Below are positions 1 through 64,000 of a stretch of 64,000 nt of DNA, piece after piece. Position 1 is the stretch's first letter. The number at the start of each line of letters is the position of its first letter. The stretch covers positions 1 through 64,000 of the forward strand of contig NZ_CAJHAR010000002.1 of assembly GCF_904846415.1 (NCBI RefSeq), given 5' to 3'. The DNA is from Psychrobacter piscatorii (GTDB lineage Bacteria; Pseudomonadota; Gammaproteobacteria; Pseudomonadales; Moraxellaceae). Made by a program: the position numbers and the translations under genes. A model generated the notes under the pieces. That model did not search any database and was not told where the DNA came from. It was given only the letters and a program-made list of their open reading frames with translations.

Positions 1-106
1 ATAATAAACTCTCCAAATTATATATGATATTAAAAATAAGTTTTTATATTTATTTTCAATATTTATATCAATAACTTAAATAAATAATTGCGTATATTAA
101 ACAAAC
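1..106. other. AT-rich leader upstream of the rtcB promoter
   Basis: This stretch is very AT-rich and I see no convincing gene in it. In rtc loci of other gammaproteobacteria the activator RtcR binds upstream of the sigma-54 promoter, so enhancer sites could lie here. I could not identify a specific operator. Confidence 0.4.
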
Positions 107-123
107 TTGGCACACCCTTAGCA
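107..123 (+). promoter_or_regulatory. sigma-54 (RpoN) promoter of the rtcB unit
   Basis: The sequence TTGGCACACCCTTAGCA matches the sigma-54 consensus TGGCAC-N5-TTGCA with one substitution in the -12 element. The invariant GG (109-110) and GC (121-122) are exactly 12 bases apart, as required. Transcription would start near 134, about 40 bases before the rtcB ATG. In E. coli rtcBA is transcribed by sigma-54 RNA polymerase with the activator RtcR, so the position fits known biology. RtcR is not in this window and could lie just upstream. Confidence 0.75.
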
Positions 124-173
124 TCATGTAAAGTACAGATAGAACACTTTTATAAAAAACTAAGGAGCACACT

Positions 174-1406
174 ATGCAGCCTATCAACCACAACATCATT
201 CAAGACGGTGGCACCCCTATCCGCCTATGGACCAAAGGCGTGCCTGTCGATCCAAAAGCGCACGACCAGCTGATTAAAGCCTCAAAAATGCCCTTTATTT
301 ATAAGTGGCTCGCGGTGATGCCTGATGTGCATGTCGGTATCGGCGCGACTATTGGTACGGTATTGCCGACCAAAGAAGCGATTATCCCAGCGGCGGTCGG
401 CGTAGATATCGGCTGCGGCATGATGGCGGTGCAAACCACCCTAACCGCCAATGATTTGCCCGACAACCTGCACGGACTGCGCACGGAGCTGGAAAAAGCC
501 ATTCCGCATGGACGCAGCAAAACTCGCGGTCGCGGCTCACGCCGTGATGTGGGCGCGTGGGCGAACCCTGATGATACAGTCATGAATGGCTGGGGTACGC
601 TGGTCGATGACTTTAATTATCTGACCCAAAAGCATCCCAAACTAAAAAACACCAACAACCTGAATCATTTGGGAACGCTGGGTACGGGCAATCACTTTGT
701 TGAGGTGTGCCTTGATGAGACCAATCAGGTTTGGATTATGCTGCATTCAGGCTCGCGCGGCGTGGGCAATGCCATCGGGCGCTACTTTATCGAGCTGGCG
801 CGCGAGGACATGCGCAAATGGTTTATTAACCTGCCGGATAAAGATTTGGCTTATTTTGCTGAAGGGACAGAACATTTTGACGACTATTGGTTTGCGGTTG
901 GCTGGGCGCAGCGCTTTGCCTTTAAAAACCGCGAAATCATGATGGAAAAAGCCATCCAAGCGCTACGTACCATCGTGCCCAAGCCTTTTGATGCTGCGGT
1001 CAAAGCGGTCAACTGTCACCACAACTATGTGGCAAAAGAAGAGCACTATGGCGAGGAAGTTTTTATCACGCGTAAAGGCGCGGTGCGCGCGCGCGTTGGC
1101 GAATACGGTATCATTCCAGGGTCAATGGGCGCAAAATCCTTTATCGTCAAAGGTAAAGGTAATGAAGAATCCTTTTGCTCTTGCTCGCATGGTGCAGGCC
1201 GCGTGATGTCACGCACTGAGGCGAAAAAGGTCTTCACCACCGCCGACCAAATCGCCCAAACCGAAGGCGTAGAATGCCGAAAAGACGCGGACGTGATTGA
1301 TGAAATCCCAGCGGCGTACAAAAACATTGAAGACGTGATGAACGCGCAAAGTGACTTGGTGGAAGTGGTACATACCTTGCGGCAAGTGGTTTGTGTGAAG
1401 GGTTAA
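174..1406 (+). CDS. rtcB: RNA-splicing ligase RtcB
   Basis: GTP- and Mn2+-dependent RNA ligase that joins 2',3'-cyclic phosphate or 3'-phosphate ends to 5'-OH ends, repairing cleaved RNAs in the cytoplasm. The 410-residue length is normal for the family. Visible signatures are GVDIGCGM with the metal-binding Cys81, GTGNHFVEV, LHSGSRGVG, the VNCHHNY histidines, and SCSHGAGR, whose His339 should be the nucleophile that takes up GMP. The ATG is preceded by AAGGAG. It is the first gene behind the sigma-54 promoter, and DIP1984 and rtcA genes lie downstream. Base composition is clearly richer in GC than the two genes that follow. Confidence 0.97.
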   Translation: MQPINHNIIQDGGTPIRLWTKGVPVDPKAHDQLIKASKMPFIYKWLAVMPDVHVGIGATIGTVLPTKEAIIPAAVGVDIGCGMMAVQTTLTANDLPDNLHGLRTELEKAIPHGRSKTRGRGSRRDVGAWANPDDTVMNGWGTLVDDFNYLTQKHPKLKNTNNLNHLGTLGTGNHFVEVCLDETNQVWIMLHSGSRGVGNAIGRYFIELAREDMRKWFINLPDKDLAYFAEGTEHFDDYWFAVGWAQRFAFKNREIMMEKAIQALRTIVPKPFDAAVKAVNCHHNYVAKEEHYGEEVFITRKGAVRARVGEYGIIPGSMGAKSFIVKGKGNEESFCSCSHGAGRVMSRTEAKKVFTTADQIAQTEGVECRKDADVIDEIPAAYKNIEDVMNAQSDLVEVVHTLRQVVCVKG

Positions 1407-1426
1407 ATTTTTAAAAGGAGATTATT

Positions 1427-1891
1427 ATGAAACAAACTATTAATCTATATGATTTGATCCACCAAATTCATGTTGAAAAAAAAGAGGTGGTTTGGCACGC
1501 GCATCCTTTCAATACAGGAGAAGAGTCTACGATAGAAGGTTATTATAGAAGCCTCTGTGAAGAGATAAAAAGTCATACTAAAACTTTATATCAAATTGAA
1601 GTAGATGATTACGCTTCATATTATGATGCGTGGTTTTATCAACAGACTTCTGACTTTGCTAGTGATTCTCTCGAAAGTCTTGAGAACTATGAAGGTCTTG
1701 TCGTTCTCTTCCATCGAATACTGCCTTACTATGTATTCATGCAAGGTTCAAAATCATGGCCTATTCATGATCCTTCAATGTGTTCTCATTATCTACCAAG
1801 CCGTAAAATGCTAGATAACTTGGCCAATAACGCGGTAAAGAATCTTGCTCAGACAGTAGAAAAAATTTTAACTCATAATTTTAACTCATAG
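1427..1891 (+). CDS. hypothetical protein in the rtcB unit
   Basis: A 154-residue acidic, aromatic-rich soluble protein with no signal peptide or membrane segment; I do not recognise its family. It starts at an ATG preceded by a strong AAAAGGAG, 20 bases after rtcB, so it is almost certainly cotranscribed with the ligase. It is much more AT-rich than rtcB and is followed by a small ORF and a SUKH-family gene. Size, composition and position resemble immunity-protein genes carried as cassettes, but that is an inference from context only. Confidence 0.75.
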   Translation: MKQTINLYDLIHQIHVEKKEVVWHAHPFNTGEESTIEGYYRSLCEEIKSHTKTLYQIEVDDYASYYDAWFYQQTSDFASDSLESLENYEGLVVLFHRILPYYVFMQGSKSWPIHDPSMCSHYLPSRKMLDNLANNAVKNLAQTVEKILTHNFNS

Positions 1892-1904
1892 AGGCTTAAT
1901 TCGT

Positions 1905-2015
1905 TTGAATACACTTGCACTGACTACACCATTGGAGATAGCTGAAAGAATACCTTCAATACAGATCAATAATTATATTTCTTATTATGATGGCCTGTTT
2001 TATTGGGAAGATTAA
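1905..2015 (+). CDS. small ORF, possible gene remnant
   Basis: An open frame of 36 codons from a TTG at 1905 to TAA at 2013, with AGAGG upstream. The predicted peptide is protein-like, ending in NNYISYYDGLFYWED, and does not look like random translation. I do not recognise it. It may be a tiny gene or the 5' fragment of a decayed immunity-type gene within the AT-rich cassette after rtcB. Confidence 0.3.
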   Translation: MNTLALTTPLEIAERIPSIQINNYISYYDGLFYWED

Positions 2016-2081
2016 AAGGTTGGGAATAAGTGCCTCATTTAATTATTTTGAAATCAGCTTTTAAAATTGGAAGCAAACACT

Positions 2082-2657
2082 ATGAAACATTCACAAAAAA
2101 AAGAGGTCATCCGAAAGCTCAAAGCAAAGAAAGTCGAATTTGAGCATGGATTATCTGATCAAGAGATTCAAGAAATTGAGCTAAAATTTGATATACAGTT
2201 TCCACCTGATTTGCGAGATTTTTTACAGACAGAACTTCCTATCTCAGACAACTTTGTGAACTGGCGTCTTGGTTTAAACTCCAAAGATGAGGAAATCTAT
2301 ATTAGACAAAGAATTGATTGGCCATTTAGTGGCATAGTGTTTGATATAGAGCATAATGTATTCTGGATGGAAGAATGGGGTGAGAAGTCTAACGATCTTA
2401 ATAAAAATATTATGATCGCTGAAATTTATTATGAGACTTATCCTAAATTGATACCAATTTACTCGCACCGATACATTCCTAGTGAACCGCATAAAACTGG
2501 TAATCCTGTCTTTTCTATTTATCAGACAGATATCATTTACTATGGATACGATTTAGCACACTACTTTGCTCATGAATTTCGTTTTGAATTGTCAGATAAG
2601 TTTCCAATAATCGATGCACCAAATCATATTGATTTTTGGGGCGATATTGAATCCTAA
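2082..2657 (+). CDS. SMI1/KNR4 (SUKH) family protein
   Basis: A soluble protein of about 191 residues. Its N-terminal third carries the SUKH-1 signature: a short helix with LSDQEIQEIELKF, then PPDLRDFL, followed by a WRLG segment. Bacterial SUKH proteins are commonly immunity proteins that neutralise nuclease or other polymorphic toxins, though some have other roles. I chose the ATG at 2082 because GGAAG lies 8 bases upstream; an in-frame TTG at 2067 would overlap that ribosome binding site. The gene is AT-rich like the 1427 gene and unlike rtcB. No toxin gene is adjacent, so the partner, if any, is unknown. Confidence 0.75.
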   Translation: MKHSQKKEVIRKLKAKKVEFEHGLSDQEIQEIELKFDIQFPPDLRDFLQTELPISDNFVNWRLGLNSKDEEIYIRQRIDWPFSGIVFDIEHNVFWMEEWGEKSNDLNKNIMIAEIYYETYPKLIPIYSHRYIPSEPHKTGNPVFSIYQTDIIYYGYDLAHYFAHEFRFELSDKFPIIDAPNHIDFWGDIES

Positions 2658-2677
2658 TTATAATAAGAGAGAACAAA

Positions 2678-3136
2678 ATGAAACTCGCAGAAGCCCTACT
2701 CATCCGTAGCGATATGCAAAAAAAATTGGCGCAAATAAAAGGACGCATTCGCAATAATGTCAAAGTCCAAGACGGCGATAAACCAAGCGAAGACCCCAAT
2801 CAGCTATTGATGGATGCTAGCCAGCTGATTACTGAGCTGTCCGCGCTTATCGCCCGCATTCAGCGCACCAACGCGGTGGCGCTGACGGACAACAATCAGT
2901 CGATGCTGGCACTGCTCGTTGAGCGCGACACCCTTGAGATGCGCCACAAGCTATTGACCGAGTCGATAGCCGCAACCGAAACCGAAGTCGATCGCTATAG
3001 CCCGCGTGAGATTAAATGGCAAGTGATGGTCTCGGTTGGCGCATTGCAAAAGCAAGCCGACGATATCGCTATGAAGCTGCGTCAGCTTAACATCGTTATT
3101 CAAGCCAATAACTGGCAAATTGACCTTGTTGAATAA
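2678..3136 (+). CDS. DIP1984 family protein
   Basis: A 152-residue, largely helical cytoplasmic protein that begins MKLAEALLIRSD and contains ALIARIQRTN, characteristic of the DIP1984 (septicolysin-like) family. Predicted long helices suggest a coiled-coil oligomer. The biochemical role is not established; members of this family occur beside rtcB/rtcA in several bacteria, which points to a part in RNA repair. The ATG follows GAGAG, 20 bases after the SUKH gene. Composition returns to that of rtcB, suggesting that the two AT-rich genes were inserted between rtcB and this gene. Confidence 0.8.
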   Translation: MKLAEALLIRSDMQKKLAQIKGRIRNNVKVQDGDKPSEDPNQLLMDASQLITELSALIARIQRTNAVALTDNNQSMLALLVERDTLEMRHKLLTESIAATETEVDRYSPREIKWQVMVSVGALQKQADDIAMKLRQLNIVIQANNWQIDLVE

Positions 3137-3171
3137 TAATGTTGCACAATAAATATTAGACCAATAATACC

Positions 3172-3313
3172 AAATTCTCTGCGAGCTTAGTATAAGTCAG
3201 CAGACTCCCCTTTTGGAACCGACTGGGCGAGTGTCAGACCCCGCGATCCGCAGCAGGGGGTTGAAAACATACTGTAGTGGCTGCTACGCGTTGCGGGCAA
3301 ACGCTTTTTTCAC
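3172..3313 (+). ncRNA. candidate structured RNA ending in an intrinsic terminator
   Basis: A GC-rich island in AT-rich surroundings directly after the DIP1984 gene. Possible helices include CTGCG (3179-3183) with CGCAG (3249-3253), which spans about 75 bases. ACTC with GAGT closes a loop containing CCCC/GGG, and CCCC with GGGG encloses GCGATCCGC. It ends in GCGTT-loop-AACGC followed by six T. Bacterial rtc loci often carry a Y RNA or a tRNA-like RNA, so a stable RNA here is plausible. I could not fold a canonical tRNA and see no coding frame. It may instead be a dispersed repeat or simply the operon's 3' end. Confidence 0.35.
3288..3309 (+). terminator. intrinsic terminator after the rtcB unit
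   Basis: GCGTT and AACGC pair around a 7-base GC-rich loop and are followed directly by a run of six T. It would end transcription from the sigma-54 promoter, or the candidate RNA. Confidence 0.6.
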
Positions 3314-3497
3314 AAATTATGCCCCGTACACGTCACTTGGCACAATGCACCATTTAGACCTTACCACCAGACACTGACAGTCGGTTTCAATTTTATTTTA
3401 GCTACACATATCATTTTTCACTGCTGTAATATATCAAGCGCTAGATACTGAGAATCTATAAAATATTCTGATTGAGTATAAAAAGGTCTACTATTGA

Positions 3498-4268
3498 TTA
3501 ATTTAGAGCTAATTTTTCATCAATCACTTCATAAATATTATAGGTCGTTTGCGCGATTGGCTGTAACTCTGAATCGAACTGATAAAAGCGAACATCATAA
3601 CTGCCTTCTTGCCAGCCGTCAGAAGGAATAAAGCTCACCCAGTTTTGATTGCTATTTGGTGAGATATTTTTTTTCTCAAATAATAAAACTTGTCCAGTCT
3701 GATTATTAATCCACTTGATGAATACATACTTATTAGAAGGTACTTGACCATTGGTATCTAGATGAGCATACATTTTGGCAAATTTGGTCACTCGACTGGT
3801 ATTAGCGCTGGTTTCAGGCATAGCATAGCCAAAACTAACTTTGGCTATGCCCGCGAGCTGCTGAGTGTCATTGGGAGTATACAATTCCTCAATAGCACGT
3901 TCTGCAAAGCGCCGTTTGTCCGTTATGACCTCACTAGCGTCGGTGGCCATAAATTTATCCACGTACTGCTCAAGTACATAGTCGGGCATATTATTGATCA
4001 GTTGTTTGGCTTGTTGCTCAGAGTAATCATTGATACTAATCTGAGTATCTTGCTCTTTAGATGTTAACTCTTGAGGAATGTCAAAAACGTCGCTGGTTGT
4101 ATTTATATCTTGATTATCAACCTCTTGTCTTGTTTGTGCTATTTGGTCAGTCCGCTGAGGACTCAGAACTGCGTCCATTTGTTGTTTGCTCATGGCTAAG
4201 TACACGACCAAGCCACCAAACATAAAGGCCGTAACAATAGTTAATAGGTAGGTAATTGTGTTTTTCAT
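3498..4268 (-). CDS. hypothetical membrane-anchored protein
   Basis: About 256 residues. One N-terminal membrane segment (roughly residues 5-27, TYLLTIVTAFMFGGLVVYLA) is followed by a long polar linker and a C-terminal domain rich in beta strands. The last 90 residues (YVFIKWINN...NWVSFIPSDGWQEGSYDVRFYQF) have the pattern of a small beta-sandwich and recall DUF2914-type domains, but I am not sure. The product should face the periplasm. Two methionines are possible starts (4274 or 4268); neither has a strong ribosome binding site. It lies on the strand opposite to rtcB and rtcA, together with a lipoprotein gene upstream. Confidence 0.6.
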   Translation of the reverse strand: MKNTITYLLTIVTAFMFGGLVVYLAMSKQQMDAVLSPQRTDQIAQTRQEVDNQDINTTSDVFDIPQELTSKEQDTQISINDYSEQQAKQLINNMPDYVLEQYVDKFMATDASEVITDKRRFAERAIEELYTPNDTQQLAGIAKVSFGYAMPETSANTSRVTKFAKMYAHLDTNGQVPSNKYVFIKWINNQTGQVLLFEKKNISPNSNQNWVSFIPSDGWQEGSYDVRFYQFDSELQPIAQTTYNIYEVIDEKLALN

Positions 4269-4346
4269 ATGCATTGGTACTTAGGCAACATAAAAAAGGT
4301 ACAGCTAATGATAGATGTACCTTTTAATTGAATTTAAGCTGAAAGA

Positions 4347-4772
4347 TTAACGACAAATAAAGGTATAGCCGTTCAAATTTATAGAACCGTTACGTGCAAT
4401 CACCCCATTACTGATGGTTAGCTCACCACTGCTTGAACAATCAACCGTTGATAATTTCCCACTATTAAGTGAAGAAATGGAAACAAGACAAGATTTGCCA
4501 TTAACTCCGAAGATATTATTGCCATCAGTTTCACAATTATTATCATCAGATGTTGGTTCAACAGGTTTGACATTGCCAGATGTTAGTGTACAGCTAGCCA
4601 TACAGGTTGCATCATTACTACAAGAACTAAATGCAGCTTCAGATGAACAAGTATATTTATTACCATTACCTAGGGTTTTAGTACCTGTATATGAAGAGCT
4701 ATCACTGCTTCCGCCACAAGCAGATAAGAATAAAGCGGAACCGATTACGCATAAACTAAGAATGCTTTTCAA
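4347..4772 (-). CDS. small serine-rich lipoprotein
   Basis: A 141-residue protein with a clear lipoprotein signal: MKSILSLCVIGSALFLSAC, lipobox LSAC with the lipidated cysteine at residue 19, then GGSSDSSS. The mature part is rich in Ser, Asn and Cys (several Cys could form disulfides), fitting an exported, surface or outer-membrane-anchored protein of unknown function. The start is a TTG with AGGAG 6 bases upstream. An opposite-strand open frame over the same region is a shadow. Confidence 0.75.
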   Translation of the reverse strand: MKSILSLCVIGSALFLSACGGSSDSSSYTGTKTLGNGNKYTCSSEAAFSSCSNDATCMASCTLTSGNVKPVEPTSDDNNCETDGNNIFGVNGKSCLVSISSLNSGKLSTVDCSSSGELTISNGVIARNGSINLNGYTFICR

Positions 4773-4908
4773 TGAAAACTCCTGTTATAAATAGCTAACT
4801 AGAAAAATGTCGATTATATACATAAAATATTTTAAATTGAATACATTTATCGATTTAAATCTATTTTTTTAAAAAGTACTAGAAGTCAGATCAATCGAGA
4901 GAACCATT

Positions 4909-6006
4909 ATGCCAAAAACCCCAACCCTAAAAATAGACGGCAGCACAGGCGAAGGCGGCGGACAAATTATCCGTAGCGCCCTCACCTTGTCGATGCTCAC
5001 AGGCACACCGATTGAAATCACCAATATTCGTGCTGGACGCGCCAAGCCCGGATTGATGCGCCAGCATTTGATGTGCGTGCAAGCGTCACAACAAATATCA
5101 AATGCGGTGGTCACAGGCGCGCATTTGGGTAGTATGGTCTTTACTTTTACGCCAAGCACCGTACAAGCGGGCGATTATACCTTTGATATCGGCTCAGCAG
5201 GCAGCACCAGTCTCGTGCTGCAAACGCTGCTACCTGCCCTACTCTTTGTCAATACTGACGCAAACCAAAAATCAACCGTTACCATTACAGGCGGTACGCA
5301 CAACCCGTTAGCACCAACCACCGACTTTTTGCAGCACGCCTTTGTGCCGCTACTTGCCAAGCTCAGGATGCAGGTGGATATTGAATGCTTGCAAGCAGGC
5401 TTTGCGCCTATCGGCGGCGGCGCGACTAAAGCAACTATTGCGCCATTTATGCGCCGTGCTAATGCTTCACGATTAGACCTCACGGAACGCGGTAAGCTTA
5501 GCAGCATAGAGCTGGTCGCAAGCGTGCTTAATCTAGAATACGATATTTGCAAACGCGAGCTTGCCAGCGCCAAGGCCGCGTTGATTGAAGCGGGTATGGA
5601 TGAGGCGCTTATTACAACGCGCGGCAACAAATTATACGGCATTGGTGAAGGCAATACCTGCTATGCAAAAGTCACTCATAAGACTCGTGACATGCAAAAT
5701 CATAAAGAATATCACTCTGAAATATTTACATTACTAGGAGAAAAACGCAGCTCAGCAGAAAAGATAGGTGGTCGTTTGTCAGGCTTAGTAAAGCGTTATT
5801 TGTTTGATACCGATGCGCTGATTGATGAATATCTAACCGATCAGCTGCTATTACCGTTAGCCTTATCAGGCGGTGGTACATTTAGCGCACGAGTCATTAG
5901 CGAGCATAGCAAAACCCAAGCGTGGCTCATTGAGCAGTTTTTACCCGTTGCAATCACGTTTGATGCTATAGAGGATAAGCAAATATTGGTCAAAATCACC
6001 TGCTAA
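4909..6006 (+). CDS. rtcA: RNA 3'-terminal phosphate cyclase RtcA
   Basis: ATP-dependent enzyme that converts RNA 3'-phosphate to a 2',3'-cyclic phosphate, the end used by RtcB. The 365-residue protein shows the family start DGSTGEGGGQIIRSAL, the RAGRAKPGL and GGGAT segments, and near the C-terminus SEHSKTQAWLIEQFLP, where His333 should be the adenylylated catalytic histidine. The ATG follows GAGAG. In E. coli rtcA follows rtcB directly. Here two opposite-strand genes separate it from the rtcB unit and I find no sigma-54 box in the 136-base gap before it, so its expression may be uncoupled from rtcB. Confidence 0.95.
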   Translation: MPKTPTLKIDGSTGEGGGQIIRSALTLSMLTGTPIEITNIRAGRAKPGLMRQHLMCVQASQQISNAVVTGAHLGSMVFTFTPSTVQAGDYTFDIGSAGSTSLVLQTLLPALLFVNTDANQKSTVTITGGTHNPLAPTTDFLQHAFVPLLAKLRMQVDIECLQAGFAPIGGGATKATIAPFMRRANASRLDLTERGKLSSIELVASVLNLEYDICKRELASAKAALIEAGMDEALITTRGNKLYGIGEGNTCYAKVTHKTRDMQNHKEYHSEIFTLLGEKRSSAEKIGGRLSGLVKRYLFDTDALIDEYLTDQLLLPLALSGGGTFSARVISEHSKTQAWLIEQFLPVAITFDAIEDKQILVKITC

Positions 6007-6127
6007 AATTTGCCAGCATTAGTATACTGTTACCCAATGATACCGACGTGGCGATAGCATCAGTGTATGATATACGCGACAAATTTGAGCGTCTTATCTA
6101 TATTTACAGTGACTGTTGAGCCTCGTT

Positions 6128-7939
6128 ATGCCTGAATCTCGTACCAATCTACACCCTGAACCCAAAACTAGCTCGCCGTATTTTGTCGGGTTGCTACTGC
6201 GCTATAGCACGCTGGGTGCAGCCATTTGTCTATTATTAGCAGGATTGCTGCTGATGCACGGTTGGCTAATTGTGATTGGAGGTTTTGGCGTAGGCCTCGG
6301 TATTTATGATCTGATTCAGTCCAAGCATTCAGTGTTAAAAAACTACCCGATAGCAGGACATATACGCTACGTACTAGAGGATTTTCGTCCTGAGATTCGT
6401 CAGTACTTGCTTGAGGATGACAAAGAGCAAGTGCCATTTTCACGCCAGCAGCGCGCGCTAGTATATCAGCGGGCAAAGAACGTCAGCGATACCAATGCGT
6501 TTGGTACGCTAGACAATCTTTATACTCATGGTAAAGAATGGTTTTTGCAATCCGCCATTAGCCAGCCGTTAGAAAACAAAGACTTTCGCATCATGGTCGG
6601 CGGCGAGCGTTGCCAGCAGCCACATGACATGTCGGTATTCAATATCTCGGCGATGAGTTTTGGCAGTCTGTCAGCAAACGCTATTATGGCGCTTAATCAA
6701 GGTGCCAAGATGGGCGGCTTTACCCACGATACGGGCGAAGGTGCTATCAGCCCTTATCATCGTAAGTTCGGTGGTGATCTGATTTGGGAGTTGGGTACAG
6801 GGTATTTTGGTTGCCGTGATGCCGAAGGCAATTTTGACCCACAGTCTTTCGCCGAAAAAGCCGTCGATCCACAAGTCAAAATGATTGAGATCAAGCTGTC
6901 GCAAGGTGCCAAACCGGGTAAGGGCGGCGTGTTGCCATCGAGTAAAATTACCCAAGAGATTGCCGATACTCGTCAAGTGCCGACGGGTCAAGACTGTATT
7001 TCGCCCGCTTCGCACACCGCGTTTAGTACACCACGTGAGCTTGTCGCCTTTTGGCAACAGCTACGTGAGCTATCTGGTGGCAAGCCTGTTGGCTTTAAGC
7101 TATGCGTGGGTCAGCCTTGGCAGTTTATGGCGATTGTCAAAGCCATGATAGAGACAGACAACTATCCTGATTTTATTGTTATTGACGGTGCCGAAGGCGG
7201 TACAGGTGCGGCGCCTGTTGAGTTTATGGACAATGTCGGTATGCCGATGGTCGAAGGGTTTTTGCTTGTTCATAACACTTTGGTCGGTGCAGGCATCCGT
7301 GACAAGATCAGACTTGGTGTCAGTGGCAAGATTGTCTCAGGGTTTGATATCGCACGGATGATTGCGCTAGGTGCCGATTGGTGTAACTCGGCACGCGGCT
7401 TTATGTTTGCGGTTGGCTGTATTCAGTCGCGCTCTTGTCACACCAATACTTGCCCGACAGGCGTGGCTACCCAAGACCCTTACCGTCAAAAGGCCCTCGA
7501 TGTGCCTAGCAAAGCAGAGCGGGTGGCAAGTTTCCACAAAAACACGCTCAAATCATTGGCCAGTATCGTCGGCGCGGTGGGTTTACAGCATCCGAGTCAG
7601 CTGCAACCTTATCATATCGCCCGCCGTCTAGATGACGGGCAGATTAAGCTACTATCTAAGTTTTTCTACTTTACGGATAAGGGCGCATTACTTGATAATA
7701 GCGCGCGTGCAGATATTTTCAATCAAATGTGGGTGATGGCAAATCCTGATAGTTTCTTAGCCAATAACGATGCGCTTATCGCTTATAATAAAGACTCCCG
7801 TGATAGAGGCAAAGAAACCAGCGCACCCACTGGACACCGCTCTATATATGATACTGACCACTCGATCATGACCGATGGTGGACAACTCATCGGCAATGTG
7901 AATAATACCTTCCGTGACTATCCGCCTAGTAGCGACTAA
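6128..7939 (+). CDS. FMN-binding glutamate synthase family protein
   Basis: A protein of about 603 residues with two hydrophobic N-terminal segments (roughly residues 20-65) and then a TIM-barrel domain like the FMN/synthase domain of GltB. Signatures are FNISAMSFGSLS, FTHDTGEGAIS, IVIDGAEGGTGAAP and GVSGKI. The cluster CIQSRSCHTNTCPTGVA carries three cysteines placed like the 3Fe-4S ligands of glutamate synthase. It lacks the glutaminase domain, so it is not a complete GltB; such stand-alone proteins are probably membrane-associated oxidoreductases of unknown substrate. I prefer the ATG at 6128 to the TTG at 6116. It is monocistronic as far as can be seen. Confidence 0.85.
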   Translation: MPESRTNLHPEPKTSSPYFVGLLLRYSTLGAAICLLLAGLLLMHGWLIVIGGFGVGLGIYDLIQSKHSVLKNYPIAGHIRYVLEDFRPEIRQYLLEDDKEQVPFSRQQRALVYQRAKNVSDTNAFGTLDNLYTHGKEWFLQSAISQPLENKDFRIMVGGERCQQPHDMSVFNISAMSFGSLSANAIMALNQGAKMGGFTHDTGEGAISPYHRKFGGDLIWELGTGYFGCRDAEGNFDPQSFAEKAVDPQVKMIEIKLSQGAKPGKGGVLPSSKITQEIADTRQVPTGQDCISPASHTAFSTPRELVAFWQQLRELSGGKPVGFKLCVGQPWQFMAIVKAMIETDNYPDFIVIDGAEGGTGAAPVEFMDNVGMPMVEGFLLVHNTLVGAGIRDKIRLGVSGKIVSGFDIARMIALGADWCNSARGFMFAVGCIQSRSCHTNTCPTGVATQDPYRQKALDVPSKAERVASFHKNTLKSLASIVGAVGLQHPSQLQPYHIARRLDDGQIKLLSKFFYFTDKGALLDNSARADIFNQMWVMANPDSFLANNDALIAYNKDSRDRGKETSAPTGHRSIYDTDHSIMTDGGQLIGNVNNTFRDYPPSSD

Positions 7940-8013
7940 AAGGTATTACGCAAGCGTTATTCATGAAGCAGTAGCAAACCACAAATACCCCTATGTTAAA
8001 AGACGTGTGATTG

Positions 8014-8823
8014 ATGCCAACCTCCATTTTGACCTTATCGTTATCATTGATAGTGCTGGCGCTTGGCCTTAGTGCTTGCCAGCAGACAGACACTGACACG
8101 ACTAACCTCGATACAGACAGTTGGTCATGCCAGACAAAAGACTCGCCATTTACGTATAGCGTCTGCCGTGTGGATGCAAGTGAATTAACAAACGACCGTT
8201 ATTCACTCCAGCTATTTTGGCAAGCCTCTAATGACCAACCACTACTGACCTTTGATACGTTGCTATCTACTTTACCAAAGACTGAAACTTTAAACTTTGC
8301 CATGAATGCAGGAATGTACAACGAAAACTATGCACCGATTGGCTATACCATTATCAAAGGCAAAGAAGTCAAATCGCTCAATCTAAAAGAAGGTGGTGGC
8401 AATTTTCATTTATTACCTAATGGCGTCATGTGGTGGGACAAAGCTGGTCACGTACAAATCACTGAAAGCCACGCCTTAGATGAGCAGATCACTACTGGCG
8501 ACGCACAGCCTTGGTATGCGACGCAATCTGGTCCTATGCTAGTCATCAATGACGAGATACATCCGCAGTTTAATCCTGATAGCACTTCCATCAAACTGCG
8601 TAACGGTGCAGGTATTTGCCGAGATGGCAACATACAATTCGTCAATACAGATGAGCCTGTGACGTTTTATCAGTTTGCTACTCTATTCAAAGACGAACTA
8701 GGTTGTTCAAATGCGCTGTTTTTGGATGGCGGTATTGCCTCAGCACTGTATGCACCTACTATCGATAAACTAGATAAAAAAGAGATGGGCGTGATGATTG
8801 GACTGGTTGAAAACAAAGAATAG
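8014..8823 (+). CDS. phosphodiester glycosidase family lipoprotein
   Basis: About 269 residues with a lipoprotein signal peptide (lipobox LSAC near residue 22). The mature domain matches the NAGPA/DUF2233 phosphodiester glycosidase family: FAMNAGMYNENYAPIGYTI, GGNFHLLPNGVMWW, SGPMLVI, and the conserved CSNALFLDGGIASALYAP near the C-terminus. Family members cleave sugar phosphodiester bonds; in bacteria the substrate is probably an envelope glycan, though this is not proven. The ATG at 8014 is preferred over an adjoining TTG. It ends convergently with the VWA gene, with a shared terminator between them. Confidence 0.8.
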   Translation: MPTSILTLSLSLIVLALGLSACQQTDTDTTNLDTDSWSCQTKDSPFTYSVCRVDASELTNDRYSLQLFWQASNDQPLLTFDTLLSTLPKTETLNFAMNAGMYNENYAPIGYTIIKGKEVKSLNLKEGGGNFHLLPNGVMWWDKAGHVQITESHALDEQITTGDAQPWYATQSGPMLVINDEIHPQFNPDSTSIKLRNGAGICRDGNIQFVNTDEPVTFYQFATLFKDELGCSNALFLDGGIASALYAPTIDKLDKKEMGVMIGLVENKE

Positions 8824-8882
8824 CCGCAGTATTTATTATAAAGTACAAACTTGCCACTTTTTATCACTATTTATCACCCATT

Positions 8883-8925
8883 AAAAAAGCACTTAAGACG
8901 ACGCTATCGTCTTAGGTGCTTTTTT
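8883..8925. terminator. bidirectional terminator between convergent genes
   Basis: AAAAAAGCAC..AAGACGA and TCGTCTT..GTGCTTTTTT form a long hairpin around CGCTA, with A and T runs on the two sides, so it can stop transcription from both directions. Confidence 0.9.
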
Positions 8926-8954
8926 CATATTACTCGTCCAAATATAGATTAATA

Positions 8955-10178
8955 CTACCGCGCCATGTACTGGGTCATCTCCTCAACACCGTGTAGCGTC
9001 ATCGGATACATCTTATTTTCAAATAGTTTTTTGATCTCAACGATGGTTTGCGTGTACTGCCAATAGCTTGGGGTTTCAGGATTGAGCCACGCCACTTTGT
9101 CAAAGTGTTCAAGCACACGCCTTAGCCATACAATACCCGCTTCATTGTTCATATACTCGACGCTACCGCCCACGGTCATCAGCTCATACGGCGACATCGA
9201 TGCGTCACCGACGAAGATGACACGATACTCGCGACCATATTTATTGAGCAGCTCAAACGTTGGCATCGGTGCACTATGGCGACGGTTGTTGTCCTTCCAC
9301 ACATAGTCATACAAGCAGTTATGAAAATAGAAAAACTCTAATGTTTTAAATTCGTTCTTTGCCGCAGAGAACAGTTTCTCAAGTGCTTCAACATGGATGT
9401 CCATACTACCGCCCACATCAAATAGCATCAATACCTTGACTCGGTTGCGGCGCTCGGCTTGCATATGTATATCAAGCACACCCTTTTTGGCAGTACGTTT
9501 AATGGTCTCATGAATATCGAGCTCGTCCGCGCTGCCTGTGCGCGCAAACTGACGTAGATTGCGTAGTGCCATTTGGATTTGGCGGGTACCAAGCTGATTA
9601 TCATCATCAAGATTACGGTATTTACGCTGCTCCCAGACTTTTGCTGCGCTACGTTTACGCGATTCACCGCCGACGCGCACCCCTTCTGGATGATCTCCAT
9701 AAGCACCAAATGGCGAAGTACCGCCCGTCCCTACCCACTTGCTACCACCTTGGTGACGCGCTTTTTGCTCTTTTAACCGCTCTTCTAACGCTTTCATCAG
9801 CTCCTCTAATGAGCCGTACTTTTTTAGCAGACGTCTTTGCTCTTCGGTCAGATTTTTTGGGTCGAGCTTTAGATCAAGCCATTCTTTAGGCACATCGGTC
9901 AGCTTAGCCAATAGCGCATCCATATCAAGGCTATCAATCCCTTCAAAATAATCTGCCATGGCCCGATCAAATTTATCAAAATGGCGTTCGTCTTTAACCA
10001 TACACAGCCGAATTAACCGATACATGTCCTCACGGCTCGCAAAAGTCGCCAGTGCTGGATCTTCAGGATGCGGCTGCATCATTAAACCCTTGTCTAACGC
10101 GGCATTGAGATCAAGCAGCTCACGCGTACTGACTGGCACGCCATAAGTCCGCAAGGTATAGAATAATTTTATGAACAT
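8955..10178 (-). CDS. CoxE-type VWA domain protein
   Basis: A 407-residue cytoplasmic protein. The N-terminal half is helical (VPVSTRELLDLNAAL, the hallmark of CoxE-like proteins), followed by a basic linker and a C-terminal von Willebrand A domain. The metal-site motif around residue 254 reads DVGGS instead of DxSGS, so one coordinating serine is replaced by glycine. Such proteins work with MoxR AAA+ ATPases, probably in metal insertion or protein remodelling. The start codon lies 2 bases after the stop of the nuclease-like gene, and its ribosome binding site AAAGG is inside the last codons of that gene, so translation is probably coupled. Confidence 0.9.
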   Translation of the reverse strand: MFIKLFYTLRTYGVPVSTRELLDLNAALDKGLMMQPHPEDPALATFASREDMYRLIRLCMVKDERHFDKFDRAMADYFEGIDSLDMDALLAKLTDVPKEWLDLKLDPKNLTEEQRRLLKKYGSLEELMKALEERLKEQKARHQGGSKWVGTGGTSPFGAYGDHPEGVRVGGESRKRSAAKVWEQRKYRNLDDDNQLGTRQIQMALRNLRQFARTGSADELDIHETIKRTAKKGVLDIHMQAERRNRVKVLMLFDVGGSMDIHVEALEKLFSAAKNEFKTLEFFYFHNCLYDYVWKDNNRRHSAPMPTFELLNKYGREYRVIFVGDASMSPYELMTVGGSVEYMNNEAGIVWLRRVLEHFDKVAWLNPETPSYWQYTQTIVEIKKLFENKMYPMTLHGVEEMTQYMAR

Positions 10179-10180
10179 GA

Positions 10181-12304
10181 TTATGCCTTTAGTGTAGAAG
10201 CAGGATTTAACTCTTGGATTGAACTCATAAGCGGTAAGTTATCAAGCCAAAACTTATTGCCCTCAATAATATCAATCACTGCGTCTAAACTCCCTTCCAA
10301 GGTACCAGAAGCGCTTTTATCATCATTATTCTTGAGCATATCGGAGAAGTATCGTTTATGTCCGTTTAGAATAATAACCAACTCTTCAAAGGATATTTTT
10401 AAAAACCCATCAATATATTCGTGATCAAACTCTAGCGTTGTGTCTATAATCCACGAGTGAATGCTAAATTTAGAGCTATCAAGTCCTAGGCTGGGTAAAA
10501 AAATATCGCTAACATAGCTAGACTTACGTGATAATTGATACACAGCTTTTTTCAATATAAAATTTCTATACTCATATATTTCTTTCACACTACTTTTTAC
10601 ATAAGTAGATTTAAGTTCAATAACCAAAACTTTATTATCTGTTACTACAATCGCATCTATCTCACCCACTCCAGACTCTGAAGGCTCATACTGACTATAG
10701 ACTTCACCTTTATATTTAGCCAATAGCCCAGCTAGATTCTGCTCCATTAAATCGGTTTCAGATTTCAAACTAGCTCTATTTTTATACAATTTTCTGAAGG
10801 TATTTATGGTAGCTGTATTGAAGTTTTTTTGAGCTAATATCCATGGCAGAGCAAAAATATAGTCATCAATTTTGTAAAAAGAGTTTTCAACATAAGAAGT
10901 GTCGCTACCACCGCGTAAGTCTATCGACCAAAAATCAAGAATACGACTCATCTCTCTTACTCTTTTATTTTTACCACCTTCGATTATCCAATCTGACATT
11001 TTAATTGCTTTTTCTTTGTGAGTAGAGAAAGTAATAGGCATCCTATTTTGACCAATTAAAAGCCCATCGATCATCAGTTTCGTTAAGGTAGAAAATACAT
11101 GTTGATCATTGCTGTCTCTTATTTTTTTAAAAGCTGTAACAAAGTCTTGGACGTAATGCGCCTGTGATAACAACATCGTAAAAATTAAAGAATATAGGTC
11201 ATAGTCTTGTTCAAAGACTGCTTTTTCGATGCCATATATTTCATATAATTGTAGGACAATACCTTGGGTCTTAGCTAACGCCAGCGCGTTAGACTCTATA
11301 TTCTTGCCTCTATCTAAGCGCTCAAAGTAAGGGTTTTCTGTTAAAGTATTAATGCCGCGCCATTGCCAATATGCTGATAAAATGCCAAACTTTTCTTGAA
11401 ATAAGTCTAAATTACGTGGTTTGGATTCGAGTACCAATTGACCATTCTTTAAATAATAATTTGTTGAAAATTGATAACAGTAAGCACTAATAACTTGATC
11501 TTGATACAAATTAATTTCTATTTTATGAGCGACCAGCCGTTTAAAATCATCATATTGGTTTATAAGAGAATAGTTTAGATTTTCACCAAATAGAAAAGGA
11601 GACATTTTAGCTTTTAGAACTTGAGTTAACTTCTTCTCCGTTAGCTGATTTTTCTCTATATTTGAGCTTGTGATAACTTCATGAAAAACAGCCCAAATAT
11701 CTTGAACAGAAACGGTATCGTTAATGTCCATTTGATAAGGTATTTTTAGATAATCAGTATCACTCATTAAATATTCATAAGCATAGAAGCTACTGAATAC
11801 CATTGCTGTGATTTGGTCGAGCTGCAGCTGATTTTTAAGATTTTTATAGGCACTGAGGCGCTCTTGATACTGTAGTTGTATGTATTCAACTGTTCGTAAA
11901 AAATTATTAAATTTGAGAAAGTTAAACTGATCAGCTATTTTCTTTAAAATTACCCAAGAATTGTGTTCAGACTGGGCAATAATACCTGATAGGCGCACTG
12001 CATTAATGACACTTTCTTCGTCCATTTTAAGAAGGTTTTCCAATATACAGGCATCTATAGATGAATGCGATAACCGAATATACTGACCCAAAGCAAATAC
12101 AAAATTCTCATTACTCAAATGATCTTGCGATAGCGTCACGATAAAATCTGAAGACCAAAAATCAGTAAATTTATTCACTTTGTTTTTAAGTGTGGAAGGG
12201 GTACTACTTTGGAACAATAAAATATCGATTATCTTTGCCAATGCTTCTTCATAGCCAAAATCAATAGCCAGAGCTTCAAATTTAGTGTCAAAATACGTTT
12301 TCAT
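10181..12304 (-). CDS. large protein with C-terminal PD-(D/E)XK nuclease-like domain
   Basis: A 707-residue protein I cannot assign to a named family. Residues 1 to about 500 are mostly helical with many Leu, Asn and aromatic residues and no membrane segment. The C-terminal part has a restriction-endonuclease-fold core: GVGEIDAIVV with Asp550, then VLVIELKS with Glu563 and Lys565, preceded by a helix with KYKGEVYSQYE. This is the D..ExK triad typical of nucleases acting on DNA or RNA. It lies between moxR and the VWA gene, 39 bases after moxR and 2 before the VWA gene. It is markedly more AT-rich than both, which suggests later acquisition. A defence or DNA-repair role is possible but unproven. 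Confidence 0.75.
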   Translation of the reverse strand: MKTYFDTKFEALAIDFGYEEALAKIIDILLFQSSTPSTLKNKVNKFTDFWSSDFIVTLSQDHLSNENFVFALGQYIRLSHSSIDACILENLLKMDEESVINAVRLSGIIAQSEHNSWVILKKIADQFNFLKFNNFLRTVEYIQLQYQERLSAYKNLKNQLQLDQITAMVFSSFYAYEYLMSDTDYLKIPYQMDINDTVSVQDIWAVFHEVITSSNIEKNQLTEKKLTQVLKAKMSPFLFGENLNYSLINQYDDFKRLVAHKIEINLYQDQVISAYCYQFSTNYYLKNGQLVLESKPRNLDLFQEKFGILSAYWQWRGINTLTENPYFERLDRGKNIESNALALAKTQGIVLQLYEIYGIEKAVFEQDYDLYSLIFTMLLSQAHYVQDFVTAFKKIRDSNDQHVFSTLTKLMIDGLLIGQNRMPITFSTHKEKAIKMSDWIIEGGKNKRVREMSRILDFWSIDLRGGSDTSYVENSFYKIDDYIFALPWILAQKNFNTATINTFRKLYKNRASLKSETDLMEQNLAGLLAKYKGEVYSQYEPSESGVGEIDAIVVTDNKVLVIELKSTYVKSSVKEIYEYRNFILKKAVYQLSRKSSYVSDIFLPSLGLDSSKFSIHSWIIDTTLEFDHEYIDGFLKISFEELVIILNGHKRYFSDMLKNNDDKSASGTLEGSLDAVIDIIEGNKFWLDNLPLMSSIQELNPASTLKA

Positions 12305-12343
12305 TATTCACCCATCAGCTTAAAATTCAACTCGACCTTTATA

Positions 12344-13192
12344 TTAACGACGCATCATATTGGCAAAGCGCTGCAACAGATTCACATCCGCTTCGTTTTT
12401 CAGCAATGCACCATATAATGGTGGGATAGATTTTTCGCCACGTAAGTTTTCTTCTAGCTCATTCTGAGCCATGTCATCAGCGAGCAATAACGTCAACCAA
12501 TCGACCAATTCAGACGTGGATGGTGGTTTTTTCAGGCCTTGGATATTGCGCAGTTTGTAGAATATATCTAAGGCATCGTTGACCAATTTTTCTTGAATAT
12601 TGGGGAAATGCACCTCAATGATTTGGCGCATGGTTTGCTCTTCTGGAAAGTCGATGTAATGGAAGAAACAACGACGCAAAAACGCATCGGGTAGCTCTTT
12701 TTCATTGTTTGATGTGATAATTACCACAGGACGCTGTGCCGCTGTAATGGTCTCACCCGTCTCATAAACATAAAACGACATCTTATCGAGCTCATGCAGC
12801 AAGTCATTAGGGAACTCGATATCGGCTTTATCAATCTCATCGATCAGTAGTACGCTGCGCTCAGTGCTAGTGAAGGCATCCCACAGCTTGCCTGGCTTGA
12901 TGTAATTGCCAATCTCATAAACTTTGTCATCACCCAACTGCGAATCACGCAGGCGCGATACCGCATCGTACTCGTATAAACCCTGCTCAGCTTTAGTCGT
13001 CGACTTGATGTGCCACGTAATCAGTGGCATCCCTAGAATTTCAGCAACCTCTCCTGCAAGCAATGTCTTACCCGTACCAGGTTCACCCTTGATAAGGAGC
13101 GGCTTTTGTAGTGTCATGGCCGCATTCACTGCCAGTTGTAAATCGTCTGTTGCGATATAATTTTGAGTGCCGGTAAAGGTTTGCTTGCTCAT
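12344..13192 (-). CDS. MoxR family AAA+ ATPase
   Basis: A 282-residue ATPase with Walker A GEPGTGKT at residues 36-43, Walker B LLIDEIDKAD near residue 115, sensor-1 VVIITSNNEKELPDAFLRRC, and the MoxR-type C-terminal helical lid. MoxR proteins hydrolyse ATP to remodel partner proteins and are normally encoded directly beside a CoxE-like VWA protein. Here the partner gene follows on the same strand but is separated by the nuclease-like gene. The ATG is used; it should be the first gene of the unit. Confidence 0.93.
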   Translation of the reverse strand: MSKQTFTGTQNYIATDDLQLAVNAAMTLQKPLLIKGEPGTGKTLLAGEVAEILGMPLITWHIKSTTKAEQGLYEYDAVSRLRDSQLGDDKVYEIGNYIKPGKLWDAFTSTERSVLLIDEIDKADIEFPNDLLHELDKMSFYVYETGETITAAQRPVVIITSNNEKELPDAFLRRCFFHYIDFPEEQTMRQIIEVHFPNIQEKLVNDALDIFYKLRNIQGLKKPPSTSELVDWLTLLLADDMAQNELEENLRGEKSIPPLYGALLKNEADVNLLQRFANMMRR

Positions 13193-13377
13193 AATCAGGT
13201 CTCGGTTGTTGTTATAGATGTATGGTTATAAATAAATAGGACTAAAAATTTGATAATGAATAAAAAATAAATTAGATTAGCACAGCCTGACGTATTGCCA
13301 AAATACTCATGCGTTCGCCTTTATGAGTAATGGTTGTATACCTCTAACCATTCATATGACTGGTAAACACTTTGGCA

Positions 13378-13407
13378 TAAAAAAAGACACGCACTGGTGT
13401 CTTTTCA
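13378..13407. terminator. terminator downstream of the 13468 membrane gene
   Basis: AAAAAGACAC and GTGTCTTTT pair around a short loop. It is placed to end the minus-strand membrane protein transcript before moxR. Confidence 0.7.
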
Positions 13408-13467
13408 TTCAGGTATGCAGTCATTTTTTAAGACAATAACTTTATATTAATGCCTAGTCTACTTTTA

Positions 13468-14064
13468 TCATTTATCGGACATATCGCTATTAGCTTTCTT
13501 ATTTAATATACTGTCTTTTTCTAGGTTTACATTAGTATCGGACTGTTCGGTGACGGTAGCACCTTCTGCTAAATAACTGCCGGTCGTCAGTTGCATCGTC
13601 GCTTGCGTATCCTCTGCCGTACGACTACGAGCTTTGTCCAAGCTCGATGCGAATGCGCCGCGTATCAGCTGCCACATAAAACCGATAAACAAACCGATGA
13701 CCAGTACCACCAATATTGGCAACATATTGGCAATCGCGCCTGCAAAGTCTTTCATCATAACAGCATAGACGACGCTGATACTGGCTGGTGCAATCTCACT
13801 AGAGTCACCAAGCGCTGTGCCTGGCGCCAATAACACTGCAAACAGTATCATCCAGCTCATACCACCTAATGGTTTGGGCAATATGCGAGCGACTAGCAGC
13901 CATAACACCAATACCAAAATGGAACCGCCAAGATACGCATACATTGGCAAATCGGCGGGCGGTACGTTTTTTACCATTTGACCCCACCAAATGGCAATCT
14001 CACCGAGAATGTCACTAATAGATTCTAATGGTAAGCTATGTAAGATGTTTTTTAACCAGTCCAT
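13468..14064 (-). CDS. hypothetical inner-membrane protein
   Basis: About 198 residues. Three hydrophobic segments can be seen: YLGGSILVLVLWLLVARIL, MSWMILFAVLLAPGTALG, and MLPILVVLVIGLFIGFMW. They are followed by a polar, charged C-terminal tail of about 60 residues that is probably cytoplasmic. I do not recognise the family. I prefer the ATG at 14064 (MDWLKNILHSLP); an upstream in-frame GTG at 14100 would add 12 residues. It is separated from moxR by a terminator, so it is probably its own transcript. Confidence 0.65.
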   Translation of the reverse strand: MDWLKNILHSLPLESISDILGEIAIWWGQMVKNVPPADLPMYAYLGGSILVLVLWLLVARILPKPLGGMSWMILFAVLLAPGTALGDSSEIAPASISVVYAVMMKDFAGAIANMLPILVVLVIGLFIGFMWQLIRGAFASSLDKARSRTAEDTQATMQLTTGSYLAEGATVTEQSDTNVNLEKDSILNKKANSDMSDK

Positions 14065-14376
14065 GCGTGTTTCATTACCTGCGTTTATCACCGATGACAC
14101 GTTGTGTGTCTAGCAGTGTATGGTGCGTTCTGTCGTACCAAAATAAGATCAAATACATAATCGATGCACACATCATGTGCGTTTCTATCTGTATTTTTTT
14201 ATGTAGATGTCATGGGGTGTCAGTTTATCACGACTTTCTACCCAAATGCATGTGACCAAATGTGTCATGAGTGTTTTGTCCATGGCATTGTAAAGATCAT
14301 TCTCTCAATCACCTTGCCACAACCGTCTTACCAATAAGCATACCAAGCGTCAATGCTATCTAGTCGTGAAATGTAT

Positions 14377-14697
14377 CTAGTCGTAGATATTGTCTTGCGC
14401 TTCACGAGCGCGAAGCTCTGCTTGGCGGCGCATGACATCTTGTGGTGGCATCTGCACAAAATAACCTTGGGACTCTAGCTTTGCCAGTACTTCTTCTTTA
14501 TCAACACGCGCCAGAGTGGGCGTCGTCGCCAAATCAAGATGCATGACAAACTTGCTACGGCCTAAACCTGCACGAAAATCTTTTGGCAGTACGCCAAGCC
14601 AATCTTTGATCTCATCGGTATCATCAGGATAATCAGGGCGCGCAATATACACATACATGTCATCATGTTTGGGAAATTTATAAATATCGCAATGCAT
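14377..14697 (-). CDS. YcgL domain-containing protein
   Basis: A small acidic protein of 106 residues matching the YcgL family: CDIYKFPKHDDMYVYI, LPKDFRAGLGRSKFVM, L.....LARVD, and GYFVQMPPQD. The function is unknown, but the family is widespread in gammaproteobacteria and often near ribonuclease D genes (rnd is 8 kb away here). The ATG at 14697 is preceded by AGGTGG at a good distance, better than a GTG 9 bases upstream. Confidence 0.85.
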   Translation of the reverse strand: MHCDIYKFPKHDDMYVYIARPDYPDDTDEIKDWLGVLPKDFRAGLGRSKFVMHLDLATTPTLARVDKEEVLAKLESQGYFVQMPPQDVMRRQAELRAREAQDNIYD

Positions 14698-14959
14698 AAA
14701 AACCACCTATCAGTAACTATGGGCGTAGGTTAGCATATTTCAGGCAAATACCAGTAGTCGCTTTGCGTTTTGCTATCGTAATTTTGCTGTCCTATGCTGT
14801 TTTGAGCAGTCTAAAAACTGCTGGGAGAAGTGTAGAATCTCCTCTTGCTACTCGCCTCTCTTCAACAAACTATCGTAGTAAAACATCATTTTTGCCAAAT
14901 TTATTTACTTTAATGGCGTTGATGACTTGTAAAAGCGCTTTGAACCTTTCATAATAAAA

Positions 14960-15094
14960 GCGTTTTTCAGGAGAGAGTCTGTCGGCACAGATTTTGTATT
15001 ACACCGCATTGGTGATACACACTGACAACTGCCATATGACCACCGAAGGCGCATCCACCCTGCCAATCGCTCAGGTAAAAGGACTGAAAAACGC
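14960..15094 (+). ncRNA. glycine riboswitch aptamer I
   Basis: This has the conserved core of a glycine aptamer: GGAGAG at the 5' side, CCACCGAAGGCGCA in the middle, and GCTCAGGTAAAAGGAC near the 3' side. P1 is unusually strong: GCGTTTTTCAG (14960-14970) pairs perfectly with CTGAAAAACGC (15084-15094), 11 base pairs. A stem TATTACACC/GGTGATA and GGCA/TGCC fit the P2-P3 arm. It points toward gcvT, about 390 bases downstream. Confidence 0.85.
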
Positions 15095-15110
15095 ATGTCA
15101 CTGTTGTTTG

Positions 15111-15147
15111 GTAGTGTTTGCTAGCATCATGCTCATAAGCACACTAC
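15111..15147 (+). ncRNA. linker hairpin between the two glycine aptamers
   Basis: GTAGTG (15111-15116) pairs with CACTAC (15142-15147), continued by TGCT with AGCA. It occupies the middle of the 77-base gap between the aptamers, which is much longer than usual in tandem glycine riboswitches, and would bring them closer together. Confidence 0.5.
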
Positions 15148-15171
15148 ATCCTCAAACATAAGGCATAACAA

Positions 15172-15306
15172 ATCTGGAGAGTGGTAAGAACGGACGACGT
15201 CTTACCCACCGAAGGGGAGAAAATACGTTATCATCAATCGCAGGTTTTAAATAACTGCTCGTAAACGATGGTTCGTGTTGAAAATCTCAGGTCACAGGAC
15301 AGATAG
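15172..15306 (+). ncRNA. glycine riboswitch aptamer II
   Basis: A second glycine aptamer: GGAGAG, CCACCGAAGGGGAGAAA, then ATCTCAGGTCACAGGACAGAT. P1 is ATCTG (15172-15176) with CAGAT (15300-15304). The P2-P3 arm is TGGTAAGA paired with TCTTACC. The P4 arm is long. It lies 175 bases before the gcvT start, on the same strand. Confidence 0.93.
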
Positions 15307-15312
15307 GGCTTT

Positions 15313-15344
15313 AGCTTAAACCGACGTTCAGCGTCTGTTTGGCT
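15313..15344 (+). promoter_or_regulatory. candidate expression-platform hairpin of the glycine riboswitch
   Basis: AGC-AAAC-GACG pairs with CGTC-GTTT-GCT around TTCAG, immediately after aptamer II. The sequence that follows is U-rich but not a clean U-run (TTATGTCTTTATCTTTTATTT), so it may be a weak terminator or only a spacer; I cannot tell which. Confidence 0.4.
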
Positions 15345-15480
15345 TATGTCTTTATCTTTTATTTCTGTGTCACCCTTTGATGTAATATTTGCCCCTCGCA
15401 ATATTGCTTCTCGCTACTTTTACGTTGCACATCACTCCTTACTCTGCCGAGTACGACTGATGTACACATAAGGATTTGTT

Positions 15481-16662
15481 ATGACTGATACCCACTCTCA
15501 AGATTCTAGCAGCAACCAAGCCCCAAAGCGCACCCCTTTTTACCAGTCTCATCTTGATAGTGAGGGCAAACTGGTCGATTTTTCGGGTTGGGAATTGCCA
15601 ATTCATTACGGTTCACAAATCGAAGAGCACGACGCGGTACGGACAGATGCAGGTATGTTTGATGTCTCACATATGGTTGTCACAGATATCAAAGGCGCAG
15701 ATACCAAAGCATGGCTACAAAAGCTGCTCGCAAACGATGTCAACAAACTCACTACCGCTGGTAAAGCGCTGTACTCTGGTATGCTCAATGAGCAAGGCGG
15801 CGTCATCGATGATTTAATCGTCTACCTGATGAATGCAGAAGAAACTGAGTACCGTATCGTCTCTAACGCGGCCACTCGTGACAAGGATTTGGCACAGTTT
15901 TATAAAATCGCTGAAGGCTTTGACATTACTATCACCGAGCGTCCTGAGCTTGCGATGCTTGCCGTTCAAGGTCCAAATGCTATTGAGAAATTGGCTCAAG
16001 CCAAACCAAACTGGGCAGATACCTTAGCAGGGCTAAAACCTTTCGTGGGTGCTGACTTGACCGATATCGAAGGCACCGATTGGTTTGTGGCTCGTACTGG
16101 CTATACTGGTGAAGATGGCGTCGAAGTCATTATGCATGCTGATGATGCCCCTGCTTTCTTTGAGCAGCTAAAAGCAAATGACATCAAACCTGCCGGTCTT
16201 GGCGCACGTGATACCTTGCGTATGGAAGCGGGCATGAACCTCTATGGCCATGACATGGACGAGACCATTAGCCCTTACGAGTGCAACATGGGTTGGACGC
16301 TTGCACTAAAAGATGATCGTGCCTTTGTCGGCCGTGAAGCATTGGTCAGCAAACGTAAGCAGTCAAAAGAAGACAATACTGCTATGAAGCAAGTAGGTCT
16401 GCTATTGACCACGCGTGGCGTATTGCGTGAAGGCATGACAGTGACTATCAATCAAGGCACTGATAACGAGCAAACTGGCATTATCACCAGCGGTACATTC
16501 TCCCCTAGCCTAAAAAATTCAATCGCGATTGCTCGTGTACCTGCCAGCTTATCAGACGATGATAACGTACAGGTCGATCTACGCGGCAAAGGTAAGTTCG
16601 TTGATGTACGCGTATTGAAGCTACCTTTTGTCCGTAATGGCAAGCAGCAGTTTGACTCTTAG
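15481..16662 (+). CDS. gcvT: aminomethyltransferase, glycine cleavage T protein
   Basis: The T protein takes the aminomethyl group from lipoylated H protein and, with tetrahydrofolate, yields methylene-THF and ammonia. The 393 residues include [31 protein letters not shown] at the N-terminus, FDVSHM, and the folate-site region [10 protein letters not shown], with the [20 protein letters not shown] signature after it. It is slightly longer than E. coli GcvT because of an N-terminal tail and a charged insertion. AAGGAT precedes the ATG. It is first in the locus behind the glycine riboswitch. Confidence 0.97.
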
Positions 16663-16685
16663 GTCTTATAAATCTTATTATTAGA

Positions 16686-16728
16686 GCGCGTTGTCGTTTT
16701 AGACATAATTATAAAAACGATGACGCGC
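16686..16728 (+). other. intergenic hairpin between gcvT and gcvH
   Basis: GCGCGT..TCGTTTT pairs with AAAACGA..ACGCGC around a 14-base AT-rich loop (13 pairs with one 2-base mismatch). No T-run follows, so it looks more like an mRNA processing or stability element than a terminator. Confidence 0.55.
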
Positions 16729-16779
16729 CCAGCCTCCATTATTTTTGTTAATTAACCTCTATCACTTAGGAGAGAGACC

Positions 16780-17160
16780 ATGAGCAACATCCCAGCAGAG
16801 TTAAAATATATTGCAAGTCACGAGTGGCTACGCTTAGAAGACGACGGTACGATCACTGTTGGTATCACTGACCATGCTCAAGATCTATTGGGTGATGTGG
16901 TATTCGTTGAGCTACCAGATGTGGGCGATATCATCGCTGTCGATGACGAAGTTTCAGTTGTTGAATCAGTAAAAGCCGCTTCTGACGTTTATGCCCCTAT
17001 TTCAGGTGAAGTTATCGCTATCAATGAAGCACTAGAAGATGATCCTGAAATCATCAACTCTGACCCATACGGCGAAGGTTGGTTCTTCAGAATGAAGCCT
17101 GACAACATCGCTGACTACGAAGCACTAATGACTGCTGACGAGTACGAAAGCGACTTATAA
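16780..17160 (+). CDS. gcvH: glycine cleavage H protein
   Basis: The lipoyl-carrying shuttle of the glycine cleavage system. The 126 residues show the family start YIASHEWLR, the [19 protein letters not shown] core, and the lipoylation motif VESVKA with Lys65 as the lipoylated residue. GAGAG precedes the ATG. It lies 117 bases after gcvT, across the hairpin described above. Confidence 0.98.
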
Positions 17161-17500
17161 GCTAAGCACGTAAGCTAAGCATACTCTCGTAAGACATTAG
17201 CACTTGTAAGACTTTAGCTTACACAAAGCACTAGCCCCGACTAAACATCATAGATACTGGCAGCAGCTGGTATCTATACTCGCTATTTAAACGATTTAAA
17301 AACCTTTCTCATGAAAAGTATTGGCTCATTGACCATGCTTGTTATTTGAAAGTAGCTTTATATATAGATCTCCAACAATCATTATCGTCCGATGTTATTG
17401 CTACCAAGCGTTATCTCATTGACTCGTATTGATCACCTATTCGAATCCCAATGAATACGTGCTATCAATAACAACTCAAACTGATAACCCAATTCTCAGC
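17161..17500. other. gene-free stretch between gcvH and the nitroreductase gene
   Basis: No clear gene or terminator is seen here. Open frame continues upstream of the nitroreductase from a TTG at 17429, but that extension has no recognisable protein features. Confidence 0.4.
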
Positions 17501-18271
17501 ATGGATCCTAATATGAATGCCAACACCGATAATAAAGACCCCATTGCCACGCCAGATCATACGCCACAGCTACAAGCCTTTCGCGATATCGTAGAGTCAC
17601 GCCGTTCCGTGCGCCGTTTTACTGACACACCCATCCCTGATGACGTATTGGCAGACTGTCTGCATTTGGCCATGCTAGCGCCAAACTCTAGCAATCTACA
17701 GCCGTGGGAGTTTTATGTTATCGACGATGCTGACAATCGCAAACGCGCCGTCAAAAATTGCATGAATCAAAACGCAGCAAAAACATCAGCCCGTTTGATT
17801 GCCATCGTTGCTCGTACGGACATTTGGCACGATCACGCTCAGCAAGTATTGCGCGAATACCCTGATCAGCCAGTGCCGAAAAAAGTGAAAGACTACTACA
17901 ACAAAGTCGTCACGATGGACTTTTTGCGCGGCCCAGCCAATGTGGTTTCGGCTGCAAAATGGGGCGCAACGCAAGTGGTCAGACGCGTAAAAGGCCCAAT
18001 CAAATCGCCTTATTATACCTTTGAAGACACTAAAAACTGGGCAACTAATAACACCGCGCTTGCCGCCGAAAACCTGATGCTAGCATTACGTGCTCATGGT
18101 TTTGATAGCTGTCCTATGGGCGGCTTTGATGAGCCTGCCATGAAAGCGTTGCTCAATCTTAGCGACGACCATCATATCGTTATGATGCTTGGCGCAGGCG
18201 AGCGTGCTGACAATGGTGTTTATAACACCCAGTTCCGCTTTGATCAAAAACAGTTTGTGCATTACGTATAA
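17501..18271 (+). CDS. nitroreductase family protein
   Basis: About 257 residues of the FMN-dependent NADH/NADPH nitroreductase fold: IVESRRSVRRFTDTPIPDDVL near the N-terminus, LAPNSSNLQPWEFYVI, AAENLMLALRAHGFDSCPMGGF, and MMLGAGER. Likely a homodimeric flavoprotein reducing quinones, nitro compounds or another electron acceptor. No strong ribosome binding site is seen; the ATG at 17501 or at 17513 is likely. It lies between gcvH and gcvP on the same strand, a position not usual for this family, so a link with glycine cleavage is possible but unproven. Confidence 0.85.
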   Translation: MDPNMNANTDNKDPIATPDHTPQLQAFRDIVESRRSVRRFTDTPIPDDVLADCLHLAMLAPNSSNLQPWEFYVIDDADNRKRAVKNCMNQNAAKTSARLIAIVARTDIWHDHAQQVLREYPDQPVPKKVKDYYNKVVTMDFLRGPANVVSAAKWGATQVVRRVKGPIKSPYYTFEDTKNWATNNTALAAENLMLALRAHGFDSCPMGGFDEPAMKALLNLSDDHHIVMMLGAGERADNGVYNTQFRFDQKQFVHYV

Positions 18272-18335
18272 CGTACCGCTCACATTATTCCTTCAATTGC
18301 TATTTTGTTTATTACTCCCTTAACCAAGGATTGTC

Positions 18336-21233
18336 ATGACTATCTCTCAAAACCCATCGTTTGATACCTTTCAAGGATTGTTCAACGAAGCTGAATTTGT
18401 CTATCGCCACTTAGGTTCGAACGAAACCAAGCAAGCTGACCTACTCAGCGCTGTTGGTTATAAAGATATGCAAAGCTTTATCAATGACACTGTGCCTGAG
18501 CCAGTACGTTTGCACAAAGAATTGGATTTGCCAGTGGCGATGAGTGAGCACGCTGCACTTGCCAAACTACGCACGATGGCAGACGACATCACTGTTAACA
18601 AAAGCTATATCGGTCAAGGCTACTCTCCGGTTCGTATGCCGGCTGTCATTCAGCGCAACGTGCTCGAAAATCCAGGCTGGTACACCGCCTATACCCCTTA
18701 CCAAGCAGAAATCGCGCAAGGCCGTCTAGAAGCATTGCTAAACTTCCAACAAGTTTGTATCGATCTGACTGGTCTGGAGCTCGCTGGTGCATCATTGCTT
18801 GATGAAGCAACAGCAGCGGCAGAAGCAATGGCTATGTCAAAGCGTGTGAGCAAAAGCAAATCAACGCAGTATTTCGTCGACGAGCGTGTCTATCCACAAA
18901 CGCTAGATGTTATTAATACTCGTGCTAAATACTTTGGTTGGGAAGTCGTTGTTGGTGATTTTGAGACGGCTAAATCTGGCGATTACTTCGGTGCGCTATT
19001 CCAGTACGTTGGTGCTGAAGGTGACGTTAAAGACTTAACAGACGTCATCAGTGCAGTAAAAGAAAACAAGACTTACGTCAGTGTCGTCAGTGATATCATG
19101 AGCTTGGTGTTATTAAAATCACCAGCTGACATGGGTGCTGACGTAGCGCTAGGTAGCACGCAGCGTTTCGGTATCCCAATGGGCTTTGGCGGTCCACACG
19201 CCGCTTACTTTGCATTCTCTGACAAAGCCAAGCGTTCAGCACCTGGTCGTATCATTGGCGTATCAAAAGATGCACAAGGCAATACCGCATTACGTATGGC
19301 TCTACAAACACGTGAGCAGCATATCCGCCGCGAAAAAGCCAACTCAAACATCTGTACCTCGCAGGTATTGCTCGCTAACCTCGCTGGCATGTATGCGGTA
19401 TATCATGGTCCAGGCGGTGTGAAGCGTATTGCCACTCGTATTCATGCGTTTGCCACTGCGTTTGCTGATGCTATCACAGAAGCCAATGACAGTAGCCTAA
19501 ATGTGGTACACGACCAGTTCTTCGATACAGTCGTGGTTGATTGCGGCTCAGAGAAATTGGCTACTCAAATCTTTAAAAATGCAGATAACGTTGGCTATAA
19601 CTTATGGCGTTTGAGCGACACCAAATTGAGCGTTGCCTTTAGTGAAACCAGCGATCAGCAAGACTTCAACACGTTGACTCAACTATTCGTCAACAAGTCA
19701 CATGACCTACCTGAAACCGCTCGCATCTCACTTGACAGCGCGCATCTACGTACGGATGACATCTTGACCCATCCAGTATTCAACTCGCATCATACCGAGC
19801 ACGAAATGCTACGCTATCTAAAGTCGCTTGAAGACAAAGATCTAGCGATGAATCGCAGCATGATTTCACTGGGCAGCTGTACCATGAAACTTAACGCCAC
19901 CAGTGAGATGCTACCAATCACTTGGCCTGAATTTGCCAACGTGCATCCTTTTGCACCGCGTGACCAAGTCACAGGCTATATTGCGATGATTGATAGCTTG
20001 CAAGATCAATTAAAAGCCATCACTGGTTTTGATGATGTTTCTATGCAGCCAAACTCTGGCGCCTCTGGTGAGTATGCTGGTCTGCTCGCGATTCGCCGTT
20101 ATCATGAATCATTGGGTGAGAGCAATCGCGATGTGTGCCTCATTCCAATGTCAGCACACGGTACCAACCCTGCTACCGCCATGATGATGGGTATGAAAGT
20201 GGTTGTGGTCAAAACTGATGAAAACGGCAACGTTGATATCGATGATCTAACGGCCAAGTGTGAAGAGCACAGCGATCGTTTGGGCGCTTTAATGATCACG
20301 TACCCATCGACTCATGGCGTGTTTGAAGAAGGCATCCGTCATATCTGTGATTTGACCCACAAGCATGGTGGTCAGGTCTATATGGACGGCGCCAATATGA
20401 ATGCTCAGGTAGGCATGATGCAGCCTGCAGACGTTGGTGCTGATGTACTACATATGAACTTGCACAAAACCTTCTGTATCCCGCATGGCGGCGGTGGTCC
20501 AGGTATGGGTCCTATCGGCATGAAGGCGCATTTGGCACCATTCATGGCCAACCATACGCTAAGCCCTGTGCATAACGCGCAAAAAGACTGCTCAGCGGTG
20601 TCGGCTGCGCCTTATGGTTCAGCAAGCATCTTGCCTATTTCGTGGATGTACATTGCCATGATGGGCCGTGATGGTCTGCTAAAAGCAACGGAACTGGCAT
20701 TACTTAACGCCAACTATGTGGCAGCTGAGCTAAAAGGTCACTACCCTGTCCTATATGCAGGCAAAAACGGCCGCGTGGCTCACGAATGTATCATCGATAT
20801 TCGTCCGTTAAAAGAAGAGACTGGCATCACGGAAAGTGATATTGCTAAGCGCTTGATGGATTATGGTTTCCATTCACCAACGATGAGCTTCCCAGTTGCA
20901 GGCACGCTGATGATTGAGCCCACAGAGTCTGAGTCAAAAGAAGAGTTAGATCGTTTTATCAGTGCGCTGAAATCTATCAAAGCTGAAGCGATGAAAGCCA
21001 AAGCGGGCGAAGACAACTGGACGCTAGAAGACAATCCATTGGTCAATGCACCGCATACCGCAGCTATGATTATTGGTGAAGAATGGACGCATCCATACAG
21101 CCGTGAGACTGCTGCGTTCCCACTGCCTTACATCCGTGCAAACAAGTTCTGGCCAAGTGTGGCGCGCGTCGATGATGCGTACGGTGACAAGAACCTTATG
21201 TGCTCTTGCCCAAGTATCGAAAACTATATGTAA
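18336..21233 (+). CDS. gcvP: glycine dehydrogenase (decarboxylating), P protein
   Basis: PLP enzyme that decarboxylates glycine and passes the aminomethyl group to the H protein lipoamide. The 965-residue single-chain form is the size of E. coli GcvP, combining the alpha- and beta-type halves. The first half has YTPYQAEIAQGRLEALLNFQ and GFGGPHAAYFA. The second half has LGSCTMKLNA, QPNSGASGEYAGL, and MNLHKTFCIPHGGGGPGMGP with the PLP-binding lysine. AAGGA precedes the ATG. With GcvT and GcvH and an L protein it completes the cleavage system. Confidence 0.98.
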   Translation: MTISQNPSFDTFQGLFNEAEFVYRHLGSNETKQADLLSAVGYKDMQSFINDTVPEPVRLHKELDLPVAMSEHAALAKLRTMADDITVNKSYIGQGYSPVRMPAVIQRNVLENPGWYTAYTPYQAEIAQGRLEALLNFQQVCIDLTGLELAGASLLDEATAAAEAMAMSKRVSKSKSTQYFVDERVYPQTLDVINTRAKYFGWEVVVGDFETAKSGDYFGALFQYVGAEGDVKDLTDVISAVKENKTYVSVVSDIMSLVLLKSPADMGADVALGSTQRFGIPMGFGGPHAAYFAFSDKAKRSAPGRIIGVSKDAQGNTALRMALQTREQHIRREKANSNICTSQVLLANLAGMYAVYHGPGGVKRIATRIHAFATAFADAITEANDSSLNVVHDQFFDTVVVDCGSEKLATQIFKNADNVGYNLWRLSDTKLSVAFSETSDQQDFNTLTQLFVNKSHDLPETARISLDSAHLRTDDILTHPVFNSHHTEHEMLRYLKSLEDKDLAMNRSMISLGSCTMKLNATSEMLPITWPEFANVHPFAPRDQVTGYIAMIDSLQDQLKAITGFDDVSMQPNSGASGEYAGLLAIRRYHESLGESNRDVCLIPMSAHGTNPATAMMMGMKVVVVKTDENGNVDIDDLTAKCEEHSDRLGALMITYPSTHGVFEEGIRHICDLTHKHGGQVYMDGANMNAQVGMMQPADVGADVLHMNLHKTFCIPHGGGGPGMGPIGMKAHLAPFMANHTLSPVHNAQKDCSAVSAAPYGSASILPISWMYIAMMGRDGLLKATELALLNANYVAAELKGHYPVLYAGKNGRVAHECIIDIRPLKEETGITESDIAKRLMDYGFHSPTMSFPVAGTLMIEPTESESKEELDRFISALKSIKAEAMKAKAGEDNWTLEDNPLVNAPHTAAMIIGEEWTHPYSRETAAFPLPYIRANKFWPSVARVDDAYGDKNLMCSCPSIENYM

Positions 21234-21266
21234 TTATCATTTTCGATAACTGCTCGTTTATTTTAT

Positions 21267-21310
21267 AAAAAACCTCCAAATCACTAGCTGATTTGGCGGT
21301 TTTATTTTAT
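21267..21310 (+). terminator. terminator after gcvP
   Basis: AAAACC.CCAAATCA and TGATTTGG.GGTTTTATTTTA form a long hairpin followed by T-rich sequence, just after the gcvP stop. Confidence 0.85.
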
Positions 21311-21346
21311 GCATGCATTGTTAAATTTTTACACTGTCAATGAGAC

Positions 21347-21835
21347 TTAACCGCCCAACCATCCTTTATTCAAGCCACATTCTATCCAGTTGAGCTTTAT
21401 ATTTTCACCTGTCAGGATTCCTTTAGGATAAGTAAATGCTCCGCCGCCAAGATAAAGCTCATCGCCAATCTTATAAGGCTTTCCTTCAAATAGTAATACT
21501 TCCTGAGCGTCATCCCATGAAAAAGACGTATCTGCTAATACTAACAGAAGACTATTATCTTTTGTCGGCACCTCGTCACTATCCCTAGTTAAAGCAAGAC
21601 AGTTATTAAATTTTGTCAAGTATCCAGCTGTCATCGCTACAAATCGACCATCAGTTTTATCTGGAGACCAAGTCGCAATTTGCAGAGGTGTCCTAGCTGG
21701 CATAAGTTCGCTTGCTACTATCATTTCTGGCATATCTACTTGAACAATTGGTGGTTTCTCCGCTCTATAAGTGGTACAACCTGACAGCGAAAAAATAGCT
21801 GACATTGAAATTAAAAAGCTTAGATAATTTGACAA
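21347..21835 (-). CDS. hypothetical lipoprotein
   Basis: A 162-residue protein with a lipoprotein signal peptide (SFLISMSAIFSLSGC, lipobox LSGC) and a mature domain of about 140 residues containing two further cysteines (CLALT and ECGLN) that could form a disulfide. The family is not recognised. The start is a TTG with AGGGG 6 bases upstream. It is divergent from the lipase-like gene and convergent with gcvP. Confidence 0.65.
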   Translation of the reverse strand: MSNYLSFLISMSAIFSLSGCTTYRAEKPPIVQVDMPEMIVASELMPARTPLQIATWSPDKTDGRFVAMTAGYLTKFNNCLALTRDSDEVPTKDNSLLLVLADTSFSWDDAQEVLLFEGKPYKIGDELYLGGGAFTYPKGILTGENIKLNWIECGLNKGWLGG

Positions 21836-21938
21836 CCCTTACCCCTAAAGCGCTAATATAAGATGTCTATCTATCCGCTCATTTTGATAAACAAGCGTCG
21901 ATAAAAAATCTTATAATGTTACTCATTTGGATATTATT

Positions 21939-22643
21939 ATGCAACAAAAAGACATGGAACAAAAAGCGCCTAAACGAAAAAACCTTGTGATTTTGATACA
22001 TGGTCTACATCAAACGACTTGGATGATGCGTCCATTAGCGAAGCGTTTACAAGCGCAAGGCTTTGCCACCCATCAATACAGCTATCGCAGCATGCGCGAC
22101 AGTATCAAAACCAACAGCCAGCGACTACATGAGTGGCTGAGCGCCAACCATAACCCCGATCAGCCAATAGATTTGGTCGGTCATAGCTTGGGTGGATTGA
22201 TTATTCGTGATTTTTTGGCCAATTATCCCAAATGGCAAATTGGGCGCTGCGTTACGCTGGGTACGCCGCATGTGGGGAGTGTTTGCGCCGATTATGTGTG
22301 GCGTCTGAGTCCTTTGATTGTAGGACGATCTTATATAGATGCCCTCGATGGTACAGCGACGTCCTGTCCTGAACATATTCATCTAGGCGTGATTGCAGGC
22401 GATAAACCGCGCGGCTTGGGACAACCTTTTTTGCAATATCATAATCGCAAACTGAATAAAGAAGGCGAATCAACAGCCACAGAAAACTGTGCTCATGATG
22501 GTACTGTCTATGTCAGCGAAACACGACTGGAATGCGCCAACGACCATATCGTCCTTCCCGTTACCCATACAGGCATGCTGGTCAATAAAGAAGTGGCTCG
22601 GCAAGTGATTTACTTTTTAGAAAACGGTGAGTTTGAACACTAG
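21939..22643 (+). CDS. alpha/beta hydrolase, lipase-like
   Basis: About 234 residues. LVILIHGLHQTTWMMRPLAKRL at the N-terminus gives the oxyanion HG motif, GHSLGGLI carries the nucleophilic serine, and VTLGTPHVGS follows, as in triacylglycerol lipase and PGAP1-like esterases. A late DG (CAHDGTVYV) and VTHTGML histidine can complete the triad. No signal peptide is visible, so it is probably a cytoplasmic esterase. The ATG at 21939 is preferred over the TTG at 21927 because a GGAT motif lies at proper distance. Confidence 0.85.
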   Translation: MQQKDMEQKAPKRKNLVILIHGLHQTTWMMRPLAKRLQAQGFATHQYSYRSMRDSIKTNSQRLHEWLSANHNPDQPIDLVGHSLGGLIIRDFLANYPKWQIGRCVTLGTPHVGSVCADYVWRLSPLIVGRSYIDALDGTATSCPEHIHLGVIAGDKPRGLGQPFLQYHNRKLNKEGESTATENCAHDGTVYVSETRLECANDHIVLPVTHTGMLVNKEVARQVIYFLENGEFEH

Positions 22644-22848
22644 GGCATATTTTTTAATACCTAAAATGCCCTAGATGACAGCGAATAATTGAATAGATAT
22701 GACTGAGCAAAAGTATAAGCACGATTGTCTAAAGCGCCCATTTGTCGATAGAGAAAAAATTGATACTACCATTGATTGATTTAAAAAATTGGTTTAAAAA
22801 ACAAGCAATGTGAAATTAGGCATCAATTTTTTGAGTTGGCTGTATTTG

Positions 22849-24183
22849 CTATCTAATACCCATCCCTTGCTGCAATTCAGTTTTATGCTTGCTGATCACT
22901 GGAATCAACGTCTGGATGACCCAGTCATTGCGCCAGCCTTTTAACCCTTGTGGTAATTCGCTGAGATCTTTATCAAGAGCAATGACTTCATATAGCTGTC
23001 CTAGCCATTTTTTGCGCATTAAAACGCTGCTAGGCACGCCGATAGCCTTAGCGTGATCATCAATCGCTTGCTGCACTGCTTTTGACAGGATTTTGTTTTT
23101 TGAGCGATATGGCGGCACTAGACAAGCTGGATGCTCAGTAGGTGGTAGGCTTTTGGCTTCTCTTATTATCTTAAGCAGCTCTTCACCGTATAAGCGCAGC
23201 ATGCTACGGTGCATCGTCGTTTTGTGCGCCAGCTCACGCATGCTGTTTGGTTTTTCAGTGACGATCTCGCGTACCGCTTGCTTTTTGATAATAAACGTAC
23301 GCGGCTGGTTGGTCGCACGTGCCAGCTCTTCTCGCCACGTCGCAATCCCTTTGAGTATCGCCATTTGCTGTGAGTTATAGCGATAATCAGCCATTGTCAG
23401 ATACATCGCTTCATCTTCAACGTGCTGCAAGTCATACAAGTCCCTGGCATAGAGCTGACAGTCAGCCCAGACATAATCATATAACCCTTGTGCCTTAAGC
23501 GCATGCTCGATACTGAGATACAGCGCTGGCAGATAACGCACATCATCGATGGCATACTGCTCCTGCTCATCTGTCAATGGGCGCTGTAGCCAATCAGACT
23601 GACTGTGCTCTTTATCGATATGCATATCTAGCTGATCTGCCAATGCCTGCTGATAGCCCATTTGTAATTGACCGGTTAAATAAGACAACGCAATTTGCGT
23701 ATCAAAGATATTGGTCAATGGCGGACAACCAGATAGCAGATAAAAAATGCCTAAATCTTCACCGCAAGCATGCCAGATGGCCACATCGACTTTACGTAGT
23801 GCGTCCCACAACTCAGACAGTTGCAACTCAGGCGCATCTAGTAAATATACGTGATTACCCGTATTTAACTGTACGAGTGCCAAACGCGGATAGTAAGTGT
23901 CGCGCTTGATAAATTCAGTATCCAGTGCGACGCGGCCACAAGTTGCCAAGGCATTGATAACCTCAGCCAATTGGTGCTGCTCGCGCACCCATGTGACATC
24001 AACGGCATCAGCGATATCCAACAGTGCATCGATATCAATTGCATCAACATCCAGTGCAACGTCATTTGATTCCGAAGGTGTCACCACTGATGTCATTTCA
24101 GTATTAGCTACTTTTTGTGATGAGTTGTCAGTAATCTCGGAAGGGTTTGATTTGACTGAAGCGTTTGAAACGTTGTTGGACAC
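22849..24183 (-). CDS. rnd: ribonuclease D
   Basis: 3'-5' exoribonuclease that trims tRNA 3' ends. After a 65-residue acidic tail the DEDD exonuclease domain shows VALDTEFIKRDTYYPRL (motif I), HACGEDLGIFY (motif II) and YAIDDVRYLPALY (motif III), then HRDC-type helices (PRTFIIKKQAVREI). The protein has 444 residues, longer than E. coli RNase D mainly because of the N-terminal tail. The start is a GTG with AGG upstream; no in-frame ATG is nearby. Confidence 0.93.
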   Translation of the reverse strand: MSNNVSNASVKSNPSEITDNSSQKVANTEMTSVVTPSESNDVALDVDAIDIDALLDIADAVDVTWVREQHQLAEVINALATCGRVALDTEFIKRDTYYPRLALVQLNTGNHVYLLDAPELQLSELWDALRKVDVAIWHACGEDLGIFYLLSGCPPLTNIFDTQIALSYLTGQLQMGYQQALADQLDMHIDKEHSQSDWLQRPLTDEQEQYAIDDVRYLPALYLSIEHALKAQGLYDYVWADCQLYARDLYDLQHVEDEAMYLTMADYRYNSQQMAILKGIATWREELARATNQPRTFIIKKQAVREIVTEKPNSMRELAHKTTMHRSMLRLYGEELLKIIREAKSLPPTEHPACLVPPYRSKNKILSKAVQQAIDDHAKAIGVPSSVLMRKKWLGQLYEVIALDKDLSELPQGLKGWRNDWVIQTLIPVISKHKTELQQGMGIR

Positions 24184-24319
24184 GGGCAGATACCTGCATA
24201 AATAGGAGAAAATAAAACGCGATACTGCGTCTTAATAAAATTAAAAAAGAGAACAATAATAAAGCAATTATAACAATTTCATAGAATGAAAGGGATAAGA
24301 CTTTGATGCAATCAAAACC

Positions 24320-24913
24320 TTATAAAAAAGAGCGATTTTGCATGGCTTGACCTAGCGTCATACTATCTAGATACTCAAGCTCGCCGCCCATCGGTACCCC
24401 TTGTGCCAAACGTGTGACTTTATTGACATGACGACTCACGGCTTCGCTAATAAAATGTGCGGTGGTCTGGCCTTCAACCGTCGTACCTGTCGCCAGTATA
24501 ATCTCTTCAATAGGCTCTTGTTTGACTCGCCATACCAGCTGATCAATATTTAAATCATCTGCACTGATTCCATCAATCGGGGATAAATGTCCGCCAAGCA
24601 CAAAATAGCGACCACGATATCCTGCCGTTTGCTCGATTGCCATCACATCTGCCGCTGTCTCGACCACACACAGCAGCCCATCATCACGCCTAGGGTCTTG
24701 GCATAGTGGACACACTGCTTCATCACTAAAGCTATGACAGCGCTGGCATTCAACAATATCGCGCATGGCTTCATCTAGTGCTTGGGCAAGCGCCATGCCT
24801 TGCGGACGTTTTTTACTAAGCAAATGTAGCGCCATTCGTTGGGCACTTTTTTGACCAACGCCTGGCAATATACGCAGCTGTTTGACCAGCTGATCAAATT
24901 TGGCTGTAAGCAA
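24320..24913 (-). CDS. recR: recombination protein RecR
   Basis: RecR binds DNA with RecF/RecO and loads RecA at gaps. I place the start at the TTG at 24913, which has AAGGAAG upstream and gives [20 protein letters not shown], the normal family N-terminus, and a usual length of 198 residues. Features in order: helix-hairpin-helix ([13 protein letters not shown]), zinc finger with Cys56, 59, 68 and 71, the Toprim domain ([13 protein letters not shown]), and the C-terminal LARGVPMG-like segment [13 protein letters not shown]. It follows ybaB/ebfC on the same strand, the classical pairing. Confidence 0.97.
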
Positions 24914-24955
24914 AGTAGCTTCCTTTAGTTGACTGAATTTATAAATCGTAGCTAT

Positions 24956-24995
24956 AAAAATGGGGTCGTATCGTGCCGATAACAACCCCATTTTT
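24956..24995. terminator. hairpin between ybaB/ebfC and recR
   Basis: AAAAATGGGGT and ACCCCATTTTT pair, with an inner TATCG/CGATA stem. It is symmetric and could terminate or attenuate the minus-strand transcript between ybaB/ebfC and recR. Confidence 0.75.
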
Positions 24996-25020
24996 GTGTT
25001 CAGTCTAAAGTATTTAATGC

Positions 25021-25350
25021 TTAGAACATGCCTTGCATGCCTGGTGGTAGACCCATACCTGAGGTCGCGCCAGCCATGGTTTCTTCGTATAGCTCATCCG
25101 CTTGACGCACCGCATCGTTGATAGCCGCAGCGATAAGATCTTCGATCATATCTGGCTCATCTTCTAGCAAGCTTGGATCGATGGTCAAACGCTTAACCAC
25201 ATGGCGACCAGTCATCGTTACCTTAACCAGACCACTGCCCGCTTCTGCTTGCACTTCTTTGTTTGCAAGCTCTTTCTTGGCGTTTTCAACGTTTGCTTCT
25301 ACTTTCTTTTGCATCGTTTGTGCTTGTTGCATCAATGCTTGAATGTTCAT
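25021..25350 (-). CDS. YbaB/EbfC nucleoid-associated protein
   Basis: A small DNA-binding dimer of 109 residues: [16 protein letters not shown] at the N-terminus, [31 protein letters not shown] in the middle, and [16 protein letters not shown] near the end. It helps shape the nucleoid. It is encoded just upstream of recR, as in most bacteria. The start is an ATG with GAGGC upstream. Confidence 0.96.
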
Positions 25351-25430
25351 AGTTGCCTCTTTGTCTTATAATAATAAATGGGATACTTTAAAGTTTAAAA
25401 TAAAATACTGACGGCATTATACCGCTATCT

Positions 25431-26723
25431 TTACAAACTGTCTAAACCGCGCGCCAAATCTTTGATAATATCTTCGACATCTTCCAAACCGACTGATAGA
25501 CGAATCAGACCGTCTTTAACGCCAGCTTCGGCACGAGCCTCAGGGGTGAGACGGAAATGTGTGGTCGTCGCAGGATGAGTAACCGTGGTTTTGGCATCGC
25601 CCAAATTATTGGTGATAGAGACCATTTGAGTCGAGTCAATCACATGCCAAGCCGCTTCTTTGGTATTACGACTGTCAGATGCTTTGACTTCAAAGCCCAT
25701 GATAGCACCGTAACCGTCTTTCATATGATGCTGGCGGGTGGCGAGCTCATGTGCAGGATGGTCACTTAGGCCGGAGAAATGCACCGTACTAACATTAGGA
25801 TGATTGACCAAAAATTCTGCGACTTGATTGGCATTTTGGCAATGCGCTTGCATTCGGAGTTTCAGCGTTTCAAGCCCCTTGGTAAATATCCAAGCATTAA
25901 ACGGACTCATGCTAATACCGCCTGAGCGCACCACGGTAAATGCTTGTTGCATGAGTTTGTCACTACCGACCAACGCACCGCCTAGTACACGACCCTGACC
26001 ATCCAAATATTTGGTCGCAGAGTGAATGACCACATCCGCACCCAAATCTAGAGGGCGCTGCAATGCTGGCGTGGCAAAGCAATTATCGACGACCAGTAAT
26101 ATGTCATTGGCTTTGCACAGCTCGCTCAAATAACCGATATCGCAAATCTGCGCCAGTGGATTACTTGGGCTTTCACAATAGATCACTTTGGTGTTTGATT
26201 GAACGGCATTAGCCCATGCCTCATTGTCAAAGCAATCAACATAGCTGACTTCAACGCCAAACTTGGCCATATAGTTGTTAAACAGACCGATAGATGAGCC
26301 AAATAACTGATTGGCAGCGAGCAGATGGTCGCCCGCTTTTAGGTATGCCAAGCACATGGTCAGGATTGCACCCATACCAGAGGCCGTTGCAACCGCGCGT
26401 TCACCGTTTTCTAGCGCGGCAAGGCGACGCTCAAAAGTACGGACGCTTGGGTTGGTATGACGAGAGTAAACGTTTCCTGTCTTTGTACCGTCAAAATGTG
26501 CCGCAGCATCAGCGGCTGATTGATAAACATAAGAGCTGGTGGTAAAGATAGGTTCTGAATGCTCGCCCTCGTCGGTACGGTGTTGACCTGCCCGCACAGC
26601 AATCGTCTGCATACCGTAATCTAATCCTAAATCTAAGGCATCGTTACGCCAGTTTGGATCTAACCCATCGTTTGAGTTTTTTTGGTTCAAATTATTCTCA
26701 TCTTTCGTTTGCGACTGACTCAT
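25431..26723 (-). CDS. metZ: O-succinylhomoserine sulfhydrylase
   Basis: PLP enzyme of the Cys/Met metabolism family that makes homocysteine from O-succinylhomoserine and sulfide. After a 30-residue polar tail the sequence reads QTIAVRAGQHRTDEGEHSEP and IFTTSSYVYQSAADAAAHF, the typical MetZ start. SRHTNPSVRTFERRLAALE follows, then the PLP lysine in HSATKYLDGQGRVLGG. The 430-residue length is normal. Cystathionine gamma-synthase or a lyase is less likely given the N-terminal signature. GGAACG precedes the ATG. Confidence 0.9.
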   Translation of the reverse strand: MSQSQTKDENNLNQKNSNDGLDPNWRNDALDLGLDYGMQTIAVRAGQHRTDEGEHSEPIFTTSSYVYQSAADAAAHFDGTKTGNVYSRHTNPSVRTFERRLAALENGERAVATASGMGAILTMCLAYLKAGDHLLAANQLFGSSIGLFNNYMAKFGVEVSYVDCFDNEAWANAVQSNTKVIYCESPSNPLAQICDIGYLSELCKANDILLVVDNCFATPALQRPLDLGADVVIHSATKYLDGQGRVLGGALVGSDKLMQQAFTVVRSGGISMSPFNAWIFTKGLETLKLRMQAHCQNANQVAEFLVNHPNVSTVHFSGLSDHPAHELATRQHHMKDGYGAIMGFEVKASDSRNTKEAAWHVIDSTQMVSITNNLGDAKTTVTHPATTTHFRLTPEARAEAGVKDGLIRLSVGLEDVEDIIKDLARGLDSL

Positions 26724-27152
26724 AGACGTTCCGTTGCTTTGTTTTGGTTGGTATAAAAGGACTGCTTATTTTTTTGATTATTAAGCAAATTCATTAGCGT
26801 TATCATAACATGCCGACTTATTCCACACATCTGGTTTCAGATAACATCTAATTATTAGTTTTGCCTATTAAAATAACTGGATGTTCAATATGACAGCCAT
26901 TATGCAGATTTAACCGACAGTAAATCACGATAAAATCAATCGTCAAACCTAACAAAAATAACGTATTTATAATAGGCAGATATGCTAACAGCTGCTAAGC
27001 TTAGCGACGATTTGAATTTTGGCATTGGTGATATTTTTATAGACCGTCCAATCAATGCTATCATCCTTAAAAATAGATGAACGATTTCAGCAAATTACTT
27101 ATCCATGCATTTTATTTATCAGTATATTTAGGCTCACTAAGGTAAATTCGTT
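26724..27152. other. gene-free divergent region between metZ and the PLD gene
   Basis: A 429-base AT-rich stretch that must hold the divergent promoters of metZ and the PLD-family gene. I see no ORF, RNA gene or strong hairpin in it. Confidence 0.4.
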
Positions 27153-28796
27153 ATGTCGATGTTCAGTATAGAACCAAGCAGCTTATCGTTGAGTCTGACA
27201 CTTGGGCTGACTTTAGGTCTTAGTGCTTGCCAGAGCCTACCCGAAAAGCCGCATCTACCTGAGAGCCAAGCGCTATCAGCGCGAGTCAATGCTTTATACC
27301 AAAAAGAAGACAGACCAAAAATTGAACAAAAAACAGCCGCTGGAGTCAGCAACACTGACCTAGTGGCCGCTGTTAGTGCGCAAAATGAAATTCATCCTGA
27401 TTTGTCAGGCTATCATCCGATCGTCACTGGGGCAAATGCGTTTGCTGCCCGTAGTATCTTAACGGGTATGGCCACGCGCAATATCGATGCACAGTATTAT
27501 ATTTGGCACAATGATCAGGCTGGCCAACTTCTATTAAAAGACTTGTGGGAAGCCGCTGAGCGCGGTGTGATCGTGCGTTTGTTGTTAGATGATTTTAATA
27601 ACAGTGCAAAATTTGATCAGCATCTACTACGTTTTGCGAGCCACCCTAATATCGCGGTGCGTATCATCAATCCATTGATGCATCGTAAGTTTTCAACATT
27701 GAACTACGTCACAGGTTTGCCGCGTATCAATCGCCGTATGCACAATAAAAGCATGACGTTTGATAAACAGATTACCATTATCGGCGGACGTAATATCGGT
27801 AATGAGTACCTGAGTAACGATCAAAGCAGCCAGTTTGCAGATTTGGATGTTTTACTGATTGGTAAAGTCGTCGCAGACATTGATAATAGCTTTGCCAGTT
27901 ATTGGTCATCACCGCTGTCGTTTGACATCGAAACTTTAGCCAAATTCGATGATGATGTCACGCCTGATTTTTTGAAGGCCTTGGACAAGCTGGGTATAGA
28001 TGAAGAAAATAACGAAGGCAGTAGCTTGACGGTCTATAAAGCCGCCATCAAAGACTCGACGATAGACACTGATCTGATCAACAAACGCGTGCCGTTTCGT
28101 TGGACAGACATGCAATTTTTGAGTGACGATGTTGGCAAACTGTCCAAAAGCGTCTCATCTGAGACCAACTTGGTGCATCAACTGCGTACGTTACTCGGTA
28201 GCCCAACCAAAAAACTGACCATCATCTCGTCTTATTTTGTCCCGACCAAAGACGGGGTCGATACTTTGGTGAAGCTAGCCGAATCTGGCGTTGACATCAA
28301 AATATTGACCAACTCATTTGATGCGACCGACGTGACCGCTGTTCATTCTGGTTATAGTCAATGGCGTCCTAGCCTGCTTCGCTCAGGTGTAAAAATATAT
28401 GAGCTAAAATCAACAGCAGCTGAAGAAAAACGCGACAATAAACTCTGGCGAGCACGCAGTCAGTCATCAACGAGCTTGCATGCAAAAACGTTTGCGGTAG
28501 ACGACTATCAAGTGTTTATCGGCTCCTACAACGTTGACCCTCGTTCTGCCAATATCAATACTGAAATGGGTGTAATCATCAATGATGATGAGTTGGCAAG
28601 ACAGCTGCACGGGGCGCTGAGTGATGATCTGTTAAACCAAGCCTATGAAGTTAAGCTGCTAGACAACGGTAGCTTGGAGTGGCATACCATGGAAGATGGC
28701 AAAGAAGTTGTTTATGACTCAGAGCCACGTGTTGACATGAGTGACCATGTTTGGCTGACCATCATGTCATGGTTACCTATTGATTGGCTGCTATAA
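27153..28796 (+). CDS. phospholipase D family lipoprotein (cardiolipin-synthase-like)
   Basis: A 547-residue protein with a lipoprotein signal (LTLGLTLGLSAC). Two PLD HKD motifs are present: HNKSMTFD near residue 197, followed by GGRNIGNEY, and HAKTFAVD near residue 442, followed by GSYNVDPRS. Such two-HKD proteins transfer phosphatidyl groups, as in ClsC-type cardiolipin synthases, or hydrolyse phospholipids. The lipobox suggests the envelope side. The start ATG has AAGG about 10 bases upstream. Confidence 0.9.
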   Translation: MSMFSIEPSSLSLSLTLGLTLGLSACQSLPEKPHLPESQALSARVNALYQKEDRPKIEQKTAAGVSNTDLVAAVSAQNEIHPDLSGYHPIVTGANAFAARSILTGMATRNIDAQYYIWHNDQAGQLLLKDLWEAAERGVIVRLLLDDFNNSAKFDQHLLRFASHPNIAVRIINPLMHRKFSTLNYVTGLPRINRRMHNKSMTFDKQITIIGGRNIGNEYLSNDQSSQFADLDVLLIGKVVADIDNSFASYWSSPLSFDIETLAKFDDDVTPDFLKALDKLGIDEENNEGSSLTVYKAAIKDSTIDTDLINKRVPFRWTDMQFLSDDVGKLSKSVSSETNLVHQLRTLLGSPTKKLTIISSYFVPTKDGVDTLVKLAESGVDIKILTNSFDATDVTAVHSGYSQWRPSLLRSGVKIYELKSTAAEEKRDNKLWRARSQSSTSLHAKTFAVDDYQVFIGSYNVDPRSANINTEMGVIINDDELARQLHGALSDDLLNQAYEVKLLDNGSLEWHTMEDGKEVVYDSEPRVDMSDHVWLTIMSWLPIDWLL

Positions 28797-28910
28797 CATG
28801 TGAAATGTCCTACGCATCAACGCTTAAACATTCAGGATACAACGTCTAATCTCTGTTAGATCAACATCTTGTCATCTAAGTCTTTAGTATAAATCTCTAA
28901 GTTTATTTTT

Positions 28911-28951
28911 TCGGCAAATCATTATCTCTATGCATTGATTTGCCGGTTTTT
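28911..28951 (+). terminator. terminator downstream of the PLD gene
   Basis: CGGCAAATCA pairs with TGATTTGCCG and is followed by GTTTTTATTG. It separates the PLD gene from the MFS transporter. Confidence 0.8.
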
Positions 28952-29019
28952 ATTGTGCACGGTTATCCAAATGATAATCGTCTTAATGACCACATTACTC
29001 CGTGGATGCGTGATCTATT

Positions 29020-30324
29020 ATGCCGACTCGTTCTCAATACGCCTTGATGTCTACTAAAGACAAAAACATAGTGATGTTCATTAGCTTCATCAGCGCTGTG
29101 ATATTTTTTGATTTTTTGATTTACTTGTATATCTCAGATATTGTTTCAGCGGCAATTTTTCCTGCTAATGCTGACCCTAGAGTTGCTAAACTGCAAGGAA
29201 TGGGGCTTTTTGTTATCGGTTATTTAGCACGTCCAATCGGAGGTGTTCTCATCGGTCGTTATGGTGATATAAAAGGTAGAAAGCCAGTTTTATTGCTAAG
29301 TATAATAGTTACCGCATGTAGTCTCCTAGCAATGGCATTTTTACCCACTTATGCACAATGGGGGGCTGCTGCGCCTGCCTTATTTATATTGTTAAGAATC
29401 ATACAGGGTATGGCGTTTGGTCTTTATGTACCGCTATCTTGGGTATTTGTAGCAGAGCATGTGCCCAGACAGTATCTGTCAGTTGCCTGTAGCTATGCGA
29501 CTGCTAGCTTCTTTGTAGGTGTGCTGTTTTCAAATGCCTTTTTTATGTGGTTATCTAGCTTTATGACGACGACTGAGCTAACTGATTATGGTTGGCGTTT
29601 ACCATTTTTAGTAGCGGCGGCTCTTAGTTTCTTACCGCTCTTATTTTGGCGATTCATCGGAGAAACACCCTTTTTTCTGGCACTTACAAAATTAAATACC
29701 GGCAAAAACTCAGGCAAGCCGCTTACCATACTCTTTAAACACTGCAAACACTCTGTGTTTATCGGCATGGTGCTGACGTTAGTGATTTCTAGCATTACCT
29801 CTGTGGTTGTTCTACTATTGCCAGACTTGATAGAGATAAACTTTACGTTAGACAGCGATTTGTTTGGATTCTCCCATAGCTTGGGCATCATATTTATAAT
29901 TTTTGGCTGTATATTCTATGGGATAATTTCTAATCATGAGAATTTTGGTAAGGTTCTAGTAATTGGTTCGATACTCCTCATTGCTCAAATACTAGCCTTC
30001 TTTTATCATCTACAAGCAGGTGGCGATTACATTTTAATTATGTACGCGCTTTTGGGATTCTGTGCTGGTATTGTCGGTATGGTTCCTGCTATCTTGGTGC
30101 AATTGTTTCCAACCAACGTGCGTCTCACAGGTATCTCTTTTTGTTATAATGTGACCTACGGTATCGTTGGTGTACTGATACCTTTTGGTCTTGGTTATGC
30201 CACAACTTTAGTAAGCTTTTCACCAGCACTATACATTGCCTTTATTGGCTTTATCGGTATTATCATGGGGCTGTATTTTTATAATTTGCCTGAATTTAAA
30301 AAAATTGACCATGTTATTTTATAA
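29020..30324 (+). CDS. MFS transporter, metabolite:H+ symporter type
   Basis: A 434-residue protein with about 12 membrane segments. The loop signature GRYGDIKGRKPVLLLS between helices 2 and 3, together with GYLARPIGGVLIG before it and RIIQGMAFG, fits the MHS (ProP/ShiA/KgtP-like) family of proton-coupled organic acid or osmolyte importers. The substrate cannot be read from sequence. The gene is somewhat more AT-rich than its neighbours. The start ATG has no strong ribosome binding site. It stands alone between two terminators. Confidence 0.85.
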   Translation: MPTRSQYALMSTKDKNIVMFISFISAVIFFDFLIYLYISDIVSAAIFPANADPRVAKLQGMGLFVIGYLARPIGGVLIGRYGDIKGRKPVLLLSIIVTACSLLAMAFLPTYAQWGAAAPALFILLRIIQGMAFGLYVPLSWVFVAEHVPRQYLSVACSYATASFFVGVLFSNAFFMWLSSFMTTTELTDYGWRLPFLVAAALSFLPLLFWRFIGETPFFLALTKLNTGKNSGKPLTILFKHCKHSVFIGMVLTLVISSITSVVVLLLPDLIEINFTLDSDLFGFSHSLGIIFIIFGCIFYGIISNHENFGKVLVIGSILLIAQILAFFYHLQAGGDYILIMYALLGFCAGIVGMVPAILVQLFPTNVRLTGISFCYNVTYGIVGVLIPFGLGYATTLVSFSPALYIAFIGFIGIIMGLYFYNLPEFKKIDHVIL

Positions 30325-30380
30325 GTAATTGGTCAATCACTGTTTCGCATGACGCTTGAAGCTCTGGAAACGCTTGAAAA

Positions 30381-30416
30381 TAAGGTGCAATGGGTTGTCT
30401 CATCCATTGCACCTTA
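30381..30416 (+). terminator. strong hairpin after the MFS gene
   Basis: TAAGGTGCAATGG and CCATTGCACCTTA are a perfect 13-bp inverted repeat around a 10-base loop. No long T-run follows, but the position between two genes fits a terminator. Confidence 0.65.
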
Positions 30417-30454
30417 TCCATTATTTAAGACACAGATATTAAGGCTTGATAACC

Positions 30455-31438
30455 ATGGTTGATATGACCAACAAACGCCTCTCAGTTGCGCCTATGATCG
30501 ACTGGACGACGACAGATTATCGTTACTTTGCGCGACTTTTTAACCCGCATACGTACCTATATACCGAGATGATCAGCACTGGTGCGTTGATACATGGCAA
30601 CCGAGCACGGCATCTACGTTTTGATACGCTCGAGCATCCGCTTGTATTGCAGCTTGGCGGTGCAGACATTGATGAGATGACACAGTGTGCTGAGTTTGCC
30701 CAGCAGTATGGCTATGATGAGGTCAATATCAATGTCGGCTGCCCCTCTGATCGCGTACAACATAATAAGATAGGTGCCTGTCTGATGGCAGAACCCAAAA
30801 CAGTTGCTGACTTGGTCAAGCATATGCAAGCTGCAGTCGATATCCCCGTGACGGTCAAACACCGTATCGGTATCGATGACTTTGACAGTTACGAGTTTAT
30901 GGTGGATTTTGTGCAGACCGTTGCGGCTGCTGGCTGTACGCGTTTTATTGTTCATGCGCGTACCGCATGGCTACAAGGGCTGAGTCCCAAGCAAAACCGC
31001 GAGATACCACCGTTACGCTACGAGGATGTCTATCGTCTAAAACAAGACTTTCCTGAACTCGATATTGAGATCAATGGCGGTATCGATACCATTGAAGACA
31101 TCAAAATGCACCTGCAACATATCGATGGCGTGATGATTGGTCGGGCATTTTATCACAACCCGTATCTATTAGCAGAGGCCAATAGCTTATGGAACGAGGC
31201 AGCACCCGACGCGATACCTAAGCGCTCAGAGATTTTAGAGCAGCTCTACCCTTATCTACAAGAACAAATCGCCAAAGGCGAAGCACTACCCACGATGACA
31301 CGACATTATCTAGGATTGTTTCAAGGGTTGATGGGTGCACGCAAATGGCGGCAAGCACTAAGCGGCAAACCTCAGCTCACGCTCGGTGACATTAAACGAG
31401 CAGCCGATGAAGTATTATCGTTAAATCCTGACGCATAG
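30455..31438 (+). CDS. dusA: tRNA-dihydrouridine(20/20a) synthase DusA
   Basis: FMN enzyme that reduces uridine 20/20a in tRNA D-loops. The TIM barrel has LSVAPMIDWTTTDYRYFAR at the N-terminus, LYTEMISTGALIHG, the catalytic-cysteine segment EVNINVGCPSDRVQ, VKHRIGIDD, FIVHARTAWLQGLSPKQNREIPPL (DusA-type), and INGGIDT. About 327 residues. The ATG at 30455 is preferred; a TTG at 30446 and an ATG at 30464 are alternatives. Confidence 0.96.
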   Translation: MVDMTNKRLSVAPMIDWTTTDYRYFARLFNPHTYLYTEMISTGALIHGNRARHLRFDTLEHPLVLQLGGADIDEMTQCAEFAQQYGYDEVNINVGCPSDRVQHNKIGACLMAEPKTVADLVKHMQAAVDIPVTVKHRIGIDDFDSYEFMVDFVQTVAAAGCTRFIVHARTAWLQGLSPKQNREIPPLRYEDVYRLKQDFPELDIEINGGIDTIEDIKMHLQHIDGVMIGRAFYHNPYLLAEANSLWNEAAPDAIPKRSEILEQLYPYLQEQIAKGEALPTMTRHYLGLFQGLMGARKWRQALSGKPQLTLGDIKRAADEVLSLNPDA

Positions 31439-31471
31439 CTAAATGTTGGTATAACTGAATTGATAGCATTC

Positions 31472-31501
31472 ACATGCTAGCCATTGTCGTGGCTAGCATG
31501 T
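31472..31501. terminator. terminator between convergent dusA and CPBP genes
   Basis: ACATGCTAGCC and GGCTAGCATGT form a perfect 11-bp hairpin with an 8-base loop between the two convergent stops. Confidence 0.75.
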
Positions 31502-31504
31502 TAT

Positions 31505-32293
31505 CTACGCCGCTTGCGCAAGATACTGCCACATCGCTGCGCCATTATTAACGATATGCAGTACGATTGGCAGTAATAGCGACCCTGACTTGATACGTGC
31601 ATAACAAAATATGAATGCCAACACCACAATGGTACTGATTTCATAAATGCCATACTGCACATGGATAATGGCAAATATCAAACTGGTCACGATACTCGCA
31701 ACTATTGCACCTCGCTGCGCTGGATACAACGGCGCCTTGAACTGCTCTGCAATGGCTGACCATAATATGCCACGAAAGACCACTTCTTCATAGATAGGTG
31801 CAACCACGACCATTGCAAATACCAGCAGCCACACTGAACTAACAGACTGGTATAGTGGATCTACAAATACTAACGGCGTCATATCCAGCATATAGGTCAG
31901 CGCCTGACTGACTATCATAAATATCAACAGCAATCCTAGCATGCCCATACCAACCGTAAATGAAAACGGCTTGATTGCTAGATACTGCCGCCATTCACCG
32001 CCTCTTATACGAATAATAAGAACACTGGTTATCATCAGCAGCACGCAGCCTATGAGTATTGATAAGCTCACGACTGTTCCATCGTTACTACCAAAAAAGA
32101 AGATATCCCCCATCGAGGCATTTTTGGTCACAGGTAATACCAGCTTGCCAGCGATATAGACGCCTACCAACTGACTGATAAAAAACGCAAGCACCATCCC
32201 TACCGTTAGCATAAATGTACCAACGCGTGAAAATAACGGCGGACGCTCAGGCGAGATTGCGATATCCGGTAAAGCTGTCACATTTTTTGGCAT
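31505..32293 (-). CDS. CPBP family intramembrane metalloprotease
   Basis: A 262-residue protein with about eight membrane segments and the CAAX-protease/Abi motifs: APIYEEVVFRGILW (Glu-Glu and Arg), FAIIHVQYG (first His), and a late LHIVNNGAAMW (His and Asn). In bacteria these act as membrane proteases in stress, bacteriocin self-immunity or maturation; the role here is not known. The start is an ATG. Confidence 0.88.
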   Translation of the reverse strand: MPKNVTALPDIAISPERPPLFSRVGTFMLTVGMVLAFFISQLVGVYIAGKLVLPVTKNASMGDIFFFGSNDGTVVSLSILIGCVLLMITSVLIIRIRGGEWRQYLAIKPFSFTVGMGMLGLLLIFMIVSQALTYMLDMTPLVFVDPLYQSVSSVWLLVFAMVVVAPIYEEVVFRGILWSAIAEQFKAPLYPAQRGAIVASIVTSLIFAIIHVQYGIYEISTIVVLAFIFCYARIKSGSLLLPIVLHIVNNGAAMWQYLAQAA

Positions 32294-32362
32294 ATATATG
32301 TCACTTAAAAAATACGCTGTCAGCTTGTATTAGACACAAGCCTACATAACGATACGTTGCTT

Positions 32363-33253
32363 TTATTTTGATAGTTGCTGCTTAATCAGTTCGAGTACCT
32401 GCTGCGATACAGACTCAGGATGCTCAAGTGGGAACATATGGCCACCCTCATGAGTCTCATAAGGGATACCTAAGCGCGACTTTATCTGTTGGGGAAACCG
32501 ACGTTTTAAAAAGATACTGTCTTGACCGATAATCAAGGTAACAGGCACTTTAGGGCCGCGATTCGGTGCCAACCAATACCAAGAAGGATTGGTACGGAAC
32601 ACTTCTACTTCATTAGCTTTAGGAATGGCCAATGTGACCTTACCATCCGCGCGCTCATGCAGGCCATGATCGATATATCCTTGAAAGCTGCGCTCATCAA
32701 AGTTCTTAAAAAACCCTTTATGCCGCATTTTTTCATACGCATCTGCTCGACTGTCCCACACATCACGGCGATGCTTAGAGATACCCGCTGGAGACAATTT
32801 ATCCATCAAACGTTTACTCGTAAGAGGCAATTTATCTACTGTCTTTGCCAAATGCCACAACAAGCTAACTTTGCCATAAATCCAAGGCGGATCCATGAGC
32901 ACTGCTTGAGCAAACAGCTTGGGCTCACGGTAAGCTGCTTGCAAGGTACACATGGCGCCAAGTGAATGACCCACGCCCACCACCTGAGTGACGCCGTGCT
33001 TTTCGCAGGCAGTTTTTACACTATCGATCACCTGCTGTGTCAGACTGCGCCAATGATTATCCACTGGATAATCGGGCGTATCACCCAACATGGCAATATA
33101 TTCAATCGTAAAAAATGCTGATAATCCTGCAAAAAATGGCCCATACACAGCACTTGGCATCCCATTGGCATGGGCAAAATGTAGTACAGGCTTTTTTGTT
33201 ATCTTGGAGACAGGTAGCGCAGCAAAGGTCTGCAAATTGATTTCATCACTCAT
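32363..33253 (-). CDS. alpha/beta hydrolase
   Basis: A 296-residue protein with FAHANGMPSAVYGPFFAGL near the N-terminus (the HANG oxyanion region), nucleophile motif GVGHSLGAMCTLQAAY, the aspartate region VTLIIGQDSIF, and the late GGHMFPLEHPE histidine. No signal peptide. A general esterase or lactonase-like enzyme; the substrate is unknown. The start is an ATG with GAGAG upstream. Confidence 0.88.
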   Translation of the reverse strand: MSDEINLQTFAALPVSKITKKPVLHFAHANGMPSAVYGPFFAGLSAFFTIEYIAMLGDTPDYPVDNHWRSLTQQVIDSVKTACEKHGVTQVVGVGHSLGAMCTLQAAYREPKLFAQAVLMDPPWIYGKVSLLWHLAKTVDKLPLTSKRLMDKLSPAGISKHRRDVWDSRADAYEKMRHKGFFKNFDERSFQGYIDHGLHERADGKVTLAIPKANEVEVFRTNPSWYWLAPNRGPKVPVTLIIGQDSIFLKRRFPQQIKSRLGIPYETHEGGHMFPLEHPESVSQQVLELIKQQLSK

Positions 33254-33342
33254 AACAGGCTCTCGTGGGATGGTTTATATATTATTTTTAATAATGCAAC
33301 TGTATTTCATATTAAGGTAATTTTTAGCACTATATACAATTA

Positions 33343-33370
33343 AGGCTGAACATAATTATATGCTCAGCCT
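33343..33370 (-). terminator. hairpin downstream of sppA
   Basis: AGGCTGA and TCAGCCT pair around a 14-base AT-rich loop just after the sppA stop. The following T-tract is weak. Confidence 0.5.
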
Positions 33371-33407
33371 CAACAATCATACACAGTATATCTAAAACAT
33401 TAAACGC

Positions 33408-34463
33408 TTAACGCATTTTTGCATTGCCTTCTTCTTGGGGTAAAAATCCATCAAGACTCATGCTAGAACCAATACCTGCACCCAATTTTACCGCAAAACG
33501 ATCCATAAACATTTGGAACGGATCGGTTGGGCTATAGCTGATGATCGTATCAAGATCTAATTGTTTGCTAAGGCTTGTGATACTGCCTGTTTTGTCCGCC
33601 AAACCTAGATCAATAGACTGCTCACCGGTCCAAAACAATCCTGAAAACAGTTTGTTTTGCTCAGGGTTTTTCAGGCGATCACCGCGGCCTTCTTTGACGG
33701 CATTGATGAAATGCTTGTGCGTATTGGCAAGCACACCTTCAACATGTTTTTCTTCGTAGTCAGTCAATGGACGCGACAAGCTCAAGATGTCTTTGTACTC
33801 ACCCGCAGTGATAGTACGATCTTCTACGCCGACTTTGTCCATTAGACCTTTGACATTGTAGCTTGGCATAATGACACCGATAGAACCAACCAAGCTCGAC
33901 GGATTGACATAGATCTCATCTGCTGCAGAAGCAATATAATAAGCACCTGAGGCACCAATATCACCAATAACGGCATAAAGTTTTTTATCCGGGTACTCTT
34001 TACGCAGCTCCATCATGGTCTGCCAAATTTCATCAGACTGTACCGGTGAGCCGCCAGGTGAGTTAATGTCTAACGCCACCGCTTTAGAGTTACTGTTGGC
34101 AAAAGCGTCTCTCAATGCCTCATTGACATCGTAAGCATTGGCCACGTCATCATTACTGATCACACCTTGCAGCTCAACCACTGCCAAATGCGGCGAGCTA
34201 GTATCAACGGCATCCATACCTGTTGGCGAACCACTACATCCGCGACCTATGGTCAAAAATATCAATAAGATATAACCAAAGGTCAACAGTTTAAAGAAAA
34301 TACTCCAGCGACGAGCACGGCGCTGCTCAACCACACTAGCTAATAAGGTGTTTTCCAGTACTTTCCACTCTTGTCCGCTCGGCGCGTTTGGTTGCTGCAT
34401 GGGCGTTGGCTGATTTGCCGAATTATCAGGACGTTTGTTTGGGTCTGGTGGCCAGTTGGGCAT
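33408..34463 (-). CDS. sppA: signal peptide peptidase SppA (S49 family)
   Basis: Membrane-anchored serine protease that degrades cleaved signal peptides. A 351-residue short-form protein has one membrane segment around residues 60-78 and the periplasmic S49 domain: DINSPGGSPVQSDEI, IGDIGASGAYYIASAADEIYVNPSSLVGSIGVI with the likely catalytic Ser in GASGAYYIA, and GEYKDILSLSRPL with the likely catalytic Lys. The start is an ATG. Confidence 0.93.
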   Translation of the reverse strand: MPNWPPDPNKRPDNSANQPTPMQQPNAPSGQEWKVLENTLLASVVEQRRARRWSIFFKLLTFGYILLIFLTIGRGCSGSPTGMDAVDTSSPHLAVVELQGVISNDDVANAYDVNEALRDAFANSNSKAVALDINSPGGSPVQSDEIWQTMMELRKEYPDKKLYAVIGDIGASGAYYIASAADEIYVNPSSLVGSIGVIMPSYNVKGLMDKVGVEDRTITAGEYKDILSLSRPLTDYEEKHVEGVLANTHKHFINAVKEGRGDRLKNPEQNKLFSGLFWTGEQSIDLGLADKTGSITSLSKQLDLDTIISYSPTDPFQMFMDRFAVKLGAGIGSSMSLDGFLPQEEGNAKMR

Positions 34464-34659
34464 ATAACTTCCTAAGTCAGAAACAATCTAAAACAATAAA
34501 AAGATGATATTGGTAGATACGGCTAAAAATAAATATCTCCTCGCCGTGTCAATCATCGGTATTAATAGGCTGCTAAGTATGGTGGTATTTCGATAATGGT
34601 TCAATAGTATAACTGTGAAATATCACCATATTGTAACACTGAGAATATAAGCTATATTT

Positions 34660-35511
34660 TTAAGGACTCGTCACTTCTGCGTCAACACCGTTGTCGATTA
34701 TATCCAGCGATAAAGACGCTTCTAAAGGTTTGTCATCGTAGGTGATAATATCATTGATGCTTTGACGACTTATGACGTCAGTTGTCAGCTGTGATGCACT
34801 ATGGCCAAGCCATGTGATATTTTTAAACCTCATACTGTCGTTATTCGAATCAGCTGAACATAATAATGACCACATCTGCCAAACGCTTGGATGCGTATCA
34901 GTGTCCAAAACAAGCCGTGATTGAGACAAGTTTTTGTGATCCGTATCTAACTGGTTATCTGCTATTTTCGTTTGAGAGTTTACAGATAATGACTTTAGCG
35001 GATCGGCTGCGTTGTATCTTAGAACTTGTATAGGTACGCTGCTATCAATCGCAATTGTACAGTCCCACACGCTGGTATCACCTATCTCGCTCCAGCCTGT
35101 CATTGCTTGGATCGATAAATCACCACTAGCTACCTGCCATTTTTTGCCTTGCTCGCAACCTTGGGCACTGATATTCGTCTTACCTTTAGACTGAGATGCT
35201 ATTTTAGATGCTTGCTGAAATACAGACCAACGCTCGGAGCGCCCAGCTTGCCAATATTGACTGACAGGCAGCTGCTGATTTACCTGCACAACTGTCAGCG
35301 GTAATAATTCAGAATTTTTGGTGCTAACGGCTGTATTTTGCTCACTAACATTCAATGTGTCAGTCAGTACGGTGCTACTGCTCTGCACTATGATGCCTTC
35401 TAGCTTATCGACTGACAAACTACCCAGTTGCTGCTCTAAAGACGCAGATAGTTTATCCGCTGTGAGACTACTTGGCATGGTCCGTGTTGCGGTTGGTCTG
35501 TGATCAGACAA
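34660..35511 (-). CDS. ORF downstream of comEC, probable detached C-terminal domain
   Basis: A 283-residue ORF from a TTG at 35511, 7 bases past the comEC stop and in a different frame. Its pattern resembles the metallo-beta-lactamase part that ends normal ComEC proteins: LEGIIVQSSSTVLTD sits where LDxxxLSHxDxDHxGG is expected, then YWQAGRSERW, CEQGKKWQVASGDLSI, and WLGHSASQL in place of VGHHGS. The catalytic His/Asp residues are missing. It may be the remnant of a ComEC tail cut off by a frameshift, or a diverged independent protein. No signal peptide is seen. Confidence 0.5.
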   Translation of the reverse strand: MSDHRPTATRTMPSSLTADKLSASLEQQLGSLSVDKLEGIIVQSSSTVLTDTLNVSEQNTAVSTKNSELLPLTVVQVNQQLPVSQYWQAGRSERWSVFQQASKIASQSKGKTNISAQGCEQGKKWQVASGDLSIQAMTGWSEIGDTSVWDCTIAIDSSVPIQVLRYNAADPLKSLSVNSQTKIADNQLDTDHKNLSQSRLVLDTDTHPSVWQMWSLLCSADSNNDSMRFKNITWLGHSASQLTTDVISRQSINDIITYDDKPLEASLSLDIIDNGVDAEVTSP

Positions 35512-35517
35512 AAACAG

Positions 35518-37632
35518 TCAGCTGGTACTGTCTTTCGAAAATGGCGACCCATCCTTATTTTTACTAACGCTTTGATCATTTAAAGGGAATTGTAGCAAGG
35601 CTGCACTGATATATGGATCACCCGTTGGCAATATATATAACGTTGGCATTGTTATGATTGATTGCTGATTGGCATACACCATCATCATTAACAGCGTCAG
35701 AGGAGGCAGTGCCAACCAGCGACTAAGCAGCCCTCTTGGTAAAAGCCAAGGTACTATACTTAACAACACCATGAGCAATATCGCCATATTCACTGGTGTA
35801 TAAAGCCATGCATCTGTTAGTGCTGGCAATGATGTCAGCCAACCAATCAACTCATGTAGATTGCCGACGATGGCACTGACCAAAGACCAAATGCTATCGG
35901 CTATCGTGGGTGATAACAGGTAAAAAAGCCCTGCTAATAGATTGAGCGGTACAATCACCCACCCAAACAGCCCAATGGCAAACAAATTGACAACAAGCCC
36001 CCATAGCGACGCCTTACCGAATAAGAGCAACGTAATAGGTAGTAAAGTCAAAAATAGCCAGAATTGTAGCTTGAATATACGCCAAGCAATTTGCAATGCA
36101 CGCTGGAATAATACATGACTTATATAAGCACGCCCATTATTATCATTATCACTGTATGGTAGCGGCGCAGCGGCTGTATTGCGCTGATATGATGTGTCTT
36201 CATACTTGAGTAGTAGCGCTACTGCAATAAAAGATAGCCAATACCCTGCCTGCCACAACACATACGGATTTTGCCATGCCATCAAGACAGCTAATGCTAA
36301 TAACACGCGCATGGTACCAATCGGTAGCAATGTCAATCTCACCAAGCCGATAGCCAGTAGCATCCAAGCCGTACGTGCAGCGGGCACATCAAAACCTGTA
36401 AATAGTGCATAGATAAAAGCAGCACCAATCATTACCCACCAACGCACTTGCCAGCGTGGCATATAACGATAAACCACTGGGCACAGTCGATTGAATAGCA
36501 ACACAACGGCGCCGCCCAATACAATGGCTAAAAACAGTACATGTGTCCCTGATATTGCAAGCAAATGCGAGATACCCGCCAGTTGATACAAATCCTTGGT
36601 GTCGCGATTGATCAAGCCACGGTCACCTGTGAGCAAGCTCAAAGTGACAGCTCTTGCCTGCTGCTCTGCTGTGGTTTGAGCTGGCCAATCTCTATAAAAA
36701 TGATCCCTTAACTGCCAACGTCCTATATCAATACGAGTACGGAGTCGCTGGAAATAAGAGTCAAACATCGATGCTTGTTGTAAAGCTTCATCGTTACTGC
36801 TCTTGCTGACAGTCAACGGACTCACCGCCAGTATATTTGCCACACCATCAATATGTCGACCGCGCAACCAGCGATAACTATCGAAACCAGACGGGTTGCT
36901 TACTGCTTGCTTGGAGGTAGACAATGGTGCCAGTGCCAAGCTCATAAATAGCTCATCACCTGGCTGCAAATCATTTAAATTTGAGAACGAATCATCATTT
37001 GATGTGTTTTTTGGATAGGCATTGAGCAATACTCGGTATTCGATATGATTATTGAGATTTTTTTCAAAATTATCATTATAGCTTTTACTTAGGCTATTAT
37101 TTTCTTCCCTCGAATAATCACTTGTACTATTTGCCAAATCTTGGGAAGTCAACTCAGCGACTAATGGCATTAAATGTGTGACCACTGCTACTTGTCGATA
37201 GCCGCTATCTGTACTGGCATCATATACGCTGTCACTTATCCCTTCGATACGAACGAGCGCTTGTACACGTATAGAGTCAGTGATTTTGGTCGTTTCGGCT
37301 TGCTGATGTGCAACTAGCGCTTGTAGCGCACTACCCATGACCAACGCAATGGCTAATAGACCAAATAGGAAGTATCTGCTAAAAAGTGACAACTTAACAT
37401 CATTAGGTGAGCTGACAGAGCGCGTTTTATTGGTGCTTTGAGTATTTACTGAAGGGGTGTTAAGTTGAGTAGCACTAAGCAGGATAATAGCAAATACGAC
37501 AAGCAACCAAAGCAAACCGGAGGTGCTGACCATATCCAATAAAGGCATGTCGATCGGCATCGCCACATTATCTGCAACTGCCAAAACGCCCATCATAGCA
37601 ATAATTACTAGGCTACCAACTAACCAATACAC
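35518..37632 (-). CDS. comEC: DNA internalization competence protein ComEC/Rec2, C-terminally short
   Basis: Inner-membrane channel that carries single-stranded DNA into the cytoplasm during transformation. About 704 residues: N-terminal membrane helices, the OB-like region with VQALVRIEG, and the ComEC competence domain with RAVTLSLLTGDRGL and HLLAISGTHVLFLA, followed by many helices. The protein ends at LYILPTGDPYISAALLQFPL plus 18 residues, just where the beta-lactamase-like domain (normally LDVGQG...) should begin. The remaining part seems to be in the next ORF. The GTG at 37632 is chosen because AAGGA lies 6 bases upstream. Confidence 0.85.
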   Translation of the reverse strand: MYWLVGSLVIIAMMGVLAVADNVAMPIDMPLLDMVSTSGLLWLLVVFAIILLSATQLNTPSVNTQSTNKTRSVSSPNDVKLSLFSRYFLFGLLAIALVMGSALQALVAHQQAETTKITDSIRVQALVRIEGISDSVYDASTDSGYRQVAVVTHLMPLVAELTSQDLANSTSDYSREENNSLSKSYNDNFEKNLNNHIEYRVLLNAYPKNTSNDDSFSNLNDLQPGDELFMSLALAPLSTSKQAVSNPSGFDSYRWLRGRHIDGVANILAVSPLTVSKSSNDEALQQASMFDSYFQRLRTRIDIGRWQLRDHFYRDWPAQTTAEQQARAVTLSLLTGDRGLINRDTKDLYQLAGISHLLAISGTHVLFLAIVLGGAVVLLFNRLCPVVYRYMPRWQVRWWVMIGAAFIYALFTGFDVPAARTAWMLLAIGLVRLTLLPIGTMRVLLALAVLMAWQNPYVLWQAGYWLSFIAVALLLKYEDTSYQRNTAAAPLPYSDNDNNGRAYISHVLFQRALQIAWRIFKLQFWLFLTLLPITLLLFGKASLWGLVVNLFAIGLFGWVIVPLNLLAGLFYLLSPTIADSIWSLVSAIVGNLHELIGWLTSLPALTDAWLYTPVNMAILLMVLLSIVPWLLPRGLLSRWLALPPLTLLMMMVYANQQSIITMPTLYILPTGDPYISAALLQFPLNDQSVSKNKDGSPFSKDSTS

Positions 37633-37931
37633 CAGCACTCCTTGCTTGATGAGCGAAATATTATAATGCAGCTAACGCCAGTTATTGATGACAATCAAGC
37701 ATCAGAGCAGCCATTTTTATCAACATTTTAGAAGCGACTGAAGCATCATATCTGTGAGGCAATAGCATTTATATTTATATTACCCTATACTGATGAGGCA
37801 TATTAAAATGATGGCTTTCTACCATCACCACTCTATGTATTCTCATCGGTATTTTTTTATCCATAATATTACTTTATACCAGCCCATCAATACAATTGAG
37901 CGGACTGTCGTTAACGATTAAAGGCGATACT

Positions 37932-38507
37932 GTGCCCCACAAACGTCTAAAAGACCTGCTTCCTACACCGGAAAAAATCCTAGAAAGTCGCACCCTAAAA
38001 CTGTTCGCCCCGCATTTGGCAGATCCTCGGTTATGGCACTTCAACCGCCATAGCTTAAATAAAGCGGTCTATATTGGCGTGCTTAGCGCATTTTTTCCAC
38101 TGCCAGGACAGATGTTGCTGGCTTTGATTGGCTCGCTTATTTTCCGAGCCAATGTACCTATGGCTCTCGGTCTGACGTGGATTACCAATCCAGTCACCAG
38201 CTTACCTATCTTTTATGCTGGGTATTATATCGGTGCAAAAATCATTGATGCACCAGTGATCAGTTTGCGCTTCATCGGCAGAATGATTGCTGATTTTAGC
38301 TTATGGGCATTATCAGATGGCGCCAACCCTTTTATTACTTATAAAGGCACTGTATCACTTGCAGCATTTTGTATAGGGTTAACGATTTTAGCGGTTATAA
38401 CCAGTATCGTTTGTGGACTTGCTTTTAAAGCGATTTGGCGTTACAAGACGGTGGTGAGTTGGCAAAAGCGTCAGCAAAAACCTGATGACAAATCGCCTAA
38501 ATATTAA
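37932..38507 (+). CDS. DUF2062 domain membrane protein
   Basis: About 191 residues. It starts at a GTG (37932) preceded by AAAGG, giving MPHKRLKDLLPTPEKIL, the typical DUF2062 N-terminus. SLNKAVYIGVLSAFFPLPGQML, FRANVPMALGLTWITNPVTSLPIF and two further membrane helices follow. An inner-membrane protein of unknown function. It is divergent from comEC. Confidence 0.88.
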   Translation: MPHKRLKDLLPTPEKILESRTLKLFAPHLADPRLWHFNRHSLNKAVYIGVLSAFFPLPGQMLLALIGSLIFRANVPMALGLTWITNPVTSLPIFYAGYYIGAKIIDAPVISLRFIGRMIADFSLWALSDGANPFITYKGTVSLAAFCIGLTILAVITSIVCGLAFKAIWRYKTVVSWQKRQQKPDDKSPKY

Positions 38508-38539
38508 TACCGTTTAACATCATTAAACGGTATTAATAT
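38501..38539 (+). terminator. perfect 17-bp inverted repeat after the DUF2062 gene
   Basis: The arms at 38501-38517 and 38523-38539 are perfectly complementary around CATCA. The repeat overlaps the stop codon of the DUF2062 gene. It probably works as a terminator although no long T-run follows. Confidence 0.65.
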
Positions 38540-38576
38540 TAAACAGTATCAACGTCAGCGTCTTAAGCAGTAGCTA

Positions 38577-38882
38577 CTACTCTTCTTTGGTTCTTTCTAT
38601 GGCCTCTATAAGCTTATCCGTAAAATCTTTATCCATAGAGATGATTTCAATAACCTCGTCGTTTTTACAGAGCGTATAACGCTTACCTGTCGCGCTGTCT
38701 TGAACCTTTAAATCATAGTCAACCCCAGCCAAAGTAATCGCATCAAACACGGGTGTGATGAGATCCTTTTGTTCTTGTCTATCGATGGTGTCAAACAAGG
38801 TTGGATCGATATAAGGCTTTAACGGCTCATCACCTTCTTCAGCACTGCCAAAAGCGGCGATTGGATTGTCATCTTCGTTCAT
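38577..38882 (-). CDS. hypothetical small acidic protein
   Basis: A 101-residue acidic soluble protein beginning MNEDDNPIAAFGS. The middle (LITPVFDAITLAGVDYDLKVQDSATGKRYTL) is predicted mixed alpha/beta. I do not recognise the family. AGGA lies 8 bases before the ATG. It lies downstream of lolD on the same strand. Confidence 0.65.
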   Translation of the reverse strand: MNEDDNPIAAFGSAEEGDEPLKPYIDPTLFDTIDRQEQKDLITPVFDAITLAGVDYDLKVQDSATGKRYTLCKNDEVIEIISMDKDFTDKLIEAIERTKEE

Positions 38883-39050
38883 TGTTTGGAGTCCTATAAA
38901 ATAGATATAGCGGCTAGTTAATCAGTTTTCTATATCTTTTGCTATGAAATATTTACTTGATAATACAACAATATATTTCGTCAGAACAACCCTTATAAAT
39001 GCCAATTCATGACACTTATATTCATCTGAAAATCTCAACACATATAGACG

Positions 39051-39731
39051 TTAATACTGCTCCCAATGACCATTACGTAGCAGTAATTGACGATCAGCAA
39101 GCGCCGCCAAGTTGCGATCATGTGTCACCATCAGAAGTGCTGTTTGCATAGTGCTTTGTAGCTCTGATAGCAATCCAAAGACACTTTGCGCATTGTCATA
39201 ATCCAAGTTACCAGTCGGCTCATCCGCCAAGATAAGCGAAGGCTTGGTAACTAGCGCGCGCGCAATTGCTACACGCTGACGTTCACCACCTGACAGCTCA
39301 CCCGGCCTATGCATCAACCGATGATCCAGACCGACGTTTTCGAGAATCTTAATCGCTTGCTTACGAGCGTCAGTCGTTGACACTTCTGGACGCATCAATA
39401 AAGGCATCGCAACGTTTTCGACTGCGGTAAACTCTGCTAGCAAATGGTGAAACTGATAGATAAAACCCAAATGCTTATTGCGCATCGCGCCGCGTTCGGT
39501 CTCATTCATGCTATTTAATAACTGACCATGTAACCAGACTTCACCACTCGTGGGCGTGTCTAGACCACCAAGCAAATGTAGCAAGGTACTTTTTCCTGAA
39601 CCACTGGTGCCGACAATAGCAATGCGCTCACCAGCATGAACCGTCAGATCGAGGCCAGTCAATACTTGCGTACTAACGGCTCCTTCATCATATATCTTAT
39701 TGATATTGGTCGCCTTTAAAATGGCAGACAT
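39051..39731 (-). CDS. lolD: lipoprotein-releasing ABC transporter ATPase LolD
   Basis: ATPase subunit that powers release of outer-membrane lipoproteins from the inner membrane to LolA. The 226 residues include Walker [10 protein letters not shown], the Q-loop region [24 protein letters not shown] (FHHLLAEF is LolD-type), signature [15 protein letters not shown] and Walker [13 protein letters not shown]. It follows lolC by 44 bases on the same strand. Confidence 0.95.
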
Positions 39732-39775
39732 AGCGCTTCCTTTATTTTATTTATGTCGATATTTATGCGATTGAA

Positions 39776-41011
39776 TTACTCATAACGTAGCGTCTGGGCA
39801 GGCTGAATCTTAGCTGCTCGGCGTGCTGGATAAATGGTTGCCAAAAAGCTCAATATAAATGAGGCACCTGTTATAAGTACCACGTCGAGCAAACGCAGCT
39901 CTGACGGCAAATAATTCACAAAATAAGCATCAAACAGATTCAGATTAAAGACTTGATTAATAAAGCCTAAAATATCACTGACGGTGAGTGCGAATATTAC
40001 ACCCAATATCGTACCAGCAACGGTACCGATCACACCAATGACCACGCCTTGCACCATAAAGACTTGGGTAATCAAACGAGGAGACGCACCAAAGGTTTTT
40101 AGAATGGCAATATCTGCTTTTTTGTCAGTGACGAGCATCACGAGACTTGAGACAATGTTGAAAGCGGCAACTAAGATAATCAAAAATAGTAGCAAACCAA
40201 CCATGGCTTTTTCCATTTGAATCGCACCAAACAGATTGCCATGAGTTTGAGTCCAATCATTAGGATATAATTGTTCAGGTGCGATGGCTGCCGCTTTTTG
40301 TGACGCGATCGGCGCAGTAAAGATATCATTGAGCTTCATACGCACGCCTTGCGCCCCTTCTGGCAGGCGCAGCAGTTTTGCTGCATCACCCATCGGGATG
40401 AACGCCATCAGACTGTCTACCTCTGGGCTGATGGTAAAAATACCTGTCAAAGTAAAGCGCTTAAATCGTGGTATCACACCGGCTGGCGATGGCGATGCTT
40501 CTGGTAGCACTAGAGTCACTTTGTCCCCTATCTGCAAGCCCAAAGACTGTACCATCTCCTCGCCCAATACAATACTAAAGTCACCACTTTGCAAGGTATC
40601 AATACTGCCCTCGACCATATGATCATTGATGATAGAGACGTTTTTTTCGTATTCAGGCTCGACGCCAGTCACCATAATCCCGGCGACCTGACCGTTTGAT
40701 GTCAGCATCCCTTGCAATTGAATAAAGGGTGCGACAGCTGATACTTCTGGATCTTCTTTAATCTTATCAGCGAGCTGCTCCCAATCACCAATAATCTCCG
40801 TTGAGACTACGGTGGCTTGCGGCACCATGCCCAAAATACGGGTTTTTAATTCTCGATCAAAACCATTCATGACCGATAGCACCGTAATCAATACGGCAAC
40901 CCCAAGCGTCAGACCAATCATTGAAATAAGGGATATAAAGGAGATAAAGCCATTACTGCGCTCTGCTCGGGTGTATCGTAAGCCGATAAATAACGCTAAA
41001 GGACGAAACAT
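39776..41011 (-). CDS. lolC: lipoprotein-releasing ABC transporter permease LolC/LolE
   Basis: Membrane subunit of the Lol system. I start at the ATG at 41011 (MFRPLALFIGLRYTRAERSNGFISF, the normal family start) because AAAGAG lies upstream; the open frame extends 27 codons further. About 411 residues: one N-terminal helix, a large periplasmic domain with VSAVAPFIQLQGML, and three C-terminal helices (VGLLLFLIILVAAFNIVSSLVMLV and two more). Only one permease gene is present here, so the complex may be a LolF-type homodimer, or a second gene lies elsewhere. Confidence 0.92.
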   Translation of the reverse strand: MFRPLALFIGLRYTRAERSNGFISFISLISMIGLTLGVAVLITVLSVMNGFDRELKTRILGMVPQATVVSTEIIGDWEQLADKIKEDPEVSAVAPFIQLQGMLTSNGQVAGIMVTGVEPEYEKNVSIINDHMVEGSIDTLQSGDFSIVLGEEMVQSLGLQIGDKVTLVLPEASPSPAGVIPRFKRFTLTGIFTISPEVDSLMAFIPMGDAAKLLRLPEGAQGVRMKLNDIFTAPIASQKAAAIAPEQLYPNDWTQTHGNLFGAIQMEKAMVGLLLFLIILVAAFNIVSSLVMLVTDKKADIAILKTFGASPRLITQVFMVQGVVIGVIGTVAGTILGVIFALTVSDILGFINQVFNLNLFDAYFVNYLPSELRLLDVVLITGASFILSFLATIYPARRAAKIQPAQTLRYE

Positions 41012-41092
41012 ATTCAAACTCTTTATCTTATCTACGTGCGACTTTATATAGGCTACAAAACGAGCAGTGGCAAATGCATCATAAACTGACAC

Positions 41093-41454
41093 TCGCCATA
41101 CTCACATATAAATCGAACACAAAAACAGGGTTTCAGACGAGCCGAGGACAGCCGTCAAAAGGGAGCTAGTTTGACACAATTTAGCCAATATGTGCCAGTC
41201 ATTAGCCGATACTGAGAGTATTTTTTACCAAAAAACTGGGTTTTGTTATTATTTTTTATAGAGGCCTTGCTATTAGATGTGTCAATACCTATATATTATA
41301 TGCTAAAGACAATTGTCATTAACCCTCATTGTGGTTTGTTCACTCTTTGCTGGCAATGTCGCTGACATCATAAACCAGCTATTTGGAATACTGAATGGTA
41401 CGTAAGTAACCGTCGTACCACAGTATTAGACACAAACCCCACGCTGACTTAATT
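41093..41454. other. gene-free stretch between lolC and the 41467 gene
   Basis: About 360 bases without a supported gene. Bases 41125-41200 (CAGACGAGCCGAGGACAGCC and what follows) are richer in GC and resemble the reverse complement of part of 3180-3240, sharing a CAAAAGGG block. They may be a diverged member of a dispersed repeat. Confidence 0.3.
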
Positions 41455-41466
41455 TTGAGTATTTTC

Positions 41467-42441
41467 ATGACCATAAATTATCAATATAAAAACATTCAAA
41501 CTCCTACCAAGATCACACTGACCGACGAGCAGTCTGCAGGTCATGGCGATCATTGGCGTATTTTGACCGATGATATGAGCAATGATGTGCCAGAGTGGCT
41601 ACAAAAAATGATCGAAGTGGCGGCAATGCCTAAAGGCCTGAACAACAACGTCAGTGCAAAAGACAGCTGTTTGTTGTTATCAGAAGACAAGCCATGCCAT
41701 ATCAATCAAGTACTCGCAATGAAAGACGGTAAACCTGAGCGATTCATCAATGCTTATCCTTGTGTTGATAGTCCTTATGGGCTTGACTGTAAAATCGAGC
41801 GCGTCATCGCCAATGACAACTCTCATGATGCAGTGCTACGCTTGCGTACTGCTGATGGCAGTATTATTTATGCTTTTGATCAACTCTATACGACCAATCG
41901 TCATTTGTATCAGCGCGATACATCTTATTTCGTTAACTTTAGTGCATGGGCGCACGAGATTAAGCTCAGTGAGCAAAACGAAGTCATCATGGTAGAAGAC
42001 CAAGAATCTATCCGCTATCATCGTGCGTTTAACGATATCGTCGCGGCCAATGACGGAAAGATTCCAGACGACCTGCAAGAGCAAATCAGTGAATGGAAGC
42101 CTGAAACCAAAGAACAAATGGCGCCGGTCGAAATCAACTTAGGTCACATGTGTGCTTATTTATTTGGGGATACTTTGGGGCAAGAGGATGAGGCTTGGTG
42201 TCAAGGTCAAGTGCTTGGCAAACAAGAAACGATATTTAACGGCAAGTCTATCATTCTGTTTGATGTAGTGACATTGCGTGAGCAGGACGCAGATCCCTTT
42301 GTCATACGTATTGGTGCGCTTAATACGCCAGAGACCGCCAGTATTAAAGTGCATGACTATGTACAAGCCAATGTCTGGTTACAGGCAGCGATATATAAAG
42401 AAAATCAGACAAGTGCAGCACAGCAGTCAAAAGCCAGCTAG
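41467..42441 (+). CDS. hypothetical protein
   Basis: About 324 residues, soluble and acidic with no signal peptide or membrane segment. Recognisable stretches such as DDMSNDVPEWLQKMIEVAAMPKG, INAYPCVDSPYGLDCKIE and a late VNVWLQ-like end (YVQANVWLQAAIY) do not lead me to a family. The ATG at 41467 is preferred; the frame is open from a TTG at 41455. The insertion sequence begins 70 bases after the stop and does not interrupt the gene. Confidence 0.65.
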   Translation: MTINYQYKNIQTPTKITLTDEQSAGHGDHWRILTDDMSNDVPEWLQKMIEVAAMPKGLNNNVSAKDSCLLLSEDKPCHINQVLAMKDGKPERFINAYPCVDSPYGLDCKIERVIANDNSHDAVLRLRTADGSIIYAFDQLYTTNRHLYQRDTSYFVNFSAWAHEIKLSEQNEVIMVEDQESIRYHRAFNDIVAANDGKIPDDLQEQISEWKPETKEQMAPVEINLGHMCAYLFGDTLGQEDEAWCQGQVLGKQETIFNGKSIILFDVVTLREQDADPFVIRIGALNTPETASIKVHDYVQANVWLQAAIYKENQTSAAQQSKAS

Positions 42442-42555
42442 TTATTGAATATAACAGCCTGCTGTATTACGTGTTATGCCTAGTTTTTTACACAATAAAA
42501 AACCTTTAATATGAACTGCCCCCCATAAGTTGGACACAACTTATGGGGTATTTTT

Positions 42556-43074
42556 ATGCGTTACGATCTGGACTTTAAGATGCAAGTCATCGCATACTAT
42601 CGGCAAGGGCATACCGGAATCGCTACAGCAAAGAAGTTTGGACTTGATAAAAAGATAATCTCTAGATGGGTTAAGCAATATCAAAGCGACGGTGTAGAGG
42701 CTATCAAGCCAAAGGCGAGTAAAACTAAATACAGTAGCGAGTTTAAACGTAACGTACTCACAGTCATGTTAGAACAAGGGTTAAGCCAGTCTGAGGTCGC
42801 TTTAACATTTAACATCAGCTCACCTGCGCTCATCAGCCACTGGCACAAAGCGTATCGACTACACGGCATGTCTGGACTCACTTCCAAACATAAAGGTAGA
42901 GGCGCCATGACCAAGCCCGTGATCACAAACAAACCAGATGATGAAAAGAGTCTTGCTGAATTAAAGCGCGAGAATGCATACCTACGTGCAGAGAATGCCT
43001 ACCTAAAAAAGCTCGATGCCTTGCTCAAAGCGGAGGAACAAGCAGACAGAAAGCAAGGCTCATCGAAGCGCTAA
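42556..43074 (+). CDS. IS3-family transposase OrfA
   Basis: 172 residues. Two helix-turn-helix modules: YYRQGHTGIATAKKFGLDKKIISRWVKQY and LEQGLSQSEVALTFNISSPALISHWHK, followed by a leucine-zipper-like coil (SLAELKRENAYLRAENAYLKKL). It binds the IS ends. A heptamer A-AAA-AAG at 43005-43011 in the zero frame can shift ribosomes by -1 into orfB. Confidence 0.93.
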   Translation: MRYDLDFKMQVIAYYRQGHTGIATAKKFGLDKKIISRWVKQYQSDGVEAIKPKASKTKYSSEFKRNVLTVMLEQGLSQSEVALTFNISSPALISHWHKAYRLHGMSGLTSKHKGRGAMTKPVITNKPDDEKSLAELKRENAYLRAENAYLKKLDALLKAEEQADRKQGSSKR

Positions 43075-43901
43075 GAGATGACTGCTGTTTATCTGACTTG
43101 CTTAAAGTCTCAGGTATGCCTAAAAGCGTCTTTTATTATCATAGAGCAAAGCTTGAGAGTGACGACAAATACGCTGAGTTGAGGCCACGTATTGCTAAGC
43201 TGTATCATCAGCACAAAGGTAGGTATGGCTATCGTAGAATAACGGCCGCATTAAAACAGTTAGGTTTTCATCACAATCATAAGCTCATTGCTAGGCTTAT
43301 GTGTCAGTTAAACTTAACTGCCAAAATAAGGCGCAAGAAGTACCACTCCTATAAAGGGGTACAAGGCAAGATCGCGAAGAATCATTTAAAGCGTCGGTTT
43401 CATGCAGATAAACCCAATCATCGATGGCTCACTGATATTACCGAGTTTAAGGTAGGTGACAATAAGTTATATTTATCGCCCATACTTGATTGTTATAACA
43501 ATGAGATTGTCAGTTATACGCACTCAAGAAGGCCAACTTATGATTTGGTGAGTCAAATGCTAGATTGTGCTTTAAATAAGACAAAGGCGTGCCGTGGTAA
43601 GAGGTTAATGCTGCACTCGGATCAAGGATGGCATTATCAAATGACACCGTTTAGCACGACGCTTAAACAGAATGGCATTAAGCAAAGCATGAGCAGAAAA
43701 GGCAATTGCTTGGATAATGCGCTCATGGAGGGGTTCTTCGGTACATTAAAGTGCGAGACCATTTATGTTGAAAAACCTCAAACCATTGAGCAGTTAGAGC
43801 AACAAATCCATGAGTACATTCACTATTACAACAATGAGCGCATTCAATTGAAACTAAAAGGACTGAGTCCTGTGCAATACAGAACTCAGTCCTTGGGGTA
43901 A
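43005..43901 (+). CDS. IS3-family transposase OrfB (DDE catalytic part)
   Basis: The -1 frame is open from the A6G slippery site (43005) to 43901; translated as an OrfAB fusion. Residues RQKARLIEALRDD then LLKVSGMPKSVFYYHRAKLE are typical of an OrfB N-terminus. The integrase core has the DDE triad in RWLTDITEFK, LMLHSDQGWHY and GNCLDNALMEGFFGTLK, with the late YYNNERIQLKLKGLSPVQYR. It appears intact. A stand-alone start at a TTG (43098) is possible but less likely than the fusion. Confidence 0.92.
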   Translation, partial: KKARCLAQSGGTSRQKARLIEALRDDCCLSDLLKVSGMPKSVFYYHRAKLESDDKYAELRPRIAKLYHQHKGRYGYRRITAALKQLGFHHNHKLIARLMCQLNLTAKIRRKKYHSYKGVQGKIAKNHLKRRFHADKPNHRWLTDITEFKVGDNKLYLSPILDCYNNEIVSYTHSRRPTYDLVSQMLDCALNKTKACRGKRLMLHSDQGWHYQMTPFSTTLKQNGIKQSMSRKGNCLDNALMEGFFGTLKCETIYVEKPQTIEQLEQQIHEYIHYYNNERIQLKLKGLSPVQYRTQSLG

Positions 43902-43999
43902 ACTAAACCGTCCAAGTTTTGGGGGGCAGTTCAATATGAATTAGGGGCTTTTTTACAACTTACTATTGCTTATATTCTACAAACCTTCGATAAAAACGA

Positions 44000-44389
44000 T
44001 TAACCCATAGTCGTCATTGATTTGATACGCTTATACAACTCTTTTTGCTCGGCGCTTGGACGAGCAGTCTGTACTGCCATCAATTGTGACATATCCCCTT
44101 CAACGCGAATTTTACCGCTCATGAAAGCACCCATGATTTGGTTGGTGTCAAAATCAGTGATGATAGACTGTAAAATGCTACGATCTAATAACAATGTCGT
44201 CGTGCCATTACTATTTAGACCACGATGTAATAAACCATTGGCAAAGTTGGCTTCGATGTCTTTCTCAGTATCAGATACTTTTAGATTAACAATCATGTTA
44301 GCAAGCGCTGGTGGTAGGTTTAACTCACCTGCTTCACTACCCATCTTCTCCACTTGCTCAAACCATTCATCTGTCAAAAAAACTGCCAT
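44000..44389 (-). CDS. SCP2 sterol-binding domain protein
   Basis: A 129-residue protein that is a single SCP2 domain: FLTDEWFEQVEKM, LLLDRSILQSIITDFDTNQIMGAFMSGKIRVEGDMSQLMAVQ. SCP2 domains bind lipids or fatty-acyl molecules in a hydrophobic tunnel; a role in lipid handling is inferred. AAGGA precedes the ATG. The IS lies just downstream of its 3' end without breaking it. Confidence 0.85.
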   Translation of the reverse strand: MAVFLTDEWFEQVEKMGSEAGELNLPPALANMIVNLKVSDTEKDIEANFANGLLHRGLNSNGTTTLLLDRSILQSIITDFDTNQIMGAFMSGKIRVEGDMSQLMAVQTARPSAEQKELYKRIKSMTTMG

Positions 44390-45245
44390 ATTATTATCCT
44401 TAATGGGTGTTTTGTTGGGTTAACGCTGCTATTTGACGCATTAACCTGACTAGCAAATTATTAAAATGCTTGTTATTAATAGACCAAAAATATGCGGCTA
44501 TTAAATATGTTCAGGCTCATTATAAGGGGCGAGTTGATAAGAAGTAAAACCTATTTGTGCCGCTAGTGATGCAATTGTTACAAAATTCCTTTCGAAGCTC
44601 ACGCTTGTATTTAGCAACGTTTGTCTTAGTTTGATGCAAACACGCATCTAGAATAGTGACAAAATTGTGTATAAAATAGAGGAGTAGCACAGCAATAATA
44701 AGTTGCTCGCTAACATTTATACCAAAGAGTTTGTATTTTGCCGCATAGTTCTGATGATATTTAATTAGGATTGCGTTACAATACCCTTAAACAGAGTCGG
44801 GAGTTTTAACCAAACATTACATAAACATGTTTTTTGTCAGCCGCCGCTAGCATACATCTATGGTCAGTGCGTTTTTATAGCCCTATAGATATGGGTATCT
44901 ATCTTCATTAGTACAGATTTTTTCGTAATAATTAAGATACATATTTAGCCTCATAAGATGTTTGGTGTTCAAAAACGGCGCGTCTTTTTATTTATCTTGA
45001 CGATCTATTAACAATCCTACTATCGATTGGCTGTAAGCAAGGTGCACGAAGCGCCTCATTTTATCCATCAGTATCAACTGATATAAAGTCAAAGCCTAAA
45101 TTGATAGTTAATAAGATTATGGTGATAAAAGGGTCAAAAAACAGTGTGTACCGTAGCTATTGTAGGTCTATAAATTTTTATAATACCTATAGTACGGACT
45201 GTTGGTTAATTCTGTTGATAATTCGGGCTGTAAAGGAATCATCCA
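44390..45245. other. long gene-free region upstream of the cbb3 oxidase operon
   Basis: 856 bases without a credible ORF. It must hold the promoters of the SCP2 gene and ccoN. An imperfect FNR-like box, TTGATAGTTAATAA (8 of 10 conserved positions), is at 45101-45114. No terminator or RNA gene is obvious. Confidence 0.45.
45101..45114 (+). promoter_or_regulatory. possible FNR/Anr-type site upstream of ccoN
   Basis: TTGATAGTTAATAA compared with TTGAT-N4-ATCAA: the first half is perfect and the second has two mismatches. Low-oxygen control by FNR/Anr is common for cbb3 oxidases, but this match alone is weak. Confidence 0.25.
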
Positions 45246-46727
45246 ATGAGTTTACAAAACACAGCAGTCGCCCCAGTTGACCGTGAGTACGAAATTACTA
45301 TCGTAAGATTTTTTACGATCATGGCTGTCGTTTGGGGCATCGTCGGCATGAGTCTTGGTGTGTTCATTGCTTCACAGTTAGCATGGCCAGCACTCAACTT
45401 TGACATTCCATGGCTGACCTTTAGTCATTTAAGACCACTGCATACCAATGCGGTGATTTTTGCGTTCGGTGGTTGTGCCTTGTTCGCAACGTCTTATTAT
45501 ATCGTTCAGCGTACCTGTAAAACGCGCTTATTTGCGCCATATTTGGCTTGGTTCACCTTTTGGGGTTGGCAGGCAGTAATTGTTTCTGCTGTTATTACTC
45601 TTCCTCTAGGTTTGACGTCAACTAAAGAGTACGCTGAGCTTGAGTGGCCTATTGATATCTTAATTGCTTTGGTATGGATCTCTTATGCCATCGTATTTTT
45701 TGGTACACTCATCAAACGCAAAACCTCACACATTTATGTGGCTAACTGGTTCTTTGCCGCCTTCATTATTACGATTGCCCTACTGCATATCGTAAACAGT
45801 ATGGCCATTCCGGTTAGCGCGTTCAAATCTTATTCGCTATTTGGCGGTGCAACTGATGCGATGGTGCAGTGGTGGTATGGGCACAACGCGGTAGGTTTTT
45901 ACTTAACGGCAGCATTCCTTGGAATGATGTATTACTTCGTTCCGGTACAGATTGGTCGCCCTATCTACTCTTATCGCTTGTCTATCGTTCACTTTTGGGC
46001 ATTGATTGCTTCATATATGTGGGCTGGTGGTCACCATTTACATTATTCAGCGCTTCCTGATTGGACGCAGTCATTGGCAATGGTATTCTCAATCATCCTA
46101 TTTGCTCCATCTTGGGGTGGTATGATTAATGGTGTACTCACGCTATCAGGCAGCTGGGATAAGCTACGTACCGATCCGATCATTCGCTTTATGATTGTGG
46201 CGTTGTCGTTCTACGCGATGTCGACGTTCGAAGGTCCAATGATGTCGATCAAAACAGTGAATGCGCTATCGCATAACACTGACTGGACAGTTGGTCACGT
46301 ACACTCAGGCGCACTTGGCTGGGTTGGTATGATTACGATTGGTTCGCTATATGTGCTGTTACCACGTATTTATAACAAACCGAAGATGTACTCTATCAGC
46401 TTAATCACCACGCATTTCTGGCTTGCAACTGCAGGAACGATCTTCTATATCGTGTCTATGTGGATCTCAGGTATTGGCCAAGGCATGATGTGGCTTGCTA
46501 CTAACCCAGACGGTACTTTGGTGTATAGCTTCGTTGATACTGTTGAATTCTCGCATTTCCCATATATCGGTCGTGCGTTTGGTGGCTTCTTATATGTATC
46601 GGGTATGTTTGTTATGGCTTATAACTGCTATAAAACACTCAAGATGCCAGAAGGTAAGCCTGTAGATGTCGCTGATCCAACGGATCATGAACCTAGTGTC
46701 GAAAAACCTTCGACAGCTAACGTATAA
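45246..46727 (+). CDS. ccoN: cbb3-type cytochrome c oxidase subunit I
   Basis: Catalytic subunit with hemes b and b3 and CuB, reducing O2 to water with proton pumping. 493 residues with 12 or more membrane helices. Conserved histidine sites are visible in [55 protein letters not shown], and [20 protein letters not shown] precedes the ATG. It is first in a ccoNOQP operon. Confidence 0.97.
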
Positions 46728-46736
46728 GGAGCGATC

Positions 46737-47375
46737 ATGGCTGGTACACCGCATGAAATTATTGAAAAAAATACAGGCTTGTTAGTCATTGGTATCGTTA
46801 TTGCCATTAGTTTTGCAACGCTAGTTGAAATCGTGCCTTTGATTTATAACAACGATAGTCCTGAAGAAGGCGGTTTGAACAAACCCCTTCCCGCTATGGA
46901 GCCTTGGACTGCGCTTGAGTTTGAAGGTCGTGATATTTATATCCGTGAAGGATGTCACGTTTGTCATACACAAATGGTTCGCCCACTACGTGCAGAAGTT
47001 GAACGTTATGGACCATACTCACGTGCCGCTGAGTCGACGTGGGATCACCCGTTCTTATGGGGATCGAAACGTACTGGACCAGATTTAGCACGTGTTGGTG
47101 GCCGTTATTCTGAAGATTGGCAAAAGCAGCATCTAATCAACCCACGTTCGCTAGTGCCTGAATCAGTTATGCCTGGCTTCCCTTGGTTGGCCGAGAACGA
47201 AGTCGATGGTGAGAACATTCAAGCTAAAATGCGTCTATTCCGTGATCGCTTCGGTGTGCCTTATACTGAAGAAGATATCGAAGGTGCTCCAGATGCTGTA
47301 CTTGGTGCCACTGAGCTTGATGCTCTGGTTGCCTATCTACAGCAGTTAGGTACCGCAATGGAAGGACAGCGCTAA
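46737..47375 (+). CDS. ccoO: cbb3-type cytochrome c oxidase subunit II
   Basis: Membrane-anchored monoheme cytochrome c that passes electrons to CcoN. 212 residues: one N-terminal helix ([22 protein letters not shown]), the heme motif CHVCHTQM, and the axial methionine region [13 protein letters not shown]. The start follows ccoN by 9 bases with AAGGAG, and its stop overlaps the ccoQ start. Confidence 0.97.
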
Positions 47376-47557
47376 TGGGTATTGGTGAATTACAAACAAT
47401 TGCGACCGTTTCTGCCTTTATTGCCTTTGTAGGCGTTGCATGGTGGGCGTATTCGCCAAAAAACAAAAAACGCTTCGAAGAAGATGCACAACTTGCGCTT
47501 GATGACGAGGATATTAGATCTCTGTCTGAAGAGCAGCGCAATAAGGATAAACGATGA
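47375..47557 (+). CDS. ccoQ: cbb3 oxidase small subunit CcoQ
   Basis: A 60-residue protein with a single membrane helix (TIATVSAFIAFVGVAWWAY) followed by a charged tail rich in Lys, Asp and Glu. CcoQ stabilises the oxidase. Its start overlaps the ccoO stop and it overlaps the next start by 4 bases, showing translational coupling. Confidence 0.92.
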   Translation: MGIGELQTIATVSAFIAFVGVAWWAYSPKNKKRFEEDAQLALDDEDIRSLSEEQRNKDKR

Positions 47558-48699
47558 CATTTTTTTGGAGTTCTTGGATTACGCTAATCAGTTTTGGTTG
47601 TTGGGCGTTCATTCTTGGCGTTCTGCTGTTTGTATTAAAATACAAGCCAGAGGTTGAAGAAGACGGTACCACTGGTCATGAATACGATGGCATCCGAGAA
47701 TACGACAAACCACTCCCTAAATGGTGGTTGGTGATATTTTTTGGCTCAATCGTCTGGGGTGTGGTTTACTGGGTATTTTTCCCAGCGATGCTTCCGGGAA
47801 ACTGGAATGGTCTTGCAACCGTAAAAGTCGATGGTGAAGATGTGCCATGGACCTCTAAAAACGAGCTGTTCAGTGAGCTTGAAAGCAATAATAAAGTATT
47901 TACAGATAACTTTGAAAAAAGTATCTTGGTCAAAGCGAATGCAGCGGGCGCGACCTCGACTCTTGGTACGCTAAACGAATTACAAGCAACCATGCGTCGT
48001 AGTGAAAACCCACCAGCAGATTTGCAGACTCAAATCGACGAAAAAGTTGCAGAACTTGCCCCTTACGTCGAAAAACTGTCTGAAAATCCAAATGCTTTGA
48101 AAGTTGGTAGCCGTTTGTTCTTACAGAACTGTGCGGTATGCCATGGCTCTAACGCTAAAGGTGCGACAGGCTACCCTAACCTAACTGATAATGATTGGTT
48201 ATATGGTGGTGAAGCCAGCAATATCTTGACTACGTTGCACAACGGTCGTGTTGGTGGTATGCCAGCATGGCGTGATCAGATCGGTGAAGATGGCGTACGT
48301 GCAGCATCAGAATACGTGCTGTCACTATCTAGCGATCATGGCAGCAAGAGCAATGGTAAGCTTGATCAGACGTTGGTTAACCAAGGTGAAGCTATCTTCA
48401 AGCAGCAATGTGTGTTGTGTCATGGACCAGATGCCAAAGGTATGATTTCAGCGGGTGCACCAAACTTGACTGATAATATCTGGTTGTATGGTGGTGAGCG
48501 TGAAACTGTACGTAACACGCTACGTTATGGCCGTGCAGGCGTAATGCCTCAGTGGGAAACGAAGCTAGGTAATGAGCGTATTATGCTGCTTGCTGCTTAT
48601 ATCTACTCATTGTCAGATAAGACAGGTAAATCGCCTGAAGTAGCAATGGCTGCTACAGCTAATCAGCCTGCTGCGACTGAAGAAGCAACTGCCAACTAA
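47554..48699 (+). CDS. ccoP: cbb3-type cytochrome c oxidase subunit III
   Basis: Diheme cytochrome c, the entry point for electrons. 381 residues: two N-terminal membrane helices (LISFGCWAFILGVLLFVLKY and WWLVIFFGSIVWGVVYWVFF), then two cytochrome domains with CAVCHG and CVLCHG. The tail is rich in Ala and Thr. It overlaps ccoQ by 4 bases. A strong terminator follows. Confidence 0.96.
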   Translation: MTFFWSSWITLISFGCWAFILGVLLFVLKYKPEVEEDGTTGHEYDGIREYDKPLPKWWLVIFFGSIVWGVVYWVFFPAMLPGNWNGLATVKVDGEDVPWTSKNELFSELESNNKVFTDNFEKSILVKANAAGATSTLGTLNELQATMRRSENPPADLQTQIDEKVAELAPYVEKLSENPNALKVGSRLFLQNCAVCHGSNAKGATGYPNLTDNDWLYGGEASNILTTLHNGRVGGMPAWRDQIGEDGVRAASEYVLSLSSDHGSKSNGKLDQTLVNQGEAIFKQQCVLCHGPDAKGMISAGAPNLTDNIWLYGGERETVRNTLRYGRAGVMPQWETKLGNERIMLLAAYIYSLSDKTGKSPEVAMAATANQPAATEEATAN

Positions 48700-48736
48700 A
48701 ACGCTGTTACTGTATTTTATATGGACGAGATTTAAT

Positions 48737-48770
48737 AAAGGGAGAACTGTCATTGCAGTTCTCCCTTTTT
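48737..48770 (+). terminator. terminator after ccoP
   Basis: AAAGGGAGAACTG and CAGTTCTCCCTTT pair perfectly around a short loop, followed by TT and AT-rich DNA. Confidence 0.9.
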
Positions 48771-49122
48771 CATATTTTTTTACAGATTTGTACTCAACGG
48801 TTGCTATCAAAAACGCATATAAGCGCTAGAAATCATTGAGACATATTAATTGCTTTTCATGATTATTACCCCATTATTAGTAGGGAGAATGTTAGAATAG
48901 CTATTTTCAAAATAGCTGACGAGTCACGACGTTATAACGTCCTAGCTCGATCTAATAAGCTACTTACAATCGATTATTTAGTAGGTGGACTAGAGTTCTT
49001 TTGTTCAGTTCTCTATCCACTATTTACTGACATTGATAACATCGTACACTCATATACCTCAACACGAGAGGTGTTTGTTCATCATGCCAGCAGACTGATT
49101 CTTTTTTTAAAGAGGCACGTTT
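48771..49122. other. gene-free region before ccoG with three palindromic elements
   Basis: No gene is seen. It holds AGCTATTTTCAAAATAGCT at about 48899-48917, a perfect 14-bp palindrome GACGTTATAACGTC at 48928-48941, and a hairpin GTGGA.TAGAG / CTCTATCCAC at 48985-49020. They may be operator or mRNA structures for ccoG. Confidence 0.45.
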
Positions 49123-50535
49123 ATGTCAGCACAACAACAATCTAATAAAATCCCCGTACAGCAGGTCGATCTTGATGCGACCAAGCAACGCGTCCATCCA
49201 AGGTTTGTTACGGGTTTTTATCAAAATATTCGTGTTATCACGATGTATGCCCTTTTGGCCGCTTTTTTAATTTTGCCATGGCTGCGCTATAATGATAGAC
49301 AAGCAATATGGTTTGATGTGCCTTCACAGCATTACTATATTTTTGGCATGACTTTTTTAACCCAGGATTTTTATTTTATTGCAGCATTTGCCATTATTGC
49401 AGCGTTTACCTTATTTATGGTGACCGTGTATGCTGGTCGTGTTTGGTGCGGGTATGCCTGCCCACAGACTATTTGGACGCATTTATACCAATATGTTGAA
49501 AAGTGGGTCATCGGTGATCGCAATAAGCGTATGAAGTTTGATAAATCGCCGATGAGTGCGAGTAAAGTCTTCAAACGTACCGTTGTCTATGCGATTTGGT
49601 TTTTGCTTTCAGTGATTACAGCGGCAACCTTTGTCAGTTATGTCGCAGGCACAGATTCCCTATATCATAGCTGGCAGACCATAGGATTGATTCCTATCCC
49701 TGATTGGCCAACGTGGGTATGGGTATCGATGTTTATCTTTACTTTTGCCACTTATGCCAATGCAGGTTACATGCGTGAGCAAATGTGTGTACAAATTTGT
49801 CCTTATGGCCGTTTTCAGAGCGTAATGTTTGACAAAGACACCTTGATTGTCTCTTATGATTACGAGCGTGGTGAGCCACGCGGCGCGCGTAAAAAAGGCA
49901 CACATCCTGAAGATCTGGGTGATTGTATTGAATGTACGATGTGCGTGCAGGTCTGCCCTACTGGTATCGATATTCGTGATGGCTTGCAAGTAGCCTGTAT
50001 TCAGTGTGCGGCCTGTATTGATGCTTGCAACGAAATCATGGATAAAGTTGGTTATCCACGCGGGCTGATTCGTTATACAACCGAACGTCAGCTGGTCGAA
50101 AAAGAACCAAGCCGTGTGCTGCGACCGCGACTATTTGCTTATTTGGCTTTGTTAGCTGTGCTATGTGGCGGGGTTATCTATGCGTTGACAGACCGCGTGC
50201 CGCTAGAGATTGATATACGTCGTGACCGTAACCAATTATCATCTATCAATACCCAAGGCATGATTGAGAACAGCTATATCGTCAAGCTGACCAACAAAAC
50301 CCAAGAGCCTCACAATTATAAAATAACGCTCGCACCGCAAGAGGGTTTGAGTTTAGAGTTACGCTTCAACGATGTACCCTTAGAAGCAGGCGAAAGCTTC
50401 GATATGCCTGTCAGTATTTATGGTGATCCTGATATGATTGAATTTGGTCAAACGCCAGTGACGTTAAATGTGACCAGTGAAGACGGTAAATATAAGGTCA
50501 GTAAGCAAAACGTCTTTACGACTCAAGGACAGTAA
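49123..50535 (+). CDS. ccoG: cytochrome c oxidase accessory protein CcoG (FixG-like)
   Basis: Membrane iron-sulfur protein needed for copper delivery and assembly of cbb3 oxidase. 470 residues: several membrane helices; VWCGYACPQTIWTHLY, a CxxxC motif; two ferredoxin-type clusters CIECTMCVQVCPTG and CIQCAACIDACNE; and a C-terminal periplasmic Ig-like domain (YIVKLTNKTQEPHNYKITL). AGAGG precedes the ATG. It follows the oxidase operon, as usual. Confidence 0.95.
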   Translation: MSAQQQSNKIPVQQVDLDATKQRVHPRFVTGFYQNIRVITMYALLAAFLILPWLRYNDRQAIWFDVPSQHYYIFGMTFLTQDFYFIAAFAIIAAFTLFMVTVYAGRVWCGYACPQTIWTHLYQYVEKWVIGDRNKRMKFDKSPMSASKVFKRTVVYAIWFLLSVITAATFVSYVAGTDSLYHSWQTIGLIPIPDWPTWVWVSMFIFTFATYANAGYMREQMCVQICPYGRFQSVMFDKDTLIVSYDYERGEPRGARKKGTHPEDLGDCIECTMCVQVCPTGIDIRDGLQVACIQCAACIDACNEIMDKVGYPRGLIRYTTERQLVEKEPSRVLRPRLFAYLALLAVLCGGVIYALTDRVPLEIDIRRDRNQLSSINTQGMIENSYIVKLTNKTQEPHNYKITLAPQEGLSLELRFNDVPLEAGESFDMPVSIYGDPDMIEFGQTPVTLNVTSEDGKYKVSKQNVFTTQGQ

Positions 50536-50570
50536 TTCATCACTGAACTGATTATTTAGTTTCCTTTATG

Positions 50571-50620
50571 TCATTCGGTAGCCAGCGACTTTGAGAGTCA
50601 AAGGCTATCGGGTGAATGAT
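50571..50620 (+). terminator. hairpin after ccoG
   Basis: TCATTC..TAGCC pairs with GGCTA..GAATGA, with an inner GACT/AGTC stem. It lies between ccoG and ccoH and may be an attenuator rather than a full terminator. Confidence 0.5.
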
Positions 50621-50728
50621 TTATGATTAAACTGGCAGCACTTAGCCGTCAAATTGTCCGTTGATACCATTTGTCGATATCTGATAAGCAGATCTTTGAT
50701 AAATAAGTATCTGATGAATAGGTATTTT

Positions 50729-51310
50729 ATGTCTAATCCAGCACCGAACTTTAAACATCAAGATACTCAGCCATGGTACAAGAATTACATGGTTATGATC
50801 TTTGTGATTGGTATGCCAGCTGCGGTCGTGATCGCTTGTATCTGGTTTGTCTACTACTCTTATCAGATCCGCGACAGCGTGGTACGTGACGACTGGTATA
50901 TGGATGGCAAAACGCTCTATCACGACGTATCACGTGACAAGCTTGCTTATGATTTGGACTTGCATGGCAAAATGCAATTTGCGGATAATGGCGATGTTGT
51001 ATTTTATCTCAATTATCCTGAGCAAAGTGTGCAGTCAGGCAAGCTATTGAACGGTCAGCCACTTACTTATCCTGATACGCTTGATCTTTCAATCTCGCAT
51101 GCCACCGATATCAAAAAAGACCGTGACGTCGTGCTAAAGCATGTTGAGGGCAATAAATACAGCGCCCAAGTGGATCTTGATTCGGTAAAAGCCAAATATT
51201 ACCTGCAAGTGAATAACGACGGTAAAGACGATTGGCGTATGCAAGATGTCGCCAAGCTTCCGCGCTCAGAGGTTAGCTTCAAACCCTTACCTGTCTTTGA
51301 TAAAAGTTAA
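50729..51310 (+). CDS. ccoH: FixH/CcoH family cbb3 assembly protein
   Basis: A single-pass membrane protein of about 193 residues. The ATG at 50729 has AGG upstream and gives MSNPAPNFKHQDTQPWYKNY; the frame is open 25 codons further up. The helix YMVMIFVIGMPAAVVIACIWFVYY and the YYSYQIRDSVVRDDWYMDGKTLY segment are typical of FixH. It takes part in cbb3 oxidase assembly together with CcoG. A terminator follows. Confidence 0.9.
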   Translation: MSNPAPNFKHQDTQPWYKNYMVMIFVIGMPAAVVIACIWFVYYSYQIRDSVVRDDWYMDGKTLYHDVSRDKLAYDLDLHGKMQFADNGDVVFYLNYPEQSVQSGKLLNGQPLTYPDTLDLSISHATDIKKDRDVVLKHVEGNKYSAQVDLDSVKAKYYLQVNNDGKDDWRMQDVAKLPRSEVSFKPLPVFDKS

Positions 51311-51343
51311 TGTTATTAAGCTATGCCCTAATATCTACATTCA

Positions 51344-51381
51344 AAAAAACCAGCCTCTTCTTTACGAATGGCTGGTTTTTT
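51344..51381. terminator. bidirectional terminator between ccoH and ttcA
   Basis: AAAAAACCAGCC and GGCTGGTTTTTT pair around a 14-base loop; A and T runs on the two sides serve both convergent genes. Confidence 0.9.
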
Positions 51382-51415
51382 ATGGGTTACTCGATCAGTA
51401 TTCACTCATGAGACG

Positions 51416-52558
51416 CTAAATAACTGGGTTAATTGTTGGGATTTTCTGCGGTGTAGTTCTACTTGTTACATCATTGTCTGATTCTGTTGCATACGGCTTA
51501 TCGCTGGCAAACTTAGGATTGAACGTTTGCGTCTTTGGCGATACCGGCAAACCAATCTCAGCCAGACTATCGGTCTGCCCTGATTGAATATTGTCCCCTT
51601 CAAATAAACGCTCGTCGTTATCACGATCAAGACTGAGTGTCTCAAAATCAAACAACTCACGATCCGCTAACTGGGATGGGGCTACGTTTTGCATTGCCTT
51701 AAAGATAGACGCCAAACGCTGCGGATGAGCGTCATCCCATTCACGTAACATGTCATTGATGATGGCACGCTGTAGATTGGTCTGACTGCCACATAAGTTG
51801 CAAGGAATAATCGGAAATTCTTTTAACTTGGCGTATTCGATAATGTCTTTTTCTTCGACATAAGCCAATGGACGAATCAGCAGGTTTTGCTTGTCATCAC
51901 TTAAAAGTTTAGGCGGCATTGATTTGAGCGCGCCGCCATGAAATAAATTCAAAAAGAAAGTCGCCAGCATGTCATCGCGATGATGACCCAAGGCGATTTT
52001 GGTCGCACCAATCTGCTTAGCAAAACCATATAGCGAGCCGCGGCGCAGACGTGAGCACGCTGAGCAATAGGTCTTGCCTTCTGGCACCACACTTTTGACA
52101 ATACTGTACGTGTCTTTTTCCAAGATATAATGGGCAATACCTTGCTCATTAAGATAAGCAGGCAAAATATCTTCAGGGTAACCGGGCTGCTTTTGGTCAA
52201 GATTGACCGCGACGATATCGAAATGAATGGGAGCGATACGTTTTAGTAGGAGCAAAATATCCAGCAAGGTATAGCTGTCTTTACCGCCCGAGACACAGAC
52301 CATCACCACATCGCCGTCTTCGATCATATTAAAATCACGAATGGCCCAAGAGACTTGGCGACGAAGCTTTTTTTGTAGCTTACGAAAAGCCGCAGATTCA
52401 GTAGGTGATTGTGAGTCAGTAGATTGATCAGCAACGATATCCTCATTGCTGCCCTCTTCAGCATCAGCCTCTAAAACATAACGATTAAAGTCCGCTTCAT
52501 TAGATATATCGTCAGAGTGAGAAGGGATGTTTGGCGTAAATAAGGTTGCTGCGGTCAT
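51416..52558 (-). CDS. ttcA: tRNA 2-thiocytidine(32) synthetase TtcA
   Basis: ATP- and Fe-S-dependent enzyme that thiolates cytidine 32 of tRNA. 380 residues. A 75-residue acidic N-terminal tail comes first, then the PP-loop [25 protein letters not shown] (CxxC) and [10 protein letters not shown] follow, supplying the cluster cysteines. The C-terminal 80 residues are low-complexity. Both tails are longer than in E. coli TtcA. Confidence 0.95.
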
Positions 52559-52837
52559 AAGTTACTCAATATCTTTATAAGGATGATTTTACTATAAAGC
52601 GGTTTGCGATAAAGCACGATCAATAAGGTAGGGTTATCGATGCTTTAAAAGCGGCAATTATAACAAATATTGCTAACAGATTGAAAAGATGACAGTAATA
52701 CGCACTTTATTTTTATTGCAATGCTGCTTAGCATGGCTTTGTCACCTTAGTGACGCGCGATTGGTCGCTTCGTGGTTCTGTAATAGCCGTATTTTTGCTA
52801 AAATAGCCGTTTTCGTAAACCAATAATAGATACCACT

Positions 52838-53620
52838 ATGACTAACGTTACTTTACAGAATGACTCGGCCAACCAAGCGTCCGATACTGAATTAGATACT
52901 CTCAATAAAAATCAAAACGCCGTTGTACTTTTATCAGGTGGCCTCGATTCGGTGACTTGTTTGTATTGGGCAAAAGCGCGCTATGCCTCTGTGACAGCGG
53001 TCAGCTTCAACTATGGTCAGCGTCACAATAGTGAGCTTGTCGCAGCAAAGACCATCGCTGAGACAGCAGGCGTCAATCATAGAATCATTGATATTGATAT
53101 CGCTCAACTTGGTGGCTCTTCATTGACAGACCACAGCATGATTGTACCAGACGGCGATTCGGACAAATTCCCTAGCAAGAAGCGTGATGAGATCGATAAC
53201 GATGCCATTCCGAATACTTATGTGCCTGCGCGCAATACGATCTTTTTGTCTTATGCACTAGCCGTTGCAGAAGTGGCCGATGCCAACCACATTATCATCG
53301 GAGTCAGCTCAGTTGACTACTCTGGCTATCCTGATTGTCGTCCAGAGTACATAGCAGCATTTGAGCACATGGCCAACCTTGCCACAAAAGCGGGCGTTAC
53401 CGGCCACCGCCTATCAATCCAAACGCCATTGCAACAGCTGTCTAAAGCACAGACTATTGAGCTTGGCCTGTCATTAGGCGTGGACTATGGACAGACGATT
53501 TCTTGTTATCGTGCCGATGCAAACGGTCTCGCTTGCGGTGTTTGTGATAGCTGTGCATTACGTCGTCAGGGCTTTGCTCAAGCTGGCGTCACCGACCCTA
53601 CTCATTATCAAGCTGGATAG
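52838..53620 (+). CDS. queC: 7-cyano-7-deazaguanine synthase QueC
   Basis: ATP-dependent enzyme converting 7-carboxy-7-deazaguanine to preQ0 in queuosine synthesis. 260 residues: a 28-residue polar N-terminal tail, the PP-loop [46 protein letters not shown], and the zinc site [20 protein letters not shown]. The ATG is used. It is divergent from ttcA. Confidence 0.97.
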
Positions 53621-53865
53621 AGATACTGACTTTTTATCAAACAGCGGCATCAATCAACATTAGCGAAACATTCGCTTGCATTAACACAGCACGTCGACAT
53701 TGTATTTTAATCAATATACTTGCTATGGTATGGACAATTATCTCTGCCACCAGATATATTTTTCATTAGATATCAATAATCGTAACAGTCACCTATATAT
53801 TAATGAGATGACTGTGCATTGGTTACAAGATCTACAAAATTGACACTACCTGTAAGAGGAAACTT

Positions 53866-54195
53866 ATGAAGTTATTGCCATTATTACCCCTAGCCTTAGC
53901 GGCCGTATTTGCAATGCCACAAGCGAATGCTACTGATATTAAGCAAAGTAATATCAACTCATGTGTCAATGGCGCAGTCAAATATAAAGTTGCTGACAAG
54001 GGCGACGCCACCAAATTATGTAATTGTACCATTGGTGTCCGTAGCAATATGACGATTGGTCAGATGTGGGAAATCGAAAGCTACGCAAAAGACAAAAAAG
54101 ACCCTTCAAGCTTGCCATACGTCAAGACCATGCAAAAAGACTTGCAGCAGTGCACAGTCGGCTTAGACTTGAAGCAGCCGCAAAAGCCTGCTTAA
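53866..54195 (+). CDS. small secreted cysteine-containing protein
   Basis: 109 residues with a Sec signal peptide (MKLLPLLPLALAAVFAMPQANA, cleavage near residue 22). The mature part of about 87 residues has four cysteines (SCVNG, LCNCT, QCTVG) that probably form two disulfides. The family is not recognised. GAGGAAA precedes the ATG. It is probably periplasmic and monocistronic, with its own terminator. Confidence 0.75.
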   Translation: MKLLPLLPLALAAVFAMPQANATDIKQSNINSCVNGAVKYKVADKGDATKLCNCTIGVRSNMTIGQMWEIESYAKDKKDPSSLPYVKTMQKDLQQCTVGLDLKQPQKPA

Positions 54196-54215
54196 TTACT
54201 ATTCGTTTGATATAC

Positions 54216-54243
54216 AAAAGACTGGCTATTGCCAGTCTTTTTT
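54216..54243 (+). terminator. terminator after the 53866 gene
   Basis: AAAAGACTGGC and GCCAGTCTTTT pair perfectly around TATT, ending in a T-run. Confidence 0.92.
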
Positions 54244-54381
54244 GTTGCCAATGAATGAGCAAAGTGTAAAACTGATTATTTATTGCTACCAATCTGCCTA
54301 TAATAAGAAGACGATAAATAGAACCCTATCTAAACCATCAAAAAACCAATATACATAACCAAAATTAATAAGGATTTTACC

Positions 54382-54879
54382 ATGGCAAAGCCAACAACAG
54401 AAACGATCAACCTACCCGACTTTCCAGTGACCATCGTACGCAAAATTGCCGGAAACTTTATCCATGATGAGATCAGTCTCAAAGAGATGGTTGCCAATAC
54501 CGATAAAGGTCTTATTCTCTATTTTTATCCCAAAGACAACACACCAGGCTGCACCACACAAGCGACAGAGTTCACGGCGCATATCCACGACTTTGACGAT
54601 TTAGGATATGATATCGTTGGCGTCTCTCGTGATAGCGTTGAATCCCACGAAAAATTCATCGATAAATATGACTTGCAGATTCCACTTGTGAGTGATGCCG
54701 ACGAAAAGCTATGCCAGTATTTTGAGGTCATTAAAGAAAAGAACATGTACGGCAACATTACTTTGGGGCTAGTACGCTCGGCATTTGTGTTTGATAAAGA
54801 GGGCGAGCTGACTCACGCACAGCGTAACCTACGCGCCAAAGATTACACCAGTCGCTTACTAACCATATTGGCACCATAA
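54382..54879 (+). CDS. bcp: thioredoxin-dependent peroxiredoxin, Bcp type
   Basis: Reduces H2O2 and organic peroxides in the cytoplasm. The 165 residues show YFYPKDNTPGCTTQATEF with peroxidatic Cys57, VGVSRDSVESHEKFIDKYDLQIPLVSD, and NMYGNITLGLVRSAFVFDKEG, characteristic of Bcp/PrxQ. AAGGA precedes the ATG. The lipoamide-dehydrogenase-like gene follows on the same strand after about 115 bases. Confidence 0.93.
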   Translation: MAKPTTETINLPDFPVTIVRKIAGNFIHDEISLKEMVANTDKGLILYFYPKDNTPGCTTQATEFTAHIHDFDDLGYDIVGVSRDSVESHEKFIDKYDLQIPLVSDADEKLCQYFEVIKEKNMYGNITLGLVRSAFVFDKEGELTHAQRNLRAKDYTSRLLTILAP

Positions 54880-54993
54880 TCTACACAATAGACTAGGTCG
54901 AGTATTCGCCATAAAAATGCTAAAAGAGCGCATACACAAGTCTGAGCTGATAACTGGAAATACCACTAACACCCTTCCTTACTAGAGAATAAT

Positions 54994-56484
54994 ATGAATA
55001 AACAGTCTGGTACTACTGCTGATAATACGCCACATGAAGTCACACGCAAAGTATCTGTTGCCATTATTGGCGCAGGTACTGCAGGTCAAAATGCCTTTCG
55101 CCAAGCAAGTAAAATCAAAGACGATGTCGTCATTATCAACGAAGGGTTTTGGACAACAACCTGTATCGCTGTCGGCTGTATGCCTAGCAAACTACTGATT
55201 GCAGCGGCAGATCGTGCACGTGATGCCAATCATTCGGCTGAGTTTGGTATCCATGCAACTGCGCAAATAGATGGCAAACAGGTGATGCAGCGTGTACGTG
55301 ATGAGCGCAGTCATTTTGCTAGCTACATCAAAAAACAAGTAGATAGCTGGCCCGATCACAAAAAAATCGATGGACGTGCTCATATTAACGAGCAAGGGCT
55401 AATCGAAGTCAATGATGAGCGCATTGCGGCGGAACAAATTATTGTAGCGACAGGTAGCTCACCGTCTATACCGGATGGTTGGGCGGATAAGCTTGGTGAT
55501 ACCATGCTCACTTCTGATAGTGTGTTTGAGCTTACAGATTTACCCAACTCTATGGCAGTGGTAGGCGCAGGAGCCATTGGACTAGAACTTGCGCAAGCAT
55601 TTACGCGTTTAGGCGTAGAGGTTACTCTGTTTAACCGAGTCAAACGAGTGGCTGGCCTAAAAGATGATGACATCAATGACAAAGCAATCGACTGCTTAAG
55701 TAGTGAGCTAACCATGCATTTGGGCAGTAAAATCACTGATGTCGGCACAAAGGCTGATGCAGGTAGCGATAGTGCGTTTATTGAATATGAAGACAGTGCT
55801 GGTGCATCGCAGCAGTGGCAAGGTGAGTGTGTGTTAGTCGCTACTGGCCGCCGCAACAATATCAAACAGCTAGGTATCGAAAATCTAGGCGTTGAGCTCG
55901 ATGACAAGAACCGTCCGAAAAACTTAAGTAAAAAGACGGGGCAAATTGGCGATTCAAACATCTATATCGTTGGAGACGCCAATGCTCACATTCCTCTGCT
56001 GCACGTAGCGAGCGATGAGGGCTATAGTGCTGGTAACATGGTCTGTGAAAATACAGAAGATGCCTATATCCGTCCGCCAGCTACCCCTTTTTCTATCGTA
56101 TTTTGCTCGCCGCAAATCGTCAATGTCGGCATGTCTCTACCCGAGATTCAAGAAGATCCTGAGTTAGAGTTTGTGATTGGTAGTGTAAGTTTTGATAACC
56201 AAGGGCGTAGCCGTGTGATGGGTGTTAATTGTGGTCTGCTACATATCTATGGCTGCAAAAAAACCGACAGAATATTAGGCGCTAGCATGGTGGGCCCTGA
56301 TGCTGAATACATCGGTCATATATTGGCCACAGCGATTACCAATGACTTGAGTATTAAAGACATGCTCGATACGCCTTTTTATCACCCTACGATATTAGAA
56401 GGACTGCGTACGGCATTACGTGATGTGCAAGACAAAATGGAAATACCCTACCAATCTCAAGACGCGCAAGAAGACAATTTTTAA
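54994..56484 (+). CDS. dihydrolipoyl dehydrogenase-like flavoprotein
   Basis: Pyridine nucleotide-disulfide oxidoreductase of 496 residues. SVAIIGAGTAGQNAFRQA (FAD site) comes first. The redox-active pair is in TTCIAVGCMPSKLL (CxxxxC), followed by AVVGAGAIGLELAQAFTRLG (NAD(P) site), IYIVGDANAHIPLLHVASDEG, and the C-terminal FYHPTILEG with the catalytic His-Pro...Glu. The N-terminal tail is about 20 residues. It is not next to acyltransferase genes, so it may not belong to a 2-oxoacid complex; a stand-alone thiol oxidoreductase is likely. Confidence 0.88.
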   Translation: MNKQSGTTADNTPHEVTRKVSVAIIGAGTAGQNAFRQASKIKDDVVIINEGFWTTTCIAVGCMPSKLLIAAADRARDANHSAEFGIHATAQIDGKQVMQRVRDERSHFASYIKKQVDSWPDHKKIDGRAHINEQGLIEVNDERIAAEQIIVATGSSPSIPDGWADKLGDTMLTSDSVFELTDLPNSMAVVGAGAIGLELAQAFTRLGVEVTLFNRVKRVAGLKDDDINDKAIDCLSSELTMHLGSKITDVGTKADAGSDSAFIEYEDSAGASQQWQGECVLVATGRRNNIKQLGIENLGVELDDKNRPKNLSKKTGQIGDSNIYIVGDANAHIPLLHVASDEGYSAGNMVCENTEDAYIRPPATPFSIVFCSPQIVNVGMSLPEIQEDPELEFVIGSVSFDNQGRSRVMGVNCGLLHIYGCKKTDRILGASMVGPDAEYIGHILATAITNDLSIKDMLDTPFYHPTILEGLRTALRDVQDKMEIPYQSQDAQEDNF

Positions 56485-56601
56485 TTTACAGCCAAGCCTT
56501 GCTCTAAAAAAATAGAGTTAGGCTTAGTCATCACTCATGCTATATTTGATTGACTAGACAACTTGAGGTAACGTGTGACCAGATACCTCATTTATTAAAC
56601 C

Positions 56602-57816
56602 TTGTATACACACACCCTGCATGGACGAAAAAATCCAATCGCTAGTGTTACCGACTTTTTTAAAGAAATCATTCGTGACCTGCATACTAGCCTCTACCTT
56701 GCGCTTGGCGGATCTATAGACGAAGAGTCGCTCAATTGGTCTTCTCAAGCAGTAGAGCTTGCCAGCACTGGCATAAAAATCCTAATACTGCTTGCGGTAT
56801 TGGGATTTTTTTATTGGTTGGCCAATTATATTCTCAAGCAAAGCAGAGCTAAAATTCGTTTAAATGATCGCCGTACCAAGATTGCCCGCTCAACGCTACG
56901 TTACGTTTGGATTGTCGCCAGTCTGATAGCGATCATGAGTCAGATAAATTTTGAACCAGAAACCATCAAGGCGACAGCAAAAGCAAGTACGTGGGCTGGT
57001 ATCTACTACGTACTGTGGGCGTCGTCTGGTCAAATTATTCATAAAGTCCTACAGCATTATGGACTCAATGCCTCGATAGAGCAGCTGCTCAAAAATATCT
57101 TGTCGGTACTCCTATTGGTACTTGGGCTCGCCAGCGTGATGGCGCAATTTGGTTTTGATATCGTATCGCTAGTTGCAGGTTTGGGTATTGTCGGCTTAGC
57201 CGTCGGTTTCGCTGCTCAATCGACGCTTGCCAACTTTATCGCCGGTATCACTATTTTGCTAGAACAGTCCTTTCAAGTTGGGGACTGGATTCATATCAAT
57301 GATAATGAGGGGCGCGTGGTGCTTATTGCCTTGCGCACTACTCATATCCTAACTCGAGACAATATTACTGTTATTATTCCAAACTCTAATGTCGCCTCCT
57401 CAGAAGTGATTAATTTGACCTCCAAAAACTTTATACGTTTTGATATTCGTGTCCGTATTGCCTTTGAAGATGATATCGAGCTGGCACGCAAAGAGATTTT
57501 GCAAGTACTCAGCAATACCGATGCAGTACTCAATCGTCCTGAGACTTCAGCGACCGTAGCAGAAATTGGGGAGTATGGCGTATTTTTTATCGTGCGTTTT
57601 TGGGTCAAGCCAGCAGCCGTGGCACGTATACCCAAAATCAAAGAAGTGCTACAAGAAGAGATAAAAATTGCCTTTGATGCGGCCAATATCTCGACGCCCT
57701 ATCCACATATGCGCCTGCTCATGCCAAAAGACGTCGACTACCCTATCGCTACTAAGCCTTTTGCGACCACCACTCAAGTTGTATCGGGAAAGTCATCATT
57801 GGCAAAGGATGAGTAG
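56602..57816 (+). CDS. MscS-type mechanosensitive channel, 5' end uncertain
   Basis: Small-conductance mechanosensitive channel of about 400 residues. Three membrane helices near the N-terminal half are followed by the MscS pore-lining region (LVAGLGIVGLAVGFAAQSTLANFIAGI) and the beta-domain ILLEQSFQVGDWIHINDNEGRVV, then the C-terminal alpha/beta region. The in-frame start is a TTG at 56602 and gives an odd leader, MYTHTLHGRKNP. In the +1 frame an ATG at 56621 gives MDEKIQSLVLPTF. One extra T in the T6 run at 56656-56661 would join it to the channel, so a frameshift or sequencing error is possible. Confidence 0.85.
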   Translation: MYTHTLHGRKNPIASVTDFFKEIIRDLHTSLYLALGGSIDEESLNWSSQAVELASTGIKILILLAVLGFFYWLANYILKQSRAKIRLNDRRTKIARSTLRYVWIVASLIAIMSQINFEPETIKATAKASTWAGIYYVLWASSGQIIHKVLQHYGLNASIEQLLKNILSVLLLVLGLASVMAQFGFDIVSLVAGLGIVGLAVGFAAQSTLANFIAGITILLEQSFQVGDWIHINDNEGRVVLIALRTTHILTRDNITVIIPNSNVASSEVINLTSKNFIRFDIRVRIAFEDDIELARKEILQVLSNTDAVLNRPETSATVAEIGEYGVFFIVRFWVKPAAVARIPKIKEVLQEEIKIAFDAANISTPYPHMRLLMPKDVDYPIATKPFATTTQVVSGKSSLAKDE

Positions 57817-57984
57817 CTGATTTATTTTCATGTATTTATCTATCGCACCTCAAACTTGTCGCACCTATTGCACCTTAAACATTGCCACTTTGAACCATCC
57901 TACTGTGAATTATGGTAAAATTACTGGTTAAAACATCTATTTTATTATTTGCCTCTTTTGTTAATTTAGCCCACAGGTACCCGT

Positions 57985-60279
57985 ATGACCGAACAAACCG
58001 CAGCTGCACCCTCTTCTACATTGTCGCTTGATCTTATCATTACTTGTGCCGATGGGCTTGAGGCACCGCTGCAGACTGAGCTGACAAGTTTCGGTATTGA
58101 TAGCGAAATCAAAAGTACTGGTCGTCTTGCCGTCACGGGTGATTTACGCGACTTGTATACCATCTGCCTTTGGTCACGTGTGGCTTCTCGGGTATTAATG
58201 CTCATCAAACGCAAAAACATCAATGCAGAATACGATGTTGCAGAGCAGCTATATGGTTTGGCAAAATCCATCAATTGGACTGAGCAGTTTAGCTTAGAGC
58301 AAACCTTTGCCATTCGTCTATCTGTTGATAAGCGCGTTGCCGTCAGTCAGCAGTTTGCCATGCTACGTGTCAAAGACGCCATTGCGGATACCTTCAATGA
58401 AGTGTACGACAGCCGTCCGAATGTCGATAGCAAAAACCCAGATTTTTCTATCTTTGCGACTGTCAATGACAAACAAGCCGAGTTGTATTTAGATTTATCA
58501 GGGACCAGTTTGCATCGCCGTGGTTATCGTGTGGCTATGACAGAAGCCCCATTAAAAGAAAACTTGGCAGCTGCCCTACTCTATAGCGCTGGTTGGCACA
58601 AGAAAAACGACGCAGGCGATGCGCCTTACTATAATGCGTTAATAGACCCAATGTGTGGCTCTGGTACCTTCCTTATCGAAGCGCTACTCATGCACTGTGA
58701 TTATGCTGTAGGTATCGACAAAGCTGCCAATCAATTTGGATTCTATGAGTGGCAGCATCATGACGAGACGCTATGGCAGGAGATGATTGAGGATGCACAG
58801 ACACGTTTTCGCGAAGCATTAGAGATTGCCAATGAGCAACCAGATACGCTGCCGCTTGTGTTGGGTTTTGATGCTGATAATGGCGCGATTATCGCAACCG
58901 AAAAAAACCTCATCGCGGCAGGACTTCAAGACTTACTCCCGCTACTCGACATCGAACAGCGTGCGCTTGATCAACTCGGTAGCGCCCTAAAGCCGCTCGT
59001 GGATGATGGTCGATTGAGTAATCCTTTAATCATTACCAACCCGCCTTATGGTGAGCGTTTGGGTGATGAAGAAATGATCAAGCCACTGTATCAAGCCATT
59101 GGCCTGATTGTACAAGACAGCTTTGCGGGCAGCGGTATCGATCCAATGCTTGGCATATTGGCTGCTCGTGTCGAGCAAGTAGATATCCTACCGATTAAAG
59201 AACCAAAAACGTTACGCTGTCATAATGGCGCGATCACCGTCTATTTCCGCTACGGAACGCTTATCGCTGGACAGACAGGCAATCTTGTCAGCCGTTTTGA
59301 AAAGCGTGAGATCGAAGTAGAAGACGGACAGGACTTTATTAATCGTCTGCAAAAAAATCTGACCAAGCTTAAGAAACTGGCTAAAAAAGACAATGTTAGC
59401 AACATTCGCGTCTACGATGCCGACTTGCCTGACTTCAAAGTCGCGATCGATTTATACGGCGATTATGCCCACGTGCAAGAGTATGCACCGCCTAAAACCA
59501 TTCCACCTGAAACGGCTAAAAAACGCTTTAACCTAGCACTGATGGGTATCCGTGAAGTCTTTGATATTAATCGTGAACAGATTTTTATCAAAACGCGTGC
59601 CCGTCAGTCTGGTAACGATCAGTACAGTAAACAGAACACCACAGAAAAACGCGGCAAGTTTCATGTCGCCCGCGAAGATGGTGCTTATTTTTATGTTAAC
59701 TTTACGGACTATCTAGACACGGGGCTGTTCATCGATCACCGTAATATGCGTGCTCGTATTAAAGACAACAGTCGCGGCAAATCTGTCTTAAACCTGTTTG
59801 CTTATACTTGTACCGCCAGTGTGCATGCAGCGCTTGCTGGTGCCAAAAAAGTCACGAGCGTTGACTTGTCACAGAACTATTTAGATTGGGGCAAACAGAA
59901 CTTTGTGCTCAATGGTCTAGACGTCAGCCGCAATAAATATCAATTCGTTGCCGCCGATATTTTTGAATGGATTAAAGACAACACCGAGCAGTTTGATATT
60001 ATCTTTATTGATCCGCCGACTTTCTCAAACTCGAAGAAGTTTCAAGGCACCTTTGATGTGCAGCGTGATCATGCAGCTCTGATCAATCGGGCCATGAACC
60101 GCTTAACGTCTGATGGCGTTTTGTATTTCTCTAATAACTTCACGCGCTTTGAGCTAGATGAGCAGTTAGTCGAGCGCTACGATATCGTTAATATCACGCA
60201 AAAAACGATTGGTTTTGATTTCAATATCAAAAAGCCTATTCATCAAAGCTTTGAGATTCGCCATCGTCAGAGTCTATAG
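57985..60279 (+). CDS. rlmL: bifunctional 23S rRNA methyltransferase RlmKL
   Basis: Methylates G2445 (N2) and G2069 (N7) of 23S rRNA. 764 residues. The N-terminal THUMP region is followed by the RlmL domain with DPMCGSGTFLIEALLM (SAM site) and ITNPPYGERL (NPPY). The RlmK domain at the C-terminus has VLNLFAYTCTASVHAALAGAKKVTSVDLS and IIFIDPPTFSNSKKF. This is the fused form usual in gammaproteobacteria. AGG precedes the ATG. Confidence 0.96.
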   Translation: MTEQTAAAPSSTLSLDLIITCADGLEAPLQTELTSFGIDSEIKSTGRLAVTGDLRDLYTICLWSRVASRVLMLIKRKNINAEYDVAEQLYGLAKSINWTEQFSLEQTFAIRLSVDKRVAVSQQFAMLRVKDAIADTFNEVYDSRPNVDSKNPDFSIFATVNDKQAELYLDLSGTSLHRRGYRVAMTEAPLKENLAAALLYSAGWHKKNDAGDAPYYNALIDPMCGSGTFLIEALLMHCDYAVGIDKAANQFGFYEWQHHDETLWQEMIEDAQTRFREALEIANEQPDTLPLVLGFDADNGAIIATEKNLIAAGLQDLLPLLDIEQRALDQLGSALKPLVDDGRLSNPLIITNPPYGERLGDEEMIKPLYQAIGLIVQDSFAGSGIDPMLGILAARVEQVDILPIKEPKTLRCHNGAITVYFRYGTLIAGQTGNLVSRFEKREIEVEDGQDFINRLQKNLTKLKKLAKKDNVSNIRVYDADLPDFKVAIDLYGDYAHVQEYAPPKTIPPETAKKRFNLALMGIREVFDINREQIFIKTRARQSGNDQYSKQNTTEKRGKFHVAREDGAYFYVNFTDYLDTGLFIDHRNMRARIKDNSRGKSVLNLFAYTCTASVHAALAGAKKVTSVDLSQNYLDWGKQNFVLNGLDVSRNKYQFVAADIFEWIKDNTEQFDIIFIDPPTFSNSKKFQGTFDVQRDHAALINRAMNRLTSDGVLYFSNNFTRFELDEQLVERYDIVNITQKTIGFDFNIKKPIHQSFEIRHRQSL

Positions 60280-60399
60280 ATAAGCATTTATGAGTGAGCA
60301 CTGCTGCTATATAGGCAAATGCCATGAACAAGGTAGCTATAATAAATAGCGTAACTACCTGAAACTTAGGTTTTTGCCCAATGTATATGAAATATAACC

Positions 60400-60432
60400 A
60401 TGACCCAATCGGCTTTGATTGGGTCATTTTTT
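60400..60432 (+). terminator. terminator after rlmL
   Basis: ATGACCCAATC and GATTGGGTCAT pair perfectly around GGCTTT, followed by a run of T. Confidence 0.92.
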
Positions 60433-60537
60433 GTTGTTATGATAGAGCATTACTAGGCGATGGATTTGCGCAGTTATAGCGTAAGCATCGCCTTTTATGT
60501 CATTAAATCTCTAACGTCTAATAACAAGGATAACACC

Positions 60538-61113
60538 ATGGCTTTATCACTTAACAAAGGCGGTAACTTATCGCTAACGAAAACTGATCCAAATTTGACC
60601 AAGCTACTAATCGGTCTAGGCTGGGATGAGCGCGCCACCTCTGGTGCTGAGTTCGATCTTGATGCCAGTGTATTTTTGCTAAATGGTGCAGGTAAAGTGC
60701 GCGGCGACCATGACTTTATTTTTTATAATCAGCTGAAGTCTGATAATGGCGCGGTCGAGCACACGGGTGATAACCGTACTGGCGAAGGCGATGGTGATGA
60801 TGAAGTTATCAAAGTAAACTTAACCCAAGTACCTGCTGACGTTGATAAGGTAGTTGTGACGGTGACTATCCATGACGCTGCTACTCGCAACCAAAACTTC
60901 GGTCAGGTAGCCAATGCCTTTATCCGCGTTGTCAATGAAGAGACCGGCACTGAAGTGGTACGTTTTGATCTAGCAGAAGACTACTCTGTTGAGACCGCCA
61001 TGGTGTTTGGTGAAGTGTATCGCCACAATGGCGAATGGAAATTCCGCGCGGTAGGTCAAGGTTATTCAGGCGGCTTGCAAGCGATGTGTCATCAGTACGG
61101 CGTTGATATCTAG
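60538..61113 (+). CDS. terD: TerD family protein
   Basis: Calcium-binding stress protein of 191 residues. The ATG at 60538 has AAGGA upstream and gives [20 protein letters not shown], the normal TerD start. The Ca2+ site residues lie in [10 protein letters not shown] and the acidic loop [13 protein letters not shown], with [18 protein letters not shown] at the end. Ter proteins are linked to tellurite, phage and envelope stress resistance. The partner in this window is a DUF475 (TerC-like) membrane protein encoded downstream. Confidence 0.95.
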
Positions 61114-61255
61114 AGCCTTATTTTTATTGGCATTTGCGCTATCAGCCATTCCGATTAGCACGTCCAAAATATCAAGCGACCATCGTTGCAAATAGTCACA
61201 ATTTTTAATGCCCCAATGACTAGTAATGCTTTACGTTTCGTTTAAAATTATGCAT

Positions 61256-61284
61256 AAAAAGTGGTTAGCAATAACCACTTTTTT
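61256..61284 (+). terminator. terminator between terD and the DUF475 gene
   Basis: AAAAAGTGGTTA and TAACCACTTTTTT pair around GCAA, with a T-run of six. It sits 52 bases before the DUF475 start, so it separates the two genes or attenuates read-through. Confidence 0.9.
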
Positions 61285-61335
61285 GCGGCTTGTGTCTATA
61301 CTAGACCAGCTTTACGCAACCAGACAGGATGTGTC

Positions 61336-62397
61336 ATGAGACATTTTTATTTAGACATTATCTTCACAATCATTGCCTTAGCAATAGCGGCATGGTGGGG
61401 ATATTCACATGGCGGTATGGGTGGAATGATAACCACGCTATCGATTACCGCTATTTTAGCCGTCATGGAGATTTCGTTATCTTTTGATAACGCGGTGGTC
61501 AACGCTTCAGTCCTTAAGGGCTGGGACGAATTTTGGAAAAAGATATTTTTAACCGTGGGTATTTTAATCGCGGTATTCGGTATGCGCTTGGTCTTCCCTA
61601 TTGTCATCGTTGCGGTTACCGCTGACCTTGGTATGATGCAAGTGATCGACTTGGCATTGAACAATCCTCAAGAATACTCAGCCAGATTGATGGCACATCA
61701 CGCTGAAATTTCAGCATTTGGTGGTATTTTCTTACTATTGGTTTTCTTGAACTTTATTTTTGATGACAAAGATGTCCATTGGTTTGAATGGCTTGAGAGC
61801 CGTTTGGTCAAGCTAGGTAAAGTCGATGCAATGAGCGTATTTGTTGCTCTTATCGTCTTAATGATTGCCGTATCATGGGCCAGCGCAGAGCAGTCAAGTG
61901 CTGTGCTCATTGCTGGCGTTTGGGGTATTCTAGTATACCTTGGTGTACAGGTCGTATCTGGTATGCTAGAAGGTGATCTTGAAGAAGACTTAGAGAACGA
62001 AGGAAGTGGCGCAGCCGCGACCAGCGCTATCATGAAAGGCGGTATCATCGGTTTCTTATACTTAGAAGTCCTCGATGCGTCATTCAGTTTCGATGGTGTG
62101 ATTGGCGCATTTGCCATTACCAATGATGTCATCGTTATCATGCTTGGTCTTGCTATTGGTGCGATGTTCGTGCGTTCAATGACTATCTTCTTGGTAGACA
62201 AAGGCACGCTTGATGAGTTTATTTATCTTGAGCATGGCGCACATTACGCCATCGGTGCCTTGGCCATCATTATGCTGTTGTCAGTGAAGTTCCATGTACC
62301 AGAAATCATTACTGGTCTTATCGGTATTGCCTTTATTGGTTTTGCATTATGGGCATCGCTGAAACATCGTAAAGCGGAAGCAGCAAGGCTTAATTAA
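61336..62397 (+). CDS. DUF475 (TerC-like) integral membrane protein
   Basis: 353 residues with about 9 membrane helices. Two acidic motifs mark it as a TerC-like protein: MEISLSFDNAVVNASVL near residue 45 and LEVLDASFSFDGVIGAFAIT in the second half. TerC-like proteins are thought to form metal-related complexes with TerD in stress resistance, and some export manganese. The ATG at 61336 has AGGA upstream; the frame is open 25 codons earlier and overlaps a terminator, which argues against an earlier start. Confidence 0.9.
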   Translation: MRHFYLDIIFTIIALAIAAWWGYSHGGMGGMITTLSITAILAVMEISLSFDNAVVNASVLKGWDEFWKKIFLTVGILIAVFGMRLVFPIVIVAVTADLGMMQVIDLALNNPQEYSARLMAHHAEISAFGGIFLLLVFLNFIFDDKDVHWFEWLESRLVKLGKVDAMSVFVALIVLMIAVSWASAEQSSAVLIAGVWGILVYLGVQVVSGMLEGDLEEDLENEGSGAAATSAIMKGGIIGFLYLEVLDASFSFDGVIGAFAITNDVIVIMLGLAIGAMFVRSMTIFLVDKGTLDEFIYLEHGAHYAIGALAIIMLLSVKFHVPEIITGLIGIAFIGFALWASLKHRKAEAARLN

Positions 62398-62428
62398 GAC
62401 CTATTGTCCGCATGATGCTGTGTAGCTT

Positions 62429-62465
62429 AAGCAGGTCGTATCATCAGATATGGCCTGCTTTTTTG
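62429..62465 (+). terminator. terminator after the DUF475 gene
   Basis: AAGCAGG and CCTGCTT pair, with an inner TATC/GATA stem, followed by TTTTT. Confidence 0.85.
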
Positions 62466-62625
62466 CGTTATAATGGCAGGCGTTAGTTACACGGCGAATC
62501 CTTACCTATCGCCAAAATAGGTACGTATTTTGCTTCACATACAATTTTCTCATCACTACTATGCGTTATTCGGTTAGAATCCTCGTCCATTAATCACTCA
62601 CCAAAAATGAGACCTTTCAACCACT

Positions 62626-63546
62626 ATGCAACAGATTCTTGATGATATTGCCGCACAGATGGCACTTGAAACCGATCGTGGAAAAGTAGCGGACTATATC
62701 CCACAACTGGCCCATGTAGATCCAAACCAGTTTGGTATTGCAGTCGCGACACCTGACGGAAAGATGTATACAGCAGGCAATGCGAGCACTCTGTTTTCGA
62801 TCCAAAGTATCTCTAAGATATTCACCCTAACCATTGCACTTGGCAAGTTGGGCGATGGACTTTGGACACACGTTGGTCGTGAACCCTCAGGTGACCCTTT
62901 CAACTCAATCGTCATGCTAGAACATGAAACTGGTCGACCGCGCAATCCATTCATCAATGCTGGTGCCATTGCGGTGGTAGATGCGATCATGATGGGCCAC
63001 GAACCTAGAGAAATATTGGCTGAGATTCTACAGTTTGTGCATTTTATTACGGACGATGAGTCCATCCGTTTTGACCACAAAGTGGCAGCGTCTGAGATGG
63101 AGCACAAAGACCGCAACGCCTCGCTTGCGCACTTTATGAAATCCTTTGGTCGTCTCAAGCACGATGTGGACAAGGTGTTGGGTACTTACTTTCATCAATG
63201 CTCGATCGAGATGAATTGCCAGCAATTAGCCAGCGCTGGTCTGTATTTGGTCTCTAACGGAGTTGATAAGCACTCAGGGGTACGTGTAATCAACGAGCAT
63301 CGAGCAAGAAGGATTAACTCACTAATGATGATGTGCGGTCATTACGATGGGTCTGGTGAGTTTGCCTATCGCGTCGGTTTGCCTGGTAAAAGTGGGGTTG
63401 GTGGCGGTATTTTGACCATAGCTCCCGGTAAAGGCTCTATCGCTGTCTGGTCGCCAGGGCTGGATCATATCGGCAACTCCAAGCTTGGGTTAAAAGCATT
63501 AGAGCTGTTTGTACAAGAAACGGGCTGGTCTGTTTTTGCCGAATAA
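62626..63546 (+). CDS. glsA: glutaminase A
   Basis: Serine-dependent beta-lactamase-like enzyme converting glutamine to glutamate and ammonia. 306 residues, the usual length, with [10 protein letters not shown] containing Ser61-x-x-Lys64, [23 protein letters not shown], and [27 protein letters not shown] near the C-terminus. No obvious ribosome binding site precedes the ATG. It is monocistronic with a terminator after it. Confidence 0.97.
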
Positions 63547-63625
63547 AAGCTTTATCTAAATACTTTTATCGATAGATTATTCAGCACAATATTACGTCTA
63601 AATTGTATTGAGTTTTTAGGCTCAC

Positions 63626-63667
63626 AGCGGGTCGTACCAACATATCTGGTACGACCCGCTTTTTTTG
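63626..63667 (+). terminator. terminator after glsA
   Basis: AGCGGGTCGTACCA and TGGTACGACCCGCT form a perfect 14-bp stem followed by seven T. Confidence 0.95.
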
Positions 63668-64000
63668 GTGATGTCTTTGCAACTAAGGTAGGTTTCTCTT
63701 CATTCTATGGCTTAATTCAAAGAAAACAGCTGTAGAATAATTTACCTTTGCATAACAATACGTTAACCACTATTGCTAAGATGATTAAAAAGTATCGAAA
63801 ATGCAGGGTTATTATGTCGCTTAGTAAGCATATAGTAAGCGCACAAAATACGCCTTGCTTAGTGAGCAAACGCTTAGTATAGTAAAACGTAATGATATGC
63901 AGGACGTGGTGTACAGGTAGGTTCTTTGCCAGTTGTCCTTTCATATCAGTCACTGCACAACTTTTAGTTTATTTTTTAAACCCAATCCACTTAATTATTA
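63668..64000. other. gene-free end of the window
   Basis: No supported gene. A 78-codon open frame on the minus strand (63717-63953) has no ribosome binding site of note and no recognisable sequence. Its hydrophobic composition is what AT-rich DNA gives by chance. Confidence 0.4.

What the first reader, a model, noticed from the sequence alone, without database searches (positions are those of the whole stretch)
8955..13192. PD-(D/E)XK nuclease-like gene embedded between moxR and its VWA partner
MoxR ATPase and CoxE-like VWA genes are normally adjacent. Here a 707-residue protein with a D550..E563-x-K565 nuclease core lies exactly between them, 39 bases after moxR and 2 bases before the VWA start. 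It is clearly more AT-rich than both. A three-gene MoxR/nuclease/VWA unit could be a chaperone-controlled nuclease system, for example in defence or DNA repair. MoxR-VWA pairs with a third, variable component are known in conflict systems; this particular third component I do not recognise.
Basis: partly seen in the sequence, partly recalled or inferred. Interest (0 to 1): 0.72.

Follow-up and report, generated by a model that had tools for sequence, protein, structure and literature searches.

The report
Hitchhiking anti-phage nuclease in core operon
A probable anti-virus DNA-cutting gene with an exchangeable middle section sits inside an unrelated housekeeping operon of a Psychrobacter bacterium; relatives of the gene sit in other places, so it looks like a travelling defence gene rather than part of a chaperone machine.

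Summary
The middle protein (here X, 707 aa) has a PD-(D/E)XK core by profile (NERD, PF08378) and by a confident model; E521, D550, E563 and K565 are invariant in 13 of 13 aligned homologues, down to 22% identity. A MoxR/nuclease/VWA unit is not supported: MoxR and VWA occur in 101 of 105 Psychrobacter genomes, X in 6. In Acinetobacter X sits directly behind acnB, and one carrier has its VWA gene about 555 kb away. Three other Psychrobacter genomes hold unrelated genes (NADAR, GNAT, an unknown) in the same gap. Five of seven distant neighbourhoods read have full-length matches to known or candidate defence genes beside X, and the acnB gap holds many abortive-infection and nuclease families. X is a mosaic: residues 160-490 have a different history from both ends, and most of the ends is 95-98% identical between two species whose moxR and VWA genes are 75-89% identical. 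Best reading: a stand-alone, horizontally moving defence nuclease with an exchangeable central, probably sensing, module that borrows expression from core operons. No function has been tested experimentally.

The parts
10181..12304 (-). Gene X: 707-aa NERD-type PD-(D/E)XK protein, single-gene cargo between moxR and VWA
   Evidence: ORF; Pfam NERD; homologues
11855..12304 (-). X residues 1-150: all-helical ARM/HEAT-like N-terminal part
   Evidence: Models; only helical-repeat matches, best Z 8.5, rmsd 3.6 over 135 residues
10835..11827 (-). X residues 160-490: central module, exchanged as a block between alleles; putative sensor
   Evidence: Informative-site segmentation, bounds chosen to fit best; sliding identity
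10367..10768 (-). X residues 513-646: PD-(D/E)XK nuclease core (NERD)
   Evidence: Pfam, model, structure matches
10742..10744 (-). codon of E521, invariant glutamate in the first core helix
   Evidence: invariant in 13 of 13
10655..10657 (-). codon of D550, predicted metal ligand
   Evidence: invariant in 13 of 13; read
10610..10618 (-). codons of E563-x-K565, predicted catalytic pair
   Evidence: invariant in 13 of 13; read
10186..10190 (-). AAAGG, Shine-Dalgarno-like, inside the 3' end of X, 7 bases before the VWA start: VWA translation is probably coupled to the end of X
   Evidence: sequence; inference
12344..13192 (-). MoxR AAA+ ATPase (host operon, core gene)
   Evidence: Pfam AAA_5; in 101 of 105 genus genomes
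8955..10178 (-). CoxE-like VWA protein (host operon, core gene)
   Evidence: Pfam VWA_CoxE; in 101 of 105 genus genomes

Best explanation
X is a stand-alone anti-phage (or anti-mobile-DNA) nuclease carried as single-gene cargo. It has a helical N-terminal part, a central module that is exchanged between alleles by recombination and most likely recognises an invader cue, and a C-terminal NERD-type PD-(D/E)XK domain that most likely cuts nucleic acid, either the invader's or the cell's own, once released. In Moraxellaceae the gene sits in or at the tail of core transcription units (between moxR and VWA here, behind acnB in Acinetobacter) and most likely borrows their promoter. It moves between species, most likely by DNA uptake and homologous recombination. 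Shown here: predicted fold, conserved catalytic residues, exchange of different genes at the same slot, mosaic structure, sequence similarity far above that of the core genes in one species pair, defence neighbourhoods. Inferred: nuclease activity, sensing by the central module, protection against phage, co-transcription, the route of transfer.
For: Nuclease. Neighbourhoods of distant homologues: beside PD-Lambda-1 on a Vibrio plasmid (L092), a WYL protein with BrxB and BrxC on a Pseudomonas plasmid (L094), a PDC-S73 protein in Desulfobulbus (L088), PDC-S06 and dGTPase on an Arcobacter plasmid (L096), and PDC-M63A/M63B in G421 (L177); a sixth (L095) has PDC-S01 and SoFic matches 2.5-5 kb away behind an insertion sequence. 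acnB slot: of 70 Acinetobacter loci, 56 have a same-strand ORF starting within 330 bases of acnB, in 30 unrelated clusters, X being the largest with 5; 29 of these ORFs, from 26 of the 29 non-X clusters, include AAA_15/OLD, PDDEXK_4, GmrSD, Mrr, Abi_C, putAbiC, HEPN and DUF4365 with PADLOC Old/GajA/AriA matches. Mosaic: 279 informative sites; inside residues 160-490 195 support own+G214, 8 own+G057, 4 own+G134; outside 3, 65 and 4; 40 runs against a permutation mean of 120 and minimum of 96 in 10,000. Transfer: X ends own-G057 0.95-0.98 over residues 1-165 and about 505-610, 0.89-0.90 after that; moxR and VWA 0.75-0.89.
Against: No experiment. The PADLOC 'Viperin-associated NERD' match covers only the end of that model (positions 369-541 of 542) and 5 of 11 homologues do not match it. 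Several neighbours match PDC models, which are only candidate defence genes, and no control was run for how often random genes on such replicons have PADLOC neighbours. One neighbourhood (L093) has insertion sequences and no full-length PADLOC match. The acnB slot also holds ordinary genes (a short-chain dehydrogenase, an FGE-sulfatase-like protein), and so does the moxR|VWA gap elsewhere (GNAT, GFA). In Psychrobacter all 6 carriers keep X between moxR and VWA, which a functional partnership would also predict. 'Sensor' rests on the exchange pattern alone; the region found no structural match of its own. In Acinetobacter only one of 15 pairs shows the block pattern clearly.
Confidence: 0.68

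Rival explanations
1. Chaperone-gated nuclease: X is the effector of a three-gene MoxR/X/VWA conflict system, held inactive and released by the MoxR-VWA pair.
For: All 6 Psychrobacter carriers have exactly this order, with X and VWA 2 bases apart in the window. MoxR-vWA ternary conflict systems with a third component are described (PMC7159879, passages seen). The MoxR is a distant relative of MadB of the MADS system (125.8 bits).
Against: Core pair in 101 of 105 Psychrobacter genomes, X in 6. X unlinked to the pair in Acinetobacter and not annotated with it on five plasmids. Unrelated genes in the same gap. X and its flanks have different histories.
Confidence: 0.1
2. X is a DNA-repair or plasmid-maintenance nuclease, or a general stress nuclease, without a defence role.
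For: The fold is shared with Holliday-junction resolvases and repair enzymes (weak Hjc matches, E 0.18 and worse; structural matches). Several homologues are on plasmids (8 records).
Against: Patchy occurrence (13 of 299 family genomes), defence-gene neighbours, the defence-rich acnB slot, block exchange of the central part.
Confidence: 0.15
3. X is a selfish or neutral passenger: a gene that persists only because it lands harmlessly inside core operons.
For: Ordinary enzymes are found in the same gap in other lineages (GNAT in G138 and L185, GFA in L186). Another core gap in the genus, gcvT|gcvH, also holds cargo: 4 of 105 over 400 bases against 9 of 101 for moxR|VWA (a fifth gcv gap is an artefact of a short match); Fisher p 0.28 with the five.
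Against: Purifying selection, an intact catalytic set in every aligned homologue, recurrent association with defence genes. Two Acinetobacter copies are broken or split, though.
Confidence: 0.07

Closest known systems
NERD domain (PF08378) proteins, incl. PADLOC 'Viperin-associated NERD' (PDLC02906)
   Same: C-terminal PD-(D/E)XK core; PADLOC match E 2.6e-16 over residues 476-686, and in 6 of 11 homologues
   Different: The match covers only the last third of the PADLOC model and of X. No neighbour was annotated as a viperin in the five plasmid regions, but many neighbours are hypothetical and viperin was not searched for by profile.
Upx (cryo-EM entry 9wuf; recalled, not seen, as a single-gene PD-(D/E)XK defence protein of Gao et al. 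2020)
   Same: Only structural match with E <= 0.001 and the broadest: Foldseek E 3.7e-4, probability 1.00; VIA Z 10.4, 369 residues, model 111-646
   Different: TM-scores 0.24 and 0.16, VIA rmsd 7.8, 9% identity; no sequence-profile match up to E 10; 1212 residues. One search warns that Z under about 13 can be a common arrangement in helical models. Not reproduced by residues 1-500 alone.
Shedu (SduA)
   Same: PD-(D/E)XK nuclease fused to a variable N-terminal sensory module, as described in PMC12839542 (passage seen)
   Different: No SduA among the PADLOC matches; structural Z only 6.6. In X the exchanged part is central, between a conserved N-terminus and the nuclease.
MoxR-vWA ternary conflict systems (PMC7159879, passages seen) and MADS MadB/MadC
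   Same: MoxR plus CoxE-like VWA plus an extra gene
   Different: Pfam finds only NERD in X. MoxR far under the MadB cut-off (125.8 of 475 bits) and VWA under MadC (13.6 of 600). The pair is core without X.
Chromosomal hotspots of gene turnover (PMC5635113, search listing and start of abstract only)
   Same: Rapid turnover of unrelated genes at a fixed core position
   Different: Here the site is the gap between, or the tail of, core genes and mostly holds one or two genes. Integrases and transposons are not wholly absent from the acnB region: a phage integrase lies just beyond the conserved 73-aa gene in L139 and L143, and transposase genes lie in L129 and L134.

Membership tests
PD-(D/E)XK nuclease, NERD (PF08378) | Pfam NERD score at or above gathering cut-off | tested here: met
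   22.4 against 22.1 bits, barely above; 11 of 11 homologues match at E <= 0.1
PD-(D/E)XK nuclease, NERD (PF08378) | Conserved acidic/lysine catalytic set on the right strands | tested here: met
   E521, D550, E563, K565 invariant in 13 of 13; E521 in helix 513-529, D550 in strand 549-554, E563 and K565 in strand 558-565 of the model
PD-(D/E)XK nuclease, NERD (PF08378) | Nuclease activity | not testable with these tools
   needs purified protein
MoxR-vWA ternary conflict system | Third component linked to the MoxR-VWA pair across genomes | tested here: not met
   Pair without X in 95 of 101 Psychrobacter genomes; X behind acnB in Acinetobacter
MoxR-vWA ternary conflict system | VMAP, iSTAND, FtsH or beta-propeller third component | tested here: not met
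   Only NERD found in X by Pfam at E <= 1; bpMoxR 14.8 of 27 bits for MoxR. Not every one of these components need have a Pfam model.
MADS defence system | MadB and MadC equivalog scores | tested here: not met
   125.8 of 475 and 13.6 of 600 bits
Upx | Sequence or fold match to Upx over most of X | tested here: inconclusive
   Fold match Z 10.4, rmsd 7.8, 369 residues, TM 0.24/0.16; no sequence match up to E 10
Shedu (SduA) | SduA profile or fold match | tested here: inconclusive
   No SduA in the PADLOC tables; structure Z 6.6
Viperin-associated NERD (PADLOC) | Full-length match to the model | tested here: not met
   Only positions 369-541 of 542 matched
Viperin-associated NERD (PADLOC) | A neighbouring viperin gene | tested here: inconclusive
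   None annotated in five plasmid regions, none among the neighbours profiled; many neighbours not profiled

The most novel reading that the evidence does not exclude
X represents an unnamed family of single-gene immune nucleases in which the recognition module is a cassette: homologous recombination, guided by the conserved N-terminus and nuclease, exchanges the central 330 residues between species, so one gene at a fixed core-operon slot samples new invader specificities without partner genes. Wider still, core operons of Moraxellaceae (moxR|VWA, acnB tail) would act as standing docking sites for exchangeable single-gene immunity, refilled by DNA uptake.
Probability: 0.35. Interest if true: 0.72.

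Novelty: new variant of a known kind. Interest (0 to 1): 0.5.

Why it matters
It corrects a tempting but probably wrong reading (a chaperone-gated nuclease) and shows how gene order inside an operon can mislead: the operon looks like a dock, not a partnership. The module exchange in X gives a direct handle on what such single-gene nucleases recognise: natural alleles share both ends and differ in a defined 330-residue block, so a swap experiment can map specificity. The acnB tail of Acinetobacter, with 30 unrelated ORF clusters in 70 loci, looks like a rich place to find new single-gene defence systems; the one search made for prior mention (Acinetobacter, acnB, hotspot, defense) listed one paper, a review on antimicrobial resistance and epigenetic regulation.

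Tried and rejected
Phage and viral origins: no match to X in the phage collection, none confirmed in IMG/VR, no viral structure match at E <= 0.001. PDB sequence relatives: none meaningful. Residues 1-500 folded alone (pLDDT 72.7) gave only generic helical-repeat matches, mostly for residues 1-145, so the Upx resemblance was not reproduced by that part and is kept as a lead. Wider surveys found the family to be rare: window genome plus 1 other of 398 phylum genomes, window genome plus 1 other of 369 class genomes, 13 of 299 in the family, window included, 13 loci in the genome-contig scan.

Is moxR|VWA a special hotspot? Gaps over 400 bases: 9 of 101 genomes (6 X, 1 NADAR, 1 GNAT, 1 unrecognised). 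Of the rest, one gap is 199 bases, one measures 334 only because the MoxR match is short (the genes adjoin), and the others are at most 159. For gcvT|gcvH, one search counts 5 of 105; one (G250) comes from a short gcvT match and has only about 280 bases between ORFs, leaving 4: a PIN gene in one, one 196-205-aa family in three, split in one of them. The difference is not significant (Fisher p 0.28 with the five). I do not claim the moxR|VWA gap is exceptional. Two of nine sampled gammaproteobacterial loci outside the genus Psychrobacter and Acinetobacter also have a gene in that gap (L185 GNAT, L186 GFA); one search had used a wrong frame for L185 and found nothing.

Limits of counts: the 70 acnB loci are the 30 best-scoring plus 40 of the other 68, taken down the list with some skipped, not at random. 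The gene caller was crude (longest ORFs first, 65 aa or more), so a few of the shorter ORFs may not be genes, and some loci were cut at 1.5 kb. The Pfam and PADLOC scans saw 29 of the 56 ORFs: 26 of the 29 non-X clusters, three of them twice, two sequences truncated; three singletons were left out. Three of the six Psychrobacter carriers (G214, G232, G234) are near-identical, so the mosaic test used four alleles. Of the plasmid matches H4 (near-copy of H3), H7 and H8, and the fragment L098, were not read; the Methylococcaceae copy (L087) is in two frames and not counted.

Full report
Observation. The window is from a Psychrobacter genome: contigs of its same-genus carriers match named Psychrobacter records by length. 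MoxR (12344-13192), X (10181-12304) and VWA (8955-10178) lie on the minus strand with gaps of 39 and 2 bases. GC is 0.452, 0.333 and 0.475.

What X is. Pfam finds only the NERD nuclease-related domain, just above its cut-off. PADLOC's 'Viperin-associated NERD' model matches residues 476-686 at E 2.6e-16, but only by its last third. Homologues were found in Psychrobacter (6 of 105 genomes; all 105 genus handles were given out), Acinetobacter, Moraxella caprae, Desulfobulbus, a Methylococcaceae bin and plasmids of Vibrio, Aeromonas, Pseudomonas, Rhodoferax and Arcobacter. In a 13-sequence alignment with identities down to 22%, E521, D550, E563 and K565 are invariant. The AlphaFold2 model (pLDDT 83, pTM 0.83) shows helix 513-529, strands 534-539, 549-554 and 558-565, helix 573-605 and strand 614-621, the PD-(D/E)XK order. 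The second-look structure comparison puts the nuclease part (rows within model residues 350-700) among restriction and CRISPR-ancillary nucleases (BspD6I small subunit Z 10.5, FokI, McrC, Can2, Card1). The broadest match is Upx (9wuf): Foldseek E 3.7e-4, probability 1.00, but TM-scores 0.24 and 0.16; VIA Z 10.4 over 369 residues with rmsd 7.8. I treat it as a lead.

MoxR and VWA are not its partners. Each is found in 101 of 105 Psychrobacter genomes. In 9 of the 101 the gap between them exceeds 400 bases and holds a gene: X in 6, and a NADAR protein (G262), a GNAT protein (G138) and an unrecognised 217-aa protein (G188) in one each. In the X carriers the whole ordinary gap, including the sequence normally preceding VWA, is replaced from the moxR stop to the VWA start. 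In the window VWA then has a Shine-Dalgarno-like AAAGG inside the end of X. In Acinetobacter all 6 carriers have X directly downstream of aconitase B on the same strand (one copy is interrupted by a transposase gene, one is split across contigs); a seventh was seen. An eighth contig (L085) starts too close to X to tell. VWA occurs in 55 of 60 Acinetobacter genomes; in carrier G157 it lies about 555 kb from X. In Moraxella caprae (L025) X is elsewhere, beside neither moxR/VWA nor acnB.

Cargo behaviour. The acnB tail in Acinetobacter is a gene-turnover site. Of 70 loci examined (30 best-scoring plus 40 of the other 68), 56 have a same-strand ORF starting within 330 bases of acnB, in 30 unrelated clusters, X being the largest with 5. 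In 20 of the 56 the conserved 73-aa gene is seen further on; in 2 further loci it follows acnB directly. A scan of 29 of the ORFs found AAA_15 (3), PDDEXK_4 (2) and one each of GmrSD, Mrr, Abi_C, putAbiC, DUF4365, DUF4062 and HEPN, besides a dehydrogenase and an FGE-sulfatase-like protein, and PADLOC Old, GajA and AriA matches in 3 members. A phage integrase lies just beyond the 73-aa gene in two loci, and transposase genes lie in two, so mobile elements do visit the region.

Defence neighbourhood. Of seven intact, non-duplicate neighbourhoods of distant homologues (L088, L092-L096, L177), five have full-length matches to known or candidate defence genes close by: PD-Lambda-1 (E 3e-178), BrxB and BrxC (E 2e-70 and 0), PDC-S73 (E 8e-145), PDC-S06 with a dGTPase (E 4e-265 and 3e-62), and PDC-M63A with M63B (E 1e-63 and 2e-154) next to X in a genome that also has a phage integrase nearby. 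L095 has PDC-S01 (E 5e-176) and SoFic (E 1e-35) a few kilobases off, behind an insertion sequence; L093 has only insertion sequences and a short SEC-C-type match. PDC models are candidates, and no random-gene control was run.

Mosaic. Across the operon the core flanks mostly group own with G134 and G214 with G057. X residues 1-150 and 500-707 group own with G057, at 0.95-0.98 nucleotide identity over the first 450 bases and over about residues 505-610, then 0.89-0.90. Residues 160-490 group own with G214 and G057 with G134. With the block bounds chosen to fit best, 195 informative sites inside support own+G214 against 8 own+G057 and 4 own+G134; outside it is 3, 65 and 4. The sites form 40 runs against at least 96 in 10,000 permutations. 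In Acinetobacter the pair ANC 4862 and A. terrae is 0.97-0.98 over the first 150 codons, 0.67-0.86 in the middle, 0.86-0.90 over codons 500-600 and 0.69-0.73 after that; the other 14 pairs show no such clear block. So in Psychrobacter X moves between species and its central block is exchanged separately. This is what one expects of a recognition module under changing selection, though the pattern alone does not prove recognition.

Mechanism proposed. X is transcribed with its host operon (inferred). The central module detects an invader cue (inferred). The NERD domain then cuts nucleic acid (inferred from fold and residues). Whether it restricts the invader directly or kills the cell is open. 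It works like Shedu or Upx, a nuclease fused to a variable part, but I file it in neither: no SduA profile match was listed and the fold evidence is inconclusive for both.

Literature. Passages were seen in PMC7159879 (MoxR-vWA ternary systems), PMC10865869, PMC10952713 (NERD in Mokosh type I and Nhi-like) and PMC12839542 (NERD in PglW; Shedu architecture). The meaning of the name Upx is recalled, not seen. Searches for an acnB defence hotspot in Acinetobacter, for Psychrobacter MoxR nuclease hotspots and for single-gene defence cargo in operons listed no paper whose title or abstract start describes these slots; only listings were read.

Verdict. Novelty is moderate: a new variant of known single-gene nuclease defence, with unusually clear module exchange and an instructive operon-hitchhiking habit.

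Noticed in passing
L099-L168 (Acinetobacter genomes), downstream of acnB: The gap behind aconitase B is a gene-turnover site: 56 of 70 loci have a same-strand ORF starting within 330 bases, in 30 unrelated clusters, many of abortive-infection or nuclease families.
   Followed up: partly
L139:2700-3719, L143:2051-3070: A phage integrase gene lies just beyond the conserved 73-aa gene downstream of the acnB slot in two Acinetobacter genomes; the site may also be used by integrating elements.
   Followed up: no
L059:3958-4482, L060:4861-5715, L061:4893-5546: GNAT, NADAR and unrecognised 217-aa genes occupy the same moxR|VWA gap in three other Psychrobacter genomes. The NADAR protein also matches PADLOC PDC-M42C.
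   Followed up: partly
L185:2692-3285, L186:1051-1455: In two more distant gammaproteobacteria the moxR|VWA gap also holds a gene, a GNAT and a GFA-family protein.
   Followed up: partly
L060:9940-10332; L173:1657-2274; L174:1739-2384; L175:1659-2249: The gcvT|gcvH gap of Psychrobacter also holds cargo in 4 of 105 genomes: a PIN gene in one and one small secreted-looking family, without a Pfam match in the member tested, in three.
   Followed up: partly
L062 (G238), between moxR and VWA: The 199-base gap contains, by eye, a roughly 100-base element with terminal inverted repeats (AACGGGTAT...), like a MITE or REP element.
   Followed up: no
L169 (G034) against window 12344-13200: G034 has a VWA protein 100% identical to the window's and mostly about 95% identical surroundings, but its moxR drops to 79-87%, so moxR itself seems to have been exchanged by recombination in one of the two.
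   Followed up: no
L028:8123-9148 (G167): An Acinetobacter copy of X is interrupted by a transposase gene (HTH_38 and weak rve matches), suggesting loss by insertion.
   Followed up: no
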